Both the position numbers and the translations under genes were made by a program. The notes beneath the pieces were generated by a model that made no database searches, was not told where the DNA came from, and saw only the letters and a program-made list of their open reading frames with translations. From positions 108,222 through 172,221 of the forward strand of contig NZ_KB890415.1 in NCBI RefSeq assembly GCF_000373105.1: 64,000 bases of DNA, read 5' to 3'. This stretch comes from Neolewinella persica DSM 23188. GTDB lineage: Bacteria; Bacteroidota; Bacteroidia; Chitinophagales; Saprospiraceae. This document shows positions 1-64,000 of this stretch, piece after piece; positions within the stretch are counted from its first letter, which is position 1; every line of letters begins with the position of its first letter.

Positions 1-302
1 TCAGTGGTTGGTCCCGAACAACTGAATTGTAATTGCTGTGTTGGAGACCAAAAGGTCCAGGCCATAAATCCTCCCCCTTGCTTTAAGTGAGAAACTTTCA
101 ACGATCGCCGATCGGTGTAGCAAAGAAGTTCTCCCTCTACCTTGCTGGCACCTCGCAACACCATCACTCTGGAATAAGGGATTCCCGTCGCAGAAACGGT
201 TGATACTACTGGAGTGCCGTAAGGCAATTTCGGGCTGTTTTGCCCTTCGAGCAATAGCTTCCAGGCTGACTTCCAGAGGCTTTTCTGGGCTTTAGCGACC
301 AT
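1..302 (-). CDS. Pyridoxamine 5'-phosphate oxidase-like flavoprotein (partial, N-terminal part)
   Basis: Reading leftwards from an ATG at 302, an open frame of about 100 codons runs off the left edge without a stop. It begins MVAKAQKSLWKSAWKLLLEG and contains the pattern SRVMVLRG, then LLCYTDRRSLKVSHL, then a tryptophan-rich strand and QLQFSCSGP. That order (VLR strand, TD-RS-K, then W-QLR) is the FMN-binding split barrel of the pyridoxamine-phosphate-oxidase superfamily, close to the Alr4036-like group. Members bind FMN; many are not true PdxH enzymes, and the diagnostic C-terminus is outside the window. It is cytosolic by lack of a signal peptide. The family call is fairly secure; the substrate is unknown. 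Confidence 0.72.
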   Translation of the reverse strand, partial: MVAKAQKSLWKSAWKLLLEGQNSPKLPYGTPVVSTVSATGIPYSRVMVLRGASKVEGELLCYTDRRSLKVSHLKQGGGFMAWTFWSPTQQLQFSCSGPTT

Positions 303-504
303 TTTTCAGTGTAAAAGTGCGGTTATGGAAAATAGTTGAGAAAAATTATTATCAATTTTTGGACACTTTTAAGTGTGCAAAACTAGTAAAATGGGCTTAA
401 TCGCAGAATTTTTATCTGTCCGAATAAGATTTAGCGAATTTTCGCAAATCTTAACTGATTGATAACGTGGTGATAATGTTACTTTTTAGGGGGGCAGGCG
501 TCAA

Positions 505-576
505 ATGAGTGTCCTAAGGATAGAAGACGCTGCACAGCGATTTTCTCAATGGATCAAAGATTTAGGTTTTTCATGA
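505..576 (+). CDS. Possible 23-residue leader peptide
   Basis: A short frame ATG...TGA encodes MSVLRIEDAAQRFSQWIKDL followed by GFS. It lies in the 500-base gap before the DUF4956 gene, with a purine-rich GGGGGG stretch about 15 bases upstream, and is followed 30 bases later by a strong hairpin with a T-rich tail (607-640). It could be a leader peptide, a remnant, or chance. No family is recognised. The rest of 303-803 shows only AT-rich, promoter-like sequence. Confidence 0.2.
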   Translation: MSVLRIEDAAQRFSQWIKDLGFS

Positions 577-606
577 TATGAATATGGGTTTTAGGTGTTT
601 TTCTAG

Positions 607-640
607 GAGGGTTCGGACATAGTCCGGACCCTCTCTTTTG
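607..640 (+). terminator. Intrinsic terminator or attenuator upstream of the DUF4956 operon
   Basis: GAGGGTTCGGAC, loop ATA, GTCCGGACCCTC: a 12-bp stem with one G-T pair, followed by TCTTTTG. It lies about 165 bases before the DUF4956 start and after the 23-codon frame at 505-576. It could end a short RNA made from the AT-rich region at about 430-490, or attenuate transcription into the operon. Confidence 0.6.
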
Positions 641-803
641 TCATGGAGTATTGCCATTCGTAGTAACGCGGTCCTGCCTTGTATTGTCCAGAAGGTTTAA
701 GGTGTGACCAAAAGGCTTTTTTACATCGTTGTCCGAAGGGTTTTACCTGATTCTGTTGTCCTAAGCCTACCTTCACCAACTTTCTTGACCTTTAAGGGCC
801 TCT

Positions 804-1544
804 ATGTTTGATATTGAGTGGTTAAACTATAACCCCGAAACACCTTCGTTCTATGTGGTTCTGCTTACCACACTCTTCGCGTTTTTCCTCTCGTCGCTGA
901 TTGCTATTACTTATGATCTAACGACGCAAAGCATTTATCGAAGAGCACATTTCTTGCAGTCGCTTATCCTTATCGGGATTGTGGCGGCAACCGTTATGCA
1001 AGCAATTGGCGACAGCCTCGCTCGTGGTTTAGGGATTATCGGAGCCTTATCTATAATTCGTTTTCGAACGGTACTGGACGACCCAAGAAACATTACCTTC
1101 ATGTTCGCGTCGCTTGGCACTGGAATTGCCACGGGCGTACTCGGCTTTGGGGTTGCTCTTACCGGGGCCATCGTTTTCTGCCTTGGGGCAATAATCCTTA
1201 GGTTTTCGCCGATGAGTAATAACAATGAGTTAATCGGAGAGATTCGCCTGAAGGTGCCTAAACAGGATGAGCAACAAGACTCCATTGAACGTCAATTGAA
1301 AGGCCATTGCAGGGACTATGAACTAGAGCAAATCCGGTTTCTGACCGATAAACGTGTGCAAAATTATACCGAGGAAGGGATTCCCGTTATTGAAGAACAG
1401 TCACGTGACAATTTACAGGAATTCACGTATTTGATTCGTCTGAAAGACAGGGCATCTATTAATCAGCTTGCAGAAGACCTTAATAGTATTGCTGGCCTCG
1501 AAGAACTAAGGCTCAACTTCCGTAAACGCCCCACGAAACTATAG
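804..1544 (+). CDS. DUF4956 family integral membrane protein
   Basis: 246 residues. Four hydrophobic segments are visible at about 16-36, 49-68, 71-86 and 98-132, followed by a soluble charged tail of about 110 residues. The signature GALSIIRFRT (80-89) with the following DDPRNITFMFASLGTGIATG is the hallmark of DUF4956. Family members often sit beside VTC-type polyphosphate polymerases and CotH-like proteins, but their molecular role is not established. Here the gene is first in a tight operon: four bases separate its stop from the HlyD-like gene, and a TolC-like gene follows. That makes it the only inner-membrane candidate of an envelope-spanning complex (inference). No ATPase or RND pump is encoded beside it. 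Confidence 0.85.
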   Translation: MFDIEWLNYNPETPSFYVVLLTTLFAFFLSSLIAITYDLTTQSIYRRAHFLQSLILIGIVAATVMQAIGDSLARGLGIIGALSIIRFRTVLDDPRNITFMFASLGTGIATGVLGFGVALTGAIVFCLGAIILRFSPMSNNNELIGEIRLKVPKQDEQQDSIERQLKGHCRDYELEQIRFLTDKRVQNYTEEGIPVIEEQSRDNLQEFTYLIRLKDRASINQLAEDLNSIAGLEELRLNFRKRPTKL

Positions 1545-1548
1545 ACCA

Positions 1549-2553
1549 ATGCGCTTCAATTTATTTTACCCAATGGTCCTGCTGTTGGGGCTATCACTTG
1601 TGTTTCTATTCCGCCCGCCAACGGATGAGGACCTCAATTTTTTCGGCTTTGCCGAAAGCAACGAAACAACGGTCAATTACAACTACCCCGTAGTTATCGA
1701 TCAACTGCTGGTCCGCCCTGGCCAGTCCGTAAAGGAAGGTGAGGCACTCCTGAAGGTGAGCCGGAGAAAGGCTAAAGAAACACTAACGGATCAAACTTTC
1801 AGAATTGCGGAGCTTCGTGCCGAAGAAAATCTCTGGCGACAACGTAAGCAGAGTGAAATGCAGGAAACAGCGTGGAAATCGAGCGACGACCTGTCCCGAA
1901 TTAATGAGGACATTATCTCTCTCCGTAAAGAGCTCGCCTACAAAAAATCTTTAGCGGCAGGCTTGGAGTCCATCACCGTAACGGCTGCTGACTATCAACC
2001 GATCGAGGATAAAATTACCACTTTGGAGCTAGAGAAAGCCCGTAAGCAGGAAGCCGCTCAATTGAAGAGAGAAAGCCTGCGGCAGGAATTGAACCTTGGT
2101 AAAAATCCTTACGCCGAACAAATTCTTCGGCTTGAGGCCGAAATGGAGTTTGAAGAAGAACAGAAAGTTCAGCCCTTTATCGTAAAGGCACCTTCCGATG
2201 GTATCGTCGGTAACATCGACGTAAGGGAGGCGGAACACGTCCAATCCTATGCTACTTTGCTTTCCTTCTATGAGCCACATTCGAGTATTGTCCGTGGCTA
2301 TGTCCACGAAGACCAGACGGCCAAAGTCGCTTTTGGTGATCTACTCCAAGTCTATTCCCTTAAAACTGAAGGTCGGACTTACGCTGGTCAAGTTGTTGGT
2401 CTCGGCTCCCGCATCGTTGAAATTCCTAACAGGTTGAGAAAACTACCCGATTTCAAGACTTACGGTAGGGAGGTTATTGTGGAAATATCTCCCGAAAACT
2501 TATTTCTGCAAAAGGAAAAGGTTGGCATCCGTCGGGAGCCAACAGAGCGGTAA
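1549..2553 (+). CDS. HlyD-family periplasmic adaptor (membrane fusion protein)
   Basis: 334 residues. One N-terminal membrane anchor (about 5-22) is followed by a split biotinyl-lipoyl domain: first half about 46-72 (IDQLLVRPGQSVKEGEALLK), second half about 209-235 (VKAPSDGIVGNIDVREAEHV). A long coiled-coil hairpin (about 75-205, rich in E, K, L and R) separates them, and a beta-barrel-like region runs to the end. This is the standard build of HlyD/AcrA-type adaptors, which link an inner-membrane transporter to a TolC-type channel. It lies four bases after the DUF4956 gene and 30 bases before the TolC-like gene. Function is secure at family level; cargo is unknown. Confidence 0.85.
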   Translation: MRFNLFYPMVLLLGLSLVFLFRPPTDEDLNFFGFAESNETTVNYNYPVVIDQLLVRPGQSVKEGEALLKVSRRKAKETLTDQTFRIAELRAEENLWRQRKQSEMQETAWKSSDDLSRINEDIISLRKELAYKKSLAAGLESITVTAADYQPIEDKITTLELEKARKQEAAQLKRESLRQELNLGKNPYAEQILRLEAEMEFEEEQKVQPFIVKAPSDGIVGNIDVREAEHVQSYATLLSFYEPHSSIVRGYVHEDQTAKVAFGDLLQVYSLKTEGRTYAGQVVGLGSRIVEIPNRLRKLPDFKTYGREVIVEISPENLFLQKEKVGIRREPTER

Positions 2554-2583
2554 CTTCTCACCTGATTTAAATGCGGCCGATAA

Positions 2584-3831
2584 ATGATTGAGGTTATGCT
2601 TTTACCTGAAATGATCAACGACTACTACCGAAAGGTCACTTGTCACAGTATCCCATTACTGGTAGTTCTCCTTAGTGTCCCATCGCAAACAACGGCACAA
2701 CGAGTGATCTCCTCTATGGAATTCTTTGGTATTGGCATGGAGGAAGTTATGGGGACTACTGGTAGCAGACAGGGTAAAGCTCCCCCAATGCCGTGGTTCG
2801 AAGAGTACCAATTCCGAACGGAAACCAGGGACTTTGATGTTGAACGGCAGGAATACACTTTTCGGATGGCGCCAAGTACCGGGAGAAAAAGACGGGCTTT
2901 AACGGCATTGTACAACCACCAGGAATCTGCTCCTGACTTTGAGGCTTTGGAGTCGCAATGCGATGCCCTGGCAGATCGGTATGACAGCTGGCTGGAACTC
3001 TACCTGATGGATCAGGAGTTGACCATCCTCACTAAGTTGAGGATCGTCCTTGACGATCGGCAAACAGTTCTAAATCGTCAGGCTGGTAGCCTCGACTTTG
3101 ATTGGTCCAAGCTGGTTAAGTTACGGCAAGACGTTACCGACCTCGACCTGCGATTCTCCCGTTTGAACACTGAAGTAGCCCGGATCAATAATAGTATGGG
3201 CCTGGTGGAACCTTCCTTTTCTTTTACTGGCTTCATCACTTTATCCCAAATTGGGGCCAGCTTCCCAGGGGCTTTCAAGTTAACTAATGATCCAAAATCA
3301 GACTATGAGCTGGAGACCGTTGCCCGTGAACTGGAATTGGAAAAAGCGGAGCAAAAGCAGTACTTTGATTTCGCCCAGGTGAAATACCAGGGGCCTCATT
3401 CCGACTTACCCCGGGAGCGCCTTTCTATCGGCCTAGCATTTCAGCTACCTAACTCTGGAGGAAAATTAGTCAAAATACGAGAGTTGGAATTAGAAGAAGA
3501 GACCTTGCGAAGGGAACAAGCAGCAGCTGTAGAAGCTGAAAAAGTTGGATACGAAGCAGATATGGCCGCTTGGCTGATTGATTATGGACACTTCAATTTT
3601 ATGATCTCTGCGCATCTGAGAGAAAAGGAAGAATTGATACGAATAGGTAGCCAGCTAAAAAAGAAAGAAGGGTTTAGCCCGCTACCTTTACTAGAGATCG
3701 AAGAAAGGGCCTTAAGAAATGAACTCAGGCTGCTTGATCTATCTGCCAGCCTTTACCAAAAATACCTTAAAATCAGGGAAGGGGCCGGGGAGCTCTGCTC
3801 AGCAGTTAATGGGGAGTTGCTGCTCCAATAA
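2584..3831 (+). CDS. TolC-like outer-membrane efflux protein
   Basis: 415 residues from the first ATG; an alternative ATG at 2611 gives a cleaner signal peptide (hydrophobic run LLVVLLSVPSQTTAQ). The rest is long amphipathic helices with two similar halves. The second half has the typical TolC-family pattern: PRERLSIGLAFQLP, a small-residue break, then a helix rich in LELEEE. No ABC or RND gene is next to it. It completes the set DUF4956, HlyD adaptor, TolC and probably forms the outer-membrane exit duct. The sequence is divergent, so the TolC assignment rests on helix pattern and gene order. Confidence 0.68.
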   Translation: MIEVMLLPEMINDYYRKVTCHSIPLLVVLLSVPSQTTAQRVISSMEFFGIGMEEVMGTTGSRQGKAPPMPWFEEYQFRTETRDFDVERQEYTFRMAPSTGRKRRALTALYNHQESAPDFEALESQCDALADRYDSWLELYLMDQELTILTKLRIVLDDRQTVLNRQAGSLDFDWSKLVKLRQDVTDLDLRFSRLNTEVARINNSMGLVEPSFSFTGFITLSQIGASFPGAFKLTNDPKSDYELETVARELELEKAEQKQYFDFAQVKYQGPHSDLPRERLSIGLAFQLPNSGGKLVKIRELELEEETLRREQAAAVEAEKVGYEADMAAWLIDYGHFNFMISAHLREKEELIRIGSQLKKKEGFSPLPLLEIEERALRNELRLLDLSASLYQKYLKIREGAGELCSAVNGELLLQ

Positions 3832-3902
3832 GTGTGGAGTGATGTCCCTAAAAGATTCCTTTATGTCTTTGCGGTGGCGGTTATGATCCACAGTAAGGGA
3901 TA

Positions 3903-3960
3903 GTTGTATTGGTGCTGTTGTCCTTTACGCCAATAGCACCAATACAACCAATAGACCAAT
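3903..3960. repeat. Octamer-period inverted array, ACCAATAG type
   Basis: Left arm TTGTATTGGTGCTGTTG (3904-3920) pairs with CAATAGCACCAATACAA (3931-3947), with one mismatch (a G-T pair). The right arm continues with two more units (CCAATAGA, CCAATAAA). The unit is about 8 bp (ACCAATAG). It sits between the TolC-like gene and the convergent secreted-protein gene and may also act as a terminator. The same unit type recurs at 31524-31590 and 53279-53460. Confidence 0.75.
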
Positions 3961-3964
3961 AAAG

Positions 3965-4501
3965 TTACCGATTCTTTGTAACCGTAACCTCCAGATAAAA
4001 AGCCCCTGAATCAAGTCCGTTTGCGCCGACAACCCCAATGGTGACGGGGTAAGGCCGGGTGACCGCACGAAGCTCAACGCTACGGGTATGATCAGGTTTG
4101 GCCCGGCCAACGTGTTGGCGGTCCTGGTGAAAATCTGCTTCACAGCTAACGCAGCTGTACAGCTCTGGGGGCAGCGCATCATGGCCGCCAGAATAGGCAT
4201 AAAGACTCATGTTCTGTTTAGAGTCTTTGGGAATCAGTCGGATCACCATCGTAGAGTACTTGGGAATCTCGGTTTTGAAAAAGACGTTGTTGCCGGTAAA
4301 AAACGCTTTGCGAGGTTCTACGAAACAGGCATTCTGGCTACTCCAGGCCCAGTCAAGACTACTAAGCGGCGTGCCCTGGTCGAGGTCCAGCTCATAGGTA
4401 AGGGATTCTCCCTGGCGGGCCTCAATGGCGTTCGGAGTACCCGATTGTGCCATAAGTGAGACGGCAAATATGCAGAGAAAAAGAAGTTGGAAAACGCGCA
4501 T
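3965..4501 (-). CDS. Secreted protein of unknown function
   Basis: 178 residues with a clear signal peptide (MRVFQLLFLCIFAVSLMAQ). The mature part is soluble and beta-rich, with a CVSC pair (the segment LYSCVSCEADFHQ) and another cysteine near residue 54, so it may have a disulphide or bind metal. It has no T9SS domain and no lipobox. It is convergent with the TolC-like gene, and the octamer array at 3903-3960 lies between them. I recognise no family. Confidence 0.6.
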   Translation of the reverse strand: MRVFQLLFLCIFAVSLMAQSGTPNAIEARQGESLTYELDLDQGTPLSSLDWAWSSQNACFVEPRKAFFTGNNVFFKTEIPKYSTMVIRLIPKDSKQNMSLYAYSGGHDALPPELYSCVSCEADFHQDRQHVGRAKPDHTRSVELRAVTRPYPVTIGVVGANGLDSGAFYLEVTVTKNR

Positions 4502-4545
4502 AACTACTTGGATTGTGTGGTGAAGTTAGGGAGTATCTTTTGGGT

Positions 4546-4595
4546 AGGAATCCATGAAAACCGGTAGATCCTGAAAATCATGGATTCCTTACCGG
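4546..4595. other. Interlocking inverted repeats (pseudoknot-like)
   Basis: AGGAATCCATGA (4546-4557) pairs perfectly with TCATGGATTCCT (4578-4589), and CCGGTA (4561-4566) pairs with TACCGG (4590-4595). The second pair crosses the first, so the two stems could form an H-type pseudoknot or alternative hairpins. It lies just upstream of the secreted-protein gene at 3965-4501 (minus strand), in its 5-prime leader. Confidence 0.5.
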
Positions 4596-4636
4596 CTTAA
4601 AGACGAGGGGCAGCGCTTTATTCCATAGTCTGTTGT

Positions 4637-4803
4637 AAGATTAGTGAGTTGGTGCGTCACTGAGTTGGTGAGTTGCTACCGCTGGTCCCGCTCACTTCGC
4701 TACGCTCATTCGCCTTGGGTGCGCAAGCGCAGCGCTGCGAACGGCATTTGCGGCAGCCACTCAGTGACTCGCTAACTCACTGACGCACCAACTCGCTAAA
4801 TCC
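4637..4803. repeat. Octamer-period inverted array, GAGTTGGT type (copy A)
   Basis: Left arm: 8-bp units GAGTTGGT, GCGTCACT, GAGTTGGT, GAGTTGCT, then ACCGC. Right arm, mirrored: GCGGCAGCCACTCAGTGACT and onward to ACGCACCAACTCGC. Between the arms is a loop of short hairpin words (TTCGCTACGCTCATTCGCC, GCGCAAGCGCAGCGCTGCG). The whole is an imperfect stem of about 45 bp. An inverted near-copy lies at 5911-6128, so copies A and B bracket the genes at 4840-5817. Confidence 0.8.
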
Positions 4804-4831
4804 TTGCACCTGCCCCGATAGCTATCGGGGC
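4804..4831 (-). repeat. Variant boundary motif with GCCCCGATAGCTATCGGGGC palindrome
   Basis: TTGCACCTGC here continues into a perfect 20-bp palindrome (4812-4831) instead of GGCCGCGCC. It sits where other arrays carry the full 19-bp motif, so it looks like a copy in which the GC-rich half was replaced. It is 9 bases from the stop of the DMT transporter gene and could also act as its terminator. Confidence 0.55.
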
Positions 4832-4839
4832 GTCCGAAC

Positions 4840-5286
4840 CTAATTGCTCCGAATCAAAACCACCCCTCCGATCACCATCGTCACCCCAAGCACCCGCGCC
4901 CAATTAATGGGAGAGGTAGGCACACCGAGCCAACCATAGTGGTCCATTACGATGCTAACGGCCATTTGGACGGCAACCGTAAGCCCGAAGGTGAGCGCGA
5001 CGCCAAGTCGGGGAGCAAGAATAATTATGGCGACCACGTACATTGCTCCCAGCAGTCCGCCGGTCCAATAGTACCACGGTAAGTGAGTGCCTCCTTTAAT
5101 GTCCGCCCAGTTAGCTCGGGTGGCTAACAGGTAGAGCATCAGGCCGATAGTGCCAACTAAAAAGGAGATAAGCGTAGCGTAAACCGGACTTTTTACCACC
5201 CGCCCGATTTCACTATTAAGCCCGGCTTGAATGGGCAGCATCACCCCGGCAATGATTGCGATAAGGAAAAGTAGGGCTTGTTGCAT
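4840..5286 (-). CDS. DMT-family (DUF606/YdcZ-like) small membrane transporter
   Basis: 148 residues with five hydrophobic segments: about 4-22, 34-54, 69-90, 94-112 and 127-146. The opening pattern AGVMLPIQAGLNSEIGR, the central PWYYWTGGLLGAMYVV and the late ALTFGLTVAVQMAVS are typical of the DUF606 (YdcZ) branch of the drug/metabolite transporter superfamily. Such proteins are half-size and presumably dimerise; substrates are mostly unknown. The gene is divergent from the TerB-like gene with very little space between them, and the pair is bracketed by inverted repeat copies A and B. Confidence 0.82.
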   Translation of the reverse strand: MQQALLFLIAIIAGVMLPIQAGLNSEIGRVVKSPVYATLISFLVGTIGLMLYLLATRANWADIKGGTHLPWYYWTGGLLGAMYVVAIIILAPRLGVALTFGLTVAVQMAVSIVMDHYGWLGVPTSPINWARVLGVTMVIGGVVLIRSN

Positions 5287-5304
5287 TTACGCATTATATA
5301 TTTG
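5278..5304 (+). promoter_or_regulatory. Bacteroidota-type promoter for the TerB-like gene
   Basis: TATATTTG at 5297-5304 fits the Bacteroidota -7 consensus TAnnTTTG exactly, with TTG 16 bases upstream (5278-5280) as the -33 element. The predicted transcript would start near 5310, which supports the ATG at 5323 over any upstream in-frame start. The -33 part overlaps the first codons of the divergent transporter gene. Confidence 0.55.
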
Positions 5305-5322
5305 CGGCAAAGTACCAACAAA

Positions 5323-5817
5323 ATGCTGAAAGAATTTCACAACCTGACCCCCGCCGAGCAACAGCTTATGCTCGATGCCATTCCCCTGATTACCATCCTT
5401 GTGGCTGGAGCCGACGATGATATCGACGAAGTGGAAATCGCCGAAGCACAGCGCCTGGCTGATATCCGCAGCTTCAATAAGAAGGGCCAGACCAATGCCT
5501 ACTACGAAAAAGTCGATAATGACCTGACGGGCCGCATCATGGAAATGATGAAAGAACTGCCCAATGCGTTAGCACCGCGCCAGGAAGCCATCGTGGCTAA
5601 ACTAAGTGGCCTTAACGATGTTTTTGCTAAAATGGACGAGCCCTTCGGCTATCTTTACTACAAAAGTTTTTGCTCTTTCGCCAAACATGTCGCGGAGTCA
5701 CACGGTGGCTTTTTGCGCTTTATGACCGTTGGACCCAAAGAAGCTGAAGTCGTCAACCTGCCAATGCTCAATGCCGTAGAACGCCCTTCTAAAATTGATT
5801 ACCCGAACTTACCATAG
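5323..5817 (+). CDS. TerB-like acidic helical protein
   Basis: 164 residues from MLKEFHNLTPAEQQLM. An in-frame start 15 codons upstream is rejected because it lies across the promoter box at 5297-5304. The segment LDAIPLITILVAGADDDIDEVEIAEAQRLADI resembles the metal-binding helical core of TerB-type (tellurite-resistance B) proteins, with an acidic DDDIDE cluster. The C-terminal half is a second helical region without signal or membrane segments. It is probably a cytosolic stress-related protein; the TerB link is by pattern only and the exact role is unknown. Confidence 0.6.
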   Translation: MLKEFHNLTPAEQQLMLDAIPLITILVAGADDDIDEVEIAEAQRLADIRSFNKKGQTNAYYEKVDNDLTGRIMEMMKELPNALAPRQEAIVAKLSGLNDVFAKMDEPFGYLYYKSFCSFAKHVAESHGGFLRFMTVGPKEAEVVNLPMLNAVERPSKIDYPNLP

Positions 5818-5891
5818 GTTTTAGTCAATAGTCTGGCAGTTCATGGTCGTTAGCGTACTGCTATGAACTACCATACTATGAACTTAGATGA

Positions 5892-5910
5892 GGCGCGGCC
5901 GCAGGTGCAA
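5892..5910 (+). repeat. 19-bp boundary motif, intergenic copy
   Basis: GGCGCGGCCGCAGGTGCAA, extended by GGGAAGG. It stands directly before octamer array copy B. Confidence 0.85.
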
Positions 5911-6128
5911 GGGAAGGTTGATTTAGCGAGTCACTGAGTCACAGAGTTGCTACCGCAAATGCCGTTTGCAGCGCTGCGCTTGCTCACCTTAGGCGAACGA
6001 GCGCAGCGAAATGAGTAGCAACAGCGGCAGCAACTCACCAACTCAGAAGGCGAACAAGCGCAGCGAAGTGAGTAGCAACAGCGGCAACCATACAATTATT
6101 CTCACACTCAATTATACAATTATTCTCT
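5911..6128. repeat. Octamer-period array (copy B) with internal duplication
   Basis: Units GAGTCACT, GAGTCACA, GAGTTGCT, then ACCGC. A GC-rich loop follows (GCAGCGCTGCGCTTGCTCACC and onward), then AGTAGCAACAGCGGCAGCAACTCACCAACTCAG. A segment of about 40 bp (roughly 5991-6031) is repeated in tandem at 6048-6088 with few changes. The 3-prime end holds AT-rich units of the same period (ATACAATT, ATTCTCAC, ACTCAATT, ATACAATT, ATTCTCTT) right up to the next ATG at 6130. It is largely the reverse complement of copy A at 4637-4803. Confidence 0.8.
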
Positions 6129-6129
6129 T

Positions 6130-7335
6130 ATGAGCAAAGTAATGATCATCGGCGCCGGAGGCGTTGCTCGCGTTGTCGCCTATAAATGTGCCGAACACCC
6201 GGAAATATTCAGCGAATTCATGATTGCCAGCCGAACAGTAGCCCGTTGTCGGGAAATTGCGGCTGATATTAAGGAAGACCTTGGTTACGACCGGATCTCA
6301 ACGGCCGGTGTTGACGCCGAAGACATCCCCGCTCTCACCACCTTACTGAAAGAGTACAAGCCCGTCATGGTGATCCACGTAGCCTTGCCCTACCAGGATC
6401 TTACGATCATGGAAGCCTGCCTGAATGCCGGCGTTCACTACCTGGATACGGCCAACTACGAACCTAAAGAGGAGGCAAAATTCGAATACAGCCACCAGTG
6501 GGCCTACCACCAACGCTTCAAGGCTGCCGGACTTACCGCCATCCTCGGTTGTGGCTTCGACCCCGGGGTGACCAGCATCTTTACTGCCTACGCCGCCAAG
6601 CATATTTTTGACGAGATGCACTATCTCGATATCGTTGATGCCAATGCCGGCGATCACGGCAAGGCATTTGCCACCAACTTCAATCCTGAGATTAACATTC
6701 GGGAGATTACGCAAAATGGTAAATACTGGGAAAACGGCGCCTGGATTGAGATCCCGCCATTCAGTATACGTAAGGATCTTAATTACCCCGACGTTGGCCC
6801 CAAAGCAAGCTATGTTCTATACCATGAAGAACTGGAGAGTTTAGTGAAGCATTTTCCGACCATCAAGCGCGCACGCTTCTGGATGACTTTTGGCGATGAG
6901 TACCTGACCCACCTTCGGGTAATCCAAAATATTGGCATGGCCGGGATCGAACCCGTGATGCACAAAGGCGTGGAAATTATTCCACTGGAATTTCTGAAAA
7001 CGGTCTTACCAGATCCCGGAGAACTTGGGGAAAACTACGTTGGCCAAACCAGTATCGGTTGCCGCATTCGCGGCATTAAAAACGGCAAACCACAGACCTA
7101 CTACATCTGGAACAACTGCCACCACGCTCAGGCTTTTAAAGAAACCCGCGCGCAGGGTGTAAGCTATACCACCGGAGTTCCTGCCATGACCGGAGCAATG
7201 ATGCTCCTTACCAAAGAATGGGGCGGAGCAGGCGTATTCAACGTCGAGCAATTCAACCCCGATCCATTCCTGAAAAAGCTTGCGGTGCATGGCTTGCCAT
7301 GGCATGAGGAAGTTGGGGGCGATCTGGAGTTGTAG
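6130..7335 (+). CDS. Carboxynorspermidine dehydrogenase (saccharopine dehydrogenase family)
   Basis: 401 residues. An N-terminal Rossmann fold has GAGGVARVVAYKC (about 8-20) for NADP(H). The family motif GCGFDPGVTSIF (140-151), followed by the catalytic domain with DANAGDHGKAFATNF and a C-terminal dimerisation part, matches the carboxynorspermidine/carboxyspermidine dehydrogenase branch rather than fungal saccharopine dehydrogenase. The enzyme reductively condenses aspartate semialdehyde with a diamine, in the alternative spermidine/norspermidine route used by many Bacteroidota. The next gene, dapB, acts on another aspartate-semialdehyde product (lysine route). No decarboxylase partner (nspC) is in the window. 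Confidence 0.88.
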   Translation: MSKVMIIGAGGVARVVAYKCAEHPEIFSEFMIASRTVARCREIAADIKEDLGYDRISTAGVDAEDIPALTTLLKEYKPVMVIHVALPYQDLTIMEACLNAGVHYLDTANYEPKEEAKFEYSHQWAYHQRFKAAGLTAILGCGFDPGVTSIFTAYAAKHIFDEMHYLDIVDANAGDHGKAFATNFNPEINIREITQNGKYWENGAWIEIPPFSIRKDLNYPDVGPKASYVLYHEELESLVKHFPTIKRARFWMTFGDEYLTHLRVIQNIGMAGIEPVMHKGVEIIPLEFLKTVLPDPGELGENYVGQTSIGCRIRGIKNGKPQTYYIWNNCHHAQAFKETRAQGVSYTTGVPAMTGAMMLLTKEWGGAGVFNVEQFNPDPFLKKLAVHGLPWHEEVGGDLEL

Positions 7336-7341
7336 ACTGGC

Positions 7342-7441
7342 AGAGGGCTTGCAGCCCGACATTTGCCAATGGCAAATGAAACTGGCCCACAAACGCTGAA
7401 TTAAGCTGACGACTTACTAACAATCGGGCTGCAAGCCCTCT
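7342..7441. other. 100-bp element with perfect 18-bp inverted repeats
   Basis: AGAGGGCTTGCAGCCCGA (7342-7359) and its exact reverse complement TCGGGCTGCAAGCCCTCT (7424-7441) enclose 64 bases, including the smaller palindrome ATTTGCCAATGGCAAAT (7361-7377). Each arm can itself fold (GGGCT-TGC-AGCCC). It fills the gap between carboxynorspermidine dehydrogenase and dapB. It has no T-tract directly after it, so it may be a processing or regulatory structure or a miniature mobile remnant rather than a simple terminator. Confidence 0.7.
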
Positions 7442-7453
7442 ACCGATGACGCC

Positions 7454-8218
7454 ATGAAAATTGCCCTACTAGGCTACGGAAAAATGAACCAGCTGATTGC
7501 GTCCATGGCGAAGGATGCTGGTCATGAGATTGTTTTGACGGTAGACGAACACAACCGGGATAACCTGACAGCCACGCAGCTTTCTGCGGCCGACGTAGCC
7601 ATAGATTTTACGCGGCCGGAGGCCGCGGTGGCCAATATCCGGCTGGCGGTGGAAGCTGGTGTTCCCGTAGTAGTTGGGACCACCGGATGGCTCGGCGAAC
7701 TGGAGACCATAACTAAAGAAGTAAATGCTGCGCAGGGCACCCTCTTTTGGGCTTCTAATTTTAGCGTGGGCGTCAACGTATTTTTTGCCGCCGCAGCGCG
7801 GGCGGCACAGCTGATCAATCAATACGGAGGCTACGACGTTCGTGTGGAGGAAACCCATCATACCCAAAAGCTGGACGCACCCAGTGGGACGGGCATAACC
7901 CTGGCAGAAAGGGTGGGGGATCAACTTGATGCTTACAGTTCCTGGGCCCTGGCGGAGGTACGTTCCCCGGTTCCCCAAGCGTCCATTGCACCTGCGGCCT
8001 CGCCAGATCCTGATAAAACCCCTATACCCATCACTTCCGTACGGAAAGCGGGCGTTCCCGGTACCCATCTGTTAACGTTCTCCAGTGCAGTGGATTCGCT
8101 GGAACTAAAACATACCGCACATTCCAGGGAAGGTTTTGCCCGGGGAGCGCTTACTGCGGCCGGCTGGGTGGTTGGCCGTAATGGCGTGTTTACTATGTCG
8201 GATTTGTTGGGGATGTAA
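7454..8218 (+). CDS. dapB: 4-hydroxy-tetrahydrodipicolinate reductase
   Basis: 254 residues. GYGKMN (7-12) is the nucleotide-binding turn; VVGTTGW (73-79) and EETHHTQKLDAPSGT (132-146) carry the DapB catalytic histidine-histidine, lysine and substrate-binding residues. The enzyme reduces HTPA to tetrahydrodipicolinate in lysine and meso-diaminopimelate synthesis in the cytosol. The length is that of the shorter Bacteroidota form. Residues 179-184 (APAASP) are encoded by a copy of the 19-bp repeat motif (7986-8004), in a loop that varies in the family. A terminator-like hairpin follows at 8392-8428. Confidence 0.93.
   Translation: MKIALLGYGKMNQLIASMAKDAGHEIVLTVDEHNRDNLTATQLSAADVAIDFTRPEAAVANIRLAVEAGVPVVVGTTGWLGELETITKEVNAAQGTLFWASNFSVGVNVFFAAAARAAQLINQYGGYDVRVEETHHTQKLDAPSGTGITLAERVGDQLDAYSSWALAEVRSPVPQASIAPAASPDPDKTPIPITSVRKAGVPGTHLLTFSSAVDSLELKHTAHSREGFARGALTAAGWVVGRNGVFTMSDLLGM
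7986..8004 (-). repeat. 19-bp boundary motif inside dapB
   Basis: TTGCACCTGCGGCCTCGCC, one mismatch to the intergenic consensus (reverse orientation). In dapB it is read as Ala-Pro-Ala-Ala-Ser-Pro. Confidence 0.65.
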
Positions 8219-8391
8219 TTTATCACTTCTCTCTCAGGCATCTGTACTTGGACCGATCAAATGTTGCGGCAACGGGGGGGCTCAAGCACTCGCGGCACAG
8301 TCGCTACACCCATAATGTTAAATGCGGAGGAGCCTGATTCTGGAGGTGGACTAAAGGATTTTCGCCTTGACGTAATGGTTGGCGGCCCAAA

Positions 8392-8428
8392 AAGAGCCCG
8401 CATGAAATTAATCTCTTGCGGGCCTTTA
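8392..8428 (+). terminator. Hairpin terminator after dapB
   Basis: AAAGAGCCCGCA and TTGCGGGCCTTT form a stem of about 11 bp with one mismatch round a loop of about 14 bases, the A-rich/T-rich flanked form usual in Bacteroidota. It lies about 170 bases after the dapB stop. The rest of 8219-8589 shows no convincing gene; a 69-codon frame at 8261-8470 spans the hairpin and is probably not real. Confidence 0.6.
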
Positions 8429-8589
8429 AATGTAATTCAGACAAAAAATATTGAAATAGGCGATTGTTAAACGCTCTGTAGTAGAAGCAGGGGCAAGGGG
8501 AAGAATGTTCGATGTTTATCCATAGATCTTGTCGGTAAGTCTAGTAGGGGTTGATTATTCACCTCCCGGGAACTTATCTTAAACAGAAA

Positions 8590-9039
8590 ATGAAACCCAC
8601 AGACAGAATCCATAATTACCAGCGGGAAGACGCTTTGGCGCAGGTAAATACCGTGATCGGCGGACACTTAATTTTGGGTACGTTAGCCTTGGCAGGAAAT
8701 AATTTTCAATTTGCTGATAGCCCGCATGCGGTCTACTGCCTGGTCACTGCGGTAGTAGTTTTTGCCGTCAACATGATGTACGCATGGGACAAATTCAAGG
8801 TGAACTGGGCAATAGTTTTTGCGTACCTGCTGTACACGATCAGTGAGTTTGTTACTTATGGGTTTCCCGCGTCCATGCTGGAATTTGCAGGAGGATACAG
8901 CAAAGGTGCCATGCTTGATGGAATCATGTATATCGTACCGTTCGTTTATACTGGCGTCCGGTTTGCGCTGGTTTTACCCCTCGTCGCCGTCGCCTGGTAC
9001 GCGCCTAAAAGCTCCAGTCCCGTTTCCAAAGATCAATGA
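8590..9039 (+). CDS. Four-helix membrane protein of unknown function
   Basis: 149 residues from MKPTDRIHNYQRED (an upstream TTG at 8551 is possible but less likely). Four hydrophobic segments are seen at about 22-36, 46-62, 68-86 and 112-138. Short polar termini suggest both ends are cytosolic. I recognise no family. Its last 35 bases overlap the 3-prime end of the convergent DUF5686 gene. Confidence 0.6.
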   Translation: MKPTDRIHNYQREDALAQVNTVIGGHLILGTLALAGNNFQFADSPHAVYCLVTAVVVFAVNMMYAWDKFKVNWAIVFAYLLYTISEFVTYGFPASMLEFAGGYSKGAMLDGIMYIVPFVYTGVRFALVLPLVAVAWYAPKSSSPVSKDQ

Positions 9040-11497
9040 TGTCAAAGCTGACCTTAAAGGAAGTATCCGCCTTGCCCGCAGTACCATCTCCCAGTACAGC
9101 GTAAGTTCCAATCCGAAGCCGGCGACGCGCGCCGATTTTAAAGACGCGTTCTATGCCCACAAACACTTCCTGATAGCGGAAATTATCTTCGGGTAACCAT
9201 AGAAATCCAGCTCCGGCAATCGTCTTTATCCTGGTCTTTTTTAGCAACGGTACGTTGTTGATCAAAGCACCGTTGAAGTGATGGATGTGGTGGAATTCGA
9301 AAAACAGGTTCGATGTGGTCAGCGAAGTATCCAATACGTTGAAAGTCTGCGTTGGATCGGAGAGCAGAAAGGGGTCAGACTCCCGGAAGCGTTTCAAATC
9401 AATGAACCGCAGGTCCCTGGTATTGATGAATTTGCCGGCCTTTAACTCGTAATTGGAGTTCCCAATGATCCCAAGACGAAGCTCCTGTTTTATGGATCCC
9501 TCCAGGTAGTCGAAGTCTATATCGCTGGACAGTGGGCCATTCCAGCCTTTCCGGTAGAGAATCTGGAAGGTAGGCCACCGGCTGCCCAAACGAATTTTAC
9601 GATCAGGCTCCCGCATGTATTTCAAGCCAGGGGTGAAGGTGATTGCGGTGGTTGTACGCAGTGCTTCGTAGGGCTCGAACTCCTGTGGCTCTTCACTGTC
9701 TTCTACGATATCCTGAAGGAAGGAACTTGTGCGAAGACCGGTGATCGGTTTGCGGGCACTAAAGTCCACCTCGTTCCAAATGAAAAATCCATTGAATGCT
9801 TCAATGCTGTGCCGAAATCGAGTGGCTTCGAGTTTGATATAATTGGAAGGGCGAAGCTGGTTGAGATAGGCGTCAAACTGGTTGATGGATTCGAAACTGC
9901 GCCCGCCGCTGACGGAGATTTCACCCAGGTTGAAAGGATTGTAGCGGTGCCATATGTTGAAATTTCCCAGTAAATCCCGATTCAACAGGCCATAGTTCAT
10001 ACTGCCGCTGAAGTTGACCATTTTTCCATTTTCATACCTCCGGTTGTAACCTACGTAGGGTCCAAAACGCCAGCCACCTACTACGGAAAAGTTGATCAGT
10101 TCACCCAGGGAGCCTACGTAAAGGTGGCTTTTCTTAGCGTTGTTTCGAAAGCCTACGCCCTCCCATGCAAGTTCGAGCAGGGTTATTTTATTGTACTTAG
10201 CCTGGAGGCTGTCCTGGTATTCCTTACTGGAGGTAATGGCCTTCAGGCTATCCCGGATATTGATCATTTTGGCCTCCTCGGTAGTCAGGGCAACGGTTCT
10301 GCTACCTTCCCAGTAGGTACTGTCGCGCTTATAGGCTTCGCGGGTAGTGACGGCCACTTCGTTGCCGAAGAACTTGTCGGGAAAGGCATAGTTGTGCTCG
10401 TAGTTGCTGTAGGAGAGGGTGGTGTTTCCCCTGAAGGTTGCTTTTTTGCCTTGCTTGGCAACGTAGAGAAAGACCTGTTTGCTGACCGTCCAAAGGCTAT
10501 CGATATGCTCAACGTATTCCTGTTGGAGGCGGAACGCATCGAAAAATTTCAGCGGGTATTTGCTGAAGGTGAGGTCAAGCCGATTAATGGTGTAAGTGTC
10601 TTCATTAATCCAAATGGTACCCTGGCAGGTACTGTTCCCACTTTTGCGGGGCGAGACCTTGATTTCATAAACGATCTGACTCCCTTCCAGGTTGGTACTC
10701 TCAAGTTTGTACTTATAGGCCAGTACGCCGGTAGTACTTAGCGGAGAAATTACGGGCGCGTCAGAAATACCGGTAAGCAGTACCATGTTCCGATAAAAGT
10801 TGAAATCTGTTTCGCCGAACCGGGGAATAAACAACCCACCGGTGTTGCCGTATTTTTGGTAAGCAGTCCGTTCCTCTTTGTATTGGCGGGGCTGTTTGAA
10901 GTTGAGGGTAACCTCCATTTCAACCAGATTGAGCCTGCCCAGCAGCTCTTTGCGGGCTTTTTCTTCCTCCGCGAAAGGATCAGGCATTCCGTTTTCTTCT
11001 TCTGGGGAAGCGTCAAGGGTTATCGCAGGCTTACGGTTGCGTTCGTTGCGTTCCACTTCCTCTACGGCTTTGACGTAGATGTCCGTCCGGTACGAATCGG
11101 CCGCCCGCAGGTGTCGGTCTTTCCGTTCCACTACCTTTTTGATGATGGCATAGGCAGGGTCTTTTCGGCCGGCAGCTACGGTGATCTCGTTTAACAGCAC
11201 ATCTGAGGTAGTCAGGCTGATGTTTAACTCATACGGCTCCAGGCCAATAATCACATTTTCTTTATGGGACGTATAGCCCAGACTGGAGAAAATGAGTCGG
11301 TAGTTTCCTTCTGTTTGCAGATTGAGTTCGTAATAGCCCTGGTCATCGGAAGTGGTGCCAGTAGCCAATTCCTGTACCAGGACGTTGGCAAACGGGACGG
11401 GCTCCAGGAATTCATTAGTGATGTAGCCCTTAATGGTCTGTGCGCCAAGTGGTATGACGCCCAGTAGAAGCAACAGCAGGATAAAAGTTCTATTCAT
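9005..11497 (-). CDS. DUF5686 outer-membrane protein with carboxypeptidase-regulatory-like domain
   Basis: 830 residues. A signal peptide (1-19, ending PLGAQ) is followed by a CarboxypepD_reg-like beta-sandwich (about 22-105: IKGYITNEFLEPVPFANVLV, then SDDQGYYEL and FSSLGYTSHKENV), as in SusC/TonB receptors. The DUF5686 region follows, starting AYAIIKKVVERKDRHLRAADSY, and the C-terminal half is a predicted beta-barrel with alternating aromatic strands, ending DIIDLWKRDWSF with a terminal phenylalanine typical of outer-membrane barrels. There is no TonB plug. The role is unknown; members are very common in Bacteroidota. It overlaps the convergent gene at 8590-9039 by 35 bases. Confidence 0.88.
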   Translation of the reverse strand: MNRTFILLLLLLGVIPLGAQTIKGYITNEFLEPVPFANVLVQELATGTTSDDQGYYELNLQTEGNYRLIFSSLGYTSHKENVIIGLEPYELNISLTTSDVLLNEITVAAGRKDPAYAIIKKVVERKDRHLRAADSYRTDIYVKAVEEVERNERNRKPAITLDASPEEENGMPDPFAEEEKARKELLGRLNLVEMEVTLNFKQPRQYKEERTAYQKYGNTGGLFIPRFGETDFNFYRNMVLLTGISDAPVISPLSTTGVLAYKYKLESTNLEGSQIVYEIKVSPRKSGNSTCQGTIWINEDTYTINRLDLTFSKYPLKFFDAFRLQQEYVEHIDSLWTVSKQVFLYVAKQGKKATFRGNTTLSYSNYEHNYAFPDKFFGNEVAVTTREAYKRDSTYWEGSRTVALTTEEAKMINIRDSLKAITSSKEYQDSLQAKYNKITLLELAWEGVGFRNNAKKSHLYVGSLGELINFSVVGGWRFGPYVGYNRRYENGKMVNFSGSMNYGLLNRDLLGNFNIWHRYNPFNLGEISVSGGRSFESINQFDAYLNQLRPSNYIKLEATRFRHSIEAFNGFFIWNEVDFSARKPITGLRTSSFLQDIVEDSEEPQEFEPYEALRTTTAITFTPGLKYMREPDRKIRLGSRWPTFQILYRKGWNGPLSSDIDFDYLEGSIKQELRLGIIGNSNYELKAGKFINTRDLRFIDLKRFRESDPFLLSDPTQTFNVLDTSLTTSNLFFEFHHIHHFNGALINNVPLLKKTRIKTIAGAGFLWLPEDNFRYQEVFVGIERVFKIGARRRLRIGTYAVLGDGTAGKADTSFKVSFDIIDLWKRDWSF

Positions 11498-11992
11498 TTG
11501 GCGGTAAGCGTGTGGGAAAAGAGGGGCGACTCCGATATAAGAGGAATGACGGACTAAAGACGTTGCAGGGCTTGTATTTAGTTGTCCTGACTTTAGATTT
11601 TAAGAGCACATTAGTAGTTTTCACCTGTTTGCCTGAAGGCTAAGGGATAGCGGAATCCAATATTGTCCTTTTCTCGTAACTGTACCCAAACCGTAAGGTT
11701 TGGGAGGCAGTTGACCTGAGATCAATAGCGTTTGCAGGCGCTCTGTGCCACGTAATTCTCCTAAACATTTTGCGGGGAACATGTTCAAACGTCTAATGTA
11801 CTCCCCAAACTTATGCCCTTTGGGCATGCTTTTAACCTCTCTTGCACCCGCGTGCGCACTATTATGACGGTAAGCGGACAAGCTATTTTAAGTGCAGCAC
11901 CCTATCTTGCGCATCTTTTACCGCAGGATTGCTGCAGCCTACTTTTTTATGCGACTCCGCGCTTTCGAACTCGACCTCTAGAAAAATATTCA
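11498..11992. other. Divergent intergenic region with hairpins
   Basis: A 495-base gap between two divergent envelope genes. It holds a perfect stem-loop CCCAAACC-GTAA-GGTTTGGG (11685-11704, GNRA-type loop) and a short palindrome ATGCCCTTTGGGCAT (11813-11827). No convincing gene is present. Promoters for both flanking genes are expected here, but I could not fix one with confidence. Confidence 0.5.
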
Positions 11993-14488
11993 ATGAAAAA
12001 CCTTACTTCTTTGCTACTGGCACTTTGTTGCCTTAGCGGTTCTCTTTTTGCCCAAACCAACCTGACGTTGGGAAACGCTGACCTACAGTTACCCAATGAA
12101 ATCCTGACCGAATTCCACCAATACGATTTGGTGACCCTCGACTTAGAAGCATTGAATGAGCTGAAGAGTGATCAACTGGAATTCGCGCTGAAAACGGTTG
12201 ACGGCTCGTTAAACTTCACCTTACATCGTTGGGACTTAAGAGCAGCCAACCACAAGATGGTCACGACTAAAACAAAAGGCTCCGGAGCATTGGTGGCCCG
12301 GAATCCTTCCGCTCAATTCCGTGGGAAATTGACAGATGGGGGCACCGCAGTATTTACCATTGATGAAAAATTTGTCCTCGGCTCTTGGGAAAAGGATGGA
12401 GAAACCACTAACCTGGAACCCCTCTGGCGCCTCTGGCCCGCTGCTCCTGACGATGTCTACATCGTATATCGTAACATCGACGTCAAAGACATGGTCGGTG
12501 CCTGCGGCACCGCTGCGGGCTTCCATGAACAGGTACCCACCACCGACTACAATAAACGAGCTGGAGAATGCTTCGAAGTTGAAATCGCACTAGCCGCCGA
12601 CTTCGAGATGTTCCAGGACTTCGGAAGCGCCGCCAGCGTAGAAAACTTCATGCTTGGCACCCTGGCCGCAGTGCAAACAAACTATGACGATGAATTCCCC
12701 GATGCACTAACCTTTGTGGTGACGGCCACCTTTATCGCTACCACCAACGCCGAAGACCCATGGACCAATGACACCGACTCGCAGGTCTTGTTGCCAGACT
12801 TTCGAACCTGGGGAAGAAACGGTAATTTTTCTGCCGATTTCGACGTAGCTTCCCTATGGTCCGGCCGTGATTTTGATGGCAGCACCATCGGTTTGGCTTA
12901 TATCGGTGTTGTCTGCACCAGCAGTGAATACAATGTTTTGCAAAACTTCTCCACCAATGCTGCTCAGTTACGGGTTCTCTGGGCCCACGAACTTGGCCAC
13001 AATTTCGGGGCATTACATGATCCCGACGGTCCGGATGATCCAAGGCAGATTATGTTTCCGAGCGTCAACACATCTACGGAATGGTCTCAAACATCCATCG
13101 ATGTGATTACTGCTTATTACGAAGGTGTTTCCTGCTTTGCGAGTTGCCCGATACCAGAACCTCCGGCTACTCAGGCGCAGGCGCCGGAAACCCTGGTTTG
13201 CGCTGGCGGCCTTGTTTCATTCTTCAATACAACTGAAGGACGGGTAAACGATTTATCCTGGTCCTTTCCCGGAGGAACACCATCTTCCTCCACTGAAGAT
13301 GCCCCGGTTATTTCATACGCCGCTGCGGGTAATTACACGGCCACCCTTACCGCCACGAATCAGTTTGGTAGTATGTCTACCCCAATCGCCATCAATGTAG
13401 TTGACGGCGATAGTGGTGGACAGTTTGTCCTGTTTGTAGAGTCTTTCGAAAATGGGCTTGGCGCGCTGACGGTGATTAATCCCGACGCCGGAAGTAACTC
13501 CTGGGGATCACTGGAGGTGGATGGTAACCTGGGTAAGGTCTCCGCCGGCATCAACAACTTCGATAATAACAACTTAGGGCAAAGTGATATTTTGGAAACC
13601 CCTTCCCTGGACTTAACCCAGGTTAGTGCCCCCAGGGTTGAATTAGAATATGCCTATAATCGCTACGACGCTTTCAACAATGATGTACTTCGTATACTGA
13701 TTTCTGTAGATGGAGGTCCCGCTCAGGTACTTTTTACCGGCCAGGAAAATGGTTCCGGTAACTTCGCTACCGGTCCGGATAATCAGGAAGTCTTCATCCC
13801 ATCAACGGAGAGCGATTGGTGCAATGCGGGACCCGGATGTATTGATTTGGACCTGAGTGCCTTTGCCGGCGAATCCGACGTGAAGATCCAAATTGAAAAC
13901 ATCAATGATTTTGGAAACGTGATGTGGATCGATAACTTTCAAGTCGTAGGAACCTGTAGTGAAGTTTTGCCAGTAGAATGGTTAGGGTTCACGGCCAGGG
14001 CTTCCGGAAAAAGCGCCCAGCTTGACTGGCAGGTCAGCCAGAATGTGGACAACGACGGTTTTTCAGTTGAACGGTCCTCTGCCACCGATGATACCTGGCA
14101 AGCGCTCGGTTGGGTTCCTGCTGCTGAAGGTGCTAATCAATCGATTTCCTATGCCTTTACCGATGAAACAACCCGTGCCGGAACAACCTATTACTACCGC
14201 TTGCGGCAACTGGACCTCGACGGACAACTGTCTTTCTCCGAAGTCCGCACTGTAGCTTTTGACGCAGCAGAAGGATTGACCGTTTGGCCCAACCCTACGG
14301 ATGGCCGGGTGAATATTGAGTCGTCAGACCTATCCGCAAATTATGCTTTGCTCAACGGCCTGGGGCAGGTGCTCCGTACCGGTAAGCTGGCCAATGGCCA
14401 GGCTACACTTAACCTACAGGATTTGCCTCCCGCGATCTATCTGCTACGGGTGGGGGAAGATAAGGTACTGCGAGTGGTACGCCAGTAG
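11993..14488 (+). CDS. Secreted reprolysin-like metalloprotease with PKD and T9SS sorting domains
   Basis: 831 residues from MKNLTSLLLALCCLSGSLFAQ (signal peptide); a longer frame from 11813 is rejected because this signal peptide would be internal. HELGHNFGALHD (332-343) is the metzincin zinc site HExxHxxGxxHD, with MFPS soon after as the Met-turn. A PKD-like beta-sandwich follows (the VCAGGLVSFFNTTEG region), then a MAM/jelly-roll-like domain (the VESFENGLGALTVINP region), then a linker GFTARASGKSAQLDWQVSQN typical before a type-A T9SS domain ending VWPNPTDGRVNIES and RVVRQ. It is exported to the cell surface or medium by T9SS. An inverted-repeat terminator follows. Confidence 0.88.
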   Translation: MKNLTSLLLALCCLSGSLFAQTNLTLGNADLQLPNEILTEFHQYDLVTLDLEALNELKSDQLEFALKTVDGSLNFTLHRWDLRAANHKMVTTKTKGSGALVARNPSAQFRGKLTDGGTAVFTIDEKFVLGSWEKDGETTNLEPLWRLWPAAPDDVYIVYRNIDVKDMVGACGTAAGFHEQVPTTDYNKRAGECFEVEIALAADFEMFQDFGSAASVENFMLGTLAAVQTNYDDEFPDALTFVVTATFIATTNAEDPWTNDTDSQVLLPDFRTWGRNGNFSADFDVASLWSGRDFDGSTIGLAYIGVVCTSSEYNVLQNFSTNAAQLRVLWAHELGHNFGALHDPDGPDDPRQIMFPSVNTSTEWSQTSIDVITAYYEGVSCFASCPIPEPPATQAQAPETLVCAGGLVSFFNTTEGRVNDLSWSFPGGTPSSSTEDAPVISYAAAGNYTATLTATNQFGSMSTPIAINVVDGDSGGQFVLFVESFENGLGALTVINPDAGSNSWGSLEVDGNLGKVSAGINNFDNNNLGQSDILETPSLDLTQVSAPRVELEYAYNRYDAFNNDVLRILISVDGGPAQVLFTGQENGSGNFATGPDNQEVFIPSTESDWCNAGPGCIDLDLSAFAGESDVKIQIENINDFGNVMWIDNFQVVGTCSEVLPVEWLGFTARASGKSAQLDWQVSQNVDNDGFSVERSSATDDTWQALGWVPAAEGANQSISYAFTDETTRAGTTYYYRLRQLDLDGQLSFSEVRTVAFDAAEGLTVWPNPTDGRVNIESSDLSANYALLNGLGQVLRTGKLANGQATLNLQDLPPAIYLLRVGEDKVLRVVRQ

Positions 14489-14492
14489 AAAG

Positions 14493-14577
14493 AATTGAAT
14501 CGCAGATTACAACGGATTTCGCCATTAACGCAGATTAAGCCTACTGCATCTGTGTAATCTGCGATTCAATTTTTTTC
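14493..14577. terminator. Bidirectional terminator with perfect 19-bp arms
   Basis: AATTGAATCGCAGATTACA (14493-14511) and TGTAATCTGCGATTCAATT (14553-14571) are exact reverse complements, followed by a run of T. They lie between two convergent genes. The central 41 bases hold a further CGCAGATTA word, so internal duplication is likely. Confidence 0.7.
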
Positions 14578-14578
14578 C

Positions 14579-17500
14579 CTAACGCATCAGCAAAACCTCC
14601 CCAGCCTGGCTAACGACCTCCCCGTTTGTTAACCTGACTTCAATAAGGTAAACATACACCCCGATGGACGGTAGTTGACCATTAGGAGATCGCCCGTCCC
14701 AGGCGGCAAGTGCGTCGGTAGGGGACAGTTCTTCAGCGTGGTAGGCCCTGCCTCCCCAGCGGTCAAAGATTGAGAAACGTAGTATCTGCTCCACGCCGGG
14801 ACCGGGGAATAACCTAAACTCATCGTTTACCCCATCACCATTAGGGCTGAAAACATTTGGGAGGTAAAAGAGATCTTCTTCACTAACGGATATTACCGTT
14901 TGATCTGTGGCCGAACAGCCGTTGATATCCGTCAGTATTGCCGAAACGGTGACGGTGGTTGGTGGTCGCAGAATTAGGCTGGGGCAGGCTGAGCAGGTAT
15001 CCCCCAGGGAGGAACTCCAGTTGATGGTGTAGGTGTCGGCGGGTAGGTTGGTCTGTGGTAACAAAGTCACGGAATCCCCCAGGACAATGGAAAGAGTGGC
15101 TGGCAAGTCCAATAAGACTTCGCTGGCGGCTTCAACGGTAAGGAGCAATTCCTGATTGCAGCCTAAGCTGTCGATGACCAGCAAGGAATAATCATTTGGT
15201 GAAAGGTTGGTAAACTCGGGGGTGGAGATTGCCGGGCCGCCGTTGAGCGAGAAGCTCAACCCGTTCAGGTCAGTTGGGCCTGCTGTAATTACCCCGTCAT
15301 TTTCTCCGGGACAGGTCTCTGGGCTTACGAAAGCGGATAGGTTCAAGTCTCTGCCAGCCGCTATGGTGAGGTTGGCGATGGCCGTGCAACCTTCGGCGAG
15401 GGTGGTAACGGTTACGGCGTAGTCTCCGGCAGCGAGGTCATTATTTTGGGCCTGGTCCGTGCCGTCCGGCCAACGGATGCTGACCGCACTGGTTGGCTGA
15501 TTGAAAAACACTTCCCCTGCACCTGCGGCCGCGCCACATGCAGGTCGTAGCTGTTCTGCAGAAACGTTTAGTGCATCGACTTCCAGCGTAATCAGGTGCG
15601 TACTGTCACAGCCATTAGCCGCAGGAAAGACCCGTCTGTATTCACCAGGCGTACGTTCGGAATTTCCGAAAATCAGGGTAGAGTCACCCGCGCAAATGCT
15701 GATGGTTGCTGAAGTAAAGGCTTGTTGTCGGACGATCAACTCAATGGCCTGCGTACTGTCACAACCGTTCGCAGCAGCATAACGCCGTTCGTAGGTACCT
15801 GCGGCGCTTTCAAAACGGTCGAAGACCAGCATGGAATCTCCCTGACAAATACTGAAGGTTTCCAAAATCAGGGTGTCCCGCAGTAGAAATACGTCTAGTG
15901 TGTCAGTTCGCTCACAGTTGATACCTTCCACTACCTCAAGGTATTGTCCACTGGTAAATAAAGTAGTATTTCCAAAGACGGTGCTATCGCCAGGGCATAA
16001 GTACACAGAATCTCGGTTTCCAATTATTGGTTGGATCCTTATCCTGATGCTGTCGGAACTAAAGCAACCGCCGCCGAACTCCGCAGCAACAAGCAGTAAG
16101 GTATCACTCGTCGGGGCAAAGCGAACTTCCGGGCAGTTGATGCAGTCGATAAACGTACTCTCACTCCATTGATAGTTGGTGTAACCCGAAAGAGTGAAGG
16201 TCAGTGTGTCTCCCGGGCAAATCAGGGTATCCACGCCCAGGTTGATCTCTGTAGCGGGGTCGAATTTCACGCGGACGGTGTCGGTCTGAACACCTCCACA
16301 GGAGTCGGTGGCACGCACCCAGAAGTCGCCCTCTCCGTAGCCGGTAAAGCCTTTTTCGGAGGTGCCATCAACCCATTCGTAAGTAGCAAAACCATCCTGG
16401 GCAAGTAGGGGGATGATGGCGTTGGAGCAAAGCGTGGTGTCCGGCCCCAGGTCTAGTAGGGGGCGGGGCCGCAGGTGCAGGGTGAGGGTATCGGAAGCTA
16501 AGTTGCCGCAGCTGTCCGTGACCTCCAGCCAGTATTCGCCGGCCACATCGATGACAATGCTGTCGGTCGTTGCTCCGGTGGACCAACGGTAACTCACAAA
16601 ACGCCGGTCGGTGCCCTCCACAAGAAAGTCTCCCGGGCAGAGTGAAGTATCTCGCCCTAAATCGATGGTTGGCAGTGCCGCGCAGCAGCAGTCATCCGCC
16701 ACGTCCGGGTCGTCACAATCCACCAGGCCGTCTTCGTCGTCGTCAATTTGGTTGTTGCAGACTTCCTCGGAGGGGCAGTCTCCAGGACAACTGATGATGG
16801 TCTGGCTTAACGCTCCAGCTTCCCATTCCTCATCGATCGAGAATAAAGGTTGCCGAGAAATCTCCAGATCAATTGGTCCACTATTGATTTCCCCTTTTAC
16901 GGTATAAGCTTCCTGTGTAGCCTCAAGGACGCACGTGGACGCCTCTCCGTTTGGACCGAGTCGCAATACCGAAAATACCCCTCCGCTTCTTTCATTTGTG
17001 TGGGTCAGGATGATATTATTACCATCCATGGCCAGACCTTCGCCTTTTAATCCGTTTCCGGTTGCAGGCCCCCGGTAGTTTTTTGACCAAAGCAAGGTGC
17101 CATTCCTGCTTATCTGCGTCAATTGTTCATTGAAACTAAAATCAGATATGTTGAAGTCAGAATTAAAGATTAAGTAACCTGCACTATTGACCACAATTTT
17201 ATTGGGCCAATAGCCGAGATTGTTGATGGCTGCAGTGTGGTTGTAAATTTCAATTCTGTCAAGCGGTTCTCCTGCAAGATTAAACGTGTACAGTTCTTTG
17301 AAAAAGGAGTCGCTTGTGTCTCTTTGGCTCCAGCCTGAAACGACAATTAGGTCGTTATCAAGTTCTATATCCGTTGCGAACGGCCCCTGGTCGTTCTGTG
17401 AACCGGTATCGGTCCACAATTGTCTTGCCCATAGCACCTCCCCGGAAGCATTGAGGGCCAGTAGATTACTGCCTTGGGTTCTATTAGCGCCACCAGTTGA

Positions 17501-20500
17501 GCCTGCAACTGCTTGGAAGAAACCAGTAACATAATAAGTACCCGTCTCCGTGTCTATGGTGGCGGCATCAAAGTCTATTCGCTCATCTCTGATGTAAAGC
17601 TTTGTTGTACCCATAGGCAAGCTACCATCTACATTGTTGATCTCGACCATCAATCCAATCCTGCGGTTACTGATGGCATTTCCAACGACTTCATACGTCC
17701 CAAAGCAACGGTAGTTTTCTCCAGGCCCTGGGTGGAGGATTTCATTTAGGTGGAAATCTCCAACTTCAGTTCTCAGGCTTTTTGTCCATTGCACCGTGCC
17801 ATCGTTGAGGGCAATCTTGAAGACAAAAGGATTAGAAGGTTCTCCATCAGTACCGTCTCGACCCAGGCCAGCTAAAAAGCCGTCCTCGTCAATAATCAAT
17901 TTTCTTAGGGAGGAGCTTTCCCCTCTAAATTTCCTCTGCCACAGGATCTCTCCATCATGGTTCACTCGAAGTACTGTTGCCTGTTCATCTACTGTTCCTC
18001 CTAGAATGTACCCATCAGGCATTGGTATGACCTGATGGAAACTTTGCCTTGGCAGACCTCCTTCTGTACTATAGTTTAGCTGGAGAGGCATACCGCAATT
18101 TCCGGTCGTGTCAACCCCCGGGCAATCCAGCGCACAACTCTCCGGATTAAACGCAAGTCCCCCAGGCTCCGAGAAAAAGTCATTCGTGAAGTATTGGCTT
18201 GGTTCGGCAAAGAACTGAAGGCTACTTGTACGCAGATCTGTCTCTTCGCTGGTTACGGCTCCCCGTTCAAAGTCGTTACAACCAGCCACCGGCGTGCCAA
18301 AAGAGTTCAGGTTCAGCAAAGTCCCTTCCCGAAATGGGCGATGGAGGCCGGCCAGTACGACCTGATTGTTGTGTGTATTGATCATCTGGGGCATTGCCAA
18401 GAACCTTTGGCTACTGAAGTGAAAATGATCGAGGATGGTAGTGGCCCAACTAACCTCACCATTCCGATTGAGCTGGATCAGATCGGTTTGATTCGGAGGT
18501 GGGGCAAACAGAGAATTACCCACTAGCGTATAACCTTGGTTATTGGCGATCATCTCCTTAGCCGGCCCGGTTAAGTTAGGGAGTAGTCTAGCCGTTTTTT
18601 GGTCGCCGTTCAAGGCCGTTCGCAGAAAGTAAGTATTATGGGAAGTGGACGAATTTAATTCGGCGGTGATCGCAATTACGAGCTCATCTCCCTCCTTTAC
18701 TATCCCAACCGGAAAGGAATTGCCCACCTGCGTGAGGTTGTATAACCGATTGGTTAGCGGTGTCCCTAATTCATCCAATACGACGAGAAAGGTGCCGTTA
18801 CTCAAGGTTCCCGGGCTTGCTCCGCCATCGATACTTCCCAGCACGTAGTACCTGCCATTGTCAGGGTCATAGGCAGCGGAGTTGAAACGTAAGATCCCGT
18901 TGTTTTGATAATGCAACGGCCCAGTTGCGATGCTGCCGTCGGCTTTGTCGATGGTAAGAAATAGCCCATCCCGGTCAAATACCGTTATGGCCGAATTGGT
19001 GTTTTCAGTGTAACCTATGATGGCGTAGTTTCCGGTATTTTTCTGACTAAATAAACGATTGAAGATGGGGCGTACTTGCTCCGATTGGTAACTACGCGCC
19101 CAAAGCAGATTCCCGTTATTGGGATTGATTCGAACCATGAAGCTGTAGGCTCCAATGTTGCTAGCTGTCGAAGTACGCCCAATGGCCGCAAGTTGCCCTT
19201 CGTCATCGATCATCATCTCGGTGATTAAACTCCCGTTTCCGTCGGGGAAGACTTCCGTTTGCCAGAGAATGGAACCATCTTCTCTGACGGCCATCACCCA
19301 AAGCCTGCGGCTATCCCAAACGCTCAGATAAAAGCGGTCTCCATCGGGCAAAACTGCCGTCACCTCTTCTATTGCATCGGAGTCCGGCAGACCGTACAGA
19401 TACGTGAAGCCCTCAGAACAGCCTTCATTCCCAGGGCAATCCGGCCCGGTACAAGGCTCTTCCGGAACCACTACTACCCGACAAAACTCCCGTTCACAAA
19501 TCCCATTACTTTCGCGTAAACAAACTTCGAAACTGCCCAGGTCTGGGAAGGTCCGGGTGAGATTGGTTTCTGTACTTACCTGCGTGCCGTCGATTGTCCA
19601 AGTACTGGTCGTTCCGCTGCTAAAAACATTGGCGAAAGTTACGGAGCCACCCACGGAAAAACCATTGCTACTGTAGATGAAAGCAGCACGGACGTCACAA
19701 GGAGGGGCGCTGACTATTAGCGACCGACATCGCTCTTCGCCACACAAGCCATTGCTTTCCTGCAAGCAAACCTGATAACGCCCCGGCGCAGCAAAAGTGA
19801 AGGTCATATCGGGATCAGTGACAACCTGGGTTCCGTTGACGGACCAGGATGAACTTCCACCACCGGTGGAAGTGTTGGTGAACGTGATTACGGCACCGGT
19901 TTCATAGTCTGCTGTGGGGAAGGAGAAGTCGCTTGTCACGGGGCAAACTACGTGGATAACCCGTTCAATGGAGTCTGCCAGGCATAATGTTGGGTCGGCG
20001 GGAGTAGCAACCAGCTTGATGCGATAGGTTCCGACGGTGTTAAATGTCTGACTATAGTTGGCAGTTGTGCTTAGTAAGGTTGCTCCTTCCAGCCAGCGGA
20101 AGGTGGCTCCATTATTGGAAGTGTTGCTGAAGTTGAGGGTCGTGCCTACCTGCACCGTAACGTCGCCGCCGGTGTAATCGGCCGTAACCAGGCCCGGACA
20201 AGGCGACAGGCATCCCTTACTCTCCGTCAAGCTCCGGCGGATGCCATCAAGGAAAAAATGCATCCGGTCCCGTTGCCCGGCCGTGAAGGCAGAATAACAA
20301 CGGAAGAAACCATAATCCATGTAGTTGATGTGCATGTCGTCCTGATCGGTGGCGAAGCCTGAATCGGTGTCCGTATCACAGCTGTTGGCACTTCCGCCGC
20401 ATGGAACCGCCACGGTGGATTGGTCGGGCGGGGTATCACATACCCGGTCTCCGTTGATGGTGCAATCGTCGTTGGTGCAACCACCATCGAAGGTGTGGCG

Positions 20501-21202
20501 CAGGCCGAGGTAATGCCCCAGCTCATGGATAAGTACTCCGACTGCCGCTTCGTCGCGAGCAAGCCAGCGGGCCTCCATAACGATGCCGTCAACCCGGCCG
20601 CCGTGTGCCCCGGGGTAATAGGCATACCCTGCCAAACTATTTCCAAGGCCCAGGCCGCTCACTTCTTTTACCACCCAGACGTTGATGTAATCTCTTGGAG
20701 CCCACCGGCTGAGATCTTTTAGCATCAGGTCATCCTGAGTATTTAGGTTGGTCAGCGGAGAGGTGGTGCGCGTGATGCCGTTAGTTGCCAGGTTGTCGGG
20801 CGTTCTCTGCGCAAGGCAAACCTGAATTTGGGTGTTTGCCCCGGTTGAAGGGTCGTAATAATCCGTATTGGCGAGCGCCTGGTTAAGGAAATCAACACTT
20901 CGCTGTACGTCAGTATCTGGGATGTTCTCCGATCCGTTCTCGTGCACAATGTGAAATACGATGGGCAGGACGTAGGGTGGGGCGGCCGCTGACTTCTCTT
21001 GAGACAGGTTGCTCGCAGCTTTTGACCAGGCCGATTCAAGCGAATCTGTCCGGCGGGAATACGCCGCATTTTGCTTGTAAAGGTCAACGTTGGCTGCGTC
21101 AGCATAGCAGCTTAGTACATCCGGGTCTGGAGCATTGCCTGAGTGTACGGAGGGTGGAGAAACACCCGCCAATAAGGCAAGAAGGAGGTGTAAGATGTAC
21201 AT
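14579..21202 (-). CDS. Giant pappalysin-like (M43) cell-surface protein with PKD repeats and gliding-type C-terminus
   Basis: 2207 residues from MYILHLLLALLAG (signal peptide); a start 15 codons further out is less likely. HELGHYLGLRHTF (226-238) with the Met-turn INYMDYGF (about 289) gives an M43 pappalysin-like zinc peptidase at the N-terminus. Three PKD-like modules follow (patterns such as VTFANVFSSGTTSTWTIDG), then two long repeats of a propeller-like region (each with GEILWQ or GSILWQ words), a Ca-binding-like stretch NNQIDDDEDGLVDCDDPD, and several beta-sandwich modules with LGPDTTLC-like and CPGD words. The end PNVFSPNGDGVNDEFRLFPG to GEVLLMR is the gliding-motility-associated (type B) T9SS signal. 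It is probably a surface protease or adhesin. It carries two copies of the 19-bp motif. Confidence 0.88.
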   Translation of the reverse strand: MYILHLLLALLAGVSPPSVHSGNAPDPDVLSCYADAANVDLYKQNAAYSRRTDSLESAWSKAASNLSQEKSAAAPPYVLPIVFHIVHENGSENIPDTDVQRSVDFLNQALANTDYYDPSTGANTQIQVCLAQRTPDNLATNGITRTTSPLTNLNTQDDLMLKDLSRWAPRDYINVWVVKEVSGLGLGNSLAGYAYYPGAHGGRVDGIVMEARWLARDEAAVGVLIHELGHYLGLRHTFDGGCTNDDCTINGDRVCDTPPDQSTVAVPCGGSANSCDTDTDSGFATDQDDMHINYMDYGFFRCYSAFTAGQRDRMHFFLDGIRRSLTESKGCLSPCPGLVTADYTGGDVTVQVGTTLNFSNTSNNGATFRWLEGATLLSTTANYSQTFNTVGTYRIKLVATPADPTLCLADSIERVIHVVCPVTSDFSFPTADYETGAVITFTNTSTGGGSSSWSVNGTQVVTDPDMTFTFAAPGRYQVCLQESNGLCGEERCRSLIVSAPPCDVRAAFIYSSNGFSVGGSVTFANVFSSGTTSTWTIDGTQVSTETNLTRTFPDLGSFEVCLRESNGICEREFCRVVVVPEEPCTGPDCPGNEGCSEGFTYLYGLPDSDAIEEVTAVLPDGDRFYLSVWDSRRLWVMAVREDGSILWQTEVFPDGNGSLITEMMIDDEGQLAAIGRTSTASNIGAYSFMVRINPNNGNLLWARSYQSEQVRPIFNRLFSQKNTGNYAIIGYTENTNSAITVFDRDGLFLTIDKADGSIATGPLHYQNNGILRFNSAAYDPDNGRYYVLGSIDGGASPGTLSNGTFLVVLDELGTPLTNRLYNLTQVGNSFPVGIVKEGDELVIAITAELNSSTSHNTYFLRTALNGDQKTARLLPNLTGPAKEMIANNQGYTLVGNSLFAPPPNQTDLIQLNRNGEVSWATTILDHFHFSSQRFLAMPQMINTHNNQVVLAGLHRPFREGTLLNLNSFGTPVAGCNDFERGAVTSEETDLRTSSLQFFAEPSQYFTNDFFSEPGGLAFNPESCALDCPGVDTTGNCGMPLQLNYSTEGGLPRQSFHQVIPMPDGYILGGTVDEQATVLRVNHDGEILWQRKFRGESSSLRKLIIDEDGFLAGLGRDGTDGEPSNPFVFKIALNDGTVQWTKSLRTEVGDFHLNEILHPGPGENYRCFGTYEVVGNAISNRRIGLMVEINNVDGSLPMGTTKLYIRDERIDFDAATIDTETGTYYVTGFFQAVAGSTGGANRTQGSNLLALNASGEVLWARQLWTDTGSQNDQGPFATDIELDNDLIVVSGWSQRDTSDSFFKELYTFNLAGEPLDRIEIYNHTAAINNLGYWPNKIVVNSAGYLIFNSDFNISDFSFNEQLTQISRNGTLLWSKNYRGPATGNGLKGEGLAMDGNNIILTHTNERSGGVFSVLRLGPNGEASTCVLEATQEAYTVKGEINSGPIDLEISRQPLFSIDEEWEAGALSQTIISCPGDCPSEEVCNNQIDDDEDGLVDCDDPDVADDCCCAALPTIDLGRDTSLCPGDFLVEGTDRRFVSYRWSTGATTDSIVIDVAGEYWLEVTDSCGNLASDTLTLHLRPRPLLDLGPDTTLCSNAIIPLLAQDGFATYEWVDGTSEKGFTGYGEGDFWVRATDSCGGVQTDTVRVKFDPATEINLGVDTLICPGDTLTFTLSGYTNYQWSESTFIDCINCPEVRFAPTSDTLLLVAAEFGGGCFSSDSIRIRIQPIIGNRDSVYLCPGDSTVFGNTTLFTSGQYLEVVEGINCERTDTLDVFLLRDTLILETFSICQGDSMLVFDRFESAAGTYERRYAAANGCDSTQAIELIVRQQAFTSATISICAGDSTLIFGNSERTPGEYRRVFPAANGCDSTHLITLEVDALNVSAEQLRPACGAAAGAGEVFFNQPTSAVSIRWPDGTDQAQNNDLAAGDYAVTVTTLAEGCTAIANLTIAAGRDLNLSAFVSPETCPGENDGVITAGPTDLNGLSFSLNGGPAISTPEFTNLSPNDYSLLVIDSLGCNQELLLTVEAASEVLLDLPATLSIVLGDSVTLLPQTNLPADTYTINWSSSLGDTCSACPSLILRPPTTVTVSAILTDINGCSATDQTVISVSEEDLFYLPNVFSPNGDGVNDEFRLFPGPGVEQILRFSIFDRWGGRAYHAEELSPTDALAAWDGRSPNGQLPSIGVYVYLIEVRLTNGEVVSQAGEVLLMR
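15517..15535 (-). repeat. 19-bp boundary motif inside the giant surface protein gene (first copy)
   Basis: CTGCACCTGCGGCCGCGCC. On the coding (minus) strand it reads Gly-Ala-Ala-Ala-Gly-Ala, in the segment CGAAAGAGEVFF. The extension CTTCCC on the other side matches the intergenic consensus too. Confidence 0.75.
16462..16480 (+). repeat. 19-bp boundary motif inside the giant surface protein gene (second copy)
   Basis: GGCGGGGCCGCAGGTGCAG followed by GGTGAGGG. The coding strand reads it as Leu-His-Leu-Arg-Pro-Arg-Pro, a different frame and orientation from the copy at 15517. Confidence 0.65.
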
Positions 21203-21310
21203 TTTCGGTGAGATTGGGATTACGGTAAGACTTCCACAAGATAGCAAGAATACTTAGCGCCATGCTGTCCTTGTGGATCAAATAACTATCCCAGCCTACT
21301 TTCTTCTTTA

Positions 21311-22294
21311 CTATCTCAATAGCCGCATCAACTTCTTTTCATTCGCCAGCAGATCGTAAAAATCATCCATCCGTTTTAACAGCCGCTTCCTGTTGCGATT
21401 GTCGAGGCCCGGATAGGTCGCAATGAAATTAGTGGCTACTTCCTGGCGGGATTGAAAGTGCGTGCAAGCTGCCGTTAATTCTTCCGGGCTGACATCCTTA
21501 CCCAGCCATTTGGGTACTAAAACGGAAGCTATATCCAGTTCCTCCCGAGGAACAGCATAATTTGCACCGACAAAGCCAGAGTAGTCGAAGTCATAAGGAA
21601 TTGGGATCAGCTTGAGGGCTCCCTTTTTAGCGATAAATTCTACATTGTGCAGGTTGAAAACGTGCCAGTCGGTATTAAGAATCAGGTAGTTGAAAAGGCA
21701 CATGTTAACGTAGGCAGAACGGTTGATGCCATCAGTGCTGGCGCGCCTCATATTGGGAATTTTACCTTCATAGCGTTCCGATAACTGTTCTTCGTCCTCT
21801 ACCAGAAAAGCCCTGAGCACCTGGTCAGCATCCTGGTTAGTAGTCACCTGCAATGGAATAACCCGGTGATAGTTTTCGCTGTAGATAGCGTGCAATTCGT
21901 AGACCATTTGCTCCCGAATAGAATAGCCTTCTCCGACGCTTCCCCTGGAGCATTGTATTACAAGTTTCAGGTCGTTCAGGTCACTGAACCCGGCAGCTCG
22001 TAATGGAGACTTTTTGAGCTTTATTTTGAGGGAAGGGTTTTGGCATACCTCAAGCCGAACATGCCCCCTGCTTCGAACCCGGCCAGGAAACGTCAGCGTA
22101 TCCCCAAAGGTATAGACCGTCATGTTAAGCGGTTGGTACTGCTTTTTACGCTTATTACGCAGCAGGTTTTTCCAATCGGTATCCAGCTCAACGCTTACGA
22201 CGTCGCCCTGCTGATGTAAGCTGTCGAATAGAGAGGCCTGGGCCACCAGATGAATAGAAAAGAAGAGTAGAATGCAAGTAAGGGAGGATTTCAT
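21311..22294 (-). CDS. CotH-like secreted protein
   Basis: 327 residues with a signal peptide (to about 19). Weak but ordered similarity to the CotH kinase-like family is seen: an early strand with RVRSRGHVRLEVCQNPSLKI, then YSIREQMVYELHAIYSE, then NTDWHVFNLHNVEFI, and LIPIPYDFDYSG, which resembles the metal-binding DxDxxxG motif of CotH. CotH proteins phosphorylate partner proteins in spore coats, but many bacterial relatives are uncharacterised. DUF4956 genes are often linked to CotH genes; here the two are about 20 kb apart. The family call is tentative. Confidence 0.55.
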   Translation of the reverse strand: MKSSLTCILLFFSIHLVAQASLFDSLHQQGDVVSVELDTDWKNLLRNKRKKQYQPLNMTVYTFGDTLTFPGRVRSRGHVRLEVCQNPSLKIKLKKSPLRAAGFSDLNDLKLVIQCSRGSVGEGYSIREQMVYELHAIYSENYHRVIPLQVTTNQDADQVLRAFLVEDEEQLSERYEGKIPNMRRASTDGINRSAYVNMCLFNYLILNTDWHVFNLHNVEFIAKKGALKLIPIPYDFDYSGFVGANYAVPREELDIASVLVPKWLGKDVSPEELTAACTHFQSRQEVATNFIATYPGLDNRNRKRLLKRMDDFYDLLANEKKLMRLLR

Positions 22295-22357
22295 AGTGAA
22301 TATATGGGGACTACAAATTTAAGAGATGTTTACTAGCTTAGCCCAAAATCCAGTAAA

Positions 22358-22825
22358 ATGAAGTTTCTCCTTCTCTTGTTTTGTAGCTTCATTTTGTCCG
22401 TAGGGCAGCTCGAAGCAGCACTTGGGCCCCTTCCCGTGGCGGTTGAATCGGAAACCGTTCATTCGGGAAAAGTCACACCTGACCGGGCTGGAATGGAGGC
22501 ACGCCTGGGTAGAAAGTTGAGGTTTTCAGAGCGTATTGCCCGAAAGCAGCAGAAGCAAGCACAAAAAAATGGCGTTACTGACGGGCTGGGAGTTGCCAGT
22601 TTTATCGTTGGTCTCGGAAGTATAATGTTACTGACCGCTGGTGGCCTGGGATTCTTAACGGCGATCGCGGGCCTGGTCATAGGAATAGTTTCCCTTGGCC
22701 GAATAAACCGAAATCCGGAATTTCGGACGGGTAAAGGTTTTGCCATCGCAGGAATTGCGATCAACGGTGGCTTGATCTTTCTGACGCTTTTGGCCTACGC
22801 AATCATTATCTCAGCCTTTAACTAA
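22358..22825 (+). CDS. Small DUF4190-like membrane protein
   Basis: 155 residues. A signal peptide (to about 20) is followed by a basic linker ERIARKQQKQAQKN and two hydrophobic segments: VASFIVGLGSIMLLTAGGLGFLTAIAGLVIGIVSLGRI and GFAIAGIAINGGLIFLTLLAYAIII in outline. The GxGxAIAGI pattern after a short FRTGKG loop is DUF4190-like. Function is unknown. It is divergent from the CotH-like gene. Confidence 0.6.
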   Translation: MKFLLLLFCSFILSVGQLEAALGPLPVAVESETVHSGKVTPDRAGMEARLGRKLRFSERIARKQQKQAQKNGVTDGLGVASFIVGLGSIMLLTAGGLGFLTAIAGLVIGIVSLGRINRNPEFRTGKGFAIAGIAINGGLIFLTLLAYAIIISAFN

Positions 22826-22861
22826 GTCAACAGGTCGCAAAAGCTTGCACTTTAACTTTTT

Positions 22862-22880
22862 TTGCACCTGCGGCCGCGCC
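22862..22880 (-). repeat. 19-bp boundary motif, intergenic copy
   Basis: TTGCACCTGCGGCCGCGCC, exact reverse complement of the copy at 5892. It is preceded by a T7 run. No octamer array adjoins it. Confidence 0.85.
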
Positions 22881-22966
22881 TCCTGATGCTGTGTCTAAAG
22901 CCAGTCAACCAGCAAATCTGTACTTAATTTCCGCACTTTATCTTCAAAGCTAAACCAACCAGAACT

Positions 22967-25615
22967 ATGCGATACATTTTACTCATTCAATTTTTTCTTA
23001 TTTCCTTTTTTACTCAGGCTCAAAACGACGTTTTTGAACGCCTTTCGCTACCAGACAACGGCTCCCCTGATATCGAGAGCCCCGCCGGGTTTTTAGGGTA
23101 TGAGCTTGGTAAACGGTTTACGGAATATGCCCGTTCGGTGGAATATTTCAACATGTTGGCGGAGAAAAGTGACCGCATAAATATCGAGCAATACGGCCTC
23201 ACTTACGAGCAACGTCCCTTGTTGTTGCTGACCATTAGCGATGAAGAGAACATCAGGAATATCGACGCAATTCGTGCGGCTCAAATGCAACTGGTGGGGG
23301 CGCGTACGCAGGTGCAAAGGAACGGACAGCGGCAGAGTGGGGGAGCCCCCGACCTGGCCACACACCCGGTGATCAACAGCTACAGCTACAACATCCACGG
23401 CAATGAGGCCAGCAGCACCGAGGCCGCTATGCAGGTCGCCTACGAACTGGCCACTACCAAAGATCCCGCCCTGCTGGATGCCCTGAAAAAGACCGTGAAC
23501 CTGCTATTCATCTGTATTAATCCTGACGGACGAGACCGCTACGTTTACTGGGCCAACTCCGTCGCCCGAAATACCGGCGGTGAGGAGCCACGTGATCTGG
23601 AACACTATGCTCCCTGGCCAAACGGCCGGACGAATCACTATTGGTTCGACCTCAACCGCGATTGGGTTTGGGGGGTCCACCCAGAAAGCCGAGGCCATAC
23701 TGCCGCCTACCAGAAATGGATGCCACAGGTGCATACCGATTACCACGAGCAGGGCTACGACGCCAACTATTTCACGGTGCCGGGAACAACGCCCCGTAAC
23801 CTGTTACTGCCCGACGCTTACGAAGTCTGGGCCGACACCTTCGGTCGGGCCAACATCGCCGAGTTCAATAAACAGGGACTCAGCTATTTTACGCGTGATG
23901 CTTTCGATTTTTACTACCCCAGTTACGGGTCCAGTTACCCCACCGTGATGGGGGCCATCGGAATGCTGACCGAGCAAGGGGGCATTTCAGGACACCGGGC
24001 AGTGGAGACAGCAGACGGCTTCATCCTTACGCTTCGGCAGCGGGTCTACGACCACTACACGACAAGTCTGGCTCAGGTCCGGGCTTCCGCCCGGAACCGG
24101 CGGGCATTGATCGATTACAGTATCGCTGCCTGGAACCCACTCAACAGCAAAGCGCCGGCAACGGCCTATGTTATCGAAAACGACGGCTCGGAATTCTTTG
24201 GGGACGTCCTGAAAATGCTCCTCCTTAATGGCGTGGAAGTAGAAAAAACAACGGAGGAAATTGCCGCTCCGAGCACCAACTTCCGCGACGGGAAGCGCGG
24301 GACCAATATCTTCCCCAAAGGCAGTCTCATCATCGGCACTGAACAACCCCGACACCTTTTCGTCAACAGCATCCTTAGCCAGGACCTGCAAATTGAAGAC
24401 AGTGTGATGTACGACATGTCGACCTGGTCGGCCCCCCTGGCCTATAACCTGGAAGCTTATAGCGTGAACACCCCGATCCTCGTCGATACTGAACCGGTTG
24501 TATGGACCGAGAAGGAGGGTCGGGTGATCCCGGTTGGCTCAGCGGGAAAGTCTTATGCTTACGTCATCCGCTGGAACCAGCGAACGGCGCCCAAAGCACT
24601 GGCAAAACTCTGGAAGATGAATTACCGGGTACGGGCCGCCAAAGAACCCTTTATGGCCGATGATGGTACGGAGTTTCCCGCTGGGAGCCTCATCGTCCTC
24701 GCGGGCCGGAATCTGGAACACCAGAGCATCGATGCCGATATGCGCAAACTCGCCGCTGGTTTTGACGTGGACATCCACCGGATGTCTACTGGCCGGGTTA
24801 AGGAGGGTATGGACCTTGCCAATACCGGGAACTTCCCCATTAAGCAGCCTAAGGTGGCCCTGCTGGTAGAGCCTCCCTTCAATGTTTATACCAGCGGACA
24901 GATCTATTTCCTCTTCGATTGGGAAACAGAACTTCCGGTAGATCGCATTCGGGTTTCCACCCTGATGCAGACGGCTATCCCGAAATTTGGTTCCCGCTAC
25001 GGGCTGGCGGACCTCAATGACTACGACGTGCTCATCCTGCCCGAAGGCCGTAACCTAAGTGCCGTTTTCGGCCAGAGCGAGCAAAGTATGCTCCGCACCT
25101 GGCTGAGCGGTGGAGGAACGATAGTCGCCATCGGCTCAAGTGCTGAATTCTTTACTAGTTCAAGCGGGTTCGTCAAGGAGCAAGAGATCAGTAAACCCGA
25201 TAGTGATCTGAATAAGGAAGACGCAGCCGCCCTGAACTTTGATGAGCGGACGGATTTCTTCGGTAAGCAAAGGATCCCCGGTTCCGCCCTGAACGCAACG
25301 GTAGATGTTACCCATCCATTGGCTTATGGGGTGAAGACTGAAGTATACACGCTCAAATTCGGGGCTAATGCGCTAACCCCAAACCCTACCTTACAAAGCG
25401 TAGGCCGGTACGCTTCCGATGCTACGAAACTTCTGGCCTCCGGCTATGCTTCTCAGCCTAATCTGGACTCCCTGGCTGGGAAAACCTGGGCGGGTATTCG
25501 AAATGTTGGCCGCGGTAAAATTGTCTACTTCATGGACAATCCGCATTACCGGATGTTCTGGCGTGGGCCAAGCCGGATGATGCAGAATGCGGTGATGGTG
25601 GTGCCGGGGATGTAG
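22967..25615 (+). CDS. Secreted M14-family zinc carboxypeptidase
   Basis: 882 residues with a signal peptide (to about 19). HGNE (144-147, HxxE zinc pair) with the preceding INSYSYN, then NPDGRDRYVYW, WFDLNRDWVWGVHPESR and a third zinc histidine in HTDYHEQGYDANYF give the complete M14 peptidase core. The C-terminal half has a class I glutamine amidotransferase-like domain (YDVLILPEGRNLSAVFG) of the kind seen in large Bacteroidota M14 proteins. It acts in the periplasm or outside the cell on peptides. There is no T9SS domain. Confidence 0.88.
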   Translation: MRYILLIQFFLISFFTQAQNDVFERLSLPDNGSPDIESPAGFLGYELGKRFTEYARSVEYFNMLAEKSDRINIEQYGLTYEQRPLLLLTISDEENIRNIDAIRAAQMQLVGARTQVQRNGQRQSGGAPDLATHPVINSYSYNIHGNEASSTEAAMQVAYELATTKDPALLDALKKTVNLLFICINPDGRDRYVYWANSVARNTGGEEPRDLEHYAPWPNGRTNHYWFDLNRDWVWGVHPESRGHTAAYQKWMPQVHTDYHEQGYDANYFTVPGTTPRNLLLPDAYEVWADTFGRANIAEFNKQGLSYFTRDAFDFYYPSYGSSYPTVMGAIGMLTEQGGISGHRAVETADGFILTLRQRVYDHYTTSLAQVRASARNRRALIDYSIAAWNPLNSKAPATAYVIENDGSEFFGDVLKMLLLNGVEVEKTTEEIAAPSTNFRDGKRGTNIFPKGSLIIGTEQPRHLFVNSILSQDLQIEDSVMYDMSTWSAPLAYNLEAYSVNTPILVDTEPVVWTEKEGRVIPVGSAGKSYAYVIRWNQRTAPKALAKLWKMNYRVRAAKEPFMADDGTEFPAGSLIVLAGRNLEHQSIDADMRKLAAGFDVDIHRMSTGRVKEGMDLANTGNFPIKQPKVALLVEPPFNVYTSGQIYFLFDWETELPVDRIRVSTLMQTAIPKFGSRYGLADLNDYDVLILPEGRNLSAVFGQSEQSMLRTWLSGGGTIVAIGSSAEFFTSSSGFVKEQEISKPDSDLNKEDAAALNFDERTDFFGKQRIPGSALNATVDVTHPLAYGVKTEVYTLKFGANALTPNPTLQSVGRYASDATKLLASGYASQPNLDSLAGKTWAGIRNVGRGKIVYFMDNPHYRMFWRGPSRMMQNAVMVVPGM

Positions 25616-26215
25616 CGCGCTTCGCGCTTGTTGCAGAGGTCGCTTCGCTCCCGTTGCAGTAGTTGCAGGGCGTGCTGCAACGTAGGGTGTCCAGTCTGAT
25701 AGTAATCCTCCCCTACGTTTTTTGGTCTCGCATTGCTCCTACACGATGAGAATACTCCGCCTACGTGGCATCCCGTCATACCTGCCTGCCGGCGGCCTAC
25801 TTTTCATGGGGAAAGTAGCAAAACCCTTTGGCTGTGTCCCCGGCTGATCACAAATGCCGCCCCTACCTGCCTAAAATGCAAAAACTCGCCACTTAGCCTG
25901 TCCCTTCGCGCTTTAAATTTTCGGTTGCAGCAGCCTTTCGGAAAAGTAGGAGCCTGGTGATGGCTCATACAATTTGCATTTCTTAACGGCCGGCAGGGGC
26001 AGCATTTGCGGCCGGGGCCAAGGCCGTAGCTGGTGGTTGCAGGGAACGATTTGCGTTTCAGGCAAAGCAACAAATCTGGTGGGTTAAGTAAAATACATAG
26101 GGCGAAAAAGGTATCAGACTGAACACCCTACGCTGCAACCCTTGCAACGGGAGCGTAGCGACTCCTGCAACCCCTGCAACAGAAGCGCGGCGACTCCTGC
26201 AGCGACCTCTAAAAA
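25616..26215. repeat. Non-coding element with inverted arms of about 85 bp
   Basis: The left arm, about 25616-25705 (words GTTGCAGA, CGCTTCGCTCCC, GTTGCAGT, then CAACGTAGGGTGTCCAGTC), is repeated in inverted form at about 26115-26210 (GACTGAACACCCTACGCTG, then CAACGGGAGCGTAGCGACTC and CTGCAACCCC). The inside (about 25706-26114) has no convincing gene in either strand, only short frames. It has words such as CTACTTTTCATGGGGAAAGT and AAATTTTCGGTTGCAGCAGC that look like part of a dispersed repeat. It could be a miniature element or a large structured RNA. It fills the 668-base gap between the M14 gene and the next gene. Confidence 0.65.
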
Positions 26216-26283
26216 AAACGTGATTAGAGACAACTAACCTCAACCTTCACAACGTTCTATTTTTACAACAACTCTAGACACAA

Positions 26284-26919
26284 ATGTCCTTTGATCCCCT
26301 ACACTCTGCGCAGGTAGCACACGGTAAATTTCACCTCCATCCCTGGGAAGGTCAGGTATTGGTAGATTGGGCTGTATCGATGGTGCAGCATGGCTTTGAC
26401 CAACATGAAATGGTGCAGCTTAGTGAGATGGAAGGCAAAAGCAGAGAACTTATTCACGAGGCTTTTCTAGCCGCCGCTGAAGTGGCTGGAATTAACCTTC
26501 CGTTCACTGATAAAGGAGCCATCAGTACTTATCTGTTGGATTTGCGGGATCGGGTACTTAGTAATGAAATTGACGCTGAAGCAGCTTTTGCTCAGGTACG
26601 CCCACTTGCCTACGACACGGAGGGGGTTCAACTCACTGGTTTGAGTGAACTCGATGAAGACCTTAACTTGGTGGACTCTGGCGAACTCCCCTGGCATCAT
26701 GCCGATCTGACGTCAGATAATAGAGATGTTTTGATCCGCCGCTTTTTTCGGCGAATGCGGGTGATTGGCCGCCGTACTGTGCCTGCTGGCTCAGGTTCCG
26801 GTAGATCCCGTTATTACGTAGACAATGAATTCAGCCGGTACATTGAAATAATGGTCATCATCTATATTGGCCTGTTAACGGTAATCTACGTATTGTCGCT
26901 CATCGCCAGCTTTCTGTAA
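26284..26919 (+). CDS. Tail-anchored protein of unknown function
   Basis: 211 residues. The first 180 are soluble and mostly helical (MVQLSEMEGKSRELIHEAFLAA); a basic stretch RRFFRRMRVIGRR precedes a single C-terminal membrane helix (about 188-208, MVIIYIGLLTVIYVLSLIASF). That build suggests a cytosolic domain anchored in the inner membrane. I recognise no family. It is followed 151 bases later by argS on the same strand. Confidence 0.55.
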   Translation: MSFDPLHSAQVAHGKFHLHPWEGQVLVDWAVSMVQHGFDQHEMVQLSEMEGKSRELIHEAFLAAAEVAGINLPFTDKGAISTYLLDLRDRVLSNEIDAEAAFAQVRPLAYDTEGVQLTGLSELDEDLNLVDSGELPWHHADLTSDNRDVLIRRFFRRMRVIGRRTVPAGSGSGRSRYYVDNEFSRYIEIMVIIYIGLLTVIYVLSLIASFL

Positions 26920-27070
26920 GCCAGGCAATAGTCCTGTTTCTCTGTTCTCCGGTATTTGCGCCCGCCCTCTCTTCCTGACAGTAGTACTCCGGTACAATTG
27001 CTTTGGAAAGGTAGCGGCTACCAATTCTGAAGCCCTAACCGCCAAAATCTAATTACCTTCGCGCCCTGAT

Positions 27071-28933
27071 ATGGAAAAAACGCTCCCCGCCATCCTCGAA
27101 GCCGGTGTACAAGCCGCAATTACTGACCTCTACGGTGCCGATGGCACCGCTGTGGAGATCACGCTACAAACGACCCGACGGGAGTTTGAAGGTGAATTCA
27201 CCGTGGTAACCTTCCCCCTGACCAGGGTAGCTCGTAAGAAACCAGACGAGATTGCGGAAGATCTAGGGCAGTACCTGAAGGAAAAGGTCGCTGAGGTTGC
27301 TGATTACAACGTGATCAAGGGCTTCCTCAACCTTGTCATCTCAGACGAATATTGGAGAGACTTTCTGCTGACCGATGGTATTGCTGATGATTACGGTCAG
27401 GGTGCCCCCAAAGGAGAAACGGTGGTAGTGGAATTCGCGAGCCCAAATACAAACAAGCCCTTGCACCTTGGGCACGTCCGGAACATCCTCCTGGGGTGGT
27501 CCAGCGCACAACTGCTGGCTAAGGCTGGCTACGAGGTGAAGAAAGTCCAGATCATCAATGACCGGGGCATCGCCATTTGTAAATCTATGTTGGCGTGGCA
27601 ACTGTTCGGCGGGGGGGCTACACCAGAAAGTACGGGCATCAAGCCCGATCACTTTGTGGGAGAATACTACGTACGCTTCGAGCAGAAATTTCAAGAGGAA
27701 TACAAGGCTTGGCAGACAACCGTCGAAGGAAAGAAAACTTTCGCTTTGCATGGCAAGCCCGGGCAAACGACAGAAGCCTTTTTCAAAGGCTACAGCAAGA
27801 AGTATTTTAACGAGTACAGCGTACTCGGTGCCCAGGCCAGCGAAATGCTGCGGCAATGGGAAGCTGGCGACGAAGCCACCCGCGCACTTTGGAATAAGAT
27901 GAACGGTTGGGTCTACAAAGGATTCGAAGAAACCTACGCCGCGCTTGGCGTAAATTTCGATAAGCTCTACTATGAGTCGAATACCTACGTGCTCGGCAAA
28001 GACATGATTGATAAGGGACTGGAAATGGGTGTCTTCCATACCCGGGAAGATGGTTCCGTTTATGCAGACCTTACCGACGCAAAACTCTCCGAGAAGACCC
28101 TGATGCGGGCTGATGGAACGAGTATTTACATCACCCAGGATCTGGGTACTGCGCGCCTTCGCTACGACGACTTTGGTGCCACCCGAATGCTGTACACCGT
28201 GGCGGACGAGCAGAACCATCACTTCGCCACACTCTTCGAACTGCTGAAGCGGCTGGATGAACCTTATGCTCCAGGCCTTTACCACCTCAGCTACGGGATG
28301 GTCGACCTGCCTACCGGCCGGATGAAAAGCCGGGAAGGAACCGTCGTCGATGCCGACGATTTGATGAAGGAGGTAATTCACGAAGCCCGGCTCGTTAGCC
28401 AGGAGCGTGCTGCCACCAGTGACCTTTCCGAAGATGATCGGGAGGAAATCATTCGCCAGATTGGCCTCGCCGCCCTGAAGTTCCACATCATCAAGGTTGG
28501 CCCAAAGAAGCGGATGACCTTCGATCCGAAAGAATCCGTTGATATGCAGGGCCAGACCGGCCCCTACGTGCAGAATGCCTACGTCCGGACCCGCGCCGTT
28601 TGGCGGAAAGCTGAAGAGAATGGAGTTGCCATTGACTTCGCATTAGCGAAGGATTATACCAAGCTTGCTCCCGCCGAGCGGGAGCTGATCAACCAGCTCT
28701 ACAGTTTTCCCGAACTGATCAGTACTGCTGCAGAATCCTATGACCCGAGCCTGATTGCTATGTTCTGTTACGAACTGGCCAAGAATTTGCACAAGTTCTG
28801 GCACGACCACAGCATCCTCAGCGCTGAAACACCGGCTGCAGTAGCCTTCCGCTTACAGCTATGTAAGGCGGTGGGTAATACCCTGCAGGCTGGTATGCGC
28901 TTGATCGGTATCGAGGTGCCAGAGCGGATGTAG
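27071..28933 (+). CDS. argS: Arginyl-tRNA synthetase
   Basis: 620 residues, class I. PNTNKPLHLGHVRN (about 124-137) is the HIGH motif, and MKSREG (418-423) the KMSKS-like motif in GRMKSREGTVVDADDL. The N-terminal Add-1 domain (about 1-90) binds the tRNA D-loop; the C-terminal DALR anticodon-binding domain ends IGIEVPERM. The length fits the Bacteroidota form. A TACCTTCG box (27054-27061) close to TAnnTTTG lies 9 bases before the ATG, so the leader is very short. Confidence 0.95.
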   Translation: MEKTLPAILEAGVQAAITDLYGADGTAVEITLQTTRREFEGEFTVVTFPLTRVARKKPDEIAEDLGQYLKEKVAEVADYNVIKGFLNLVISDEYWRDFLLTDGIADDYGQGAPKGETVVVEFASPNTNKPLHLGHVRNILLGWSSAQLLAKAGYEVKKVQIINDRGIAICKSMLAWQLFGGGATPESTGIKPDHFVGEYYVRFEQKFQEEYKAWQTTVEGKKTFALHGKPGQTTEAFFKGYSKKYFNEYSVLGAQASEMLRQWEAGDEATRALWNKMNGWVYKGFEETYAALGVNFDKLYYESNTYVLGKDMIDKGLEMGVFHTREDGSVYADLTDAKLSEKTLMRADGTSIYITQDLGTARLRYDDFGATRMLYTVADEQNHHFATLFELLKRLDEPYAPGLYHLSYGMVDLPTGRMKSREGTVVDADDLMKEVIHEARLVSQERAATSDLSEDDREEIIRQIGLAALKFHIIKVGPKKRMTFDPKESVDMQGQTGPYVQNAYVRTRAVWRKAEENGVAIDFALAKDYTKLAPAERELINQLYSFPELISTAAESYDPSLIAMFCYELAKNLHKFWHDHSILSAETPAAVAFRLQLCKAVGNTLQAGMRLIGIEVPERM

Positions 28934-28955
28934 ATATATACTTTGTGCTTGTGCT

Positions 28956-29010
28956 AAGGTTCCGGACCTTCAGGTATGGATGATTTAAGCCAGACCTGTA
29001 GGTCCGGCGC
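28956..29010. terminator. Inverted repeat between argS and the convergent phosphatase gene
   Basis: AGGTTCCGGACCTTCAGGT and AGACCTGTAGGTCCGGCGCC pair with few mismatches (core CCGGACCTnCAGGT). It lies between two convergent genes, so it probably terminates both. Confidence 0.45.
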
Positions 29011-29349
29011 CTACTCAATATAGCCCACAGAGCGCTCTGCTAATAACAATATCAACTCCCGCTGAAAATACTTATACCGATCAGGTATTCCCAAAACCCT
29101 GACCTTCTTGCCAAACCGCGCACCGCCGTTTGTCATAATCGCTTTGCGGTGCCGCTCCTCCATGACCAGGACAATGTCCGCCCATTCCATTAACTCCTCC
29201 GTTAGCGGATTGGTCCCCTCTTTGCGGCAGAGCCTGAGGTTCGTTCCCGCCGAAGCAAATTCAAGGGATGGGTACTGCTCTGAGAAATAATCCTCGGCTG
29301 TTTTGGACCGTTGGATGTTGGCGGAGCAGACGAAAAGGATTCGATTCAT
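29011..29349 (-). CDS. Low-molecular-weight protein tyrosine phosphatase-like protein
   Basis: 112 residues from MNRILFVCSANIQRS; a start 18 codons upstream is rejected because the family begins here. The P-loop CX5R is C8-R14 (CSANIQR), followed by S. The downstream ADIVLVMEERHR matches the family segment, and the end has VLGIPDRYKYFQREL. The family-typical DPYG loop is replaced by IPDRYKY, as in short variants of this family. It probably acts on phosphotyrosine or a small phosphorylated substrate in the cytosol; the substrate is unknown. Confidence 0.75.
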   Translation of the reverse strand: MNRILFVCSANIQRSKTAEDYFSEQYPSLEFASAGTNLRLCRKEGTNPLTEELMEWADIVLVMEERHRKAIMTNGGARFGKKVRVLGIPDRYKYFQRELILLLAERSVGYIE

Positions 29350-29445
29350 GCTGCGGTAAACGCCGTAACTATGCTCATTAGTTCGGAAATAATGTCGGGG
29401 CATAAGTATTCCGGATAGTCACGATAGAAGAATTATCCCTGCGGC

Positions 29446-31392
29446 CTAAAGCTTTACCGACACTCCTCCACGTATCACCGTGCCTAAGGTCGAGAATCCT
29501 GTAACCTCCACAAAATCTGCATTAGTCAGGTTCCTGACGTCAAGAAAAACGCGCAGGTTCTCCGCCTTCAGGAATCGGTATTCCGCGTAAGCATTTACCA
29601 GGAAGTAAGGATCAAGATCAACTTCAAACTGACTGAAGTTGGCGTCGAACCAAACGTCAGGACGTTCTCCGGTGTAATGGCCGGACAGACGGGCAGTGAA
29701 GGGGGATTTTGCGGCATTAAAGGCTAGTCCGATGTTCCCAGTAGTCCGCGGCCGGCGGAAGAAATCTTCAGTTTCCGTAGGTAAACCGTTGAAATCGAAG
29801 GAGGAACGACGGCCTTTAACGTAAGTAAGGCTGCCGTTAAGGCTGAATTGTTTGCTTACCTGGCCAACTGCGGAGAGTTCGACGCCCCGGTCGAGTTGCT
29901 TATCCTGGTTTTCGTAATTGGAGGTATAAACGATTACGTCTTCAATCTCTCGTTGGAAGGCGGTAAAGTTTAAGGCGTATTTGCCCGCAGGGTGGCGAAG
30001 ACTGGTACTCGCCTCTGCGGAAAACGCAACTTGTGGCTTCAAGTCAGGATTGGCGCCGAAGGGTCCGGCAAGCTGATCCAGCGTGGGACTTTGGAACGCA
30101 TTGGATAGGGAGACCCGGCTACTCCATATTTTAGAGGCCTGGACGCCCAGGGCTATGGAAAAGTTGCTCTGGTTACCGAATTCAGAATGATTATTGAAGC
30201 GAAAACCGGCATCGATGTACAGTTTTCTGGCTAAGGTGAGGTGTGCCTGCAGGTAGGGGCTCAGGGTAGTGGCCGACTGGTTTTCGGCGTCTCCGTCAGG
30301 CACCAGTATTTCTTCACGTAACTGCGTTCCGAAGGTTAGGGCTACCAGGTCTGTCGGTTGGTAGGTGCCAAAAACATCACCCTGGTGACTACGGCCAAGG
30401 AATTCGGAGGTGCCGAAAGTCGCGTCTTCGAAAACGCGATCTGTACTGGCAAAAGTGTAACGGCCGCCGATGGTGGTTTTGCCTTTTTTATAGTCGACCG
30501 CAAGCCCGGGCAAGAGCAGATCATTGGTATAGCTGTTATCGCCGTCCCGGAAGGCCCCGGCGTCGTATTCGCCGTTGAATCCGGCAATGCGTAGCGTAGG
30601 TCGTAGGGTCAGGTACTGATTGGGACGGTAAATGAAACTGGTGCTTAAGTTCAGTCGTTGGGAACCGTCTTCCTGAAATGTAATGGTACTATCGGCAGGC
30701 ATTTCAGCCTCGCTAAGCCCGTCGGTATCAAAATAATCGAAGCCAATACGATAGTCCAGTTTTTTAGTGGTGCCGGATATATTTACGCCAGCATCGAGTG
30801 TGTTATAGGTTTGGGCGGCGGCGCGCAGGTACAGGGTGAAGGGTTCTGAAGCATTGCCCCTGGAGGTTACCAGGTTGATGACTCCTGCTACCGCGTCAGA
30901 ACCATACAATAAGGATTTTGCCCCGCGCAGGATTTCGATCCGTTGGATACCATCGAGCGAGAGTAGGCGCAAATCAACGGCTCCGCCCAAAGATGATGGA
31001 TCAGTTAACGGTTGTCCGTCAATCAGAATTAAGGTATACTGGTTACTCCCATTGCGAAGGAAGATGGACTTGTCTTTGCCCGGGTTGCTGTAGGCGCCGT
31101 TGATGACAATACCGGGCTGCTCGTTGAGCAGCTGCGCCAGGTCCGTCGCCTGGGCAACTACGGCAGAATCAATGATGGTTACGTTTTCCGGACTTTCCGT
31201 GATCGACCGGGTAAACCGGGCACCGGTAACGATCACTTCATCGGTGGTGGTGCTTAAGTCAGGCACCTGGGCCTGGAGCGTCGTTGCGAATAACAAACAG
31301 CCCCAGAAGATAAGTGGAAATGCCGGGAGCGGTCTAATCGATAAACCCGGGCAGTTCCCGAAAATTGAGGGGTAATTATTCTGCTGGTACAT
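29446..31392 (-). CDS. btuB: TonB-dependent vitamin B12 receptor
   Basis: 648 residues from MYQQNNYPS; the frame extends 62 codons further but that part lies in repeat sequence, and no signal peptide is found there. A late signal peptide (to about 40, ending ATTLQAQ) is followed by the TonB box-like DEVIVTG, the plug domain (TDLAQLLNEQPGIVINGAYS through YGSDAVAGVINLVT) and a 22-strand-type barrel ending in a terminal L/K pair (GGVSVKL). Regulation by cobalamin is indicated by the riboswitch at 31640-31832. It imports cobalamin or a related corrinoid across the outer membrane. No btuCDF genes are in the window. Confidence 0.9.
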   Translation of the reverse strand: MYQQNNYPSIFGNCPGLSIRPLPAFPLIFWGCLLFATTLQAQVPDLSTTTDEVIVTGARFTRSITESPENVTIIDSAVVAQATDLAQLLNEQPGIVINGAYSNPGKDKSIFLRNGSNQYTLILIDGQPLTDPSSLGGAVDLRLLSLDGIQRIEILRGAKSLLYGSDAVAGVINLVTSRGNASEPFTLYLRAAAQTYNTLDAGVNISGTTKKLDYRIGFDYFDTDGLSEAEMPADSTITFQEDGSQRLNLSTSFIYRPNQYLTLRPTLRIAGFNGEYDAGAFRDGDNSYTNDLLLPGLAVDYKKGKTTIGGRYTFASTDRVFEDATFGTSEFLGRSHQGDVFGTYQPTDLVALTFGTQLREEILVPDGDAENQSATTLSPYLQAHLTLARKLYIDAGFRFNNHSEFGNQSNFSIALGVQASKIWSSRVSLSNAFQSPTLDQLAGPFGANPDLKPQVAFSAEASTSLRHPAGKYALNFTAFQREIEDVIVYTSNYENQDKQLDRGVELSAVGQVSKQFSLNGSLTYVKGRRSSFDFNGLPTETEDFFRRPRTTGNIGLAFNAAKSPFTARLSGHYTGERPDVWFDANFSQFEVDLDPYFLVNAYAEYRFLKAENLRVFLDVRNLTNADFVEVTGFSTLGTVIRGGVSVKL

Positions 31393-31498
31393 AATACATC
31401 TGGTGGTTAGAACCGGGGATGAAACGATGTAGCAGCAATTGCAAAAGACATCAGTACAGCTGAAAAACGACGTGGCAAACTTTGCCTCAGTCCTTTCC

Positions 31499-31517
31499 CG
31501 GCACCTGCGTCCGCGCC
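31499..31517 (-). repeat. 19-bp boundary motif in the btuB leader
   Basis: CGGCACCTGCGTCCGCGCC, preceded by TTTCC. It lies between the riboswitch and btuB, beside the octamer array at 31524-31590, and would be part of the transcript. Confidence 0.75.
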
Positions 31518-31523
31518 CTAATT

Positions 31524-31590
31524 GGTATTTTGGTTCGTTGGTCTGTTGCACTGTACGAACAAATGCCTGATAGACCAACGAACCAATAGT
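31524..31590. repeat. Octamer-period inverted array, CCAACGAA/ACCAATAG type, in the btuB leader
   Basis: ATTTTGGTTCGTTGGTCTGT and, about 25 bases on, TGATAGACCAACGAACCAAT: an 18-bp stem with few mismatches. Reading the minus strand from riboswitch to btuB, it follows the aptamer where an expression platform is expected. Confidence 0.75.
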
Positions 31591-31639
31591 CCATTTTGCT
31601 ACTCCATCCTTTCCTCCGAAAGATAAAATAAGTATGGCG

Positions 31640-31832
31640 CTGCGGGCAGGTCTTCTGGCTGGTCCATGTTACTGATTGTAGGTCGCAAGTACCGCCTTCC
31701 CAAGCAGCAGCTCAGTGGCAAATGGTACCGAAACGGTCATGGTTTTACAGCTACGGGGATAGCTCCGGATTTACACCGGATTCCCTTTTAAAACGGGCAA
31801 AAACTATTGCCCGTTACCTTTAGCAACGCAAA
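31640..31832 (-). ncRNA. Cobalamin riboswitch
   Basis: On the minus strand the hallmarks appear in order: a 5-prime stem, GGGAATCCGGTGTAAATCCG then GAGCTATCCCCGTAGCTGTAA (the conserved peptidyl-core and the L5/L6 region), GCCACTG (B12 box, in ATTTGCCACTGAGC), GGGAAGGCGG, and the closing AGCCAGAAGACCTGCC. That is the adenosylcobalamin aptamer in full. It stands about 250 bases before the btuB ATG at 31392 and would repress btuB when cobalamin is plentiful. Whether it acts on termination or on translation cannot be told by eye, because the platform region holds repeat sequence. Confidence 0.95.
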
Positions 31833-31982
31833 CATAGCACTTTTGTCGAGTAGGGGGAGTCTTTTGTCCACCATTCTAACGCCGATAAAAAGTCCTTACT
31901 ATATTCGTTGCATTAACCATTGGTTCAATATCGGATTTGAAACTGGTTTTGACCAACCATATTCACATTAAAATACCCCATT

Positions 31983-32579
31983 ATGTACGCTAGTGATACA
32001 CTTGATGATAATTTGCTAGGTGATCAGGATTACACCCCCCGCTTTGCCAACTTCGGTCCACGTTTAGGCGCGGCCCTCCTCGATTTTCTGTTCACGCTTC
32101 CGTTGGTAGGTGCCAGCTTGTATTTTACCATGTTCGCTCCCAGCCTGAATGGCGTTATTGCCATTACACTCCTAAGCATGCTCTATAAGCCGGTCCTGGA
32201 AAAGACCATGGGAGCTACCTTAGGAAAGATGGTCCTTAAACTGAAGGTAGTTGCTAAAGAAGGACTTCCCATTAGCTGGACCCAGGCCTGGATGCGTTAC
32301 CTGCCCTGGCTCATTGTTGTTGTTTTCAACTTTTACTTTTCTTACCAGTTTTTCCAAATTCCAGGCATCGAAGATGTAAGTGGTTATATGGAATACGTTC
32401 AACTTATCGCTGAATACCAAATGGAGAACGGTGTTTCTCCAATGATTCAGATTATGCAAAGCCTGTTGGGATTCCTGCCGCTTATATCGGCGCTTGTAAT
32501 GCTGGGCAATGCCCGTCGGCAATCTGGTCACGATATTATAGCAGAGACTTACGTAATTCATACCCAGCCCAAGCTCTAG
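31983..32579 (+). CDS. RDD-family membrane protein
   Basis: 198 residues. The RDD start RFANFGPRLGAALLDFLFTLPLVGA has the diagnostic Arg and Asp (GPRLGAALLD); a second motif LEKTMGATLGKMVLKLKVV follows, and then four or so hydrophobic segments. Family proteins are small inner-membrane proteins, some of them ion antiporters; the role here is unknown. It stands alone between the divergent btuB riboswitch and the DEAD-box gene. Confidence 0.82.
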   Translation: MYASDTLDDNLLGDQDYTPRFANFGPRLGAALLDFLFTLPLVGASLYFTMFAPSLNGVIAITLLSMLYKPVLEKTMGATLGKMVLKLKVVAKEGLPISWTQAWMRYLPWLIVVVFNFYFSYQFFQIPGIEDVSGYMEYVQLIAEYQMENGVSPMIQIMQSLLGFLPLISALVMLGNARRQSGHDIIAETYVIHTQPKL

Positions 32580-32622
32580 AGTCTGAGTAACGGCACTTTT
32601 TATGCTGTTCTTACTATCTATA

Positions 32623-32669
32623 GTTGCAGGCGCTACACTGTCCCATCAGGGCGGTGTGGGGCCTGCAAC
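32623..32669 (+). terminator. Hairpin after the RDD gene
   Basis: GTTGCAGGC and GCCTGCAAC pair perfectly round a 29-base loop in which CTACAC and GTGTGG can extend the pairing. There is no long T-run, so termination is likely but unproven. Confidence 0.4.
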
Positions 32670-32699
32670 ACCAGTAAACACTACGTGTCGGAGACTAAC

Positions 32700-32730
32700 A
32701 AAGATGTTAATATTTTTCTATGTACCTTTG
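32700..32730 (+). promoter_or_regulatory. Promoter candidate for the DEAD-box helicase gene
   Basis: TACCTTTG at 32723-32730 fits TAnnTTTG; the -33 element is weak (GTTAAT). It predicts a leader of about 125 bases before the ATG at 32862, typical of cold-regulated helicase genes. Confidence 0.4.
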
Positions 32731-32861
32731 CACCCTCAAACAGGGCGCTTGCCGGTTTACGTAGTCAGATTCCTTATGCTTTGGAGTCGCCGTGTAGTAA
32801 ACCATTTCGCCCGTAGGCCCCGTTGTTTCACCGTTTGGAACAACGTTTTAATACCGGCGAT

Positions 32862-34586
32862 ATGGAAAACTTTCAGGACAGCGCACTCCGCGATGACGTC
32901 AAACGTGCAGTAGCCGAACTCGGCTTTGTCACCCCCACTCCCGTTCAGCAAGCGGCCATTCCGGCCATCATGGAATCAGATCGTGACCTGGTCGCCCTGG
33001 CCCGTACCGGTACCGGTAAAACAGCTGGTTTCGGTTTGCCCATTGTAAATGACATTGACGTTGACGTTAAGGCCGTTCAGGCGCTTATCCTTTGCCCGAC
33101 AAGAGAGCTTTGTCTCCAGATCGCCAAAGACCTCGATTCCTACGCCCGCTTTCGCAAGGGCGTGAAGATCGTTGCCGTTTATGGTGGTGCCCCCATTACC
33201 CACCAGATCCGTGAGATCAAAGACGGTGCACAAATTGTTGTTGGGACGCCTGGTCGTACGCTTGATATGATCAATCGCAAAAAACTAAAGGTCGGTGACC
33301 TGAAGCGGGTGGTGCTCGATGAGGCCGACGAGATGCTTAACATGGGTTTCCAGGAAGAGCTTAACGGCATTCTTGGAGCGACTCCAGATGAAAAGCAGAC
33401 CCTGCTTTTCAGTGCAACGATGCCCAAGGAAGCAAAAAAAATCAGTCAGGAGTACATGACGAACCCTGCGGAGATCAGTGTCGGACACTCCGACGCCAGC
33501 AACTCTAAGGTCGTTCACCAGTACTTTAAGGTTCGGGCATCTGATCGTTTTGCCTTGTTGCGTCTGTTGATTGAATTGGACCCCGACATTTACGCCGTTA
33601 TCTTCTGCCGGACTCGCCGCGAGGTAAATGGCGTTGCCGAAGATCTTCGCTATGCAGGTCACACCGCCGATGCCCTGCACGGTGACATGAGCCAGGCACA
33701 ACGGGACGACGTAATGAAACGCTTCCGTAAGGGGCGGATCAAGCTGCTCGTTGCTACCGATGTAGCCGCACGTGGTCTGGATGTACAAGACCTCACTCAC
33801 GTAATCAATTACAACCTGCCCGACGCTCCCGAAGTATACGTACACCGTAGTGGTCGAACTGGCCGCGCGGGCAAGGAGGGCATCGCCCTGAGCATCGTTA
33901 CCGGGAAAGAGGTTCGTAAGATTCGCGACATTGAGCGGTACTCTAAGATTCAGTTCGAGCTGCAGGACGTTCCGAAGCAAGACGAGGTGTATCGCCTTCG
34001 TGCCCTTCGTTTCACCGAATCAGTCAAAAACGCGAAGCTTGACGATAAGGTTGCCGCCTTCCTGCCAGAGGTTATCGAAGCTTTTGAGGGAATTGAACGG
34101 GAAGAGCTCATTCAGAAGATACTTGGCTACGGCCTGGGCAGCCTCAGCAAGCAAATGGGTAGCCAGAAGGCGGTCAGTAATGCTCCTGAGGATTCCCGCC
34201 CGGACAAGAGAAGGGATATGGAATATTCTACCGTTGTCATCGGCGCAGGTCGTAATAACGGTTTCAATGTCCCGCAGATCATTGGTATGATTAACCGTAA
34301 AATGCCTGGAAAAAAGGTTGCCTTCGGTAAGATTGACATCCAGAATCACGAAACCTACGTTGGGGTAGATGCCCGCGAAGCTAAAAAAGTCGTTGCGGCT
34401 TTTGAGGGAGCAGTGGACCGTGGGACGGAACTCAACGTCCGCCTTTTTGAGGGTGGTACCAAAGTCAGTGGCCCTAAAGGTGACGGCGGAAAGGGTTTCG
34501 GTGGCGGTAAGAAAAAGCACTACCGGCCGGGCAACTTCAAGCCTAAGGGCGCTAAGCCTTTTAAGGGGAAGAAGGCTAAGTGGTAG
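32862..34586 (+). CDS. DEAD-box ATP-dependent RNA helicase (DeaD/DbpA type)
   Basis: 574 residues from MENFQDSALRDDVKRA; an upstream frame from 32823 is rejected because the Q-motif region starts here. Motif I is ARTGTGKT (47-54), Ia PTRELCLQ, II DEAD (153-156), III SAT, then HGDMSQAQRDDVMKRFRKG, TDVAARGLDV and HRSGRTGRAG (motifs IV-VI). The C-terminus has a DbpA-type RNA-binding domain (about 470-545, STVVIGAGRNNGFNVPQIIG) and a basic Gly/Lys-rich tail. It probably acts in ribosome assembly or in cold-dependent RNA remodelling. Confidence 0.93.
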   Translation: MENFQDSALRDDVKRAVAELGFVTPTPVQQAAIPAIMESDRDLVALARTGTGKTAGFGLPIVNDIDVDVKAVQALILCPTRELCLQIAKDLDSYARFRKGVKIVAVYGGAPITHQIREIKDGAQIVVGTPGRTLDMINRKKLKVGDLKRVVLDEADEMLNMGFQEELNGILGATPDEKQTLLFSATMPKEAKKISQEYMTNPAEISVGHSDASNSKVVHQYFKVRASDRFALLRLLIELDPDIYAVIFCRTRREVNGVAEDLRYAGHTADALHGDMSQAQRDDVMKRFRKGRIKLLVATDVAARGLDVQDLTHVINYNLPDAPEVYVHRSGRTGRAGKEGIALSIVTGKEVRKIRDIERYSKIQFELQDVPKQDEVYRLRALRFTESVKNAKLDDKVAAFLPEVIEAFEGIEREELIQKILGYGLGSLSKQMGSQKAVSNAPEDSRPDKRRDMEYSTVVIGAGRNNGFNVPQIIGMINRKMPGKKVAFGKIDIQNHETYVGVDAREAKKVVAAFEGAVDRGTELNVRLFEGGTKVSGPKGDGGKGFGGGKKKHYRPGNFKPKGAKPFKGKKAKW

Positions 34587-34740
34587 CGCTGTTGCGTCGT
34601 TTTATCGTAGCCAATTGCTGCTTCAGTTCTTAAGGTATTGCGATAATATGAATGATTCTATCCTTCAGACTTGTCATTCTTCATAGGAGAGAATGTGTAT
34701 AGTTGATGGTTATGTTACGAGCGAATATTAACTTCATTCC

Positions 34741-35316
34741 ATGTTATTTCGTTACCTGATCCTCTTCGGCGGCATCGTGCTAATGATCACTGGCTGTAAC
34801 AGCCTGATCAGCCAAAATTTTGGTACTCATCGCTTACGTACGATGGACGTAGCCTCGGCCGCCTCCGGGAGCCTTGGAGACGCTGACTACGTCCAAATTA
34901 CTGAAGCCATCATTGGCGAAGCTTTTATCGTGGGACCGGCGCTGCGCAGCAGCGATGAGGATTACGTCCTTCGTCCTATTCTAACGCCTGAGCAAGCAAC
35001 TGCGTGGCAAAAGGGGAGCACCGTAACTATTAACCTGATCGCCTGGACGGAGACTGCCGACCCTGCCTGTACGAAGCCACCTGGCTGTCCTCCCGCGAAA
35101 ACTGATAAAGTGATCGGCCTTTTAAGCGAGCCAACCTGGCGCAAGAACCCAACGGAGGAGTGGCCCAAACAAAGGATTCAACTTGCGGAATCGGTGGCCT
35201 ACTTACAACTTTACGAAAAGCCAATGGCCTGGTACTGGAACCTGCTCCTGTTTATTGCTGGTTTGGGCCTGGCCATTGTGCCGGAGGCACGACGATTTGC
35301 TAAGGCTAAGAAATAA
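34741..35316 (+). CDS. Membrane protein of unknown function
   Basis: 191 residues. A lipobox-like start (LMITGCNS at about 15-22) makes it a possible lipoprotein, but a strong C-terminal hydrophobic segment (WYWNLLLFIAGLGLAIVPEA, about 163-182) with a basic tail suggests two membrane anchors flanking an outer soluble domain of 130 residues. That domain has two pairs of cysteines close together (CTKPPGC). No family is recognised. Octamer array C and a 19-bp motif copy follow. Confidence 0.55.
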   Translation: MLFRYLILFGGIVLMITGCNSLISQNFGTHRLRTMDVASAASGSLGDADYVQITEAIIGEAFIVGPALRSSDEDYVLRPILTPEQATAWQKGSTVTINLIAWTETADPACTKPPGCPPAKTDKVIGLLSEPTWRKNPTEEWPKQRIQLAESVAYLQLYEKPMAWYWNLLLFIAGLGLAIVPEARRFAKAKK

Positions 35317-35339
35317 GCCCCTTAACCACCCGTGTGGAG

Positions 35340-35430
35340 TACCAGGCAATCGCTGCCCTTTGGACGCTCACCTTAGGCGAACAAGCGCAGTGAGTGAAGT
35401 TTGCGGCAGCTATTTTCTAATTCAATTATT
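35340..35430. repeat. Octamer-array related element (copy C, reduced)
   Basis: CGCTGCC and GGCAGC ends enclose the typical loop words GCTCACCTTAGGCGAACAAG and CGCAG seen in copies A and B. The outer 8-bp units are mostly eroded, leaving AATTCAATTATT. The 19-bp motif follows directly. Confidence 0.65.
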
Positions 35431-35436
35431 TTATTA

Positions 35437-35455
35437 AGCGCGGTCGCAGGTACAA
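35437..35455 (+). repeat. 19-bp boundary motif, intergenic copy
   Basis: AGCGCGGTCGCAGGTACAA, then GGTAATGGG. Three mismatches to the consensus. Confidence 0.75.
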
Positions 35456-35572
35456 GGTAATGGGATTAAAAGAGCAATGGAGGAGTGGTAATGTCTGGTT
35501 AGAAAATGCCTTAGTTTAAACTATGACCATATGTCGGTCGTTTATACCCTTTCCGTTCATGACATTACCTCC

Positions 35573-36304
35573 ATGCAAGTAGATATTCTCGCCATTGGCG
35601 TTCACCCCGACGATGTAGAACTAAGTTCTTGCGGCACCTTGCTGCGACACGCCGAGCAAGGGTACACTTTCGGCCTGTTGGATTTAACCCGTGGAGAACT
35701 GGGCTCCCGTGGAAGCGGGGAAATTCGCACCATAGAAGCACTGGATGCTGCCCGGAAAATGGGCGCAAAATTTCGGGAGAACCTTGACTTGCCCGATGGC
35801 TTTATCCAATACGACGAAGCCACTTTGCGTAAAATTATTACCGTGATACGTCGGTACCAGCCCAAAATTGTTTTGGCCAACGCTCTCGACGATCGGCACC
35901 CAGACCATGGTCGTTCGGCCAAGATCGTTGCGGACGCCTGCTTTTACAGCGGATTGTTGAAAATTGAAACTTTCGGAGAGGACGGTCAACCACAGGTAAA
36001 GTGGCGCCCTAATGCCTTGTATCATTACATTCAGGACCGTAACCGTAAACCTGATTTTGTGGTCGATATAACTGATCATCTGACCCGGAAAATGGAGATC
36101 ATCCGTTGTTACCGTTCTCAATTTGATGACCATGAGTCCGATGAGTTCAGTAACGAAGTCAAAACACCGATTTCAGGTAAGGACTTCATGGCCTTCATCG
36201 AAGCCAAAGGTCGCAGCTTTGGTCGGGAAGCCGGATATGATTTTGCTGAAGGATTCGAGAGCAGCCGGTATCCTGGAGTGAAAGATCTTTTTGATCTGGA
36301 TTAG
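35573..36304 (+). CDS. bshB1: Bacillithiol biosynthesis deacetylase BshB1
   Basis: 243 residues from MQVDILAIGVHPDDVELS; a start 14 codons upstream is rejected because the family begins here. The zinc ligands H11, D14 (AIGVHPDDVE) and H112 (DDRHPDHGRSA) are all present, with RGELGSRGSGEIR and the C-terminal EGFESSRY that mark the BshB1 subgroup of the LmbE-like N-acetylglucosaminyl hydrolases. It removes the acetyl group from GlcNAc-malate in bacillithiol synthesis. bshA and bshC are not in the window. Confidence 0.92.
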   Translation: MQVDILAIGVHPDDVELSSCGTLLRHAEQGYTFGLLDLTRGELGSRGSGEIRTIEALDAARKMGAKFRENLDLPDGFIQYDEATLRKIITVIRRYQPKIVLANALDDRHPDHGRSAKIVADACFYSGLLKIETFGEDGQPQVKWRPNALYHYIQDRNRKPDFVVDITDHLTRKMEIIRCYRSQFDDHESDEFSNEVKTPISGKDFMAFIEAKGRSFGREAGYDFAEGFESSRYPGVKDLFDLD

Positions 36305-36371
36305 TGAATAATGGGATGAGGGAAGAACTACCGCTGCTGTCTGCGCGGTCCACATACTTCCCTGTATAAGT

Positions 36372-37700
36372 TTAGCTATCTCCTAATTCACTTACCAATT
36401 GTACGTACATCTCCTGCCAACCCGCCCATCCATAGATTTCTGCAAAGCTCGTGTTGTGCCAAAGTATCATGAACGGCCCGCCAAAGGGTTCTAAATCTGC
36501 GGCGAGTTGTAAGACGGATTGCTTTGCCGCCAGGGGGGCAAGGTGGAGATAGTTTTTCAAGGTAACGTCCATTGCAGCGAAGGGGTGGATCATTAAATTG
36601 GTGGTTTCTTCACGCTCCAGGTCGTACCAGGAGAAAGCAAAGTTGGTGCCAGCACGCCAACCAATTGCATCAGCGTATCCCATGCTGTAGTCATGCGTTA
36701 TGCCGGCAAGGCGCAGCTGCCTGAAGGTTTCCGGCATCCGAAAACGTAGGAAGTGCTGCCTGGAATGTCGAACGGCCCTGCCTGTGATATCCGCCAGGCG
36801 TTTGGTTTCAATTGGAAACAACGCGGGTTGATCAGAACTTGGATAGCCAGGGTGAATGCCAACGACGTGCTTAGCCGCTAATCTCAGCATCCATTCTTGT
36901 TGTTCGGATGGTATCGGGTAGGGGTTTGGGTCGTGCCTGTCTGTGCTGTCAGCCAGGAGCCAAAAATATATCGGAGATGCCACGGCGTATGTCTGATGGA
37001 GACCCTCCAGAAAATCCAGGGTTTGATAAGGATCCCGCTGTTTTGGTGAAACAAACCGTTGCCATGCCCGAAGGAAGTGGCCTTGCAGAGCGTCCTGAAG
37101 TCCCGCGCCAATACCTCGCAGCCCGCGGTACTTCCAGGCCCATAGGAGGTCTATATCATAAGTGGGGATAAATTCAATGGCCGACGATTTTTTAGCTGGC
37201 AGGTTCGTAAATCTATTCCGAAGTGAGTCGCCCAGTTTTTTCGCCCACAGATTAACAACCGGCAAATGCAGGTAACCATTTCGAGCGGCATGGCTCTCAG
37301 AGGCAGGGAAGCGGTGGTGCTGGTCGGCGGTAAAATCACCGTATTCTTCATAGCGGGAGAGGCTGAAAAATATCATTGCCAGGTAGTCGTGGCTCAGCCC
37401 CTGAATTTGCGGTACTGAGAAGAAGAGTGGGAGGTCGTTATCTCCCCGGTTCACCTGTAGGTCTGATGATGTCGGATGGCTACCGCTCAGAAAACTGTGC
37501 GCTGGCCATTGTACGGCTAATTCTGGACCGGCGTAGGGGAGAAGGGTAACTTTTGCATGGGCTGTAACCTCTTGCCACTTCGTTAGTTCCGTCATTAACT
37601 GGAACCGGAAGCCAAGCTGGGTCCTGAGTTCTTTCAGGACGTAACGCAGCCTGGGATGGCGGTGCGAACTTAATACGGCAATTACAGTCTCAGGGGGCAT
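36372..37700 (-). CDS. Polysaccharide deacetylase family protein
   Basis: 442 residues from MPPETVIAVLSSHRHPRL; an upstream TTG start is less likely. The N-terminal part resembles DUF7033 (KVTLLPYAGPELAVQW, then IFFSLSRYEEYGDF). The second half starts at FIPTYDIDLLWAWKYRG, where the D-x-D pair corresponds to the NodB-domain metal site, and continues through GIHPGYPSSDQPALFPIE, RQHFLRFRMPETFRQL and SMGYADAIGWRAG. That is the diverged polysaccharide-deacetylase fold seen in many Bacteroidota surface-polysaccharide proteins. It is probably cytosolic; no signal peptide is seen. Confidence 0.75.
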   Translation of the reverse strand: MPPETVIAVLSSHRHPRLRYVLKELRTQLGFRFQLMTELTKWQEVTAHAKVTLLPYAGPELAVQWPAHSFLSGSHPTSSDLQVNRGDNDLPLFFSVPQIQGLSHDYLAMIFFSLSRYEEYGDFTADQHHRFPASESHAARNGYLHLPVVNLWAKKLGDSLRNRFTNLPAKKSSAIEFIPTYDIDLLWAWKYRGLRGIGAGLQDALQGHFLRAWQRFVSPKQRDPYQTLDFLEGLHQTYAVASPIYFWLLADSTDRHDPNPYPIPSEQQEWMLRLAAKHVVGIHPGYPSSDQPALFPIETKRLADITGRAVRHSRQHFLRFRMPETFRQLRLAGITHDYSMGYADAIGWRAGTNFAFSWYDLEREETTNLMIHPFAAMDVTLKNYLHLAPLAAKQSVLQLAADLEPFGGPFMILWHNTSFAEIYGWAGWQEMYVQLVSELGDS

Positions 37701-37964
37701 GGGGGCTAAGGTAAGCGCTAGTTGAGAAATCAACTATAAAGCTGCTGCATCCACGGCAATCTCTAATTTTGCGGATTACTATGGTGCTTGATAAAAGCGA
37801 ACAACGTTCCCGATGGCCCAACCCGTATGACGAAGGTTGTGAGAAGTTGTTTCCATGAGAGCCCTTAGGCGTCGCGCTGCCAACAAAGATGCTCCCATAG
37901 GGTGGCTTACACAACAAATTGGACTTAGCCGCTGTCTTTGTTGTAATTCACTTATCTTACCTCT
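37701..37964. other. Divergent intergenic region
   Basis: A 264-base gap with divergent genes on both sides. CAACAAAGAT (about 37880) and TCTTTGTTG (about 37935) form a loose inverted repeat that could be an operator. Apart from promoter-like AT-rich runs I see nothing else. Confidence 0.35.
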
Positions 37965-38777
37965 ATGCTACGTCAAATCTTCTTCATTTTTCTGGCCATC
38001 TTTCTTTCCACCAGTCTGTTTGGTCAGCAGCGATTGCCTGGTAATCAGAATATCTATGGCGCTACCGGAAAGGGGATCATCTATGATAATGAGATGACTT
38101 TCAATCTGGCCATTGCCACGCCTCGGAATTTCTTCTTTGGTGTCCGTTCCGGCAAGCTGATCGCTTTTGATAAGATGAAGTACTGGTCCGCTTCTTTTGG
38201 CGATATCCGGCACAGCCGCGAACGCCGGGAAAATCCCGATCGTATTAATATCCTGACCAACCGGGTCAGCCGGGCTTATGTTTATGGTAAAGAGAATCAA
38301 TTGTACGCACTACGTGTTGGCTTCGGCACTCGTAAATACCTGAGCGAAAAAGCGCGGCAACGAGGAGTGGCAGTTGGGTATTCTTATGAATTTGGACCAA
38401 CACTTGGCTTGTTGAAGCCTTATTACCTGGAGGTAGATGCCGGGGAACCTGGAAGCCCGGGTACCATTATCGATATCCGCCATACCGGCTCCAATACCGC
38501 TGCATTTTTAAATCAGGATCGCATCTTCGGCGCTTCCGCCTGGACATTGGGCATCGATGAAATTCAACTAAGACCGGGTATTCATGCCAAAGCCGCCGCG
38601 CATTTCGGTTTCGGAGCATTTGAGGAGGTTGCCAAATCGATGGAGGCCGGGATTATGGCGGACTTTCTTCTTGGTAACACGGACATTATGATCGAAAGTG
38701 ATCTCACTCCCGGTGTTTCCAACAGTCCACTCTTTTTGAGCCTCTACATTAATTTGCAAATTGGCAAGCGGTGGTAG
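37965..38777 (+). CDS. Outer-membrane protein of unknown function
   Basis: 270 residues with a signal peptide (to about 20, SLFGQQ). The mature part has many alternating aromatic and hydrophobic strands (YALRVGFGTRKYLSE, VAVGYSYEFGPTLGLLKPYYLEV, IHAKAAAHFGFGAFE) and ends LYINLQIGKRW, as beta-barrels do. It is a conserved Bacteroidota family of unknown role, judged by pattern; no enzyme motif is seen. Confidence 0.62.
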   Translation: MLRQIFFIFLAIFLSTSLFGQQRLPGNQNIYGATGKGIIYDNEMTFNLAIATPRNFFFGVRSGKLIAFDKMKYWSASFGDIRHSRERRENPDRINILTNRVSRAYVYGKENQLYALRVGFGTRKYLSEKARQRGVAVGYSYEFGPTLGLLKPYYLEVDAGEPGSPGTIIDIRHTGSNTAAFLNQDRIFGASAWTLGIDEIQLRPGIHAKAAAHFGFGAFEEVAKSMEAGIMADFLLGNTDIMIESDLTPGVSNSPLFLSLYINLQIGKRW

Positions 38778-38930
38778 AGCGTAGGAAACAGTTCCCTACT
38801 CCTGATTTCCGGGGTTCTGTCTACTAGTCCAGAATCCAGCATTTCCTTTTCCTGCACAGGATAAAGGTGGCTTAACACCTTAGGCATCGCATCGAAAGCA
38901 GATGTTTGCGGCGAATTCAACATTTGCCCC

Positions 38931-39178
38931 ATGGCTTTCTTTCGCTGTTTACTTTGCGTCCTTCTCTCTATTACGTTGCTTTCCTGTGGCACGGACGACC
39001 TAACGGCACCTTCAGGCTCTACGCTAAGAAGTTCAACTTCGGAGGTAGAGGGACTTTTTAAATTACAGGAGCTGAACTTGATCCTCGCCGCCTGGTCAGT
39101 GTTGAACGGGCCAACGGAGAGGAAGCATGGATCGTAGGCAATAACAATGCTGCGGCCGGGCTTTTTTTGCTGAAATAG
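38931..39178 (+). pseudogene. Broken lipoprotein gene (start and end of a protein joined out of frame)
   Basis: From ATG 38931 a lipoprotein signal peptide is clear (MAFFRCLLCVLLSITLLSCG, Cys 19), but this frame stops at 39137. From about 39070 another frame reads GAELDPRRLVSVERANGEEA then WIVGNNNAAAGLFLLK and stops at 39178. That tail resembles the end of a Ycf48-like beta-propeller blade (WIVGNNG-like, LLK). The gene seems to have lost its middle and been joined out of frame. It could alternatively be a tiny intact lipoprotein with an accidental second frame. Confidence 0.45.
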
Positions 39179-39190
39179 CCCGACAGCCTG

Positions 39191-39796
39191 CTATCGCAAA
39201 AATTCAATCTCGCCATCTCCGCCGTAGCGAACCGCAACGGCGCGGAAAGCCCCCAACTCTTCTCGCTGTCGCCGTTTCACGGTATAGTCTGCTGCACGCA
39301 GAACGTCTGACCGTATCTTGCCGAAACTGGTGGGGAGTTGTTGTTCGCCCAGGCCTGCGGCCTGGCAGGTAACCAATGGCGCTTCCATGTCTTCACACAG
39401 CCGGTAGCAAAAACTGTCCATTGCCAGCCGGACGGCAACTTCGCCGTTATTATCGATGAGGGCCAATGGAACTTTTTTGCCAGCAGGCACCAGCAACGTA
39501 AGTGGTCGCTTATGAAAAGATAGTAAAGTATAAAGTCGGGGGTGGATTTTCGGACACCAGGCAAACAACGTTTCCTGATCTGAAAATACCAGCTCCGGCC
39601 GGTTCACCGATGAGGTGGGGCATACCTTCAGCAAGCGGTCTATGGCGAGCGGGTGATGGATACTGGCCGACAGTTGCCACAGGTTGGCTGTTGGTAGTAA
39701 TACTAGTCCGCCGGTATGTAGTGTGGACAGAGCTTGGGAACCAAGCGGAGGCAACGGATGGTGCATCTCGGGAAGTGGGTTAGTCCTTATGTTCAT
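39191..39796 (-). CDS. Divergent Sua5/YciO/YrdC-family protein
   Basis: 201 residues if started at MNIRTNPLPEMHHPLPPL (ATG 39796; ATG 39766 is also possible). The fold order matches: ALSTLHTGGLVLLPT, KVCPTSSVNRPELVF, HKRPLTLLVPAGKKV, GEVAVRLAMDSF. But the catalytic PTDTVYGL is PTANLWQL and the SAN motif is TCQAAGLGE, so the threonylcarbamoyl-AMP active site looks incomplete. It is probably not the essential TsaC; it may have another role, as YciO-type proteins do. Confidence 0.72.
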   Translation of the reverse strand: MNIRTNPLPEMHHPLPPLGSQALSTLHTGGLVLLPTANLWQLSASIHHPLAIDRLLKVCPTSSVNRPELVFSDQETLFAWCPKIHPRLYTLLSFHKRPLTLLVPAGKKVPLALIDNNGEVAVRLAMDSFCYRLCEDMEAPLVTCQAAGLGEQQLPTSFGKIRSDVLRAADYTVKRRQREELGAFRAVAVRYGGDGEIEFLR

Positions 39797-40045
39797 GCTA
39801 AATTTTGGAAAGTAGCGTACCTCCCTAATCGGAGCGGTCGCCGAGGTTTCAATACATTCGTGAGGCTGCATAAACCTATTTGTCCGGAAGGGTTAGAACC
39901 GGAAATACATCTATGCTTTAGTTTTTAGGACTACAATTCTGTCAGCAGCAACTCAAAGCGATAACTTTACTTTATTTAGAAGCGGCTTTCAGACTAGGAA
40001 ACTGTATTTTACCGTTCAGATTGTACCCTCCCTAAAATTTTAAGA

Positions 40046-42394
40046 TTGAGCGTGTTGAAACTTATATCTTCCTGCCTGCTGCCCCTTTTTCTACTTCTGC
40101 TGATTCCGTTAGCTGATTTGTCCGCTGGCCATATCGTAGGTGGTGAATTTACCTATACCTGTCGGGGCTGGCTCAACAACGATCCAAACTCCGGTATAAA
40201 AGTCTACGATGTCCGGATCAATATGTATCGGGATTGTATTGGACAGGGTGCATTTTTTGACGGTGCAAACCCCTCGGACGTGCCGCCGGGGCTAAGTACC
40301 GCCGAAGGAAACATCTCCATATACAGGGGGACTACGCTGGTCACGCCAACACTGGTTATCTCGTTGGACAATTTCTCCGATGTTCCCGTCAACCTGGGAA
40401 ACCCCTGTTTAGTACTTACCGAAGAAGTCTGTCAGCAGGTTGGAGTTTATGAATTCACCGTGGAGTTGGAAGTGTCAGATGAAAGCTATACGTTAGTTTA
40501 TCAGCGCTGCTGTCGTAACGAGGCTATTATTAACCTGCAGGTTCCGGACGAGATAGGAATAACTTATTTTACCACCATTACGCCGGAATCTCAGCTGCGG
40601 TGCAACGCCAGTCCGGTTTTCAACATCGACCCTCCGATCGCTCTTTGTGCGAATGAACCCTTTCAAATTGACCTTGGAGCTACGGAACGGGAGAATGACA
40701 GCCTGGTCTACTTTTTCTGCGATGCAGTAGTAGGGGGTGGCCGTGACGGCCTCGGCCCGGGCGGTCCCCAAACAGCAACAACCTTTGATGATGTAATTCC
40801 GCGCATCGAATCTCCCCCCCCGTATACTTCTGCGCGCTGGCGTGGACCTCAATACAGCCGCAATCAGCAATTGGGAGTAGGTAGTACACTGACGCTTGAT
40901 TCACTGACGGGAGTCCTGTCCGGGGTACCCATCTTCCGCGGCACTTTTGCACTGGCAGTCTGTATCCAGGAATGGTCACGTGATAGTGTCCCGTTGTTGC
41001 TAAGTGAGACCAAACGTGAGTTTCAACTTACGGTCAACCTATGTGGCAATCAGGTTTTTGCCGACCTGCTCGAAACCGAGATAGACGACCAGGGCCGTTT
41101 CTTTATTCGGCAGTGTGGTCCGGGGCAAAACACCATTATTAATGAGAGCACGAACATTGCTTTTATTGAAGAATATGATTGGGTTCTTCAGGGCCCGGAG
41201 GGACTGATTACTGGTTCTAACCGGGATTTTACCTCCAACATTACTACCGTCGGTACTTATGAAGGGACGATGATCCTCAACCGGGGCTCATTTGCCGATA
41301 ACTGCCGGGATACGGCAGATTTTCTCCTTGGCGTATTCCCAAGTGCTGATCCGGATTTCGAATTTACCACGCCAGGATGCGATGACGAACCAATCGATTT
41401 CACTGACCTTACAGTTCCTCAGGGCACAAATACCATTACTGATTGGCGGTGGGATTTTGCGGATACTACGCCGCAAGATGACCGGCAAAACCCCCGGCAC
41501 CGTTACTCTATCCCGGGTATCTTTAATGTGGAATTGACGACCACCGACGACAATGGCTGTATCGCGTCTACCACCAAGCCATTGTCCTATTTCCCCAGTC
41601 CGCGTACACTACTAATTGAACCGGACGAAGGCTTCGGGTGCGTACCTTTTACCAAAGACTTTATTAACCTGAGTCGACCAATTGACGATACGTACATCTT
41701 TGACTGGGAGTTTGGGGATGGCGGAACGGCTGATATAGCCAGCCCAACTCACATTTATGAAAATAACGGAGTTTACGACGTTTACCTTGGGGTAACCAGT
41801 CCGACGGGCTGTTTTGTCGACACTACCTTTGTTCAGTTGGTAGACGTTCGGGATGCTCCCGAAGCGGGATTCACCTGGGCGCCAGAAGAGCCAACCAATA
41901 TCTTACCGGATTTTCGGGTATTTGACCAAAGCGTTGGGGCCAATCAGCGGCGGTACACCGTCCGCAATCGGGTAGGTGATCAATTATTTACCACACCAGC
42001 GGATGATTTCGACTATACGCTCCGCGATACCGGTTCCGTTTTTATTACCCAATACGTAACGCATCCGAGTGGCTGTGTTGATACACTGACGAAGGATCTG
42101 CGTCTTCGCCTGATCAATACCTATTTTATGCCAAATGCCTTTACGCCAAACGGGGACGGCCTGAATGATCTCTTTGAGCCAACAGGGTTATTGGTTGGCG
42201 TTACCGAGTATCGCCTCCGGGTCTGGACTCGCTGGGGAGAACTCATTTATACCACGCTGGATACGAAGGAGGGCTGGGACGGAATGTTTAATGGCCGCGA
42301 GAGCCCCGGCGGAGGTTACCTCTGGGACGCACAATACATCGATGTGAACGGAGACATGTCTTCGTTTAAGGGTGGGGTAGTGCTGGTCAGGTAG
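40046..42394 (+). CDS. Secreted PKD-domain protein with gliding-motility-associated C-terminus
   Basis: 782 residues. No ATG fits; TTG 40046, GTG 40052 or TTG 40055 must be used, giving a signal peptide LLPLFLLLLIPLADLSAG. The mature N-terminus HIVGGEFTYTC with later cysteine pairs (QRCCRNEA) is of a type common in Bacteroidota surface proteins. Two PKD domains follow (DWRWDFADTTPQDDRQNPRH and FDWEFGDGGTADIASPTHIY). The end FMPNAFTPNGDGLNDLFEPTG to SFKGGVVLVR is the type-B T9SS sorting domain. It is probably a surface or matrix protein. Confidence 0.85.
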   Translation: MSVLKLISSCLLPLFLLLLIPLADLSAGHIVGGEFTYTCRGWLNNDPNSGIKVYDVRINMYRDCIGQGAFFDGANPSDVPPGLSTAEGNISIYRGTTLVTPTLVISLDNFSDVPVNLGNPCLVLTEEVCQQVGVYEFTVELEVSDESYTLVYQRCCRNEAIINLQVPDEIGITYFTTITPESQLRCNASPVFNIDPPIALCANEPFQIDLGATERENDSLVYFFCDAVVGGGRDGLGPGGPQTATTFDDVIPRIESPPPYTSARWRGPQYSRNQQLGVGSTLTLDSLTGVLSGVPIFRGTFALAVCIQEWSRDSVPLLLSETKREFQLTVNLCGNQVFADLLETEIDDQGRFFIRQCGPGQNTIINESTNIAFIEEYDWVLQGPEGLITGSNRDFTSNITTVGTYEGTMILNRGSFADNCRDTADFLLGVFPSADPDFEFTTPGCDDEPIDFTDLTVPQGTNTITDWRWDFADTTPQDDRQNPRHRYSIPGIFNVELTTTDDNGCIASTTKPLSYFPSPRTLLIEPDEGFGCVPFTKDFINLSRPIDDTYIFDWEFGDGGTADIASPTHIYENNGVYDVYLGVTSPTGCFVDTTFVQLVDVRDAPEAGFTWAPEEPTNILPDFRVFDQSVGANQRRYTVRNRVGDQLFTTPADDFDYTLRDTGSVFITQYVTHPSGCVDTLTKDLRLRLINTYFMPNAFTPNGDGLNDLFEPTGLLVGVTEYRLRVWTRWGELIYTTLDTKEGWDGMFNGRESPGGGYLWDAQYIDVNGDMSSFKGGVVLVR

Positions 42395-42428
42395 ACTTAT
42401 GGTCTTTCAACTTCCGGTCATAACATTT

Positions 42429-42447
42429 GGCGCGGTCGCAGGTGCAA
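42429..42447 (+). repeat. 19-bp boundary motif, left of an inverted pair
   Basis: GGCGCGGTCGCAGGTGCAA followed by TGGAAAG. Its partner in the opposite orientation is at 42613-42631. Confidence 0.8.
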
Positions 42448-42612
42448 TGGAAAGTCGAAGCAGAGAAAAGTCTGATGCGGTAATTGCTGCTGCATAATCC
42501 TTTCGAAATCGCTTCGGTTGCTTACCAAGACGAGCAAGCAAAGTTTGGAGAGAAGCGGTGGCTGGTGCCTCAGATAGTCTTCATTTCGCGTATTGCTTCT
42601 TTTACCATTCCC
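42448..42612. other. Spacer between two inverted motif copies
   Basis: 165 bases without a convincing gene; frames of about 75 codons on both strands run through the motif copies and are not credible. The sequence is not an octamer array. It holds words such as GCTTCGGTTGC and AGAAGCGG, and GCATAATCC, with no clear stem. It may be the cargo of a motif-bounded element. Confidence 0.4.
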
Positions 42613-42631
42613 CTGCACCTGCGGCCCCGCC
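42613..42631 (-). repeat. 19-bp boundary motif, right of an inverted pair
   Basis: CTGCACCTGCGGCCCCGCC, preceded by CCATTCCC (reverse of GGGAATGG). Confidence 0.75.
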
Positions 42632-42639
42632 CAAAAACC

Positions 42640-42676
42640 AAGGCGCCCCACCCAAATGAATGGATGAGGCGCTTTA
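42640..42676 (-). terminator. Terminator of the gene at 42697-43074
   Basis: On the minus strand AAAGCGCCTCATCCA and TGGGTGGGGCGCCTTGG form a stem of about 13 bp, followed by TTTTTGG. Confidence 0.55.
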
Positions 42677-42696
42677 AACGTTATAACCAGAGGACT

Positions 42697-43074
42697 TTAA
42701 TCTCTGACGAATAAATACTGCGTGGAGCCACCGGTAGTGCTGGCATTACCTTCACTTGGCAGGACCATTGCCTCGACGTACTTCCAACCATTGGAGATCA
42801 GGTAGTTCACTGCGTGCATTACGGAGTTGAAACGGATGCGCTTCCCGTCCTGAGGGTTTATGACCTCCATATTGTTCCTGCCACCACCCTGGATACTTTG
42901 GCCGTAGTCAATAAAGATGGTGACTTTATTGGAAAGAAAACGCTCCTGAGCAATCATCCGAATCATGGACACTTCTTCCAGATTATTGATGTTGACACCG
43001 TCGACAACAACCTGGGAATAAGCGGTCGTAGAGGCGGCAACTGCGAGTATGAATGCGAAAATCAACTTTTTCAT
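42697..43074 (-). CDS. Small secreted protein of unknown function
   Basis: 125 residues with a signal peptide (MKKLIFAFILAVAASTTAYS). The mature part VVVDGVNINNLEEVSMIRMI, then VTIFIDYGQ and FNSVMHAVNYLISNGWKYVEA looks like a compact alpha/beta fold. No cysteine, no lipobox. I recognise no family. A hairpin terminator follows at 42640-42676. Confidence 0.6.
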   Translation of the reverse strand: MKKLIFAFILAVAASTTAYSQVVVDGVNINNLEEVSMIRMIAQERFLSNKVTIFIDYGQSIQGGGRNNMEVINPQDGKRIRFNSVMHAVNYLISNGWKYVEAMVLPSEGNASTTGGSTQYLFVRD

Positions 43075-43187
43075 TTGGTATTGTTTAGTTTGATGCTATA
43101 ACCGTTGCGGAGGTAGATTTATCTGTTGAAAACGCTAGTATAGCTTTTTCTTAACAAAATAGCGACGGCATGCCGACGTTTAATAAC

Positions 43188-43320
43188 CAGTTATCGGATC
43201 GTCGGGTTGTTCAGAACCGGATTTTCCAGTTGTTTGACACCCCGACAACCCGATGATCCGATTACCCCGACAACCCGACAACCTGATACCCCGATACCCC
43301 GATACCCCGACAACTTACCT
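43188..43320. repeat. Octamer-period inverted array, ACCCCGAT type
   Basis: Right part: units ACCCCGAC, AACCCGAT, GATCCGAT, then TACCCCGAC, AACCCGAC, AACCTGAT, ACCCCGAT, ACCCCGAT, ACCCCGAC. Left part (43190-43222) has AGTTATCGGATCGTCGGGTTGTTC, the approximate reverse complement of units two to four (shown here only in part). It lies directly before the DUF1573 gene. Translation of this stretch gives proline- and aspartate-rich nonsense, which is why upstream starts of that gene are rejected. Confidence 0.8.
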
Positions 43321-43323
43321 ACA

Positions 43324-43701
43324 ATGCTACTCGTACTCAACTTATTCCTTGCGCTCAGTCTGAATTCATTTTCGACTCCTCCCGACGCTCCCGACACTCC
43401 CGTCGAGTGGATCGGCGACACTACGGTAGATATGGGTGATTTGAAAAAAGGCCAGGATCATGACTACGTTTTCCAGTTTCGTAACATCACTGATGCTCCG
43501 ATCCTGGTAGAAAACGTTCGCGCAGGCTGTGGATGTACGGCTACGAAGTGGGAAAATATTCCAGTTGCTCCAGGGGAGCTGGGTTCGATTAACGTCAGCT
43601 ATGACGCGATGAACGTGGGTTATTTCCGGAAGTACGTTAAGGTTTACTTCCACGATCATAAGGGGGGACACAAGCTGTGGTTGGAAGGTTTTGTCGAATG
43701 A
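43324..43701 (+). CDS. DUF1573 domain secreted protein
   Basis: 125 residues from MLLVLNLFLALSLNSF (signal peptide). VDMGDLKKGQDHDYVFQFRN, NVRAGCGCTATKWE and PVAPGELGSINVSYDAM are the strand order of DUF1573, an Ig-like periplasmic domain with a conserved GCGC. The role is unknown; related domains bind or scaffold surface proteins. The stop overlaps the upstream region of the signal peptidase gene (start 43778), and the two may be co-transcribed. Confidence 0.82.
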   Translation: MLLVLNLFLALSLNSFSTPPDAPDTPVEWIGDTTVDMGDLKKGQDHDYVFQFRNITDAPILVENVRAGCGCTATKWENIPVAPGELGSINVSYDAMNVGYFRKYVKVYFHDHKGGHKLWLEGFVE

Positions 43702-43777
43702 TGTCGACGATTTATCTGATTGGCACCGCGTTGCTGCCGGGAGTTTGTACCTTCGGCCCCGAATAAAAAATTATCCT

Positions 43778-45397
43778 ATGACCTGGTTGACCTGGGTACT
43801 ACTATTGGGCTACGTAGCCCTTAGTTTTGCGCTCTACCGTCTGTTTCCTAAAGCTGGTAAGCCAGCTACCTCCGGATTGATCCCTGTTTACAACATGATG
43901 GTTGTGGCCGAGATCGTAGGACGAAAACCCTGGCATGCGCTCTTGCTGCTGATCCCTTACTTCAACGTCTTCATCTTTGCAGGACTAATGGTTGATTTGG
44001 CCAGATCATTTGGCCGGTTCAATTTCTTTGAACACGTAGCATCGGTGGTTGGCTCCTGGGGATATTTTGGTTGGCTAAGTACCAAGGATACAAACCACTA
44101 TAAGTACAACGGTCCGATCCTGGTGAAGGAGCGGGCTTTCCGTAAGGAGTTGGTCGCTGCAGAAAAAACCGGCGATAAACGGGAAGTCAATAAAGTGCAC
44201 GGCGCTTACCCGGAGTTTCAAAAGCCATTTTATCAGGACTGGGCCGAGGCGGCGATCTTCGCCATTTTCGCAGCGGCGTTTATTCGCCTGCTGCTCATCG
44301 AATCTTACATTATTCCTACACCTTCGATGGAAGGTAACCTTAACGTAGGTGACTTTTTGTTCGTCTCCAAGGTTCACTACGGGCTCCGTTTGCCGGAAAC
44401 CCTTCTGATGGTCCCACTTGCGCATAACCGCGCGCCATTCATTGGTGGCGAAAGCTACATCGAAGGGGCAGAGCTGCCTTATCGCCGCTTGCCTGCAATC
44501 GAGAAAATAGATCGTTACGACCCAGTGGTATTTAACGTGCCAGCTGGAGACAGCGTCTACATCACTCAATATCGTAATCATTACCCCTTTGAACGGCGGG
44601 CGGGAATGTTGTCGGCTCAAATGGAGCGTGCCATACAGACAGGACAACTGGAGCTCACTACGCGCCCCAGGGATAAGCGGGACCACTACGTAAAACGTGC
44701 CGTTGGCCTCCCGGGAGAACGCCTGGAGATCAAAAACCGGCAGGTATTTATCGATGGCAATCTGGTGGAAGATCCGGAGAATGTCCAGTTCTCTTACGTA
44801 CTGGACCCGGCACCTAAGGACATTAAGCCCGAGTGGAGTGATTGGGGCATTAGTGCGGAAGATCCACATCCCGGGCCAAATGGAGAACTTCGCATCTTCC
44901 TGAGCAAGGAGCAGAAAGAAAAACTGGAAGCCTCTGAGCCCGGTATGACCATCACCCCAACTGATAAGACGCCGGAGGGAGGCATCCGTATGTACCCGCA
45001 CGATGCAAAGTATTATGGGAATTGGTCCGTCGATAATTACGGCCCCATCATCATCCCGGCCAAAGGAATGACCATCAAGCTGGACGATGCGAAGCATCGG
45101 CTATACTGGCGTTGTATCAAGGTTTATGATGAGAACCCTTCTTACGAAAGTCGCGGGAATAAGTACTTCCTCAATGGAAAAGAAATAACGGAGTATACCT
45201 TCAAACAGGACTACTACTGGATGATGGGGGATAACCGCCATAACTCTGAAGACAGCCGCATCTGGGGCTTCGTTCCTGAAGACCACGTTTTAGGCAAACC
45301 GCTCTTCGTCTGGTTCTCGATCAAAGAAGGTAACCTGTTTAATGGGGTCAATTGGCACAGAATTGGACGTAATGCGTCTAAGCAAGGGGGGCTTTAG
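43778..45397 (+). CDS. lepB: Signal peptidase I (large Bacteroidota type)
   Basis: 539 residues from MTWLTWVLLLGYVAL; a frame open from 43691 is rejected. Two or three hydrophobic N-terminal segments lie before about residue 70, with another at 157-173. The catalytic Ser183 is in PTPSMEGNLNVGDF and Lys306 in YVKRAVGLPGERLEI; GDNRHNSEDSR with WGFVPEDHVLGKP closes the S26 fold. The insert between the catalytic boxes is much larger than in proteobacterial LepB, as usual in this phylum. It removes signal peptides at the outer face of the inner membrane. Confidence 0.93.
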   Translation: MTWLTWVLLLGYVALSFALYRLFPKAGKPATSGLIPVYNMMVVAEIVGRKPWHALLLLIPYFNVFIFAGLMVDLARSFGRFNFFEHVASVVGSWGYFGWLSTKDTNHYKYNGPILVKERAFRKELVAAEKTGDKREVNKVHGAYPEFQKPFYQDWAEAAIFAIFAAAFIRLLLIESYIIPTPSMEGNLNVGDFLFVSKVHYGLRLPETLLMVPLAHNRAPFIGGESYIEGAELPYRRLPAIEKIDRYDPVVFNVPAGDSVYITQYRNHYPFERRAGMLSAQMERAIQTGQLELTTRPRDKRDHYVKRAVGLPGERLEIKNRQVFIDGNLVEDPENVQFSYVLDPAPKDIKPEWSDWGISAEDPHPGPNGELRIFLSKEQKEKLEASEPGMTITPTDKTPEGGIRMYPHDAKYYGNWSVDNYGPIIIPAKGMTIKLDDAKHRLYWRCIKVYDENPSYESRGNKYFLNGKEITEYTFKQDYYWMMGDNRHNSEDSRIWGFVPEDHVLGKPLFVWFSIKEGNLFNGVNWHRIGRNASKQGGL

Positions 45398-45412
45398 CCC
45401 TGCGGGCTAATT

Positions 45413-45545
45413 AGACGAAAACTTGCTTCGCCTGTTTTCTTGTAGACAGGCCTTCGGCCTTTGTAGAAGGTAGACGCTTCCGCATGCAGTGCTACCAAGC
45501 GCGAAGTGCGTCTACCAAGAAAATGAGCGAAGCAAGTTTTCGTCT
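45413..45545. repeat. Long imperfect inverted repeat after lepB
   Basis: Arms of about 35 bp at 45413-45447 and 45510-45545 (AGACGAAAACTTGCTTCG and CGAAGCAAGTTTTCGTCT pair exactly) enclose smaller hairpins such as GGCCTTCGGCC and AGCGCGAAGTGCG. A GGGCTTTAGCCC hairpin precedes the left arm. It lies between convergent genes. Confidence 0.7.
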
Positions 45546-45546
45546 T

Positions 45547-45564
45547 AAAAAGCCTCCGGCTTTT
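45547..45564. terminator. Bidirectional terminator AAAAGCCTCCGGCTTTT
   Basis: A 7-bp stem with A and T runs on either side, overlapping the stop codon of the DM13 lipoprotein gene. It can end both lepB (plus) and the lipoprotein gene (minus). Confidence 0.55.
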
Positions 45565-46240
45565 ACTGAATCTGTCCGTCTCCCACCTTTACGTTGAAAG
45601 GCTTACAGAAGTAAAGGACGTAGGCGTATTCGTTCAAGCCAGCACCGGCGAAGGTGTACTCGTGAGCGCCATTGAAGGTCTCTACCGCACCAATTTCATA
45701 AGCTCCACTAATGGTATTAGGGTTGTTGCTGAGGTAAACGAATAGCCCGGGAAGTCGATTGTCGGCGTTGTAATCGTCTCCGAAAGAAAGATTCAGGTCT
45801 CCACCGGGGAGTTCCGTCAATACAAAATCACCCTTTAACGGGTAGCTGCTGGTGGTAGCAACGCTGCCAGTCCGCATCGTGGGCTCCACAACCACGGTCG
45901 AAGCACCTACTTCAATGGACGTGGTAAGGGTGGCGATTTCTCCGAATTCATCCTCGAAGGAAACGGTAATGTTGGTATTGCCTTCGGCAATAGCCGTTGC
46001 GAGGCCTGATTGATCAATAGCCAGTATTGCCTCGTCTGCAGAACTCCACTCAGGCACAACGGTTTCTTCCTGGCCTACGTTATTTATGAACTGGTGCTGA
46101 AATTGGTAGGTTGTACCTTCTTCAAGGCTGCTGACCGGGTTCTGAATTCGAATTGTGGGACTAACATAATCTTCCACGATGTCATCACCGATACAAGAAG
46201 CAAACAGACAAAGTGGGAGCACAAAAAGTAAAGAACGCAT
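45563..46240 (-). CDS. Lipoprotein with Ig-like and DM13 domains
   Basis: 225 residues. The lipobox LFASC puts the lipidated Cys at 16. An Ig-like (BIG2-type) domain spans about 28-112 (WSSADEAILAIDQSGLATAI and SVSFEDEFGE-like words). The C-terminal part SYPLKGDFVLTELPGG, LNLSFGDDYNADNRLPGLFVYLSNN and LYFCKPFNVKVGDGQI matches the DM13 domain, including its single conserved cysteine. DM13 domains are suggested to take part in redox or surface processes. It is anchored in the outer membrane or surface-exposed. Confidence 0.75.
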   Translation of the reverse strand: MRSLLFVLPLCLFASCIGDDIVEDYVSPTIRIQNPVSSLEEGTTYQFQHQFINNVGQEETVVPEWSSADEAILAIDQSGLATAIAEGNTNITVSFEDEFGEIATLTTSIEVGASTVVVEPTMRTGSVATTSSYPLKGDFVLTELPGGDLNLSFGDDYNADNRLPGLFVYLSNNPNTISGAYEIGAVETFNGAHEYTFAGAGLNEYAYVLYFCKPFNVKVGDGQIQ

Positions 46241-46532
46241 ATTGAAGATATTTCTCCCGAAGTTACGAGGAGATTCAGTACGTGGATTGTTGGCACGGGC
46301 TTGTTGTCGGGAATGCGACTAGTGGGAGTGCTGGGCTTTTGAAATAGGGTGGTATAAGGGTTGTCCTTCGTGCTCAAATATCTAAGCTATTTACTGGCCA
46401 GCTTCATAGGTTGACCAAGGTTATGCTCCGTGATAAACGCTAACTATGTTGACTGCGCCGAAAAAATAAGAATTAGGCCTACATTCCAACCCTTAACACG
46501 ATATTTGCAGTTCCTAACCATACCATACCAAC
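46241..46532. promoter_or_regulatory. Divergent promoter region
   Basis: 292 bases between two divergent genes. On the minus strand TAACTTCG (46258-46265) lies 17 bases before the lipoprotein ATG and resembles TAnnTTTG. For proline dehydrogenase, ATATTTG lies about 40 bases before its ATG. No gene is seen. Confidence 0.4.
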
Positions 46533-47792
46533 ATGAAAAAATCTGGCGGACCAGTCAAAGATTTTTCCCTTGCAAAGCAGGCTTTGAAAGACTTTGACGA
46601 ATTGACGGGACAACAGAAACTGCCGGACTTCGGGGATACCGAAGAAACTTTTCGGCATTTATCCAACTCCGAGTTGAAGAACAATGCCCGTCTTTTTAAA
46701 ATGATGGGTATGGACTGGCTGACGAACCTCATGTCCACCCTGGGTGTGGGGGCGGTCAATCTTGGGTTACCCGGTGCTGCCTGGATGGTGAAAAGTACGA
46801 TCTACCGACAATTCGTTGGTGGCACCAGCCTGGTCAATGCACTTCCGTTCATCGAGCGGTTATACGAACGCAACGTTACCAGTATGCTGGACTACGGAGC
46901 CGAAGCCAAGAGTACCGATCAGGACTACAATAATTTTATGAAGGAAGTTCTGCGGGGCATTGAGTTCAGCGCTGAGGCCCCCGCAGCTAATGCGGTAGTG
47001 GTAAAAATGACGGCACTCGCCCCCGATGCTTTACTGGTAAACCTTAATGATCAGGTTACCGACTTCGACACCACGACAAACGCTGATTTGCAGGCAACCC
47101 TCCGTCGCCTGGATGCTATTTGCGGATTGGCAGAAAAAAGAGGAGTGCAGGTTTACATTGACGGAGAAGAAAGCTGGATGCAGAATACCATTGACCAGCT
47201 GGCAAACCGAATGATGTCCCGCTATAACCGTAAGGACGTTATCGTACTGAATACGTTTCAGCTTTATCGTCACGACCGGCTGGCCTACCTGAAAAGGAGT
47301 CATGAGACTGCGCAACAAGAAGGATATAAACTAGGCGTAAAACTCGTACGTGGTGCCTACATGGTAAAGGAAAACACCCGGGCAAAAGCTAAGGGGTACC
47401 CCACGCCCATTCAGCCCAGCCTGGAAGCCACCCACGCTGATTTTAATGCTGCGGTGAGGTACTGCGTTGACAATGTCGAGACGATTTCCTGCTGCATTGG
47501 AAGCCATAATGAGGCAAGTATTCGCTTGCTTACAGAATTGATTGCTGAAAATGGATTGCCACGAAATCACCCACACCTGCGCTGCGCGCAGCTCCTGGGC
47601 ATGAGTGGTAACCTAACCTTTAATCTTGCAGCTAATGGGTACAATGCTTCCAAATATATGGTTTACGGACCAGTGAAAGAAGTGCTGCCTTACCTGGTAA
47701 GGCGTGCGCAGGAGAACGCCAGTGTCACCGGGGAAATGGGGCGGGAACTGGGATTGATCCAGGAGGAGATTAAGCGCAGGAACCTGGCCTAA
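46533..47792 (+). CDS. Proline dehydrogenase
   Basis: 419 residues. FAD-dependent PRODH barrel motifs are present: VKLVRGAYMVKEN (about 270), GSHNEASI, and the C-terminal YGPVKEVLPYLVRRAQEN that binds proline carboxylate through the arginine pair. It oxidises proline to pyrroline-5-carboxylate and passes electrons to quinone at the membrane. It is a single-function enzyme, not a PutA fusion; no pyrroline-carboxylate dehydrogenase gene is next to it. Confidence 0.93.
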   Translation: MKKSGGPVKDFSLAKQALKDFDELTGQQKLPDFGDTEETFRHLSNSELKNNARLFKMMGMDWLTNLMSTLGVGAVNLGLPGAAWMVKSTIYRQFVGGTSLVNALPFIERLYERNVTSMLDYGAEAKSTDQDYNNFMKEVLRGIEFSAEAPAANAVVVKMTALAPDALLVNLNDQVTDFDTTTNADLQATLRRLDAICGLAEKRGVQVYIDGEESWMQNTIDQLANRMMSRYNRKDVIVLNTFQLYRHDRLAYLKRSHETAQQEGYKLGVKLVRGAYMVKENTRAKAKGYPTPIQPSLEATHADFNAAVRYCVDNVETISCCIGSHNEASIRLLTELIAENGLPRNHPHLRCAQLLGMSGNLTFNLAANGYNASKYMVYGPVKEVLPYLVRRAQENASVTGEMGRELGLIQEEIKRRNLA

Positions 47793-47871
47793 GCTCCAAC
47801 TAAATACTGTTTTTCTGTCAAACGACACCCAACAGTTCGTTAACGGTCCCCTTCATCTCAGAAAGCAATCG

Positions 47872-47879
47872 TAATTTCG
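47872..47879 (+). promoter_or_regulatory. -7 box before the thioredoxin-like lipoprotein gene
   Basis: TAATTTCG, one base off TAnnTTTG, 20 bases before the ATG at 47900. No clear -33 box. Confidence 0.3.
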
Positions 47880-47899
47880 CCCCCGCAAAAATCAAGCTC

Positions 47900-49375
47900 A
47901 TGCGTCTGCTCATCTTCTTAATCGCCCTAACTTCTATGGTCTCCTGCGGTGACCCCGCTGGCGCAACCGGTACTTCTTCAGGAAGTGATTCGGTCACCAG
48001 TACAGTAACAACTGCAAGCTTAGAGGCCCGGCAACTGGAAAGCCCGGATATCCGCGTAACACTCACCGGAGCTCAACAGGAAGGTGTGCTGTTAATTGGT
48101 CAGTTTGCGGAGCAGCAATACAAGGCCGCTGAAGGTGTTGTTGACGGTAATTCCGTTGTCTTTAAGCAAAGTGAGCCTTTTAAACCGGGGCATTACTACG
48201 CCTACTTCACCGATGGTTCAGCCATGCAGATGTTGATCGATCAGGACCAGACCTTCTCGCTGTCCGGAAATAAAGGCGGCGCCCTCTCTGAGGTTAAAGT
48301 AGAAGGTAGTCTCGATAATCAGTTGTTGTACGAAACACTTGCTTTCGAAGCAGACATGGCCGAAGAATTCCGGGTAGTAACCCAGGGACTGGGCCAACTC
48401 CAGTCGGGCTCACCTGGCTACGTAGAATTGGAGGCCGAGAGAGCAGCCCTGGTAGAGAAGCGGGAAGCCTTTCAGGACGAGCGTTTCAATAAGTACCCCA
48501 ATTCTATATTTACGGCCTTCAAGCGTGCCGGCCGAAACCCCCGACTGCGTGAAATTCGCCTGGCTGATGGTTCCCTGGACGAAAAAGCCCAGGTGGATGG
48601 TTTCCGGGAGGACTTCTGGGACGGCGTCAATTTCGCCGATATTCGCTTGCTCAACACCCCGGTCATCTTCAATAAATTGAAGCGGTACATTACTGAGTTG
48701 ACCCCGCAAAATGCGAATGCCATCATCGAATCTACCGATATGCTGATGGAAAAGGTCTTGCCACATCCGGATTACTACAAGTTTATTGCTAACTGGATCA
48801 CGCTTCAGTATGAACCCGGAAAGACCACGGTGATGGACGGTGCAGCCATCCATGTCCATATGATCCAGAATTACTTTACAAAGGAACGTGCTTTCTGGTC
48901 CGACAGCATGACGGTTTACGGACTCCAGCAACGCGCTGATCAAATGGCTTACAGCCTGGTTGGTCAACAAGGTCCGGACGTTACGGTACCTGGTATCGAC
49001 GGCAAACCGAAACGCCTGTATGACCTTAAGAAACCATACATCGCAGTATTTATGTTCAACCCGGATTGCGAACACTGCATTGAAGAGACCCCGAAACTGG
49101 TTCAGGCTTACGAAGGGCTCAAGAATGAGTTGGACATCTACGCGATTGCCCTCGATACAGACGCTGCTAAATGGAAAAGTTTCGTAAAACAGTACGGTTT
49201 GGATAAGTTCACTAACGTGTACGACCCAACTAACCGCTCCATTTTCAAGACTTACTACGTAGACAATACGCCAGAGCTTTACCTGCTTGGCCCTGATCGT
49301 AAAATCGTTTCTAAGAACCTGAAAGTAACGCAGCTGGCACAGGCTATTGAGTTGGCCAAGTCTAAGAGTAAGTAG
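47900..49375 (+). CDS. TlpA-like thioredoxin-fold lipoprotein
   Basis: 491 residues. The lipobox SMVSCG gives lipidated Cys 16. An N-terminal DUF4369-like beta domain (VRVTLTGAQQEGVLLIGQFA-like words) is followed by a helical middle part and a C-terminal thioredoxin fold, where PDCEHC (Cys 390 and 393) with the flanking FMFN and IEETPKL is the redox CxxC site. Proteins of this build reduce or oxidise disulphides in the periplasm of Bacteroidota. It ends five bases from the convergent HU/SPOR gene. Confidence 0.85.
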   Translation: MRLLIFLIALTSMVSCGDPAGATGTSSGSDSVTSTVTTASLEARQLESPDIRVTLTGAQQEGVLLIGQFAEQQYKAAEGVVDGNSVVFKQSEPFKPGHYYAYFTDGSAMQMLIDQDQTFSLSGNKGGALSEVKVEGSLDNQLLYETLAFEADMAEEFRVVTQGLGQLQSGSPGYVELEAERAALVEKREAFQDERFNKYPNSIFTAFKRAGRNPRLREIRLADGSLDEKAQVDGFREDFWDGVNFADIRLLNTPVIFNKLKRYITELTPQNANAIIESTDMLMEKVLPHPDYYKFIANWITLQYEPGKTTVMDGAAIHVHMIQNYFTKERAFWSDSMTVYGLQQRADQMAYSLVGQQGPDVTVPGIDGKPKRLYDLKKPYIAVFMFNPDCEHCIEETPKLVQAYEGLKNELDIYAIALDTDAAKWKSFVKQYGLDKFTNVYDPTNRSIFKTYYVDNTPELYLLGPDRKIVSKNLKVTQLAQAIELAKSKSK

Positions 49376-49380
49376 GGCAC

Positions 49381-50514
49381 TTAGTCCCGGACTTTCTCCC
49401 CATTAATTTCCATCACGAAAGCATCAGAGAATAAGCGCTGCACCCGTTCAAGCGCGTCCTGCAATTCATCCTCCGTGCTGTATTCGAGGCGGGCCCCGAT
49501 GCGGGTGTAACGACCTTCAGGTTCGGAAAAAGAGAGGAAGCCGGCGGCTTCTATCCGATCAATATTTTTATTGACGTTGCGTTGGCTGCCAAAAAGACCG
49601 GTAGCGATCAGTGCAATATTTTTACCATTAGTCTGTGCCGGAAAGGAAGGCGTGGCGGCGGGTGTGGTTTGAGTATCCGGTTCAACGGGAGTAGAAGTGG
49701 TAGGAGTTGATGACGTTGGTTCCTGGTTGACCCGGTCGTCGCCCAGGCGGGGTGGATCTTCTGGCTTGATCGTTTCTGCTTCTACCGCGCTCGGACCAGG
49801 AGAAACATTGACGCGGTTAGAAGGAATATCTTTGGACGGTAAGCGTGGAGCTTCAGTAGCTGGTGTATCCGGAACACTGTCAATTGATAATTGAAAAACC
49901 TGATAAATACCCGCAAAAACGAGAAGGACAAATAAAAATGCCGCTACGTACCAGAGCGCCTTTCTGAGTTCCGGGTGGTACAATACCACATCACGTTTCC
50001 GAACCCTTGTGGTACTGTTAAGACCATTATCTTTCGCAGCCTGCGGATTTGCCATCATCGGATCTGCGGCTGCCCGTCGTTGCTTTTCTGTGCGGACGAT
50101 GGGGCGAAGTTCAATGCCAGGAAGTCCAAAGCTCTCCTTGCTAAAATTGTCTCCGGCAGGGGTGAACTTCAGTTGCTCGTCATGGTGTTTGAAAAAGCGG
50201 CCGATGCCCTCAATGGTAAAAGACCGGCCGGCATCGAGGTTCTCCCGCATATTGCGAATGAACTCCTCCAGCGATTTACTGGCCTCCGAATGGGTGTACG
50301 CTCCGCTATTTTCAAGAGCGGCAACAATCCGGCCATCATCGAGTACCAGGTTGGCGTTAAAAGTGACCAACTCAGATGGTGGAAGCGCCTTGCCCTCCAT
50401 AGGGCTGATCAGTGCCGGCTGGGGTTGAAGCCGCAGCGTTCCTAGACCAGGGAGGCAAACCTGGTCCTCTTCCATCAATAAATGACGTATGGTGTCGGTA
50501 ATGGTCGTTGACAT
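49381..50514 (-). CDS. HU-CCDC81 and SPOR domain membrane protein
   Basis: 377 residues. Two HU-like CCDC81 domains in tandem (1-130: VCLPGLGTLRLQPQPALI and SFTIEGIGRFFKHHDEQ) are followed by one membrane helix (about 192-212, LWYVAAFLFVLLVFAGIYQV), a Pro/Thr-rich linker and a SPOR domain (about 300-375, IALIATGLFGSQRNVNKNID). SPOR domains bind denuded peptidoglycan at division sites. The protein thus links a cytoplasmic HU-like part, possibly DNA-binding, with the septal cell wall. A TAACTTTG box (50519-50526, minus strand) lies only four bases before the ATG. Confidence 0.9.
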   Translation of the reverse strand: MSTTITDTIRHLLMEEDQVCLPGLGTLRLQPQPALISPMEGKALPPSELVTFNANLVLDDGRIVAALENSGAYTHSEASKSLEEFIRNMRENLDAGRSFTIEGIGRFFKHHDEQLKFTPAGDNFSKESFGLPGIELRPIVRTEKQRRAAADPMMANPQAAKDNGLNSTTRVRKRDVVLYHPELRKALWYVAAFLFVLLVFAGIYQVFQLSIDSVPDTPATEAPRLPSKDIPSNRVNVSPGPSAVEAETIKPEDPPRLGDDRVNQEPTSSTPTTSTPVEPDTQTTPAATPSFPAQTNGKNIALIATGLFGSQRNVNKNIDRIEAAGFLSFSEPEGRYTRIGARLEYSTEDELQDALERVQRLFSDAFVMEINGEKVRD

Positions 50515-50518
50515 ATCA

Positions 50519-50526
50519 CAAAGTTA
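50519..50526 (-). promoter_or_regulatory. -7 box next to the HU/SPOR start codon
   Basis: On the minus strand TAACTTTG is an exact TAnnTTTG, four bases before the ATG. If used, the transcript would be leaderless or start inside the first codon. Confidence 0.4.
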
Positions 50527-50571
50527 GCAACTTAGGGTCAAACGCGTTTTGACTTTGCCGGTAAACGGTTT

Positions 50572-50590
50572 TTGCACCTGCGGCCGCGCC
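50572..50590 (-). repeat. 19-bp boundary motif, intergenic copy
   Basis: TTGCACCTGCGGCCGCGCC, preceded by a T run, identical to the copy at 22862. Octamer array D follows at once. Confidence 0.85.
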
Positions 50591-50597
50591 AGAAAAA

Positions 50598-50755
50598 TCA
50601 ATGGTAGAATAATAGAATGAGCGAATGATTGAATGGCTGCCGCTCTTACCACTAACTGCGCTGCGCTTGTTCGCCTTGATGAGTACCCGAAGGGCTGCGA
50701 ACGGTGCTTGCGGCAGTTATTCTCTAATTCTCTCCTTCAATTATTCAATTATTTC
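50598..50755. repeat. Octamer-period inverted array, GAATAATA type (copy D)
   Basis: Left units GAATGGTA-like: GAATAATA, GAATGAGC, GAATGATT, GAATGGCT, then GCCGC. Right arm mirrored: GCGGCAGTTATTCTCTAATT, then CTCTCCTTCAATTATTCAAT and TATTTCTC. The loop carries the words CTGCGCTGCGCTTGTTCGCC and GGGCTGCGAACGGTGCTTGC, nearly as in copies A, B and F. It runs up to the stop of the lipoprotein gene. Confidence 0.8.
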
Positions 50756-51427
50756 TCAAAGCTGCTTATTGTACAAAATCGTCTCCGTACTAACACCCAG
50801 CATACTCATCTCCAGTACGTCGGGCGTGAGGCGGATAATGCCGTAACAATCTGTACCCCCCGGACCAGAAATCGTAAAGCAGGCAATTTCCATTTCTATC
50901 CCTGCATTACAGGCACCGGGGCAGTTGGCGTGGTAGGTCATGGCTTCCTGAAAGAGCATCTCACCGTTGTAGTACGTGGTGTAATGGTCAGGTGTGAACT
51001 CAACGATTTCTTGATTGTCAGCACTATTGACCCACATTCCGGTAAGTACAGAAGCAAGCTGCGCTTCTGCGGAATTCGGAGCTGGAGAATAGGTAGAAGG
51101 CGCGGCCGCAGGTGCGGTGGAACCGTAAGATGCAGGGGCCGCAGGATCGCCTTTTGACGCCTGGGACGGATACAGGGGGGCTGATTGGTAAGTCCCTGGT
51201 AAATCACCCGGTGTGCCTTGAGCCTCCATGGTTGGTACGGTACCTGCAGGAACGGGCATCGGCGTTGAGCTGCTCATTGGCACCGGACTGGAGGCCGGAT
51301 CATACGCCGGGCCCTCCAGGCCAACCGGAGGCTGCGGCGCAGCTTCGGCCGTTTCTTTATTTTCCAGCTTCATAATTTTACAGCCGACGAAAAGGGTCAG
51401 GGATAATAAAAGCAGTAGTAGTCGCAT
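50756..51427 (-). CDS. Proline-rich lipoprotein of unknown function
   Basis: 223 residues from MRLLLLLLSLTLFVGCKIMK (lipobox, Cys 16); an upstream in-frame start is rejected because it would bury this signal. A low-complexity Pro/Ser/Ala/Thr stretch (about 30-130) leads to a globular C-terminal domain with four cysteines (ANCPGACNAGIEMEIACFT and TDCYGIIRL) and LTGMWVNSADNQEIVEF, which looks like a small lipocalin-type or META-like barrel. Part of the Pro/Ala stretch (STAPAAAPS) is encoded by a copy of the 19-bp motif at 51099-51117. Confidence 0.7.
   Translation of the reverse strand: MRLLLLLLSLTLFVGCKIMKLENKETAEAAPQPPVGLEGPAYDPASSPVPMSSSTPMPVPAGTVPTMEAQGTPGDLPGTYQSAPLYPSQASKGDPAAPASYGSTAPAAAPSTYSPAPNSAEAQLASVLTGMWVNSADNQEIVEFTPDHYTTYYNGEMLFQEAMTYHANCPGACNAGIEMEIACFTISGPGGTDCYGIIRLTPDVLEMSMLGVSTETILYNKQL
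51099..51117 (+). repeat. 19-bp boundary motif inside the lipoprotein gene
   Basis: GGCGCGGCCGCAGGTGCGG. The coding strand reads Thr-Ala-Pro-Ala-Ala-Ala-Pro. Confidence 0.75.
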
Positions 51428-51437
51428 GGCTGGGTTT

Positions 51438-52580
51438 TTAATTAGTAACGTATAAAGGCGGGTGATTGTCAATAAAAGTAACAACTTCTGACGGACCATC
51501 TGTTAAATATAGGTAATCCGCGTAGGCCTTGCCCTCCGAAAGTTGGGTGATCAGCGCAAATAGATTAGTCTCTTCTACGTAGCGCTTTTTGCCCAGAAAC
51601 ACCATCGGACTAACGTAACCAAAAGTGACGTAATGGTTTTGTGTGGCATCCATGAAGATTTCCTGGGTCGTGCCCGCGCTCCCCGGGGCGTACACGATGC
51701 CGTAAAGTGCAATGGCCAGCAAGGTGTCTTCCCGAATGCTGTTACTGAAATACTTAGCAATGTACGTGGCAAACAAGTTGCTTGGTTCATGGCCGTAAAA
51801 CCAGGTAGGGATCGCAAGGCTTTCGGTCCCTTCGGGAAAACGGTCCAGAATGGCGTAAGCCGCCGCCTGAAATCCGGGGTCACGGTAGGTAGGTGCTTTG
51901 GCCAGGGTATCAAATACCCAGGTCAATTCTTCTTCGGCCACTCCAGCAAGGTAGGCCCCCAGGTTGGCTGCTTCCATGATTCCAGGGCCGCCGCCCGACA
52001 CAACAAAATAACCTGCTTCGGCAAGCTTTTTTGCGGTCCGAAGGCTGGTCCGGTAGTCATCTGTATCCCGGCCTGTTCCGTGCCCTCCCATAAAGCCTAC
52101 GGTCTTACGACGGGGTAGTCCATCCGCATTGAAGTCCAGCAAACGGCGCAGCCCCTCATCAATGCTGAAGTCGTGAAGTCGCTGCCAAAGTGCCTCGTTG
52201 ATGCTGGGGCAACGCTTTGCTTCCTCGAAGTGCTGGTAAATATTGAGGTCTATGCTGTTGTCCACCACTTCACTGTAACCGGACATGAGCTCCCGCCAGG
52301 TGTACAGGTTTCTGCGCAACGGCCGGTAAGGGAGGCTCTCCGGTGCGTGCAGCAGGTTGGCACCGCGTTTTCTCAATGAAAATTCTGTTTCCAGCGGCAT
52401 CTTGCAGCCGACGAAAAGGGTAGTATCGTCCACTACATAGTCAGCCCAATTGAAAGTGAGTTCGGTCAGGTCTATATCCACCAGGGTTGTTCCGGTCAGG
52501 TCTTTGGTGCCGGAGAGTACCCAGTCATCGTCAATGGTTCTTAATATAGGGCAGGCTTCATTGCCAAATTTTGTGGACAT
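51438..52580 (-). CDS. LOG-family (Rossmann-fold, lysine-decarboxylase-like) protein
   Basis: 380 residues. The C-terminal two thirds carry the LOG motif set in outline: VGFMGGHGTGRD, VVSGGGPGIMEAANLGA and, in place of PGGxGTxxE, PGSAGTTQEIF. LOG enzymes cleave nucleoside monophosphates at the base; here one glycine is serine, so activity is uncertain. An N-terminal extension of about 140 residues is not part of the classic fold. The gene is cytosolic and lies 10 bases upstream of the lipoprotein gene on the same strand, so the two may be co-transcribed. Confidence 0.8.
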   Translation of the reverse strand: MSTKFGNEACPILRTIDDDWVLSGTKDLTGTTLVDIDLTELTFNWADYVVDDTTLFVGCKMPLETEFSLRKRGANLLHAPESLPYRPLRRNLYTWRELMSGYSEVVDNSIDLNIYQHFEEAKRCPSINEALWQRLHDFSIDEGLRRLLDFNADGLPRRKTVGFMGGHGTGRDTDDYRTSLRTAKKLAEAGYFVVSGGGPGIMEAANLGAYLAGVAEEELTWVFDTLAKAPTYRDPGFQAAAYAILDRFPEGTESLAIPTWFYGHEPSNLFATYIAKYFSNSIREDTLLAIALYGIVYAPGSAGTTQEIFMDATQNHYVTFGYVSPMVFLGKKRYVEETNLFALITQLSEGKAYADYLYLTDGPSEVVTFIDNHPPLYVTN

Positions 52581-52703
52581 GGGGTCTGGTTATCGGGTTA
52601 TCAGGTTGTCTGGCCGTAACCTGAATTGGCCCCAAGGCTCAAGTAGCCGAAAGGAGAACAGGTTCTCTGGGGTCTGGTTAGCAGGTTGTCTAGCCGTCAG
52701 GAA
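52577..52703. repeat. Octamer-period array, GGTTATCG type (direct copies)
   Basis: Units GGTTATCG, GGTTATCA, GGTTGTCT, GGCCGTAA at about 52589-52620, and again GGTTAGCA, GGTTGTCT, AGCCGTCA at 52676-52701, each preceded by GGGGTCT. The two blocks are direct, not inverted, and the second runs into the 3-prime end of coaE. The unit is the complement of the one at 43188-43320. Confidence 0.7.
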
Positions 52704-53281
52704 CTCGTTAGTTTACGATGTAGACGTAGAATTTGGGGCAAAAGTAACCGACGACCATCGTTTATGATAAGAAAATCGGCGGCGGCTTCTTTTTTGTCGT
52801 CGGGCCACTGTTTGGCGGCCCGGGCAGCAAAGGCTGCTTCGTCTACACCGTCACGTTGCATAACCCTGGTTTTTCTAATGTCTTCTGATGCGGCGACTAC
52901 GATAACACCGGCGAAGTCATCCTGTCGGCCAAGCTCAAAAACGATGGCCGCTTCATACAAGGTATAAGGAGCCGTTTGCCGGGAGCGCCAGACGTCAGCA
53001 TCCCGATGAACTGCGGGATGAACCAAACCGTTGAGGGTCGCCAATGCCTCGTCGTCAGAAAAAACTTTCTTGGCCAGCCAGGGACGGTTCAGAGTCCCGT
53101 CGGGTAAGTAAGTTTCTTCTCCAAATGCTTGCTTCAAGGCAGAAATCAATACCTGGTCCTCGTGCATCAAACGCTTGGCTGCGGCATCAGCATAGTACAC
53201 CGGTATACCCAATTGTTCGAATTGGTGACAAACGGTGGATTTTCCGGAACCTATATTACCGGTGACGGCGTAGTGGTGCAT
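52697..53281 (-). CDS. coaE: Dephospho-CoA kinase
   Basis: 194 residues from MHHYAVTGNIGSGKST; a frame 30 codons longer is rejected because that part is a translated octamer array (53279-53371). The P-loop is GNIGSGKST (8-16). YYADAAAKRLM and the later LVHPAVHRD and RDGVDEAAFAARAA give the CoaE lid and base regions. It makes coenzyme A from dephospho-CoA with ATP, in the cytosol. Confidence 0.93.
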   Translation of the reverse strand: MHHYAVTGNIGSGKSTVCHQFEQLGIPVYYADAAAKRLMHEDQVLISALKQAFGEETYLPDGTLNRPWLAKKVFSDDEALATLNGLVHPAVHRDADVWRSRQTAPYTLYEAAIVFELGRQDDFAGVIVVAASEDIRKTRVMQRDGVDEAAFAARAAKQWPDDKKEAAADFLIINDGRRLLLPQILRLHRKLTSS

Positions 53282-53460
53282 ATTGGTGCTATTGGTCTGT
53301 TGGACTATTAGTACTTTTGGTCTGTTGGTACTGTTGGCGTATTGATGTAAATTTACCAACATCCGAGGCAAAGGAACTTAAATCTGTGGCAAGTCCTAAT
53401 AATCCAATTGACCAATAGTTCAATAGCACCAACAGCCCAACAGACCAATAGCACCAACAA
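53279..53460. repeat. Octamer-period inverted array, ACCAATAG type (longest)
   Basis: Left block 53280-53347: ATTGGTGC, TATTGGTC, TGTTGGAC, TATTAGTA and so on. Right block 53396-53460: ATCCAATT, GACCAATA, GTTCAATA, GCACCAAC, AGCCCAAC, AGACCAAT, AGCACCAA. The two blocks are reverse complements over about 60 bp, with about 50 bases between them. It fills the gap between divergent coaE and dctQ, so the promoters of both must lie in or next to it. Confidence 0.8.
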
Positions 53461-53985
53461 ATGAAGCTAATCCGAAACATAGAGTCCCTGGTCGCATTTG
53501 TCGGTAAGGCCGCCGGGATGCTGAACCTGCTACTTATCGCGGTCATAGTAATCGACATCAGCCTGCGCACCCTGTTTTCGCTCACGGGAGCATGGGTCAT
53601 TGAGTTAGAGTGGCACCTCTTTGCCATTGTTTTCCTTTTAGGAATTCCCTATGCGTTACAGCAGGACCGGCACGTGCGGGTAGACTTGTTTTACGAAAAA
53701 TTCAGTAAGGGAAACAAACGACTCGTTAATTTGGTCGGTACTTTATTCTTCTTGTTACCCTGGGCCGTAGTGTTGTTGATTACCGGCTGGTATTATGCTG
53801 CCGAAGCCTTTTCCAGTGGTGAAGGAAGTCCAAACCCGAACGGAATACCTTATTTCTTTCCCATTAAATCGATGATTCCGCTTGCCGCCGGGCTACTGAT
53901 CCTCCAGGCCATTGCGACGGGACTGACCGTATACTTTGAACCCGACGGCATGGATTGGGAGGTGAACGAAGATGAAGCGGAGTAG
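53461..53985 (+). CDS. dctQ: TRAP transporter small permease subunit
   Basis: 174 residues with four hydrophobic segments (about 15-38, 55-71, 92-112, 139-158). SLRTLFSLTGAWVIELEWHLFAIVFLLG and QDRHVRVDLFYEKFSK in outline are the DctQ signature. It pairs with the large subunit in the inner membrane. Its stop is directly before the dctM ATG, with no gap. Confidence 0.9.
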   Translation: MKLIRNIESLVAFVGKAAGMLNLLLIAVIVIDISLRTLFSLTGAWVIELEWHLFAIVFLLGIPYALQQDRHVRVDLFYEKFSKGNKRLVNLVGTLFFLLPWAVVLLITGWYYAAEAFSSGEGSPNPNGIPYFFPIKSMIPLAAGLLILQAIATGLTVYFEPDGMDWEVNEDEAE

Positions 53986-55293
53986 ATGAGTCTGGCCATT
54001 CTTGCAATTATTCTTTTTGTCAGCATTTTCGTCCTGGTGCTGTACGGGTACCCAGTAGCTTTTACACTGGGGGGGCTGTCGTTAATCTATGCCTTTTGCT
54101 TTCTGGATCCAACGATACTGACGCTTTTACCCAACCGAGTAATGGGCGTGATGGACAATTCAGTGCTGCTGGCTGTCCCCCTCTTTGTCTTCATGGGCAT
54201 TATGCTGGAGAAAAGTGGACTGGCGGAACGAATGCTGCACACCATGTCCGAGTTCTTCGGCAGGGTGCGGGGAGGTATGGCGGTTTCAGTCATCATTGTT
54301 GGCGCTTTGCTGGCGGCCTCTACCGGAATTGTGGGCGCTACGGTCATCACAATGGGGTTGATCAGCCTGCCCCCGATGCTAAAAAAAGGCTATCCGGCCA
54401 CTATCTCTACGGGCGTCATCGCAGCTTCTGGCACTTTGGGGCAGATCATCCCACCTTCCGTCGTCCTGGTACTACTTGGCAGTGTGCTTGGTGTCTCCGT
54501 TGGGAAGCTGTTCCATGCAGCTCTTATTCCAAGTATGTTGCTTGTGGGAGGCTACGTTGCTTATATCCTGATTCTGGGGCTGATAAAACCTAACCTGTTT
54601 CCCCGTGGTAATGAGGAAGCTACTACCTGTGACAAAGCTTTCTTTGCCGACCTCATTGGTAGTTTGGTGCTTCCCCTTTCTCTGATCGTGGCGGTCCTTG
54701 GTTCGATCTTATGGGGGATCGCTTCTCCTACGGAGGCTGCCGCCATTGGCGCCGCAGGCGCCATGTTACTGACCTTTTTTCAAGGTAAACTCCGCTGGTC
54801 CACCGTCAAAGACGTCTGCCGGGATACCACCCACCTGACTTCAATGGTCTTCATGATCCTTCTTGGTGCCACTACCTTCAGCCTCGTCTTCCGGGAGCTG
54901 GGCGGCGATAGGTTCCTGCTACAACTGATCGAAGCAGGGGACCTAAGCGAGTATCAATTCCTGGCCCTGGTAATGGTCGTAGTCTTCGTCGCCGGCTTCT
55001 TCATCGACTTCATTGAAATCGTCTTCATCATCGTTCCGGTCGTAACGCCCATCTTCATCGGCTACGGAACGGACCTGATTTGGTTGGGTATTTTGCTGGG
55101 AATCAATCTGCAGACCAGTTTTCTTTCTCCTCCCTTTGGCTTCGCCTTGTTTTACCTCAAGGGCGTCGCTCCGCCGGAGGTGAAGACCGTGGATCTGTAT
55201 CGGGGGATTGTGCCGTTTCTCGTTATCCAGGTGGTTTTGCTGGTTCTTGTCGTTGCTTTTCCTGAGTGGTTGGGGATAGTGGGCAGTAAGTAG
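53986..55293 (+). CDS. dctM: TRAP transporter large permease subunit
   Basis: 435 residues, about 12 hydrophobic segments. VPLFVFMGIMLEKSGLAERM, GGMAVSVIIVGALLAASTGIVGAT (in part) and LGQIIPPSVVLVLLG are DctM landmarks, as is the C-terminal LQTSFLSPPFGFALFYLKGV. It uses a cation gradient to take up organic acids or amino acids, normally with a periplasmic binding protein. No DctP-type gene is seen next to it. Confidence 0.93.
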   Translation: MSLAILAIILFVSIFVLVLYGYPVAFTLGGLSLIYAFCFLDPTILTLLPNRVMGVMDNSVLLAVPLFVFMGIMLEKSGLAERMLHTMSEFFGRVRGGMAVSVIIVGALLAASTGIVGATVITMGLISLPPMLKKGYPATISTGVIAASGTLGQIIPPSVVLVLLGSVLGVSVGKLFHAALIPSMLLVGGYVAYILILGLIKPNLFPRGNEEATTCDKAFFADLIGSLVLPLSLIVAVLGSILWGIASPTEAAAIGAAGAMLLTFFQGKLRWSTVKDVCRDTTHLTSMVFMILLGATTFSLVFRELGGDRFLLQLIEAGDLSEYQFLALVMVVVFVAGFFIDFIEIVFIIVPVVTPIFIGYGTDLIWLGILLGINLQTSFLSPPFGFALFYLKGVAPPEVKTVDLYRGIVPFLVIQVVLLVLVVAFPEWLGIVGSK

Positions 55294-55489
55294 AGAGAAG
55301 TAGAAAGAGCTCCGCATGAGGATGCTCGCTTCGCTCGATCTGTAAATTTGCTTTGCAGCTTTTGGTTCGCTTTCTTAGTGAAGCTCTCAATGCCTTATTG
55401 CTCTTAATGGTTAAAAAAAACCAAACCCGACGAGCGCAGCGAGCAAAGCCGTGCAGCAGCAATACTTACCACCCACTATATACTACCAA

Positions 55490-56416
55490 TTACCCCATCC
55501 GATTCCGCTTAACCATATAAGCCTGCAGTACCGTCCGGAACCCATCATTGATATCCGCCTCCACATAATCAATCTTGTACTGAAGGCACTTCAGGCGCAG
55601 GCGTTCTTTATAGGCTTTTACCTGTTCAACGTAGTATTCCTTGACCTGGTTAGGCTGTAGTTTTACCCGGTCACCCGACTCCATGTCAATAAACTCGTAG
55701 GGACGATTGTCGAACTCAAAGTCGATTTCCTTTTTCTTGTCAACCGTGTGAAAAAGGACAACCTCATGCTTTGCGTGTTTCAGGTGCTGGAGCGCGCTGA
55801 AGAGGTCCTCCTCTTTTTCCGTGTCATCGAACATGTCGCTAAAAATGATGACCAGGGAACGACGGTGAATGCTGTCTGCTATTTGGTGGAGGGCGGCTGC
55901 GGCGCCCGTTTTTACGTCCCGGGTAGGGGTTTCCACCAGGTTTTGCAGGTGGGTAAGCAGGAGGCGGTAGTGGGTAGTACTTGATTTTGGTCGGGTATGT
56001 AGACCAACACCAGTGTCGAAGAAACTAAGGCCGAAAGCATCCCGCTGCTTCATTAACAGGTTCATCAGGCTGGCGGCGGCCAGCGCAGAAAACCGGATTT
56101 TGTTAATGTGGTCTTCTGAATTATTGGTTACCTCCGGGAAAAACATTGAAGAACTGGTGTCTACTACGATCTGGCAGCGCAGGTTTGTTTCTTCTTCATA
56201 CCTTTTGGTGTACATCTTGTCGGTGCGGGCAAAAACTTTCCAGTCGATGTTTCTGGTTGGTTCACCTGGATTATAGATTCGGTGTTCGGCAAATTCTACG
56301 CTAAAACCGTGGAAGGGGCTTTTGTGCAGGCCAATGATAAAGCCTTCCACGACCTGGCGGGCGAGGAGGTCAAAGTTGCCAAGATTACGTACCTGTTCGT
56401 TGTCGATTAACTGCAT
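55490..56416 (-). CDS. DUF58 domain protein (BatA/MoxR-associated type)
   Basis: 308 residues from MQLIDNEQVRNLGNFDLLAR; an upstream start is possible. EHRIYNPGEPTRNIDWKVFARTDKMYTKRYEEET is the DUF58 core in outline. After it, VVDTSSSMFF is a von Willebrand A-like MIDAS start (DxSxS) with FSDMFDD later. Such proteins usually act with MoxR ATPases in assembly or maturation. No moxR or batA/B gene is seen next to it; it is divergent from the Spo0M-like gene. Confidence 0.88.
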   Translation of the reverse strand: MQLIDNEQVRNLGNFDLLARQVVEGFIIGLHKSPFHGFSVEFAEHRIYNPGEPTRNIDWKVFARTDKMYTKRYEEETNLRCQIVVDTSSSMFFPEVTNNSEDHINKIRFSALAAASLMNLLMKQRDAFGLSFFDTGVGLHTRPKSSTTHYRLLLTHLQNLVETPTRDVKTGAAAALHQIADSIHRRSLVIIFSDMFDDTEKEEDLFSALQHLKHAKHEVVLFHTVDKKKEIDFEFDNRPYEFIDMESGDRVKLQPNQVKEYYVEQVKAYKERLRLKCLQYKIDYVEADINDGFRTVLQAYMVKRNRMG

Positions 56417-56518
56417 TTCGTCTTTTTGGAGTCGATGGCGGGGGCCAACCATCGGTTACGTGGAGGTGTTTGTCGAGTATAACGTCCACAATGTACGCAT
56501 CGTACTAACTTCGTGCTT

Positions 56519-56983
56519 ATGCTAGGTAAAATGAAAAAGTGGTTGGGTATTGAAGGCGTCAAGCTTGAGCTTGAGCTTCCCAACAAATTCTCCCCACGAC
56601 AGGGGACAGTGGACGGTAAGGTCCGCCTCTACAGCAAGAATGCGCAAACCGTCACTGGAATCCGATTGGTACTGGTAGAAAAATATTCCCGGGGCCGTGA
56701 CGAGGAGCAGCTTGTTGACGAGTACATGCTCGGTGAGCTGATCATTTCTCAAACCATTGAGGTGCCCGAAGAAGGGGAGATCGTCGAAGTACCTTTCTCC
56801 CTCCCGTTCGAGCCAATGACTTCCGATGTAGAAGAATTTGGCAATCGGAACATCTTATTCCGCGGTCTTGCCTGGGTTGCCCGCAAGACGCGCAATGCTG
56901 ACTCAGAGTTCCGGATCGAGGCTGAGGCGCAGGTTAAGGGAGTGGGACTGAACCCATTTGTGCAGGAAGTGCTCCCCAGTTGA
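56519..56983 (+). CDS. Spo0M-like (arrestin-fold) protein
   Basis: 154 residues from ATG 56519, with ATG 56531 (MKKWLGIEGVKLEL) equally plausible and a GTG at 56513. KLELELPNKFSPRQGTVDGK with VRLYSKNAQTVTGIRLVLVEK and VPFSLPFEPM is the sporulation-control protein Spo0M pattern, with its two beta-sandwich halves; only the N-terminal one and part of the second are here, so it is shorter than the usual protein. It is cytosolic. A TAACTTCG box lies at 56506-56513. Confidence 0.78.
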   Translation: MLGKMKKWLGIEGVKLELELPNKFSPRQGTVDGKVRLYSKNAQTVTGIRLVLVEKYSRGRDEEQLVDEYMLGELIISQTIEVPEEGEIVEVPFSLPFEPMTSDVEEFGNRNILFRGLAWVARKTRNADSEFRIEAEAQVKGVGLNPFVQEVLPS

Positions 56984-57098
56984 GTTGGTGATTGGGTGAG
57001 TCGGTGAGTCGCTGCCACAGGTACCATTCACACCGCTTCGCTGGTTCAACCTGGATAGGGGCTTACTCACTCATTCATTTATTCCCGCCATTCACTTT
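56984..57098. repeat. Octamer-period array, GAGTCGGT type (copy E)
   Basis: Left units GAGTTGGT, GATTGGGT, GAGTCGGT, GAGTCGCT, then GCC. Right arm TTACTCAC, TCATTCAT, TTATTCCC, GCCATTCA. The loop is shorter and more eroded than in copies A, B, D and F. The 19-bp motif follows directly. Confidence 0.7.
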
Positions 57099-57117
57099 GG
57101 CGGGGCCGCAGGTGCAG
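57099..57117 (+). repeat. 19-bp boundary motif, intergenic copy
   Basis: GGCGGGGCCGCAGGTGCAG followed by GGAAAGG. Confidence 0.8.
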
Positions 57118-57285
57118 GGAAAGGCTATCGGAGCAGTGTGGCAACGCCAGCGTTGCTGTCCCGTCCACTTGAAATGTACGCAACGCAAGCAAATCCAGGT
57201 ACTAAAGTTTTCTTAAACAACCCAGTTGGGTAGACAGTACTAATTCCGTCGGATTATCTTAGTCGGGCAATAAATACCTGCCCAT

Positions 57286-58038
57286 ATGAAATCCTCTACA
57301 CTCTTTTCCTTGCTTCTTTTCTCCCTTTTCCTTTCCGCCTGCACGCCGCTGCGCGTCGTCCGCCTGGAACCGGATACGGAAGAAATCACCTTCCGCTACG
57401 GCGAAAAAGTTGTTACGGATGAAACGGCAGGTACCAGGGTAGACGTTAGTTATTACGACGCTTCTCCCCGCTTCATCGTTTTCAATCTGGAGGTAGAAAA
57501 TACGGGCACGGAGCCATTTGATTTTGACCCCGTAAGCTGCCTGTTAGTGCCTGATGTTGGTCCCGTTTCCCAGGCCATCGATCCTGAGATACAGCTACTA
57601 TCTATGGACGTTAAAACCATCCAGGATCAAAAAACTACCCGTGCGCTGGCGTGGGTAGGTGCCGGAATCCTGGTGGCTGGTGTTGCCGTTGATTTAAGTA
57701 ATGGTAATTCCATTAATGATTTTGATAATGGATCGTTCTTCGCCGCAGATCTCGCGCTTACTTCCACCCAAAACCTGGCCTTCAGCCTGATTGACGTCAA
57801 GGCTGAACGGGATTATGTTCGCAATGCTGTGCCCTTTGATGATGAAATCCCCGTTCCGGCCAATCGTTTTTTCTGGTTAGATCATGCGCTCCGGATTACG
57901 ACCGTCAAGCCAGGACAGAAGGTCTACGGAAAAATTGCTTTTCCTCGAAATGATCAAGCTACCAGCTTCTATTTCAATGTCTCCGTTAAAGGAAACGAAT
58001 TCAAATTCCCGTTCAACCAGCAGTTGTTCAAGCCTTAA
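57286..58038 (+). CDS. Lipoprotein of unknown function
   Basis: 250 residues. Lipobox LFLSAC, lipidated Cys 19. The mature part begins with beta strands (RVDVSYYDASPRFIVFNLEVEN, in part) and has an internal hydrophobic segment (about 117-132, ALAWVGAGILVAGVAV) and a C-terminal half with FFWLDHALRITTVKPGQKVYG and IAFPRNDQATSFYFNVSV. I recognise no family. Confidence 0.62.
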   Translation: MKSSTLFSLLLFSLFLSACTPLRVVRLEPDTEEITFRYGEKVVTDETAGTRVDVSYYDASPRFIVFNLEVENTGTEPFDFDPVSCLLVPDVGPVSQAIDPEIQLLSMDVKTIQDQKTTRALAWVGAGILVAGVAVDLSNGNSINDFDNGSFFAADLALTSTQNLAFSLIDVKAERDYVRNAVPFDDEIPVPANRFFWLDHALRITTVKPGQKVYGKIAFPRNDQATSFYFNVSVKGNEFKFPFNQQLFKP

Positions 58039-58049
58039 TTCTATTAATG

Positions 58050-58097
58050 GTGGTCACTTTAGAGACATCAGAACTACAAGATGTCTACCGTGATCAC
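58050..58097. terminator. Nested hairpins between convergent genes
   Basis: GTGGTCAC (58050-58057) with GTGATCAC (58090-58097), and inside AGACATC (58063-58069) with GATGTCT (58080-58086). It overlaps the stop of the hydrolase gene and probably ends both genes. Confidence 0.45.
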
Positions 58098-58951
58098 ACT
58101 GATTTAGGTTTTCGGTGAACCTCCGACAATTTCCCTTCTATCCAATCGAGTACATAGTTGAAAACCTGTTCCCGTTCTGGCTCGAAATGAAGCTCATGGT
58201 ACAACTCAGGCCATATTTTTAGCGTCACATTTTCCGGGTTTCTACTGGCGAAGGCCTTGGTTCCTTCCGGGCTTGTGAGGCCGTCAGCTGCTCCGTGCAT
58301 CATCAATGTGGGGACTTTCAGCCCGTCAGCGTAGACGTCTAATTCAGCCGCATTTTCCAGAATGTCAATGCCCGTACGACTGGTCAGTTTGGCATGCACC
58401 AGCGGATCGGCCTCGTATTTGGGCTTTACGGTAGGATTGCGGCTTAGCATATTGGTGTCCAGCGCGCTGTCCTGGGTGAAGGTCGGGTAGAAATTGCGCA
58501 TGAGCTTACCCATTCCAACCAGGATGGGACTAGGTGTAAAACTAAGCCTGATGTGGGGGGCAGAAACAATTGCTCCTGATATATTTGGATTACGGCGGAT
58601 CAGGTAGCGTAGTAATAAATGCCCACCCATACTGTGGCCGTACAAGAATACGGGGAGGTCAGGGTATCGGCGTTCACAGTTAATCAGTAATCTGGCAATT
58701 TCGTCAACGTACTCTTTGTAGTCTTCCGCATAACCTTTCCGACCTTCACTCCTGCCAAAACCTTGTCGGTCATAGCCCACAACGGCAATATCATGCTGGT
58801 TATACCAGGCGGCCATCTCATCGTACCGCCGGCAATGCTCTCCCACGCCATGGATTAGACCGATTACCGCGCGGGCATTCCGGGCCGGCCACTCCACGGC
58901 ATAAATACGGTTGCCGTTGTCATTGTTCCAGTTAAATTCGATAGGGGCCAT
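58094..58951 (-). CDS. Alpha/beta hydrolase (monoacylglycerol lipase or lysophospholipase type)
   Basis: 285 residues. HGVGEHCRRY (34-43) is the oxyanion loop; GHSMGG (105-110) carries the nucleophile Ser107. MMHGAADGLTSPEGT gives the acid and LYHELHFEPER the histidine. The Hydrolase_4 signature GYDRQGFGRSEG is at 59-70. There is no signal peptide, so it acts in the cytosol, perhaps on lysophospholipids or monoglycerides. Confidence 0.88.
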   Translation of the reverse strand: MAPIEFNWNNDNGNRIYAVEWPARNARAVIGLIHGVGEHCRRYDEMAAWYNQHDIAVVGYDRQGFGRSEGRKGYAEDYKEYVDEIARLLINCERRYPDLPVFLYGHSMGGHLLLRYLIRRNPNISGAIVSAPHIRLSFTPSPILVGMGKLMRNFYPTFTQDSALDTNMLSRNPTVKPKYEADPLVHAKLTSRTGIDILENAAELDVYADGLKVPTLMMHGAADGLTSPEGTKAFASRNPENVTLKIWPELYHELHFEPEREQVFNYVLDWIEGKLSEVHRKPKSV

Positions 58952-59140
58952 GCGTTGGTTTGTTTAAGCTTTGCTAAGGTACCTGTAAATCCCGTAGGAG
59001 TTAGCGGAGGATATGGGGAATCACGTACGTTGTAGATCACCTTGCCACGTGAGGAGACCTAGGGGGCGCTTTACTGCGATTACAACGGTGGAACAGCTCA
59101 TGTTGAACGTGAAGCAGCCTTTTTTATTTAAATTCGCCAA

Positions 59141-60076
59141 ATGAAGCCAAGAATAGTTTTCATGGGTACACCCGAATTCGCGGTGCCCAGCCTCGAAATA
59201 CTCATAGCTGCCGGATATCCGGTCGTTGGGGTGGTAACTGCAACGGATAAAATGGGGGGCAGAGGTGGAAAAACCTTACTGGAATCCGCCGTGAAAAAAT
59301 GTGCCGTCAGTCACAAAATTCCGGTCCTCCAACCTCGGAACCTCAAGGCTGATGACTTCCTCAAGGAGCTCCGTGCGCTTAAGGCTGAGCTACAGATCAT
59401 TGTGGCCTTCCGGATGCTCCCGGTTGCCGTTTGGGATATGCCTCCGTTGGGTACGTTCAACCTTCATGGTTCGCTTTTGCCCAAGTTTCGTGGCGCCGCC
59501 CCCATCAATTGGGCGGTGATACGGGGGGAGAAGGAAACCGGATGCACTACTTTTTTCTTACAGCACGAAATCGATACGGGAGATGTCTTATTACAGAAGC
59601 GACTCCCTATAGGCCCTGACGACACGGCCGGAAACGTTCACGACGCGATGATGCTGGCCGGTGCTGAATTGGTGCTGCAAACGGTTCAATTGATCGAAAC
59701 GAAGAATTACGAACTAAAGCCCCAGGAAGATGCTGAGGCCACCTCTGCACCCAAAATTCACCGGGACACCTGCGAAATAAACTGGAATCAACCCGTTCAG
59801 ACGGTCCATGACTTCATTCGTGGCCTTAGTCCCTGGCCGGCTGCCTGGACGACTATGGAAGGCGGTCAGTTGAAGGTGATTCTTGGTAAAAAGGAGGTTA
59901 GCTCTCCCAAATCCGCACCAGGTACAATCAGCACCGATGGCAAAACTTTTCTTAAAGTGGCCTGCCAGGATGGCTACTTGCATATTTTACAATTGCAGCT
60001 GGAAGGTAAGCGTCGTATGAGTACCGGAGATTTTCTCCGGGGGACGAACCTGGCCGCTGGGTCAGTACTTAAATGA
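59141..60076 (+). CDS. fmt: Methionyl-tRNA formyltransferase
   Basis: 311 residues. FMGTPEFAVPSLE (7-19) and NLHGSLLPKFRGAAPINWAV (107-126) with His109 and the following DTGDVLLQ (Asp about 145) are the 10-formyl-THF binding and catalytic motifs. A C-terminal OB-like tRNA-binding domain runs from about 205. It formylates initiator Met-tRNA in the cytosol. A TAAATTCG box (59129-59136) lies four bases before the ATG. Confidence 0.95.
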   Translation: MKPRIVFMGTPEFAVPSLEILIAAGYPVVGVVTATDKMGGRGGKTLLESAVKKCAVSHKIPVLQPRNLKADDFLKELRALKAELQIIVAFRMLPVAVWDMPPLGTFNLHGSLLPKFRGAAPINWAVIRGEKETGCTTFFLQHEIDTGDVLLQKRLPIGPDDTAGNVHDAMMLAGAELVLQTVQLIETKNYELKPQEDAEATSAPKIHRDTCEINWNQPVQTVHDFIRGLSPWPAAWTTMEGGQLKVILGKKEVSSPKSAPGTISTDGKTFLKVACQDGYLHILQLQLEGKRRMSTGDFLRGTNLAAGSVLK

Positions 60077-60109
60077 ATGTCACCGAAAAAGATTAAGTAA
60101 AAGTCACTT

Positions 60110-61429
60110 ATGTTCTCGAAAATTAAAGAAGCCATTTCTAACGGTGACCTTGTCATCGCGATTGCTGATTTACGTGCTTCTATCGGAAGAATAGATGGGT
60201 TACGCGAAGAAAAGCGGCGAGAATTTAGCGATCAGTTAGTGTTGATTTCCTCTCAATTAGCCCAGATCGAGAACGAAATAATTGCAGGAACTGCTAACCT
60301 GCGGGAGGTGGGCCCCGACTACACGAGAATTGCTGGCTCAGTACTCCGAATCATCAATAAAGCAGAAAACTCATTAGTCAGTAGCCGTCCCGGAATGAAA
60401 GCCGCTTCTGGTGACCTTGTGATGCACAATGATGATGAATTGACCTCTTCCGCTTTTGCCAGAAATTATGATTTCAGGTACCAACATTTAGCTATTGGTT
60501 TAAAAGCCAATGAAGCAAATGAGTTAGAAGAAGTGGTGTTTAACATACTTAAAAGTAGAGTTGATAAGCACAGTGGAATTTGGTCAGATGGGATGACCAA
60601 ATCTTTTGACCTACAGCACGTCAATACCAGTGTCGCATATTACTTTCTGCAAAGAGGTATGGTAATACTGAATGATCCTTTTTTTGCACCAGTTATCAAT
60701 TTTCTGGATACAATCACGGAAGTGTCCATTCCAAATCGGGCAAAGTTCTACTTTGACATTCAGACGAATAGAATCAGTGATCGTACCAGCTATGATTTTG
60801 TTAAAACGATCAGTCAACTGCAAATAGTAAGCGGTGACCTCTACGGTGCATTTAAAGCACCAGACCAGGGAGAAGCCGCGGCATCAGATTCTCCCAATAA
60901 AGAAATTGGACATTATGGTGGTTACACGTTTCATACACTGTTGATCTGTGATGCATTACTTCATCTTAACCCTAATCATTCCCGTAGCAACAAAGAGGCG
61001 GCACGGTTGCTGGAAGCAGCAAAGTCGTTTTTCGAAAAAGTAATGGAAATGCAGAATGGGTATCTGGTGGATCGACATGGTAATACTAGTCCGCAATTAA
61101 CCACCTGGTACTACGTACTTGCTTTCAGTTTAGGAAGTAGTTTACCGGAACGTTGGCAAGCAAACATGAGAGAAATGCTTGAGGTCGAGCTTGGTTCCTT
61201 TTTTAAACGGACAATGATGGTGCTTAACTTCTCCCTTCTGTTGAAGCTTTATCCCCACCTGATCTCCTATCCTATTCGAGTAGATATCATCGACTATTTC
61301 GAGAAATATCACAAGACTTTAAAAGAGAAAGTGGCAAAAGATAGACTAGCGAGCGACACGTCAATCAACATTTCTCTCTACGGCCGCGCCTTGTTATACA
61401 TGAACCAGGCGCTTGGGAATAAGATTTAA
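60110..61429 (+). CDS. EAD11-like N-terminus joined to a helical toroid-like domain; possible conflict-system protein
   Basis: 439 residues. The first 90 (GDLVIAIADLRASIGRIDGL, then DQLVLISSQLAQIENEIIAG and IAGSVLRIINKAE) follow the helix and motif order of effector-associated domain 11 as found in bacterial conflict and counter-invader proteins. After a linker, about 130-435 is a helical domain with DKHSGIWSDGMTKSFDLQ, VNTSVAYYFLQRGM, GHYGGYTFHTLLICDALLHL and SPQLTTWYYVLAFSL; the repeated aromatic helix pairs resemble an alpha/alpha toroid (terpenoid cyclase or lanthionine-cyclase-like). There is no signal peptide or membrane helix. It starts 33 bases after fmt. Its base composition looks more AT-rich than its neighbours, by eye. 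The EAD call is a pattern judgement and the toroid call is weaker. Confidence 0.5.
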   Translation: MFSKIKEAISNGDLVIAIADLRASIGRIDGLREEKRREFSDQLVLISSQLAQIENEIIAGTANLREVGPDYTRIAGSVLRIINKAENSLVSSRPGMKAASGDLVMHNDDELTSSAFARNYDFRYQHLAIGLKANEANELEEVVFNILKSRVDKHSGIWSDGMTKSFDLQHVNTSVAYYFLQRGMVILNDPFFAPVINFLDTITEVSIPNRAKFYFDIQTNRISDRTSYDFVKTISQLQIVSGDLYGAFKAPDQGEAAASDSPNKEIGHYGGYTFHTLLICDALLHLNPNHSRSNKEAARLLEAAKSFFEKVMEMQNGYLVDRHGNTSPQLTTWYYVLAFSLGSSLPERWQANMREMLEVELGSFFKRTMMVLNFSLLLKLYPHLISYPIRVDIIDYFEKYHKTLKEKVAKDRLASDTSINISLYGRALLYMNQALGNKI

Positions 61430-61473
61430 GAATTCTGCGGGTTTCCTCTACCTTACACCACAATCATTTACTT

Positions 61474-62364
61474 TTGTCTACGCTTCACCACGATCACTGC
61501 CCACTTTGTCACTCCGCCGCCATCACTCGGGAGATGTCGGTCAAAGACCACAGCATTACCAAAGAAACCTTTGAGCTGTGGCGATGCGCCGGTTGTGATT
61601 TCCTTTTCACCCAGGATCCCCCAAAACCAGAAGATGTTGGGCGATACTACCAGGGAGAAGAGTACATTAGTCATTCCGACAATCAGGATGGCCTGGTAAA
61701 TAAGCTATACCACCATGCGCGCGACTTTATGCTAGGTCGAAAGTATGCGCTGGTTAAGCAGGTAGCTAAAGGAAAGCGATTGCTCGATTATGGTACGGGT
61801 ACCGGTTATTTTACCGACTACATGGTGCGTAAAGGCTTTCAGGCTCAGGGTATTGAGATCGATGAAGGAGCAAGGAAATATGGACGGGAAAAGTTCGGTA
61901 TTAAGGTCGATGCGCCAGTAGCACTATTTGATGAACTTGCGCCAGATTCCTTCGATGTCATCTCGCTGTGGCATGTCCTTGAGCACCTATACGACCCTAA
62001 AAAATACCTCAAAAGGTTCAACGAACTACTCGATGAGCATGGGAAGTTGATCATTGCCGTGCCTAATCATAAAAGTACCGATGCTGCTGCTTATGGCGCG
62101 GACTGGGCAGCTTATGACGTCCCACGCCACCTCTGGCACTTCAGCCCACTAACGATGCGGAAAATGGTGGAGATGGCGGGTTTCAGAGTAGTTGCTACCC
62201 GCCATATGCCGCTTGATCCATTCTATGTGTCGATCATGTCTCAGCGTTACCACAACGGCGGAGGCATCATCAGCGGGGCCATCAAAGGGCTGAATTCTTT
62301 CGTTGCAAGTACGCTGGATACAGAACGTGGAAGTTCGGTTATTTACGTTTGCGAGAAGGGCTGA
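61474..62364 (+). CDS. Class I SAM-dependent methyltransferase with N-terminal zinc ribbon
   Basis: 296 residues, starting at TTG 61474. That rare start is preferred because CPLC (9-12) and CAGC (38-41) form a zinc ribbon which an ATG start at residue 21 would cut. LLDYGTGTGYFTDYM (motif I) and the acidic motif II follow, then SLWHVLEHLYDP and LIIAVPNH. The order zinc ribbon then Methyltransf_11/23 fold is common near polysaccharide or cell-surface genes, but the substrate is unknown. Cytosolic. Confidence 0.88.
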   Translation: MSTLHHDHCPLCHSAAITREMSVKDHSITKETFELWRCAGCDFLFTQDPPKPEDVGRYYQGEEYISHSDNQDGLVNKLYHHARDFMLGRKYALVKQVAKGKRLLDYGTGTGYFTDYMVRKGFQAQGIEIDEGARKYGREKFGIKVDAPVALFDELAPDSFDVISLWHVLEHLYDPKKYLKRFNELLDEHGKLIIAVPNHKSTDAAAYGADWAAYDVPRHLWHFSPLTMRKMVEMAGFRVVATRHMPLDPFYVSIMSQRYHNGGGIISGAIKGLNSFVASTLDTERGSSVIYVCEKG

Positions 62365-62370
62365 TTTTTG

Positions 62371-62389
62371 GGCGCGGCCGCTGGTACAA
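62371..62389 (+). repeat. 19-bp boundary motif, intergenic copy
   Basis: GGCGCGGCCGCTGGTACAA, two mismatches to the consensus. It starts six bases after the methyltransferase stop. Confidence 0.8.
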
Positions 62390-62562
62390 TTTGAGTTGTA
62401 GGAGCAAGGAGCTAAATACTGAGTTGTTGGGTTGCAGCGTCACTGAGTGGCTGCCGCTTTAACCACTCACTTCACTGCGCTCATTCGCCCAAGATGAGCA
62501 AGCGCAGCTTGCGAGCGGAACTTGCGGTAGCCACTCAGCGATTCTCTAACTCAATGACTCTC
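62390..62562. repeat. Octamer-period inverted array, GAGTGGCT type (copy F)
   Basis: Left units GAGTTGTT, GGGTTGCA, GCGTCACT, GAGTGGCT, then GCCGC. Right arm GCGGTAGCCACTCAGCGATT, CTCTAACTCAATGACTCTCT. Loop words CTTCACTGCGCTCATTCGCC and GAGCAAGCGCAGCTTGCGAG. It ends exactly at the stop codon of the next gene, so part of the right arm may serve as its terminator. Confidence 0.8.
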
Positions 62563-64000
62563 TTATTTCTTAATCACCTTAGTCACGTAAACCCGCATCC
62601 CCCCGTCAAACAATTCAGCGAAGTACAGACCGGTAGGTAGATTTTCTCCAAAACTGACCGATTCACCAGAGAACGCCTGCTGGGAGACCATACGGCCCAG
62701 TGCATCCGTCACCCGGATGCTAGGGTTGGCCAGTGACTGTCCGGTGTACTGGAGATTAAAAGCTTCCTGGCTGGGGTTGGGGAATACTTTTGCTTGCAGG
62801 TTACTTGTAAAGTGATTATCAGTACCGCTCGGGATTTGACGACCGTATACGAGGAAGTTGTCGAATCCCCCTTCAACCAGATGGTCGGAACCTTCAAAAT
62901 CACTGGTGGTTACGATGAGCTGCAAGCCTCGGGTAACGTCGACATAATCATCAACACGGAAAGAGTCTGCAATCCAGCGCGGATCGCCATCATCAACGTA
63001 CTGTTTGACTACGGCGGTCTCCAGCCCGTTGGTGATGCTGATGGTGAGGGTGTCGTTTATCGGTTCACCTCCAACATTAGCAAACCAGTATTGATAGCTC
63101 ACTTTCAGCTCAGCCAGGCGTAAGGGACCAAAAGTAGGTGAGGTGATGGTGGTTACTCCACCTTCTACGTCACCATCTCTTGGATTGCCGCCAATGTTAC
63201 CCGTCACGTAGCATTCCTGGCCAAGGTCGCCGGAAGCATCTCTTCCGGGATTCACCGGGAGGCCTCTAAAGAAAGTACCATTGGGTACAGCACGTTCCCA
63301 GTTGCCTTCAAGGGCGTCACCAGAAACGGTCCAGCCCTCGTCCGTCACAAAATCATCCATATAGCCGGGTGTAAGCCGGAAGATGCGATCACCCAATGTT
63401 GTGGGGCTAATGTCAAATTCAGCTTTGGTGTAGTAGCCCCACTCTGCGACATAAAGTTCATAATCACCTTCAAAAACGTAGTCGATGGCAACTTTTCCTT
63501 CAGCATTTGTCAGCATATTGAAAGCGTAATCATCGTTTTTAAATACGAAGCTGGCGTTGGGAATTACCTCTTCCGTTTCGTCATTGATTACCGTAATACC
63601 GATGTTAACCCTGGGGATGGAAGTGTTGAGGGTGGTATCAAAAATGGTGCACACACCGTTTTCCAGTAATCGGGTAACGGTGATGGGTTCGTAGCTTGGG
63701 GCAGAAATAGTGATGTCGTACATTCCACCGTCCGCTAGTCCGGTTTTGTAATTGCCGAGTGCATCCGTGGTAGCCTCAATGGTTTGTGACGCCGCAATTT
63801 CTATTTGTACACCATTTATGGGCCGACCGGAGAGTTCGTCGGTGATGGAACCCTCAAGCCGTGCAGCTCTTTTGTAATCAACTTCTACCACATAAAGCCC
63901 GGTTGACCGATCAGTCAACAATGTGAGGCCACTTGGTAAGAAGGGGTAAGCTCCCCAGCAACCATTAAAGTCTCCATCAGGCCCTGGCCAGGTGTCGTAG
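62563..64000 (-). CDS. T9SS-sorted protein: choice-of-anchor B region, regulatory-like repeats (partial, C-terminal part)
   Basis: The frame is open from the right edge to 62563: about 478 residues, with no real start in the window (an in-frame TTG at 63921 is internal). The first residues, YDTWPGPDGDFNGCWGAYPF then LPSGLTLLTDRSTGLYVVEV, are the end of a choice-of-anchor-B/LVIVD-type propeller. Two carboxypeptidase-regulatory-like sandwiches follow (LEGSITDELSGRPINGVQIE and NIGITVINDETEEVIPNASF), then a jelly-roll part and a type-A T9SS domain (KVFPNPSQEAFNLQY to VTKVIKK). It is exported to the surface. Confidence 0.85.
   Translation of the reverse strand, partial: YDTWPGPDGDFNGCWGAYPFLPSGLTLLTDRSTGLYVVEVDYKRAARLEGSITDELSGRPINGVQIEIAASQTIEATTDALGNYKTGLADGGMYDITISAPSYEPITVTRLLENGVCTIFDTTLNTSIPRVNIGITVINDETEEVIPNASFVFKNDDYAFNMLTNAEGKVAIDYVFEGDYELYVAEWGYYTKAEFDISPTTLGDRIFRLTPGYMDDFVTDEGWTVSGDALEGNWERAVPNGTFFRGLPVNPGRDASGDLGQECYVTGNIGGNPRDGDVEGGVTTITSPTFGPLRLAELKVSYQYWFANVGGEPINDTLTISITNGLETAVVKQYVDDGDPRWIADSFRVDDYVDVTRGLQLIVTTSDFEGSDHLVEGGFDNFLVYGRQIPSGTDNHFTSNLQAKVFPNPSQEAFNLQYTGQSLANPSIRVTDALGRMVSQQAFSGESVSFGENLPTGLYFAELFDGGMRVYVTKVIKK

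Follow-up and report, generated by a model that had tools for sequence, protein, structure and literature searches.

Which inner-membrane partner is served by an HlyD-type adaptor and a TolC-type channel that are encoded directly behind a DUF4956 membrane protein? To our knowledge, the pump of the described tripartite systems is of the ABC, RND or MFS kind, and the gene set analysed here places the unstudied DUF4956 where those systems keep it. The set was read in Neolewinella persica DSM 23188 (assembly GCF_000373105.1, contig NZ_KB890415.1) within a stretch of 64,000 nt (forward strand, positions 108,222-172,221), referred to below as the window. An initial annotation had proposed a possible new tripartite envelope system with DUF4956 as its pump or anchor. 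This interpretation was supported in part: the adjacency proved widespread and a polyphosphate polymerase/CotH link was found in relatives, whereas the pump role of DUF4956 and the movement of a polymer are hypotheses. The count of four helices in DUF4956 did not stand. Literature searches returned no description of a DUF4956-HlyD-TolC set.

Gene layout

The three genes are packed as had been described, with gaps of 4 bases (1545-1548) and 30 bases (2554-2583) in the ORF map of the window, and their identities were borne out by Pfam searches and by AF2 modelling with Foldseek. The features are collected in Table 1.

Table 1. Features of the triad, with positions counted in the window
Feature	Position	Strand	Length	Evidence
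DUF4956 membrane protein (ORF1)	804..1544	+	246 aa	Pfam PF16316, E 6.5e-16; AF2 model; 58 aligned rows
Codons for DUF4956 residues 86-95 (R-F-R-T...P-R)	1059..1088	+		Alignment; low-confidence part of model
DUF4956 residues 141-246, a soluble C-terminal tail of ACT-like (ferredoxin-like) fold	1224..1541	+		AF2 model; structure matches
HlyD-type periplasmic adaptor (ORF2)	1549..2553	+	334 aa	Pfam HlyD_3, HlyD_D23; PDB profile matches; hydropathy; hairpin stretch
TolC-type outer membrane factor (ORF3)	2584..3831	+	415 aa	AF2 pLDDT 90.5; Foldseek TolC/OprM/CusC; OEP in 12/50 aligned relatives

The DUF4956 protein

ORF1 matched PF16316 with 59 bits (curated cut-off 30.6), and all 58 aligned triad-type rows matched the same profile at E<=1. 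These triad-type proteins form a distinct group of DUF4956 proteins with higher similarity. The AF2 model (mean pLDDT 75.8) contains five membrane helices (residues 16-40, 48-68, 72-90, 94-111 and 115-134) rather than four, followed by the tail from about residue 141; its low-confidence stretch covers residues 71-90 (pLDDT 57-64). Foldseek and VIA-align matches of the model were taken up by the tail, none informing the fold of the membrane part. Among them are ACT domains and 2lqj, the C-terminal domain of MgtC and one of the many ferredoxin-like domains to which this fold is common. PDB sequence searches with DUF4956 gave nothing useful. Residues R86, R88, P94 and R95 are invariant in 58/58 aligned triad-type rows, and the RFR core is also present in 18 of 22 DUF4956 proteins from other settings (one per locus).

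The MgtC/SapB profile (PF02308) weakly matched 37 of the 58 DUF4956 rows at E<=1 (best E 2e-4), and the MgtC model picked up two DUF4956 genes, both under the family cut-off. A PF02308 search of the window's genome gave no match, and by profile cut-off DUF4956 falls outside the family. Shallow hhalign comparisons of DUF4956 with MgtC, against five and then one local MgtC-type proteins, gave probabilities of 1 and 13.5. DUF4956 looks like a remote relative of MgtC: the profiles of the two are weakly similar over the membrane part, where DUF4956 has conserved arginines, and the ACT-like tail may be a further common feature. It differs from MgtC/SapB in its sub-threshold score and in its fixed neighbours, HlyD and TolC.

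The adaptor and the channel

ORF2 matched HlyD_3 (3.2e-8) and HlyD_D23 (5.1e-8). A single-sequence search of the PDB gave nothing useful and a profile was needed; the HlyD profile found EmrA, HlyD and MacA. Hydropathy and the hairpin stretch indicate an N-terminal hydrophobic anchor and lipoyl halves separated by roughly 135 residues. The adaptor has a hydrophobic segment of its own, and therefore DUF4956, initially taken as the only inner-membrane protein of the set, is not strictly so. Tripartite adaptors carry an RLS/RLT motif at the tip of their hairpin (PMC3391258); it was found in its strict form (RxxxLxxxxxxS) in one of 40 HlyD rows, the window's HlyD being without it, and in a form loosened to R/K and S/T in 11 of the 40.

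ORF3 had no Pfam match and PDB sequence searches with it gave nothing useful, while some of its aligned relatives match OEP (Table 1). Foldseek returned 38 matches to its AF2 model at E<=0.001, all of them TolC-type outer membrane factors by title apart from 5azo, 5azp and 5azs, the titles of which name only a P. aeruginosa membrane protein. With its HlyD/EmrA/MacA-like adaptor and TolC-fold channel, the triad resembles HlyBD-TolC, EmrAB-TolC and MacAB-TolC. Unlike type I secretion and MDR tripartite systems, no ABC, RND or MFS partner was seen in its operon, where DUF4956 takes that place, and the canonical RLS tip motif is missing from 39 of the 40 HlyD rows.

Conservation of the gene order

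Adjacency was judged in 80 loci with sufficient room, comprising the window and its relatives (DUF4956 identity 37-88%). HlyD follows DUF4956 in 79 of these, of which 78 were scored by script and one, L101, has an overlapping ORF call; the exception, L056, has DUF4956 without HlyD. TolC is next in order in 75 of 75 loci with room by script, and likewise in L101. Chance or local adjacency was rejected on this retention of order. Uniqueness to this genome, which the initial annotation had named as refuting its proposal, was not borne out: the arrangement was found in Bacteroidota, Fibrobacterota, Desulfobacterota and one Planctomycetota MAG.

The triad TolC was present in 18 of 60 relatives, 17 of which hold a triad-type DUF4956; the 18th (G018) shows TolC only, at a contig edge. 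The DUF4956 profile was matched in 108 of 167 genomes of Fibrobacterota, and the 20 loci read there carry HlyD (20/20), TolC (19/20) and VTC (20/20). Desulfobacterota gave three strong matches among 297 genomes, each with DUF4956, HlyD, TolC, VTC and CotH together. In the Planctomycetota MAG, two contig ends carry the genes, one of them DUF4956-HlyD and the other TolC-VTC-CotH-CotH. Judged by gene order and homology, DUF4956-HlyD-TolC is a conserved gene set in which the nature of HlyD and TolC is established by comparison.

Search for a partner pump

No ABC, RND or MFS pump was seen in the operon, either in the ORF map of the window or in the Pfam matches of the neighbours, nor was an ABC ATPase. 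In relatives, pump families are absent from the 25 commonest of the 104 families among 84 same-strand neighbours, and 11 of 240 neighbours have at least four hydrophobic segments, only one of these being on the same strand. A pump gene joining the operon in relatives, which would have spoken against the proposal, did not recur as a family, but four of the 20 Fibrobacterota loci have a separate OEP-HlyD run downstream, in one of which Pfam shows an ABC-2 permease. This run has its own adaptor and channel, and a recurrent pump joining the operon was rejected.

Polyphosphate polymerase, CotH and LTD partners

A VTC-domain polyphosphate-polymerase gene accompanies all of the Fibrobacterota loci read and three of four Desulfobacterota triads; outside Bacteroidota, the triad and VTC are accompanied by CotH kinases and lamin-tail-domain (LTD) proteins. 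The initial suggestion of a polyphosphate polymerase or CotH gene nearby thus holds for relatives, but neither VTC nor CotH adjoins the window triad. The VTCs of triad operons keep 14 polymerase residues in 24/24 (R26, E28, K30, R92, R94, E107, K109, K118, R173, R185, D189, E227, K229 and K255, numbered as in the Fibrobacterota locus L108). R92/R94 and E227 were mapped to Vtc4 R264/R266 and E426 by pattern, not structure, using a portion of PMC9911596.

A VTC gene elsewhere in the window's genome was sought genome-wide and not found, and 20 other genomes of the genus (21 searched) likewise gave no VTC match. A search of 14 Bacteroidota triad genomes left 10 without a VTC match, as was the genome of a Desulfobacterales triad (L111), and the Bacteroidota triad stretches examined have none. 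Of three Bacteroidota VTC loci read, two have their own second DUF4956 and one (L302) has no DUF4956.

CotH is the commonest of the other neighbour clusters (22 loci; the next has 8). It occurs in 22 of 81 locus stretches, where about 1 would be expected at the density of the window's genome (6 CotH in 7.08 Mb, all away from the triad), some relatives reaching 22 CotH per genome. Within the genus, genomes with the triad have 3-8 CotH genes and those without it 1-4 (Mann-Whitney p 2.8e-4); after correction for relatedness (rpoB tree) the association was not significant (four supported pairs, p 0.25-0.5). As far as gene neighbourhoods tell, the triad is linked to CotH, VTC and LTD.

Discussion

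We favour, with a probability of about 0.4, a reading in which the triad is a conduit dedicated to carrying phosphate-rich material from inside the cell to its surface, where it serves CotH and LTD proteins; the transport, its direction, its substrate and the coupling to CotH are what we infer. DUF4956 in the inner membrane, HlyD in the periplasm and TolC in the outer membrane would form one envelope-spanning conduit, with DUF4956 occupying the slot of an ABC, RND or MFS pump and passing the material outward. Where VTC is in the operon, the material would most likely be polyphosphate, made at the cytosolic face and extruded during synthesis as in the yeast VTC complex. At the surface it would supply CotH kinases and LTD proteins, as phosphoryl donor or as polymer for attachment. 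The window's genus, which gave no VTC match, would need a donor from another source, for example PPK or a nucleotide. Such a route would let two-membraned bacteria bring phosphate polymers or phosphoryl donors to their surface and would give DUF4956 a testable role; it would also raise the question of the phosphate supply of CotH kinases outside the cell. Counted against the conduit are the missing VTC matches in the genus, in most of the Bacteroidota triad genomes and in L111, the Bacteroidota VTC loci with a second DUF4956 or none, the DUF4956 cassettes without HlyD and TolC, the missing canonical tip motif, the weak MgtC link, the arginine segment falling where confidence in the model is low, the CotH association that loses significance after correction, and L056; nor was an energy source recognised. 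A bolder form is unlikely: a fourth kind of tripartite exporter, in which DUF4956 forms an MgtC-like channel and VTC, bound to it, drives polyphosphate or a like phosphoryl carrier directly from the cytosol through HlyD and TolC to CotH kinases that phosphorylate surface proteins.

It is rather unlikely that DUF4956 is instead an MgtC-like regulator or anchor whose ACT-like tail senses a ligand, with HlyD and TolC serving an ABC, RND or MFS pump encoded elsewhere. The remote MgtC similarity, the tail and the additional HlyD-bearing exporter run downstream in Fibrobacterota would suit such a role, but that run owns its OEP and HlyD and is seen in only four of 20 loci, the same-strand neighbours offer no pump among their commonest families and a single protein rich in hydrophobic segments, and the triad TolC co-occurs with DUF4956 in 17 of 18 genomes. 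Export of CotH/LTD or other surface proteins themselves through HlyD-TolC, in the style of type I secretion, would fit the finding that no partners are more common than the CotH and LTD genes. We consider it improbable, given an operon without a visible ABC ATPase. Moreover, T9SS sorting domains occur in six of seven Bacteroidota CotH/LTD proteins scanned and in three of five CotH proteins of the window's genome (one of them under cut-off), and the Fibrobacterota LTD proteins resemble lipoproteins with signal peptides (by eye); these proteins therefore have other export routes.

Quite improbable is the opposite handling, in which a phosphopolymer at the surface is imported by the triad, or anchored or organised by it, for example in a force-bearing holdfast or adhesion structure. 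Beside DUF4956 genes lie those for a CYTH protein with a signal-like start, a metallophosphatase-like protein (by eye) and a propeller that is weakly phytase/esterase-like, all of which would fit, as would the frequency of DUF4956 in Fibrobacterota and the Gram-positive Pel setting described below. Against this, HlyD-TolC are export parts in all cases known to us, and neither an import receptor nor a motor was seen.

The conduit reading also bears comparison with the eukaryotic VTC complex. The yeast channel has a basic-residue lining and couples synthesis to translocation, according to a portion of PMC9911596; the relatives' operons share the VTC/TTM polymerase domain with its R.R and E.K residues, and DUF4956 likewise has a membrane part with conserved basic residues. 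The triad differs in its outer-membrane route, and no VTC gene was found in the window's genome. Monoderm neighbourhoods were taken from portions of PMC7112168 and PMC2879425; in the former, Gram-positive DUF4956, CotH and polyphosphate polymerase genes adjoin Pel polysaccharide genes. This accessory set shares DUF4956 and CotH with the triad, and VTC with its non-Bacteroidota relatives only. Other DUF4956 cassettes of two-membraned bacteria are without HlyD and TolC, and for that reason a universal need of DUF4956 for HlyD-TolC in such bacteria was rejected. The DUF4956-CotH-VTC cassettes of Bacteroidota and Desulfobacterota contain VTC, absent from the Bacteroidota triad stretches, and a DUF4956 outside the triad group; relative to these cassettes and to the Pel accessory set, the triad adds HlyD and TolC.

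Identity of the three genes

The three closely packed ORFs described in the initial annotation were confirmed on the window DNA in both order and spacing (gaps of 4 and 30 bases). In Pfam searches the first matched DUF4956 (E = 6.5e-16) and the second matched HlyD_3 (3e-8) and HlyD_D23 (5e-8). The closest species-named relative of the window DUF4956 is from N. agarilytica (87% identity), and the profile of the triad HlyD matched the structures of EmrA, HlyD and MacA. The third ORF gave no Pfam match. It is a TolC-type protein, as judged from OEP (the Pfam TolC-type family) matches in 12 of 50 scanned rows (aligned relatives), from an AlphaFold2 model (pLDDT 90.5) with long helices and four strands, and from 38 Foldseek matches to this model (E<=0.001), which were TolC, OprM, CusC and kin except for entries titled merely P. 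aeruginosa membrane protein. DUF4956 had been described as four helices with a soluble tail; its model (mean pLDDT 75.8) retained the tail, which is ACT-like, and gave five helices.

Conservation of the gene order

Loci were retrieved in a single scan with the window DUF4956 protein. The best 80 of 131 matches in named genome records were kept, a choice by similarity that favours the triad-type DUF4956 group; with the window this gave 81 loci, of which 80 allow the downstream HlyD to be judged. The adjacency is not peculiar to the window genome, as had been considered possible, since HlyD comes next in 79 of the 80 loci, from several phyla (78 by script, and L101, where the ORF call overlapped). 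TolC follows in 75/75 loci with room and in L101. The loci were retrieved via DUF4956 alone, and HlyD and TolC were therefore not selected for. The triad TolC profile matched 18 of 60 relatives' genomes, 17 of which also contain a triad-type DUF4956; in the 18th (G018) TolC lies at a contig edge.

In the accessible parts of the literature on DUF4956, CotH (surface kinase), VTC (polyphosphate-polymerase domain) and polyphosphate export, mostly non-subscription papers, no DUF4956-HlyD-TolC set is described; this includes PMC7112168, PMC10657179, PMC2879425, PMC10434189, PMC9911596 and PMC3391258.

Triads outside Bacteroidota

The DUF4956 profile matched 6 of 297 genomes in a Desulfobacterota sample. 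The three strong matches have HlyD, TolC, VTC and CotH in one run (with DUF4956 in last place in L303), and in the three weak ones DUF4956 stands with CotH and VTC but HlyD and TolC are missing. A fourth Desulfobacterota triad, L111, is on a contig that stops just past TolC, and no VTC was matched in the MAG it comes from; VTC joins 3/4 of these triads. In Fibrobacterota, to which L108 belongs, 108 of 167 genomes were matched. Twenty loci were read (ten hand-picked and ten from the 12 places with the highest scores, of which two were in the locus set already), with HlyD in 20/20 and TolC in 19/20; in L356 TolC went unrecognised and a single long ORF extends across the positions of both TolC and VTC. 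The polyphosphate polymerase and CotH genes that the initial annotation had proposed to look for near the triad in relatives are present: VTC in 20/20 of these Fibrobacterota loci and CotH in 22 of the 81 stretches. All six scanned genes immediately 3' of VTC in the Fibrobacterota loci encode lamin-tail domain (LTD) proteins. In a Planctomycetota MAG, DUF4956-HlyD ends one contig and TolC-VTC-CotH-CotH lies at the end of another, which is read as one split operon.

A separate OEP-HlyD run lies downstream of the LTD gene in 4/20 Fibrobacterota loci (L348, L352, L353 and L354); by Pfam, the OEP and HlyD of L352 were confirmed and L348 has an ABC-2 permease.

DUF4956 in other settings

Saprospiria and their kin carry a second kind of DUF4956, which accompanies VTC as DUF4956-CotH-VTC or VTC-DUF4956. 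The HlyD and OEP of the L143 operon are unrecognised by the triad profiles, which suggests that these parts were brought together separately there. The DUF2490 proteins listed in the table might be the outer-membrane exit of the VTC-DUF4956 cassettes; BT3498-99 are given as DUF4956 and DUF2490 in the accessible part of PMC10434189. Gram-positive Pel clusters combine DUF4956, CotH and polyphosphate polymerase (PMC7112168, accessible part). In Clostridium perfringens, a locus that carries CotH, VTC and a 226-aa membrane protein with a tubulin/FtsZ annotation (PMC2879425, accessible part) may be the same VTC/DUF4956/CotH set.

Features in the window and in DUF4956 loci of relatives (L-handles)
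Location	Strand	Feature	Remarks
Window 21311-22294	-	327-aa ORF, possibly a diverged CotH by sequence	45.5 bits (weak) to CotH profile built here; no Pfam match
Window 31628-31836	-	Cobalamin riboswitch	105.5 bits
L056:6001-6738		Triad-type DUF4956	No HlyD within 6 kb downstream; sole such case of 80
L108:7747-8703		Stand-alone propeller-like gene, lying between HlyD and TolC	Weak phytase/esterase-like similarity, below cut-off
L110:6700-8754		Propeller-like region sharing an ORF with HlyD	By eye
L143:5764-9683		Operon HlyD-VTC-DUF4956-OEP	
L147:10499-11401	-	CYTH-domain protein between DUF4956 and CotH-VTC	Signal-peptide-like start (by eye)
L151:4175-4864		DUF2490 barrel-like protein	Directly after VTC-DUF4956
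L161:8752-9408		DUF2490 barrel-like protein	Directly after VTC-DUF4956
L039:5316-5909	As triad	Pycsar effector domain (PycTM) gene	Directly upstream of triad; locus assigned from neighbour cluster c16
L104:4004-5251	As triad	PycTM gene	As for L039
L105:4645-5889	As triad	PycTM gene	As for L039

Possible role of DUF4956

DUF4956 appears remotely MgtC-like in sequence. PF02308 (MgtC/SapB) matched 37 of 58 DUF4956 rows at E<=1 (best 2e-4), every other foreign family matching at most four, and a genome search with the MgtC model picked up two DUF4956 genes below its cut-off. Three arginines of the membrane part (R86, R88 and R95), in a low-confidence region of the model, are invariant across the 58 rows, and the RFR core is kept in 18/22 DUF4956 proteins from non-triad settings. 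The polymerase residues compared are retained in all 24 VTC proteins of triad operons. Basic residues line the membrane channel of yeast VTC, where synthesis is coupled to translocation (PMC9911596, accessible part). From the MgtC likeness, the arginines, the intact VTC residues and the yeast coupling, we infer that DUF4956 would take a phosphate polymer or other phosphoryl carrier and pass this cargo to HlyD-TolC. Against such a hand-over, VTC was unmatched in 21 genus genomes and in 10 of the 14 Bacteroidota triad genomes searched (L087 being outside the search), no energy source is known for the triad, and the canonical TolC-docking motif is absent from 39/40 HlyD rows.

CotH and LTD partners

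CotH genes per genome were compared in the 20 genus genomes with rpoB (G009, 55% complete and without rpoB, was excluded). Counts were higher with the triad (4, 3, 5, 6, 6, 8, 6, 7, 5) than without it (2, 2, 2, 1, 2, 1, 1, 3, 4, 2, 2; Mann-Whitney p 2.8e-4). G018 was scored triad-positive from the TolC at its contig edge, and fragments account for two of its 5 CotH matches; G010 was scored as 6 because two of its 7 matches are pieces of a single gene, which sits directly after its triad. In a tree of 74 of the 76 matches (the two G010 pieces omitted), two clades, picked after the tree was seen, are almost limited to triad genomes (8/10 versus 1/11 and 7/10 versus 1/11), with G007 as the exception. 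The link between CotH numbers or clades and the triad is suggestive only, since the relatedness-corrected test had four supported pairs (p 0.25-0.5).

Scans of ten proteins of the neighbour CotH cluster gave CotH in all ten, LTD in eight and the T9SS sorting domain in seven (below cut-off in one of them). The window genome has six CotH genes, none adjoining the triad; among the five scanned, LTD is present in three and the T9SS sorting domain in three, in one case below cut-off.
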